This document shows, piece after piece, positions 1-10,633 of a stretch of DNA of 10,633 bases. Numbering within the stretch: the first letter of the stretch is position 1; each line of letters begins with the position of its first letter. Under the pieces are notes generated by a model. It saw only the letters and a list, made by a program, of their open reading frames with translations. It was not told the origin of the DNA and searched no databases. The position numbers and the translations under genes are program-made. This DNA comes from Bdellovibrionales bacterium (GTDB taxonomy: Bacteria > Bdellovibrionota > Bdellovibrionia > Bdellovibrionales > UBA1609), in assembly GCA_026713205.1 (NCBI GenBank), contig JAPOOY010000236.1, forward strand, positions 1 through 10,633. The letters are read 5' to 3'.

Positions 1-386
1 ACGGACTAAACTTTCAAAAAGTGGCACAGGAGAACTGCCTTTGCGGAAAACTCTCTGGTCCCCCTCAAATTTCACGGAGTGGATTGACAGATGGTATTGC
101 CGTTAAAAAACCCTATTCCGGAATGGGAGATATATTTTTTCCGTTGGTGGAAGATATCACCTGTGTCAGTGAGGAGGAAATATCCCGTGCCATTGTAAAA
201 GTTTTAATGACTGAGGGACGGGTGGTGGAAGGCTCCGGCGCGGCGGCTCTGGCAGGAGTGTTAAAAAATAAAAACAAATGGAATTTAGGGAGCCATTGTT
301 GCGTGGTTGTCTCCGGCGGAAATATTGATCCCCCTGTTCTGGCTGAAGTGATTAAAAAATACGGAAGAGAAAAAGATATAGTGTAA
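1..386 (+). CDS. ilvA: Threonine ammonia-lyase (threonine dehydratase), C-terminal part, cut by window start
   Basis: This is a PLP-dependent fold-type II enzyme that would deaminate threonine (often also serine) to 2-oxobutyrate and ammonia, feeding isoleucine synthesis or threonine catabolism. The frame is open from base 3 to the TAA at 384-386, so the gene begins outside the window; the GTG at 21 is an internal valine, not the start. The C-terminal signature is clear: TDGIAVKKP, then a VSEEEI stretch, VVEGSGAAALAGVL, and SGGNID, the motif that closes the PLP domain in this family. The protein ends about 18 residues after SGGNID, so it lacks the ACT-like regulatory domain of long biosynthetic enzymes and resembles the short TdcB-like form. 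Whether it is biosynthetic or catabolic cannot be decided, and the symbol is tentative. No clear terminator follows; cmk starts 119 bases later. Confidence 0.85.
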   Translation, partial: GLNFQKVAQENCLCGKLSGPPQISRSGLTDGIAVKKPYSGMGDIFFPLVEDITCVSEEEISRAIVKVLMTEGRVVEGSGAAALAGVLKNKNKWNLGSHCCVVVSGGNIDPPVLAEVIKKYGREKDIV

Positions 387-420
387 TTTATAAAGATTAT
401 CCTGATTCATTATATCAATT

Positions 421-470
421 TGGTGTAATACCCTCTTTTCATTTGAAAAGTCTCAACATTCAAACAAAAT
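421..470 (+). promoter_or_regulatory. Candidate promoter region for cmk-rpsA-sppA
   Basis: There are two weak sigma70-like options. One is an extended -10 at 421-429 (TGGTGTAAT, matching TGnTATAAT with one mismatch in the hexamer) without a good -35. The other is TTGAAA at 443-448, a 16-base spacer and CAAAAT at 465-470 (4 of 6). A palindrome, CTTTTC-ATTT-GAAAAG at 435-450, overlaps the second -35, and the 9-mer TTGGTGTAA occurs on both sides (420-428 and 470-478). Neither promoter is strong by eye. Confidence 0.3.
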
Positions 471-505
471 TGGTGTAAGGAAGGGAAAAGAGAGGTTTTT
501 ATTTT

Positions 506-1174
506 ATGGATAGAGTGATTACTGTGGATGGTTTTGCCTCCTCCGGCAAATCCACATTAAGTCGTTTATTGGCTAAAAAGTTGGATTGGTCCTGGTTTTC
601 CACAGGGGTGCTCTATCGGGGGATGGCCTATGTGGAAAGAGAAAGGAATTTACAAAAATCGGATATTCTGAAATTTGTTCATTCCGATCACTGGAAAATT
701 CATTTGGGTGGTGAAAGAACCCAATTTTTTTATCAGGATGTGAATGTTACAGATCAGCTTTATATGTCCTCTATAGATGAACGAGCCAGTCTGTTAAGTG
801 CATGGACTGAATTTCGGAAGGCTCTTATTCCCTTTCAGCGGGCCTTTTTGCCAAAAAATGAAGAGGGAAAAGGGCTTATTGCTGAAGGACGGGATTGTGG
901 GACTCAGATATTTCCCCGTGCTCCCTTAAAGGTGTTTCTTCAGGCTGGAGAGGATGTTCGGGCAAATCGCCGGTCCAGAGATCGAGCCAGGGATCAGCTG
1001 GAGATCTCCACTGCATTCAAGGCTCAAAGGGAGAGGGATCGGCGGGACAGAGAGCGGAATTTTGCCCCCACAGCGATTCCTCAGGGCAGTTTTGTCCTTG
1101 ACTCGGGAAAAAACTCCCCGGAAGCTTTGGTTGAGCGGGTTTATGAGGAAGTCTGCCGGATTTTTTCATTTTAA
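506..1174 (+). CDS. cmk: Cytidylate kinase (CMP/dCMP kinase)
   Basis: A cytoplasmic nucleoside monophosphate kinase that phosphorylates CMP and dCMP with ATP, recycling pyrimidine nucleotides. At 222 residues it has the usual family length. The P-loop is GFASSGKST at residues 9-17. The NMP-binding segment is STGVLYRGMA (32-41). EGRDCGTQIFP (127-137) matches the family's EGRDxGTVxFP motif, and RERDRRDRERNFAP (175-188) is the arginine-rich lid that binds substrate phosphates. The start is ATG 506, with AGAGG at 491-495 upstream. One oddity is that the usual Asp of the (L/V)D(T/S)GAxYR motif is Ser32 here. rpsA follows 86 bases later, a neighbour relation conserved across many proteobacteria, so co-transcription is likely. 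Confidence 0.94.
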   Translation: MDRVITVDGFASSGKSTLSRLLAKKLDWSWFSTGVLYRGMAYVERERNLQKSDILKFVHSDHWKIHLGGERTQFFYQDVNVTDQLYMSSIDERASLLSAWTEFRKALIPFQRAFLPKNEEGKGLIAEGRDCGTQIFPRAPLKVFLQAGEDVRANRRSRDRARDQLEISTAFKAQRERDRRDRERNFAPTAIPQGSFVLDSGKNSPEALVERVYEEVCRIFSF

Positions 1175-1250
1175 ATCTTGCATTAAGGCTTTTAAGAGGA
1201 TAGGTTCTTATTTTGCATTTCATGGGAGTGTTTTTTCCCTATGTTATGCT

Positions 1251-1263
1251 GGAGGAAAGTATG
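1251..1263 (+). promoter_or_regulatory. Ribosome binding site that fixes the rpsA start
   Basis: GGAGG at 1251-1255 lies five bases before ATG 1261, which decides the start over in-frame upstream candidates (TTG 1213, ATG 1222, ATG 1246) that lack a comparable site. A bulged hairpin (1222-1227 pairing with 1236-1242, T-rich loop) lies just upstream in the leader. S1 is known to repress its own translation in E. coli, so leader structure is plausible here, but no specific operator can be assigned. Confidence 0.7.
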
Positions 1264-3096
1264 TCTTTACTTGCGACAGAGAAAAAAAAGAAAAGTCGAT
1301 CCCATCAGGAAAGAGATAAAGCTCTTGCCGTTTTAAATGAGGGGGATCGGGATTTTCCCGTTCATACGGCGGATCAGTCTTCCTTTTCTACAGAGGAATT
1401 TGAACAATTACTTCAAAGTTCCATTCAAGGAAAGGAGTTTAAAGCAGGTTCTGTAGTTAAGGGAAAGGTTATAGATATAAAAGAAGATTTCGTTATTGTG
1501 GATATTAACTATAAAAGTGAAGGAATTATTCCAAAGTCTGAATTTCGCCTTTTGAAAGATCAGGAAGTGGAGATAGGTCAGGAAGTGGATGTTTATATTG
1601 ATCGTATTGAAAACGAAAATGGCGCGGTGGTTTTATCCAAGGATAAAGCGGATATCAGCAAGGCCTGGAAAGACATTATGCAGGCCACGGAAAATAATGA
1701 AACGGTTCGGGGTACGGTCATAGCCCAGGTCAAAGGAGGGTTAAGTGTGGATATTGGTGTGCGCGCTTTTCTCCCTGGCAGTCAATTGGATATTCGTCCG
1801 GTTCGTAATATTAAATCCTTTATTGGTCAGACTTATGATTTTAAAGTTATCAAAGTGAGTCGAAAAAGAGGAAACATTGTTTTATCCCGTCGTGTGATTT
1901 TAGCCAAGGAGATGGAATCTCTTCCCCCGGCTGATGAAATTCAAAAAGGAGCGGTTGTAAAAGGTGTGGTAAAAAACATTATGGATTACGGGGCCTTTAT
2001 AGATTTAGGATCTTTAGATGGGCTGCTCCATGTGACAGATATGAGTTGGTCTCGTTTGGGCCATCCTTCTGAGATGCTCAGTTTGGGTCAGGAGGTGGAA
2101 GTTAAAGTTTTAAAATTTGATGAGGAAAAAAAGCGAATCAGTTTGGGTTTAAAACAGCTTAATGAACAACAATGGGCGGATCAGGCCAGTCAGTATTCCG
2201 TTGGTTCCATTGCTAAAGGTAAAGTGGTTCGGTTGGTGGATTACGGAGCTTTTATTCAGTTGGAAGGCGGACTGGAAGGTTTGCTTCATATTAATGAAAT
2301 TTCATGGACCAAAAAGCCCAAAAAGCCCGATCAGGTTTTAAGTGTGGGTCAGGAAGTTAAAGTAAAGATTATTGATATTCAAAAAGAATCTCATAAATTA
2401 AGTTTGAGTATCAAACAAACAGAAGAAAGCCCTTGGAAGACTTTAACTGAAAAATATTCTGTTGGTCAGGTACTCACAGGACCTGTGGCCTCTATTAGTG
2501 ATTTTGGCTTGTTTGTTACCGTGGAAGAGGGGGTGGATGGATTGGTTCATGTTTCCGATCTCTCCTGGACGGAGAGTATGCGTCCGGCAGAGAAATACAA
2601 ACCCGGTCAAGTTGTGAAAGTTAAAGTGTTGGACATCAATCCCACCGACGAGAAGTTCAGTTTAGGTATCAAACAATTAGAGGAAAACCCCTGGAATTCT
2701 GTTGAAGAGCAGTACCCTATCGGTTCACGCCATAAAGTGAAAGTGACAAGTGTTTTGGATTTTGGTGCGTTTGTCCAATTGGATAATGACATTGAAGGTT
2801 TGATACATATTAGTGAATTGAGCAGAAAGAGAATTAAATCCCCCGGTGAAGTTGTAAAAGAAGGGGATGAGGTAACAGCTGAAATACTTACCATTGATAA
2901 AGAAGCAAAGAAAATCAATTTGAGTATTCGTCTGGTGGAGTCGGAAGAAGCTAAAACAGAAGAAAAACCAGAGGGAAGCCTAAATGCTTTTGCCAAGGTG
3001 TTAAAATCCTCTTTGGGAAAGGTCGACTCTCAAAAGTCCAAAAAAACTGAAGAAAAAGATGGGGAAGATAAAAAAGAGAGTGATGGTGGGGAGTGA
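1261..3096 (+). CDS. rpsA: 30S ribosomal protein S1
   Basis: The largest 30S protein: it binds single-stranded mRNA and helps deliver it to the decoding site. The 611-residue product has six S1 (OB-fold) domains at roughly residues 63-127, 146-210, 231-300, 318-386, 403-472 and 489-557. The first two are divergent, as in E. coli, where they anchor S1 to the ribosome. The later ones carry the RNA-binding consensus (DYGAFIDL...GLLHVTDMSW; DFGLFVTV...GLVHVSDLSW). A conserved C-terminal segment, LNAFAKVLKSSLG (about 574-586), matches the E. coli tail and is followed by a Lys/Glu-rich extension. A charged N-terminal extension of about 40 residues makes it longer than the 557-residue E. coli protein. 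The start at ATG 1261 is chosen for the GGAGG five bases upstream. It lies between cmk and sppA, a common arrangement. Confidence 0.97.
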   Translation: MSLLATEKKKKSRSHQERDKALAVLNEGDRDFPVHTADQSSFSTEEFEQLLQSSIQGKEFKAGSVVKGKVIDIKEDFVIVDINYKSEGIIPKSEFRLLKDQEVEIGQEVDVYIDRIENENGAVVLSKDKADISKAWKDIMQATENNETVRGTVIAQVKGGLSVDIGVRAFLPGSQLDIRPVRNIKSFIGQTYDFKVIKVSRKRGNIVLSRRVILAKEMESLPPADEIQKGAVVKGVVKNIMDYGAFIDLGSLDGLLHVTDMSWSRLGHPSEMLSLGQEVEVKVLKFDEEKKRISLGLKQLNEQQWADQASQYSVGSIAKGKVVRLVDYGAFIQLEGGLEGLLHINEISWTKKPKKPDQVLSVGQEVKVKIIDIQKESHKLSLSIKQTEESPWKTLTEKYSVGQVLTGPVASISDFGLFVTVEEGVDGLVHVSDLSWTESMRPAEKYKPGQVVKVKVLDINPTDEKFSLGIKQLEENPWNSVEEQYPIGSRHKVKVTSVLDFGAFVQLDNDIEGLIHISELSRKRIKSPGEVVKEGDEVTAEILTIDKEAKKINLSIRLVESEEAKTEEKPEGSLNAFAKVLKSSLGKVDSQKSKKTEEKDGEDKKESDGGE

Positions 3097-3174
3097 TCCG
3101 CTTTCGGTTTTTGTTCGTTCGGTAGTTAAACGATAAATACTTCACATGGTTTTTTAGCTGTCATGGGGTTTAAA

Positions 3175-4065
3175 ATGAAACATCTGATTTTTTTCACAGT
3201 TTTTCTTTCATTGTTTGGCTGTTTCCAAAATTACAGCGCACCCAAAAAAGTAAAAAAAGATTCCATTTTGTCCCTTGAAGTTCAGGGTATTATTACGAGC
3301 AGTGTGTCTCAGGAATTCATGGAACAGATTCGCCGTTACATGAAAAATCCTATGATTAAAGGTTTATTGGTCAGAATTGATTCTCCCGGAGGGACAGTGG
3401 GCGCCAGTCAGGAAATTAATGAGGCCATCAAGGAAGTGCGGGATTTATATAAAAAGCCTGTTGTGGTAAGCGCAGGGGATATTATGGCCAGCGGCGGAAT
3501 TTATTCTGCTGTTTCTGCGGATCAAATTATTGTGAATAAGGGAAGTCTTTTGGGATCTATCGGGGCTTTGATGGTTTTTAAAAATGTCAGTGAATTGATT
3601 CGTTGGGCTAAGATGGATATTTATTCCATTAAAGCGGGAGAGTTTAAGGATAGTGGGAGTCCTTTTCGGGAAATGACTTTAAGAGAAAGGGAGATTTTTG
3701 AAAATTTAATGGAAGATGTTTTGGAACAATTTAAATCCGCTATTGTGGAAGGTCGCGGTCTTGATCCTAAAGTTGTGGAAGCATTTACGGATGGGAGAGT
3801 TTTTACCGGTGAATATGCTGTTCAAATCGGGTTAGCTGATAAGACAGGATTTTTCAATGAAGCCATCAAAGTTATTGGTGAACTGACAGGGCTTGGTTCC
3901 GCTCCTGAATTATTTTCTCCCTCTAAAGATAAGGGTTTATTTAAGTATTTAGGGGATTTGGATAGCAAAGCGGTCATACCTTCTTCCTTTGAACGATTCT
4001 TAAGCTTTTATCGGTTGTCTGGAAAGCCTCTTTATATCATGCCTTCTTATCTTAGTGTTCGGTAA
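3175..4065 (+). CDS. sppA: Signal peptide peptidase SppA, 36-kDa type, probable lipoprotein
   Basis: A ClpP/crotonase-fold serine protease that degrades cleaved signal peptides and membrane-associated peptides. The 296 residues fit the short single-domain SppA. The catalytic Ser is Ser106 in MASGGIY and the general-base Lys is Lys158 in AGEFKDSGSP; their 52-residue spacing equals that of Ser147/Lys199 in B. subtilis SppA. RIDSPGGTVGAS (68-79) forms the conserved strand and glycine-rich loop. The N-terminus MKHLIFFTVFLSLFGC is a type II-like signal peptide, with LFGC as an imperfect lipobox and Cys16 as the lipidation site, followed by Phe rather than Asp. ATG 3175 is preferred because GGGG at 3165-3168 is six bases upstream; ATG 3163 would add four residues and has no Shine-Dalgarno sequence. 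It lies 78 bases after rpsA, probably co-transcribed. Confidence 0.92.
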   Translation: MKHLIFFTVFLSLFGCFQNYSAPKKVKKDSILSLEVQGIITSSVSQEFMEQIRRYMKNPMIKGLLVRIDSPGGTVGASQEINEAIKEVRDLYKKPVVVSAGDIMASGGIYSAVSADQIIVNKGSLLGSIGALMVFKNVSELIRWAKMDIYSIKAGEFKDSGSPFREMTLREREIFENLMEDVLEQFKSAIVEGRGLDPKVVEAFTDGRVFTGEYAVQIGLADKTGFFNEAIKVIGELTGLGSAPELFSPSKDKGLFKYLGDLDSKAVIPSSFERFLSFYRLSGKPLYIMPSYLSVR

Positions 4066-4108
4066 CACTGTCCTTAATGAAAGGAAGATCTTTCCTTCAA
4101 CAGAAAAC

Positions 4109-4138
4109 TTCACAATTCCGATGAAATGAGTGTATAAA
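4109..4138 (+). promoter_or_regulatory. Sigma70-like promoter for the rhomboid gene
   Basis: TTCACA at 4109-4114 (5 of 6 to TTGACA) is followed by an 18-base spacer and TATAAA at 4133-4138 (5 of 6 to TATAAT). The predicted transcription start near 4145 leaves a short leader that contains the GAGGGAG ribosome binding site (4148-4154) before GTG 4163. This suggests the protease gene is expressed separately from cmk-rpsA-sppA. Confidence 0.5.
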
Positions 4139-4162
4139 TATTTGATAGAGGGAGAATGAAAA

Positions 4163-4897
4163 GTGCGTCACATTTCCAGCATGTATAATTTTCAGATGAC
4201 CCCTTTTGTTAAACTGCTTCTTATAGCCACTACGGCTATTTGGTTTTTCTCTGTTGTTGTTTTTCAGCAGTATTTTCTGGAGTCTCCACAGGTTTTTGAG
4301 TGGCTTGGACTGTCTCCCCTGATGATCTTTGACAGATGGTGGTTATGGCAGTTTTTCACTTATATGTTTATCCATTCTTCCGGAATTTTTCATATCCTTT
4401 TAAATATGTTTATTCTCTGGATGTTTGGCTCTGAGCTGGAACGGCTTTGGGGGGGCCGCTTCTTTTTGATTTATTACTTATTTTGTGGAGTGGGAGCCGG
4501 ATTGCTTTACTTTATAATTACAGGGATTTATGTGATGGGCTTTGATGGTCCTATTGATGTTTTTCAAAGACCGGTGATAGGAGCTTCCGGCGCTATTTTC
4601 GGATTATTATTAGCGTATGGCACCATTTACAGCGAAAGGATTATTTATTTCATGATGATCTTTCCCATTAAGGCCAAACACTTCACTATTCTTATAGCTG
4701 CCGTAGAACTGGTCAGTATGTTAAACCACGGCTTAGGCAGTCCGGTAGCTAATCTGGCTCACTTAGGGGGCTTGGTTTCCGGCTTGTTTTTCTTACGGGG
4801 CAGACAAATCTTTCAAAGGATTCTTGTAAAAAGATGGAGAAAAAAGGGCCGTATCCATTTAAAAATTGTCAATTCAGATGACAGAAATTGGCATTAA
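4163..4897 (+). CDS. Rhomboid-family intramembrane serine protease
   Basis: A polytopic inner-membrane protease that cleaves transmembrane segments of other membrane proteins. The 244-residue, highly hydrophobic product carries the full catalytic set: HILLN (His77, Asn81, oxyanion support), GASGAIFG with nucleophile Ser142, and AHLGGLVSG with catalytic His200. ELERLWGGRFFLIYYLFCG (91-109) matches the conserved L1 loop/TM2-TM3 region. Hydrophobic helices start at about residue 14, consistent with the six-helix bacterial core, and a basic tail (residues 212-233) follows the last helix on the probable cytoplasmic side. The start is GTG 4163 with GAGGGAG at 4148-4154; ATG 4181 is a weaker alternative. 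There is no substrate gene beside it, so its biological target cannot be inferred. It differs from classical GlpG in lacking the cytoplasmic N-terminal domain. Confidence 0.93.
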   Translation: MRHISSMYNFQMTPFVKLLLIATTAIWFFSVVVFQQYFLESPQVFEWLGLSPLMIFDRWWLWQFFTYMFIHSSGIFHILLNMFILWMFGSELERLWGGRFFLIYYLFCGVGAGLLYFIITGIYVMGFDGPIDVFQRPVIGASGAIFGLLLAYGTIYSERIIYFMMIFPIKAKHFTILIAAVELVSMLNHGLGSPVANLAHLGGLVSGLFFLRGRQIFQRILVKRWRKKGRIHLKIVNSDDRNWH

Positions 4898-5114
4898 AGC
4901 TGCAATCCGGAAAATAATAGAGCGCTTTTTGAAATAGGGTTCAAGAATATAAAGTTTTTATACTTCTGGTGAAAAGTATTTAAGAATTTTTTAAGTTAAT
5001 CGCTATTTTGTTTTTTTAAGAGTTCTTCCTTTGAAAGATACTTAAGACATTTAGAAGATATCATCTCAAATTCATTTGATTTTTCAGGTGTTTTTAACAT
5101 TGGTTACTTTTTTC

Positions 5115-5143
5115 TTGTCAGTGAGTTCGTTTTTTGATAAAAA
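5115..5143 (+). promoter_or_regulatory. Candidate promoter for the rimP-nusA-infB operon
   Basis: TTGTCA at 5115-5120 (5 of 6) is followed by a 17-base spacer and TAAAAA at 5138-5143 (4 of 6). The predicted start near 5150 would place the hairpins at 5150-5192 at the very 5' end of the transcript. The -10 is weak. A second, weaker possibility is TTGCAG 5275-5280 with TAATAA 5297-5302, but its transcript would start close to the rimP start codon. Confidence 0.35.
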
Positions 5144-5149
5144 TGTACC

Positions 5150-5192
5150 ACAGGGAGTGTGAAAACTCTCTTTTTTGTTGCTTTTTCCCTGT
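5150..5192 (+). promoter_or_regulatory. Alternative pairing that excludes the terminator hairpin
   Basis: ACAGGGA (5150-5156) is perfectly complementary to TCCCTGT (5186-5192). Its 5' strand overlaps the GGGAGT strand of the terminator-like hairpin, so the two structures cannot coexist. TGTAC (5144-5148) and GTACA (5202-5206) could extend the long-range stem across a nine-base bulge. This layout resembles a terminator/antiterminator switch; its function is inferred from pairing alone. Confidence 0.3.
5153..5176 (+). terminator. Terminator-like hairpin in the rimP leader
   Basis: GGGAGT (5153-5158) pairs with ACTCTC (5165-5170) in six pairs including one G-T, around loop GTGAAA, and is followed directly by six T residues (5171-5176). 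This is the form of a Rho-independent terminator, though with a short stem. It could end transcription from the rhomboid gene or act as an attenuator before rimP. Confidence 0.4.
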
Positions 5193-5252
5193 AATGGATC
5201 TGTACAAAGAGATAAGTTAGACGAGTTTCCTTTGAATTTGTAATGGGTGAAA

Positions 5253-5268
5253 ACTTCGGAGGAGAAGT
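5253..5268 (+). promoter_or_regulatory. Strong Shine-Dalgarno displayed in a hairpin loop
   Basis: ACTTC (5253-5257) and GAAGT (5264-5268) form a five-pair stem around the hexaloop GGAGGA (5258-5263). The loop is the best Shine-Dalgarno sequence in this leader. A GGA in a short hairpin loop is also the form of CsrA/RsmA binding sites. The nearest sensible start is TTG 5275, ten bases after GGAGGAG; GTG 5267 would give only a five-codon frame. Confidence 0.4.
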
Positions 5269-5274
5269 GATCAT

Positions 5275-5340
5275 TTGCAGTTAAAGAAGAGGATTTTAAT
5301 AAATACCCCTTTTTTTGTTATGTACAAAAAAGGACTTTAA
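5275..5340 (+). CDS. Possible 21-residue leader peptide upstream of rimP
   Basis: A TTG-started frame of 21 codons begins ten bases after GGAGGAG (5258-5264), the strongest ribosome binding site in the leader, and ends with TAA at 5338-5340. That is three bases before the GGAG (5344-5347) and 13 before the TTG 5354 start proposed for rimP. The peptide is basic (five Lys, one Arg) and has a hydrophobic middle; no amino acid is enriched as in a classical attenuation peptide. The spacing would suit translational coupling to rimP. Alternatively, its frame and that of rimP would join if one base were removed from the A6 run at 5326-5331, so it could be the displaced N-terminus of a longer RimP. 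Real translation is unproven. Confidence 0.3.
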   Translation: MQLKKRILINTPFFVMYKKGL

Positions 5341-5353
5341 ACCGGAGATTTTT

Positions 5354-5899
5354 TTGGATCAGTTCAGGCAAATTAAAGAAATAGCTCGTCAGGCCGGGGA
5401 GCAGAATCACTGCCGTCTTTATGATATTTATCGTCATAGGGATCGATTTCAGGTTTTCATTGATAAACCTCCGGACAGTTCAGGAGTGACTGTGGAGGAT
5501 TGTGAAAATGTATTTCATAGCCTGTCTTTTTTAATGCGAGCGGAATGTCCTGAACTGCTTAAAAGTCACCGGCTGGAAGTCTCCAGCCCGGGTTTGGAGA
5601 GAAAACTTCGGGAGAAGTGGCATTTTGTGGAATCTGTAGGGTTGCAAATCAAGATGTCTCTTTTTCATCCGGTGAAAGGAGTTCATTTAAAAACAGGAAA
5701 AGAGTGTCAATCTTCTTCTTTTTCTGGCACATTGGAATCCCTTCATGGGGAGGTTTTAAAGGTGAAAGGGGATTTGCAGGAATGGCAAGTTCCTTTATCG
5801 GAAATTAAAACAGCTCAGGTGGTGTTATCCGGCCTGTTTAATAAAATAGATGGCTCCAAGGGGGGAGCAAAAAGAAACACAAAAAAGAGGAAGAAATAA
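5354..5899 (+). CDS. rimP: Ribosome maturation factor RimP
   Basis: A cytoplasmic assembly factor for the 30S subunit, acting early with S12 and the central pseudoknot in E. coli. The product is 181 residues. The family hallmark LEVSSPGLER is at residues 75-84, after the N-terminal domain with VTVEDCENV (45-53); the C-terminal SH3-like domain (about 86-160) ends in a very basic tail (KRNTKKRKK). TTG 5354 is chosen because GGAG at 5344-5347 lies six bases upstream and the resulting N-terminus aligns in length with E. coli RimP. The alternative TTG 5315 would add 13 residues but has no close Shine-Dalgarno. The stop codon TAA (5897-5899) is followed immediately by the nusA ATG, so the two are translationally linked. 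Confidence 0.9.
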   Translation: MDQFRQIKEIARQAGEQNHCRLYDIYRHRDRFQVFIDKPPDSSGVTVEDCENVFHSLSFLMRAECPELLKSHRLEVSSPGLERKLREKWHFVESVGLQIKMSLFHPVKGVHLKTGKECQSSSFSGTLESLHGEVLKVKGDLQEWQVPLSEIKTAQVVLSGLFNKIDGSKGGAKRNTKKRKK

Positions 5900-7465
5900 A
5901 TGGATATACTTTCCAATTTAGGCCGGATTATTGATCAGGTCAGTAAAGATAAGGGTGTCAATAGGAACATTATTGTGAACTCAGTTATTCAGGGCGTGTT
6001 AACGGCTGTTCGTAAAAAGTACGGAACTTATCGTGATATTGAAGTGAAGTATAATGAGGACAATGGTCAGATTGAGCTTTTTGAATTTAAGAAAGTGGTT
6101 CCGGATGAAGAATTTGAAGATGAGGAAGTGGAAATTAAACACAGTGAAGCAAAACATCTGGATCCTGAAGTTCAGTTGGAGGATCAGATCGGAACCCGCT
6201 TGGATTTGAAGGATTTGGGCCGAATTGATGCCCAGGCCGCCAAGCAGATCATTGTACAGAATCTGAGAACAGCAGAGCATGAAATTATTTTTTCTGAATT
6301 TGAAAAACGAAAGGGGGAAATGGCTTCAGGCGTGGTTCGCAGAATGGATTTTAATACCATTGTTGTTGATTTGGAGAAAACAGAAGCTTATATTCCGAGA
6401 CGAGAGCAAATTCCGGGAGAGCAGTATAAGTCAGGGGATCGTATTCAGGGGTATATTCTGGAAGTGCGGCAGACAACCAGAGGACCTCAAATTGTTATGT
6501 CCCGGGCTCATGAAAAATACCTTATAAAACTTTTTGAGGCGGAAGTGCCGGAAGTTTATGAGGGGATTGTGAAAATCGTATCCGCCGCCAGGGAGCCGGG
6601 CCAAAGAGCAAAGATGTCTGTTTACAGTACGGATCCGGCGGTTCATCCTGTTGGGGCCTGTGTGGGAATTAAAGGGAGCCGTGTTCAGAATATCACCCAG
6701 GAACTAAAAGGGGAGAGAATAGATATTGTGATATGGGAAGAAAATCCGGTGCAGTATGTATGTAATGCTTTGGCTCCGGCAAAAATTGTAAAGGTGGTTG
6801 TGAATGAGGAAGAGAAACAAATGCAGGTTATCGTTCCGGATGATCAGTTATCTTTGGCCATTGGAAAAAAGGGACAAAATGTTCGGTTGGCCGTTAAACT
6901 CACTGAATGGAATCTGGATTTAGTTTCTGAAAGTGATGTGGAAACCAGGAAAAGGGAAGCTCTTTTTAACCTGTGTTTACTGGAAAATATGACAGAGACA
7001 ATGGCGCAGAGTATTTTGCAATATGGTTTTTCCTCTGTTCAGGAATTAGCTCAGTCCTCTGCAACAGAGTTGCAATCTATTCCTGGATATGAGGACTCTA
7101 AGAAAGCCAAAGAGTTGCTTCATTCCGCTCAGGCTCTTGTGGAGCAATATAAAAAAGAGGGTAAGGAATTTCCCACAGCAGAAGAAAGTGACCAGAAAAA
7201 ATCCACAGTGAGCTTAAAAGAACAGGCCGATGAAATTTTAAAAAGGGAACTGGCTCAATTGGAGAAACAGCAGGAAACACCTTCTGACTCGCAAGAACAA
7301 TCTGTAGCAGAGGAGAAATCCGGGGAAGAAACAGCTATGGAAACGGTGGGAGATCAAACAGAAACTTCGGATCAGAAATCAGCAGAGCCGGAAGAGGAAA
7401 AAAAGGAAGAATCACAAACGGAAGGCTTAAAGAAAAAGGCAAAGAAGGATGAGCCTATGGGTTAA
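5900..7465 (+). CDS. nusA: Transcription termination/antitermination protein NusA
   Basis: It binds RNA polymerase near the RNA exit channel and modulates pausing, intrinsic termination and antitermination. The 521 residues contain, in order, the polymerase-binding N-terminal domain (about 1-125), an S1 domain (about 138-202), KH1 with GIKG at 256-259, KH2 with GKKG at 322-325 in the hallmark LAIGKKGQNVRLA, and one helix-hairpin-helix-like C-terminal module (about 352-412). A low-complexity Glu/Lys/Gln-rich tail of about 105 residues follows and ends KKKAKKDEPMG; it replaces the second acidic repeat of E. coli NusA. ATG 5900 directly abuts the rimP stop, with its ribosome binding site AGAGGA (5885-5890) inside the end of rimP. 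infB follows 24 bases later; no ylxR or ylxQ lies between them. Confidence 0.97.
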   Translation: MDILSNLGRIIDQVSKDKGVNRNIIVNSVIQGVLTAVRKKYGTYRDIEVKYNEDNGQIELFEFKKVVPDEEFEDEEVEIKHSEAKHLDPEVQLEDQIGTRLDLKDLGRIDAQAAKQIIVQNLRTAEHEIIFSEFEKRKGEMASGVVRRMDFNTIVVDLEKTEAYIPRREQIPGEQYKSGDRIQGYILEVRQTTRGPQIVMSRAHEKYLIKLFEAEVPEVYEGIVKIVSAAREPGQRAKMSVYSTDPAVHPVGACVGIKGSRVQNITQELKGERIDIVIWEENPVQYVCNALAPAKIVKVVVNEEEKQMQVIVPDDQLSLAIGKKGQNVRLAVKLTEWNLDLVSESDVETRKREALFNLCLLENMTETMAQSILQYGFSSVQELAQSSATELQSIPGYEDSKKAKELLHSAQALVEQYKKEGKEFPTAEESDQKKSTVSLKEQADEILKRELAQLEKQQETPSDSQEQSVAEEKSGEETAMETVGDQTETSDQKSAEPEEEKKEESQTEGLKKKAKKDEPMG

Positions 7466-7476
7466 TATCCTAGGCT
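7452..7476 (+). promoter_or_regulatory. Hairpin at the nusA-infB junction
   Basis: AGCCTA (7452-7457) pairs with TAGGCT (7471-7476). A further GG/CC (7459-7460 with 7469-7470) can form across a one-base bulge, giving eight pairs around an eight-base loop that contains the nusA stop codon (7463-7465). It ends directly before AAGAGAG (7477-7483), the weak ribosome binding site of infB at ATG 7490. There is no T-run, so it is not a terminator; an effect on infB translation is possible but unproven. Confidence 0.35.
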
Positions 7477-7489
7477 AAGAGAGTTATCT

Positions 7490-9934
7490 ATGGCAGATCA
7501 AATTAAAGTTTATGAATTAGCTAAAACTCTGGGCGTTAAGAGTGTTGTTTTAATGCAGAAGATCCGCCGGGAATGGAAACTACCCGTTAAAAGTCATATG
7601 GAATCTCTCAGCCCTGAATTAGTTAAACAAATTGAAGAAAAATTCTCTTCGGAAAGAAAGAAATCATCCGGTGGAAAAACCGGAGACAAATCTCCCCGCA
7701 AAAAAACAGTAAAGAAGACGGCTTCAACGGCTAAGAAAAAAAAGCCGGTTTTAGGCACAGAAGCAGTTTCCGCAAAGACTGAATCACCTCCTTCCCCAGC
7801 CCCTGTTAAACGAATTATCAGAAGGCGAAAAGAAGAACAACTGGCGGCAGCTTCAGAGCCTGCGCCGGAAGTTTCCAAACAGTCGGAAAGTACGGCGCCT
7901 TCCCCTGTTGTTTCTGAAGGAGCACGCAAAACACCAGCGGGTGGCATTCGGTCCGATTTAGTCTCTGTCAGAAGCACCAGTCCTTTAGATGATTCTCAAT
8001 GGGGGACTCCGGTAGAGGCGGCAAAGAAAGCATCCCGTCGTCCTCTGGCGGAAAAGGAAGTGGAAGTAAAATTTCAGGCGGCAGATTTTCGAAAAAGGGA
8101 AGTGATCTTCCAGCCAAAGAAAAAACGAGTGGTCACTTCAGGTGACGTGAAAAAGACTCAAATTACCACGCCTAAGTCTCATAAAATGATTATTAAAATT
8201 TATGGAGAGATCTCTTTGGAGGATTTAGCCCGTCGTATGGGTATTAAGAAAAAATCCTTGATTCATAAATTAAATTCCCAGGGAGTGGATACAAAAATTG
8301 TGGAAAATTTGGATTTTGAAACAGTGGCTTTGGTTGTTCCGGAATGGGGATTTGAGGCAAAAAATGTCCAGAAAACAGAGAAAGAGCTTTTAGAGGAAAT
8401 CTCTCCAATGACTCAGGAAAAAGGAACAGCTCAGCTAAAACCTCCCGTAGTAACTATTATGGGGCATGTGGATCATGGAAAAACCACATTATTGGATACC
8501 ATACGCAAAACAAAAGTGGCCAAGGGGGAAGCGGGGGGGATTACCCAACATATTGGAGCCTACTCCATAGAGGTTGGGGGTCATACTATCACTTTTATTG
8601 ATACTCCCGGTCACGAAGCTTTTACAGCTATGAGGGCTCGGGGCGCACAGGCCACGGACATTGTTGTGATTGTGGTGTCTGCCGTTGACGGGGTGATGCC
8701 TCAAACGGTGGAGGCCATCAATCATGCAAAAACAGCTAAGACACCTCTTATTGTGGCTGTTAATAAGATGGATGTGGAAGGGGCCTCTCCCGATCGGGTA
8801 AAGCAGGAGTTGTCCAAACATGATGTTGTTCCTGAAGATTGGGGTGGTGACACGGCTTTTATTCCCGTATCCGCTTTAAAGGGAGAGGGGATAAAAGAAC
8901 TTTTGGAGCAGATACAACTTGTGGCGGAAGTGCAGGAGTTAAAGTGTTATCCGGAAAGCTCAGCTCAGGGAATGGTGATTGAAGCTTCCATAGAAAAAGG
9001 GCGTGGGCCTGTGGTAACCCTGCTCATGCAGGATGGCACATTAAAAGTTGGACAAGGTATTTTGGCGGGGCAGTTTACGGGTCGTGTTCGTCAAATGAGA
9101 AATGATCAAGGCCAGGCGCTTAAGGAAGCGGGTCCGGGATTTCCTGTGGAAGTTGTGGGTTTTCCTTCTCTGCCGGAAGTGGGAGATGTATTTTGTGCTG
9201 TTAAGGATGAGAAGGCCGCGCGGGAACTGATAAAAGCCAGACAGATTCAGCAATCAGAAGACAGCGATCAGGATCTTTCTGTTGAGGATCTTTTGGAAAG
9301 AACTCATGGAGAAAAAACCAGAGAATTAAAATTAATTGTGAAAGCGGATGTTTCAGGAAGTTTGGAAGCTTTGAAAAAGTCTTTAGAGCCTATTAAAGGG
9401 GAAGGGGTTTCTCTTCAGATTGTTCATTCCGCCGCAGGGGGAATTACGGAAAGTGATGTGTTGCTCGCTTCCACTATTTCCGGAACCATACTTGGTTTTA
9501 ATGTGCGTCCGGATGGAAAAGCGGGAAAATTGGCTCAGGATAAAAATATTGAGATTCGTTCTTACTCCGTGATTTACGAGTTATTGGATGATGTAAAAAA
9601 GATGATGATTGGTCTGCTTGCTCCTAAGACAGAGGAAGAGTCCCAGGGAGCTGTTGAAGTTAGGGAAATTTTTCATATCTCCAAGGTGGGAACAGTGGCA
9701 GGCTGTTATGTCACTCAGGGAATGGTCACCCGTAACAGCCTCATTCGTGTGGTGCGTGATGGTCGTTTAGTGCATGATGGAAAAATTTCCAATCTCAAAC
9801 GATTTAAGGAAGATACCAAAGAAGTTAAATTTGGTTTTGAATGTGGTATTTCTTTGGAAAGTTTTAATGACATCAAACCGAAGGATGTTTTAGAAGCCTA
9901 TATCAATAAAGAAGTCCGTCAAACAGAATTGTAA
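7490..9934 (+). CDS. infB: Translation initiation factor IF-2
   Basis: A GTPase that places initiator fMet-tRNA on the 30S subunit and promotes subunit joining. The 814 residues begin with an IF2_N domain (about 1-52), then a low-complexity Lys/Pro/Ala/Ser linker (53-232) and a second IF2_N-like domain (about 233-290). The G domain has all motifs: GHVDHGKT (325-332, G1), GGITQHIG (349-356, switch I), DTPGH (371-375, G3), NKMD (425-428, G4) and SAL (461-463, G5). Domains II (about 490-570), III (about 610-705) and IV/C2 (about 718-814, binding fMet-tRNA) follow. ATG 7490 gives the expected MADQIKVYELAKTLG N-terminus, though its ribosome binding site (AAGAGAG, 7477-7483) is weak. In many genomes rbfA and truB follow; here a 201-base palindrome begins 16 bases after the stop. 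Confidence 0.97.
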   Translation: MADQIKVYELAKTLGVKSVVLMQKIRREWKLPVKSHMESLSPELVKQIEEKFSSERKKSSGGKTGDKSPRKKTVKKTASTAKKKKPVLGTEAVSAKTESPPSPAPVKRIIRRRKEEQLAAASEPAPEVSKQSESTAPSPVVSEGARKTPAGGIRSDLVSVRSTSPLDDSQWGTPVEAAKKASRRPLAEKEVEVKFQAADFRKREVIFQPKKKRVVTSGDVKKTQITTPKSHKMIIKIYGEISLEDLARRMGIKKKSLIHKLNSQGVDTKIVENLDFETVALVVPEWGFEAKNVQKTEKELLEEISPMTQEKGTAQLKPPVVTIMGHVDHGKTTLLDTIRKTKVAKGEAGGITQHIGAYSIEVGGHTITFIDTPGHEAFTAMRARGAQATDIVVIVVSAVDGVMPQTVEAINHAKTAKTPLIVAVNKMDVEGASPDRVKQELSKHDVVPEDWGGDTAFIPVSALKGEGIKELLEQIQLVAEVQELKCYPESSAQGMVIEASIEKGRGPVVTLLMQDGTLKVGQGILAGQFTGRVRQMRNDQGQALKEAGPGFPVEVVGFPSLPEVGDVFCAVKDEKAARELIKARQIQQSEDSDQDLSVEDLLERTHGEKTRELKLIVKADVSGSLEALKKSLEPIKGEGVSLQIVHSAAGGITESDVLLASTISGTILGFNVRPDGKAGKLAQDKNIEIRSYSVIYELLDDVKKMMIGLLAPKTEEESQGAVEVREIFHISKVGTVAGCYVTQGMVTRNSLIRVVRDGRLVHDGKISNLKRFKEDTKEVKFGFECGISLESFNDIKPKDVLEAYINKEVRQTEL

Positions 9935-9949
9935 TCCATCAATTCCTAT

Positions 9950-9971
9950 ACCGATCGTGTTTGAAATTTTC
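9950..9971 (+). repeat. Outer terminal inverted repeat, left
   Basis: A 22-base arm beginning ACCGATCGTG, exactly complementary to 10129-10150. Its outer end is preceded by TAT (9947-9949). Confidence 0.85.
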
Positions 9972-9980
9972 CGTTTTTTT

Positions 9981-9997
9981 ATCTCAGCTTCAGAGAT
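9981..9997 (+). repeat. Small side hairpin in the left arm only
   Basis: ATCTC (9981-9985) and GAGAT (9993-9997) flank a seven-base loop. The segment has no counterpart in the right arm, so it would project from the main stem as a branch. It is either a later insertion in the left arm or a deletion from the right arm. Confidence 0.55.
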
Positions 9998-10027
9998 GCC
10001 TTTCAAGGCCAAAGGGAGATCAAAAGT
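9996..10027 (+). repeat. Inner 32-base inverted repeat, left
   Basis: A 32-base perfect match to the reverse complement of 10087-10118, beginning ATGCCTTTCAAGG. Perfect conservation over this length argues for recent origin or continuing selection on pairing. Confidence 0.85.
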
Positions 10028-10086
10028 TCAAACATGCGTTTTGCCACAGAGCGACTTCCAGTCGCTACTGTGTCAAAGCCGAACTC

Positions 10087-10118
10087 ACTTTTGATCTCCC
10101 TTTGGCCTTGAAAGGCAT
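10087..10118 (-). repeat. Inner 32-base inverted repeat, right
   Basis: The complementary arm of 9996-10027, with no mismatches. Confidence 0.85.
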
Positions 10119-10128
10119 GAACAAAACC

Positions 10129-10150
10129 GAAAATTTCAAACACGATCGGT
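10129..10150 (-). repeat. Outer terminal inverted repeat, right
   Basis: The complementary arm of 9950-9971, ending CACGATCGGT and followed by TAT (10151-10153). Confidence 0.85.
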
Positions 10151-10261
10151 TATAAAAATCCCTATTATAAGGATTTCTTATGCGGCTATGACTCTGTGGG
10201 TCGGTAAGGGATGGCTTTAAATGAGCTTTCAAGGATTTCAAAATTCCTTCATGAATCCGGT
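10151..10261 (+). other. Non-coding spacer between the palindrome and the zapA promoter
   Basis: No reading frame of useful length or recognisable RNA gene is seen. AAATCC (10156-10161) and GGATTT (10171-10176) form a weak six-pair hairpin without a T-run. Together with 9935-9949 and the palindrome, this makes the gap between infB and zapA 382 bases. Confidence 0.5.
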
Positions 10262-10290
10262 TTGACGGAAAAGACCTGTACAGTTATACT
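10262..10290 (+). promoter_or_regulatory. Near-consensus sigma70 promoter for zapA
   Basis: TTGACG at 10262-10267 (5 of 6), a spacer of exactly 17 bases and TATACT at 10285-10290 (5 of 6). The expected start near 10297 gives a leader of about 20 bases containing GGAGG (10304-10308) before ATG 10317. This is the best promoter in the window and makes zapA independent of infB transcription. Confidence 0.65.
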
Positions 10291-10316
10291 TTTTGCAGGA
10301 GTCGGAGGACTCTTCA

Positions 10317-10619
10317 ATGCAAACTTACCAAGTTAATATCAGCGGTTGTCCTTTAAAGCTCAAAACGGAGCATGACGGGGCGACAGTGGATATCCTGAAA
10401 TCTGAAGTAGAGCTTAAAATCAAGGATATACAGAACCGTCATTCCAATATATCCCTTCAAAAAGCTCTGATCTTAGCCTGCCTTCACTTTGCGGAAGGCC
10501 GGTTTTTATTAAGAAAAGCTGTTTGTGAAAAGCTGGATCATTTGGAATTTCAGGCTCAAGATGTCCTTAAAGGCATAGAACCCTCCGTAACTCCTGTCAG
10601 AGGCATGGAAGAAAAATAA
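10317..10619 (+). CDS. zapA: ZapA-like cell division protein
   Basis: ZapA is a small cytoplasmic protein that binds and bundles FtsZ filaments, strengthening the Z-ring. The 100-residue product fits the family: an N-terminal strand pair (YQVNISGCPLKLKTEHD, 4-20), a helix with VDILKSEVELKIKDI (24-38), and a central helix (SLQKALILACLHFAEGRFLL, 46-65) matching the usual ALLAALNIADE-type region, followed by the start of a coiled-coil helix (66-85). Sequence identity to E. coli ZapA by eye is low, so the call rests on pattern and length. ATG 10317 is preferred over TTG 10293 because GGAGG (10304-10308) sits eight bases upstream. In many bacteria the 6S RNA gene ssrS lies just after zapA; only 14 bases remain here, so this cannot be tested in the window. 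Confidence 0.72.
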   Translation: MQTYQVNISGCPLKLKTEHDGATVDILKSEVELKIKDIQNRHSNISLQKALILACLHFAEGRFLLRKAVCEKLDHLEFQAQDVLKGIEPSVTPVRGMEEK

Positions 10620-10633
10620 ATTTCTTTCCTCCT

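Follow-up and report, generated by a model that had tools for sequence, protein, structure and literature searches.

A high-copy palindromic element behind infB in a Bdellovibrionales bacterium, with putative IS630-like MITE ends and a conserved, probably strand-specific core

A palindrome between infB and a ZapA-like ORF

The window, i.e. the whole stretch of 10,633 nucleotides from a Bdellovibrionales bacterium analysed here, carries a threonine-dehydratase-like gene (partial), cmk, rpsA, sppA, a rhomboid gene, rimP, nusA, infB and an ORF which was assigned to ZapA with a score exactly equal to the Pfam cut-off. infB ends at 9934, and between it and the ZapA-like ORF lies a palindrome. Its inner inverted repeat (9996-10027 and 10087-10118) comprises 32 nt at 100% identity, its outer inverted repeat (9950-9980 and 10120-10150) 31 nt at 94%; by reading, the outermost 22 are perfect. 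The plus-strand RNA of a 241-nt stretch folded at -119.4 kcal/mol compared with a shuffle mean of -43.6 (z -18.8; none of 200 shuffles was as good). Both strands of the palindrome fold far better than shuffles, and the apex folds further. The palindrome is genuine and goes far beyond what chance would give. Repeat search and folding thus agreed with the initial annotation, which had described a near-perfect palindrome with a 32-base inner repeat, a 22-base perfect outer repeat and a paired apex. It had also noted that no transposase is encoded inside, and indeed no ORF of at least 80 aa was found within or reaching into 9949-10152. Judged from the window and from related copies, the element probably extends over 9949-10152 with flanking TA dinucleotides at 9947-9948 and 10153-10154. 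The right end contains one extra T (GGTTATA in place of GGTATA). A TAT target duplication had been suggested; from the sequence and the related copies TA is more likely. The features are, with the evidence in brackets:

9947-9948, no strand: putative left TA target copy (sequence; TA from the nested empty site of a sister copy)
9949-9980, plus strand: left terminal inverted repeat (TIR) and outer arm, TACCGATCGTGTTTGAAATTTTCCG... (sequence, repeat search, 374 genome matches of the end pattern)
9981-9995, plus strand: left part of the outer internal loop, which contains a small side hairpin, ATCTC...GAGAT (sequence and fold)
9996-10027, plus strand: left inner arm, type A, of the perfect 32-nt inverted repeat (arms differ among copies and are mostly self-complementary)
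10026-10031, minus strand: 3' strand of the core helix P2, YYGARC on the minus strand (alignment and pairing counts)
10032-10043, minus strand: conserved loop motif CAAAACGCATGT (the genome has 115 occurrences of the exact core pattern, which is present in 13 of 368 genomes of the phylum)
10044-10073, minus strand: apical stem-loop (sequence variable, pairing kept, minus strand mostly folding better)
10074-10086, minus strand: conserved loop motif GAGTTCGGCTTTG, including the P2 5' strand GTTCGG
10087-10118, plus strand: right inner arm (repeat search)
10120-10152, plus strand: right TIR and outer arm with the extra T near the end (sequence, repeat search, end pattern)
10153-10154, no strand: putative right TA target copy (sequence)

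At 10254-10269 of the window, AATCCGGTTTGACGGA looks like part of an end of this family, and it forms an imperfect pairing with 9915-9930 at the 3' end of infB. It may be a relic.

The position behind infB was compared in nine relatives with infB, the ninth of which lacked a readable 3' side. In none of the eight others was the element present (no core and no end at up to 4 mismatches within 600 nt); five of the eight are informative because G003, G005 and G025 are without any exact core. In G016 a short end-like fragment, TACCGAATCGGTA, was seen by eye some 350 nt downstream of infB. Only 5 of the 46 core-like matches in the window and the sample of its genome (G000) overlap an ORF of at least 80 aa in DNA of which such ORFs cover 85.5%; overlap was counted irrespective of reading frame, and 12 of the 46 matches lie at contig edges. 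The 29 matches with two neighbours are situated in 16 tandem, 7 divergent and 6 convergent gene pairs. In the tandem pairs the folded strand has the direction of the genes in 7 cases and the opposite one in 9, which gives no indication of a regulatory role. Of 18 copies in G004, 3 overlap ORFs and 2 are at edges; the 13 classified ones are 8 convergent, 4 tandem and 1 divergent, and all 4 tandem copies oppose the genes, a small sample leaning one way. A terminator-like site was not found at the element. At the gathering score no Rfam model matched over the element and only two tRNAs were detected in the flanks, which removes a known RNA family from consideration; matches below threshold were mostly to miRNA models. 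The start of a small protein on the plus strand (ATGCGTTTTGCC) was discarded as well, as the two halves are in different frames in the window and, among the listed copies, the apical part differs in length by non-multiples of three. The G038 repeats described below have an open frame. The insertion behind infB would be incidental and the palindrome is not a feature of infB, even if it may affect the 3' end of infB in passing.

Copies, ends and a candidate source of transposase

The genome-wide search proposed in the initial annotation returned over a hundred related copies. With a 221-base query at least 86 matching pieces were obtained in the window's genome (40 of 280 candidates scored), and 41 pieces were retrieved with a 75-base core query, all but one at 93-100%. 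The central 28-mer occurs at 43 places (up to 3 mismatches; control 0), the 23-base end pattern at 374 (up to 3 mismatches; reversed control 0) and the exact two-sided core pattern 115 times (reversed control 0). When ends were paired in 264.6 kb of contigs, two main unit sizes emerged: units lacking the core mostly measure about 65-125 bp and those containing it about 205-300 bp. Both groups have exceptions, and the loose core regex of this survey also picked up a few chance matches. The 20 contigs sampled from the window's genome were long and mostly known beforehand to bear matches, and their density is not a genome estimate. Two units (L144 10660-10870 and L152 7071-7237) have TATACC...TTTGAA ends around a different long hairpin with no core motif. 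In these units the same MITE ends carry another, second cargo.

For an empty-site test the flanks of 105 candidate units were joined with one TA and compared with the fetched loci. Seventeen rows spanned the junction; by reading, 8 were self or neighbourhood matches, 7 were weak and 2 were empty sites. One unit (L064 1409-1629) is located inside the apex loop of another copy, and its empty counterpart in L150 is 90% identical with a single TA at the junction. The other (L140 168-275 compared with L144) matched at 81% and gap-free, but with TG at the junction. TA is the probable target of the TIRs, and it is clean in one case.

The domain DDE_3 was present in 1 of 12 genomes searched, G025. The protein is an IS630-family transposase (NCBIfam NF033545, 208 bits, cut-off 100), and the best 10 of 304 plasmid records related to it are IS630 transposases of about 40% identity. 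On one side its gene (L216 1377-2286) directly adjoins TATACCGATCCGGTTTGAGTTTT, an end of the element's family; a second end was not found in the 3.4-kb locus, and the gene looks like a decaying parent element. G025 itself has 86 end matches and 0 exact cores. In the window's genome (a MAG, 85% complete) and in six other core-rich genomes searched no DDE_3 gene was detected. In a protein search of 140 genomes of the order for a full-length IS with both ends, the G025 gene was the sole result apart from a weak match in G096. The IS sharing these ends, for which the initial annotation had suggested looking, has a candidate counterpart in the gene beside one end in a relative, and none was found in the window's genome. 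Collections of phages, plasmids and, with the exact pattern only, viral contigs contained no match, and a phage or plasmid origin was set aside. Taken together, many copies, shared ends, a probable TA target, the lack of a gene inside and the candidate IS630-type partner in a relative favour the early proposal of a MITE or palindromic repeat mobilised in trans: the element looks mobile and non-autonomous, with the enzyme supplied in trans, and the MITE reading holds.

The core is separable from the ends

The exact core pattern is present in 13 of 368 genomes of the phylum. All 13 are from the order, which contributes 140 genomes, and they represent 8 genera and 3 families. A core model search with up to 32 candidates scored per genome found it in 12 of the 140. 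Exact cores and end matches are distributed as follows:

Window's genome (G000): 115 exact cores, 374 end matches
G002: 8 exact cores, 246 end matches
G016 (same family as the window's genome): 19 exact cores, 55 end matches
G025: 0 exact cores, 86 end matches
G001: 45 exact cores, 0 end matches
G004: 14 exact cores, 0 end matches
G135: 30 exact cores, 1 end match
G031: 8 exact cores, 6 end matches

G015, G038 and G042 have one to three exact cores each. In the genomes outside the list above 0-3 end matches were counted, approximately the level of the reversed control. In G004, 10 of 18 copies are in hairpins of 112-121 bp with a different end, GAAATACTTTGTATAAG, identified with a loose regex that matched 81 ends and, in the reversed control, 42. 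Going by these sequence patterns, core and ends are separable.

Several further arrangements of the core were seen. In each of the three G118 copies (L116, L128, L171) the core is surrounded, by eye, by a second one that is partly decayed and oppositely oriented, both within a single hairpin. In L064 a whole unit is inserted in the tip of another core. G038 contains two tandem arrays of 132-bp repeats (L107 5265-5696 and 11384-11815) which start with a complete core motif; both motif halves are kept only in the first unit of each array in the fetched loci. In G031 (L098, near 1637 of the reverse strand) the apical part of a core is interrupted by another inverted repeat, GTCATTCCGGCGCAGGCCGGAATCCAG.

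The core consists of a two-sided loop motif near the tip, on the minus strand GAGUUCGGCUUUG...CAAAACGCAUGU. In an alignment of 39 chosen copies the minus strand reads GAGUUCGG[C/A]UUUG, a variable stem-loop, CAAAACGCAUGU and YYGARC, and the loop is nearly invariant. GUUCGG paired with YYGARC forms the helix P2. RNAalifold recovers P2 and the apical stem; a short UUUG/CAAA helix between the two was added by hand. Among 780 P2 cells from 131 copies in 13 genomes, which were found using a pattern including the P2 5' strand and share ancestry, 481 are Watson-Crick, 277 G-U, 4 A-C and 18 other. P2 varies on one side only, G-C to G-U or U-A to U-G, and the other strand would show A-C mismatches at these places. 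Of 110 distinct per-genome apical stems, 81 are more stable on the folded strand, 11 are weaker and 18 are tied. Cells of the core fold are paired to 97.3% compared with 94.9% in shuffles, and 20 changed on both sides compared with 6.2. These two-sided changes occur in the apical stem only and not in P2. Further pair types numbered 16 against 14.4 in shuffles, and 49 of 500 shuffles were as high, so this is not outstanding. Because of G-U pairing in P2 and the strand preference of the apical stems, one strand, either as RNA or as single-stranded DNA, is probably what selection sees.

The arms below the core behave differently. In 55 well-paired copies of the own genome the arms are 98.0% Watson-Crick over 24 pairs, a value somewhat flattered by the prior removal of copies below 18 of 24 pairs and by an offset that was fitted, copy by copy, to the very arms being scored. 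Swapping the right arms between those 55 copies lowered pairing to 66.6% (maximum 69.9% in 200 shuffles). For 104 copies of all genomes the values were 95.7% and 47.1%. For the 7 copies of G001 92.3% was observed, and one shuffle was higher (94.6%). Changes were also counted within the three arm types of the own genome: 197 cells had a different Watson-Crick pair through changes on both sides, 29 were changed on one side only and 3 on both sides to an unpaired state. Part of the two-sided excess stems from joint shifts of both arms. Of 124 copies, 21 with fewer than 20 of 26 pairs were left out, including all 4 of G135 with bulged arms missed by the ungapped count. Two-sided against one-sided changes were 30 and 2 in type A, 155 and 16 in type B and 12 and 11 in type C. 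The excess is carried by types A and B, and neither kind dominates in type C. G-U is rare in the arms (48 of 2678 cells) and common in P2; therefore, arms and core are under different rules. In the accessible text of Monttinen and Loytynoja (2022; PMC8794818) template switching is described as creating and repairing hairpins. Such a mechanism would account for the matched arms. The conserved strand-specific core and the matched evolution of the arms are what is new here.

Interpretation and comparison with known systems

We propose that the palindrome is a high-copy, non-autonomous element that combines IS630-like MITE ends with a strand-specific folded core and with arms matched by template switching, and we put the probability of this reading at roughly 60%. 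The outer ends, which are shared among copies, would be the TIRs of an IS630-like MITE inserting at TA, as in the one clean case. The element would be, or would have been, moved by a transposase in trans, to which the single remnant in a relative points. The minus strand of the asymmetric loop motif near the tip would fold into a specific helix-and-bulge structure. This folded strand, RNA or single-stranded DNA, may be recognised by a factor and selected along with the element. The arms below the core would stay complementary because one serves as template for the other at replication. Counter-points are that the mover was not seen where the copies are, i.e. the core-rich genomes searched had no DDE_3, that a single TIR system cannot explain all copies in view of the cores without these ends in G001, G004 and G135, and that the support for P2 is all one-sided. 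P2 without two-sided change, the TG at the second empty site, the pre-selection of arm copies and Y1_Tnp in three low-copy genomes are the reasons why we do not go higher.

Cores with other ends, the concentric cores of G118 and the nested unit of L064 suggest a bolder alternative, which we regard as tentative and on balance doubtful. The core might be an independent module, read as a folded single strand (DNA or RNA) by a mobility enzyme and spreading into the tips of long hairpins, among them MITEs of unrelated origin, in addition to its own hairpins; the arms of the host hairpins would evolve in concert. If true, the core would be a hairpin-borne hitchhiker of a new kind.

It is unlikely that we are dealing with an ordinary IS630-type MITE in which the core is the inherited filler of one MITE lineage and has no function of its own. 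The ends, the probable TA target, the copy number and the lack of an orientation bias in the own genome are all MITE-like, units with the same ends and no core do occur, and P2 lacks two-sided covariation. Yet the exact core occurs in 13 genomes of three families while the ends differ, G-U pairing is strand-biased, and there are genomes having cores without these ends.

A REP/REPIN-type element moved by a Y1 transposase (RAYT/TnpA-REP) which reads the hairpin as single-stranded DNA is quite improbable. Such an enzyme would be expected to act on a hairpin that, like this one, folds on a specific strand and has conserved bases in its loop, and Y1_Tnp matches were obtained in the window's genome (one) and in G015, G038 and G042 (two each). 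However, none was found in the core-rich genomes G001, G002, G004, G016, G031 and G135, and a RAYT partner, absent from six of seven core-rich genomes although present in three low-copy ones, was rejected. Further, with its length of about 200 bp and its long TIRs bordered by TA, the unit does not resemble REPs, for which 20-40 bp are given in the accessible text of PMC3733652. The sole Y1_Tnp match in the window's genome (L208 1-354, contig C72) is a gene for an IS200/IS605-type Y1 transposase, truncated where the contig ends.

A functional regulatory or structural RNA serving adjacent host genes (terminator, 3'-end stabiliser or RNase III site), in line with the role in infB mRNA that the initial annotation had envisaged, is very improbable: the very stable fold, strand-specific pairing, 41 of 46 core-like matches without ORF overlap and the G004 sample (8 of 13 classified copies convergent, 4 of 4 tandem copies opposing the genes) would fit, and against this and against any terminator or infB-linked RNA stand the many copies in place of a single one conserved in position (which had been named as the sign of a structural RNA), the absence behind infB in all eight readable relatives, tandem orientations of 7 to 9 in the own genome, mixed gene-pair contexts, and the failure to find either a terminator-like site or, at the gathering score, an Rfam match over the element.

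Bacteria commonly carry small palindromic repeats; why these remain palindromic and what recognises them is mostly open. With dozens of related arm pairs in one genome, selection and template switching as sources of complementarity can be tested against each other by counting. A nearly unchanged core in three families, carried in hairpins with different ends, provides a defined bait for a hairpin-handling protein. The literature searched contained no paper combining Bdellovibrio and miniature inverted-repeat, and was otherwise general.

IS630/Tc1-mariner-type bacterial MITEs are well known for the features that the element shares: short and gene-free, with TIRs, a probable TA target and many, mostly intergenic copies. 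In addition, one end is common to the element and to an IS630-family transposase gene in a relative. Unlike these MITEs, the element has a conserved strand-specific core that is also found with other ends, and its inner arms differ between copies and are mostly complementary within each copy. Integron attC sites are recombined by IntI through a folded strand, and the element may resemble them. REP/REPIN sequences with their RAYTs are likewise high-copy extragenic palindromes in which a specific folded strand may be recognised; the element differs in its much greater length, its TA-flanked TIRs and in that no Y1_Tnp was found in six of seven core-rich genomes. Like Rickettsia palindromic elements, palindromic repeats of about 150-200 bp, it is present in many copies in a small genome. 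Those elements are noted for insertions inside genes in the accessible text of a review (PMC10969869), whereas here 5 of 46 core-like matches overlap an ORF of at least 80 aa. Finally, multi-base two-sided changes which keep stems paired are also a characteristic of the template-switched hairpins in the accessible text of PMC8794818; that study deals with RNA genes, whereas the stems considered here are the arms of a repeated mobile element.
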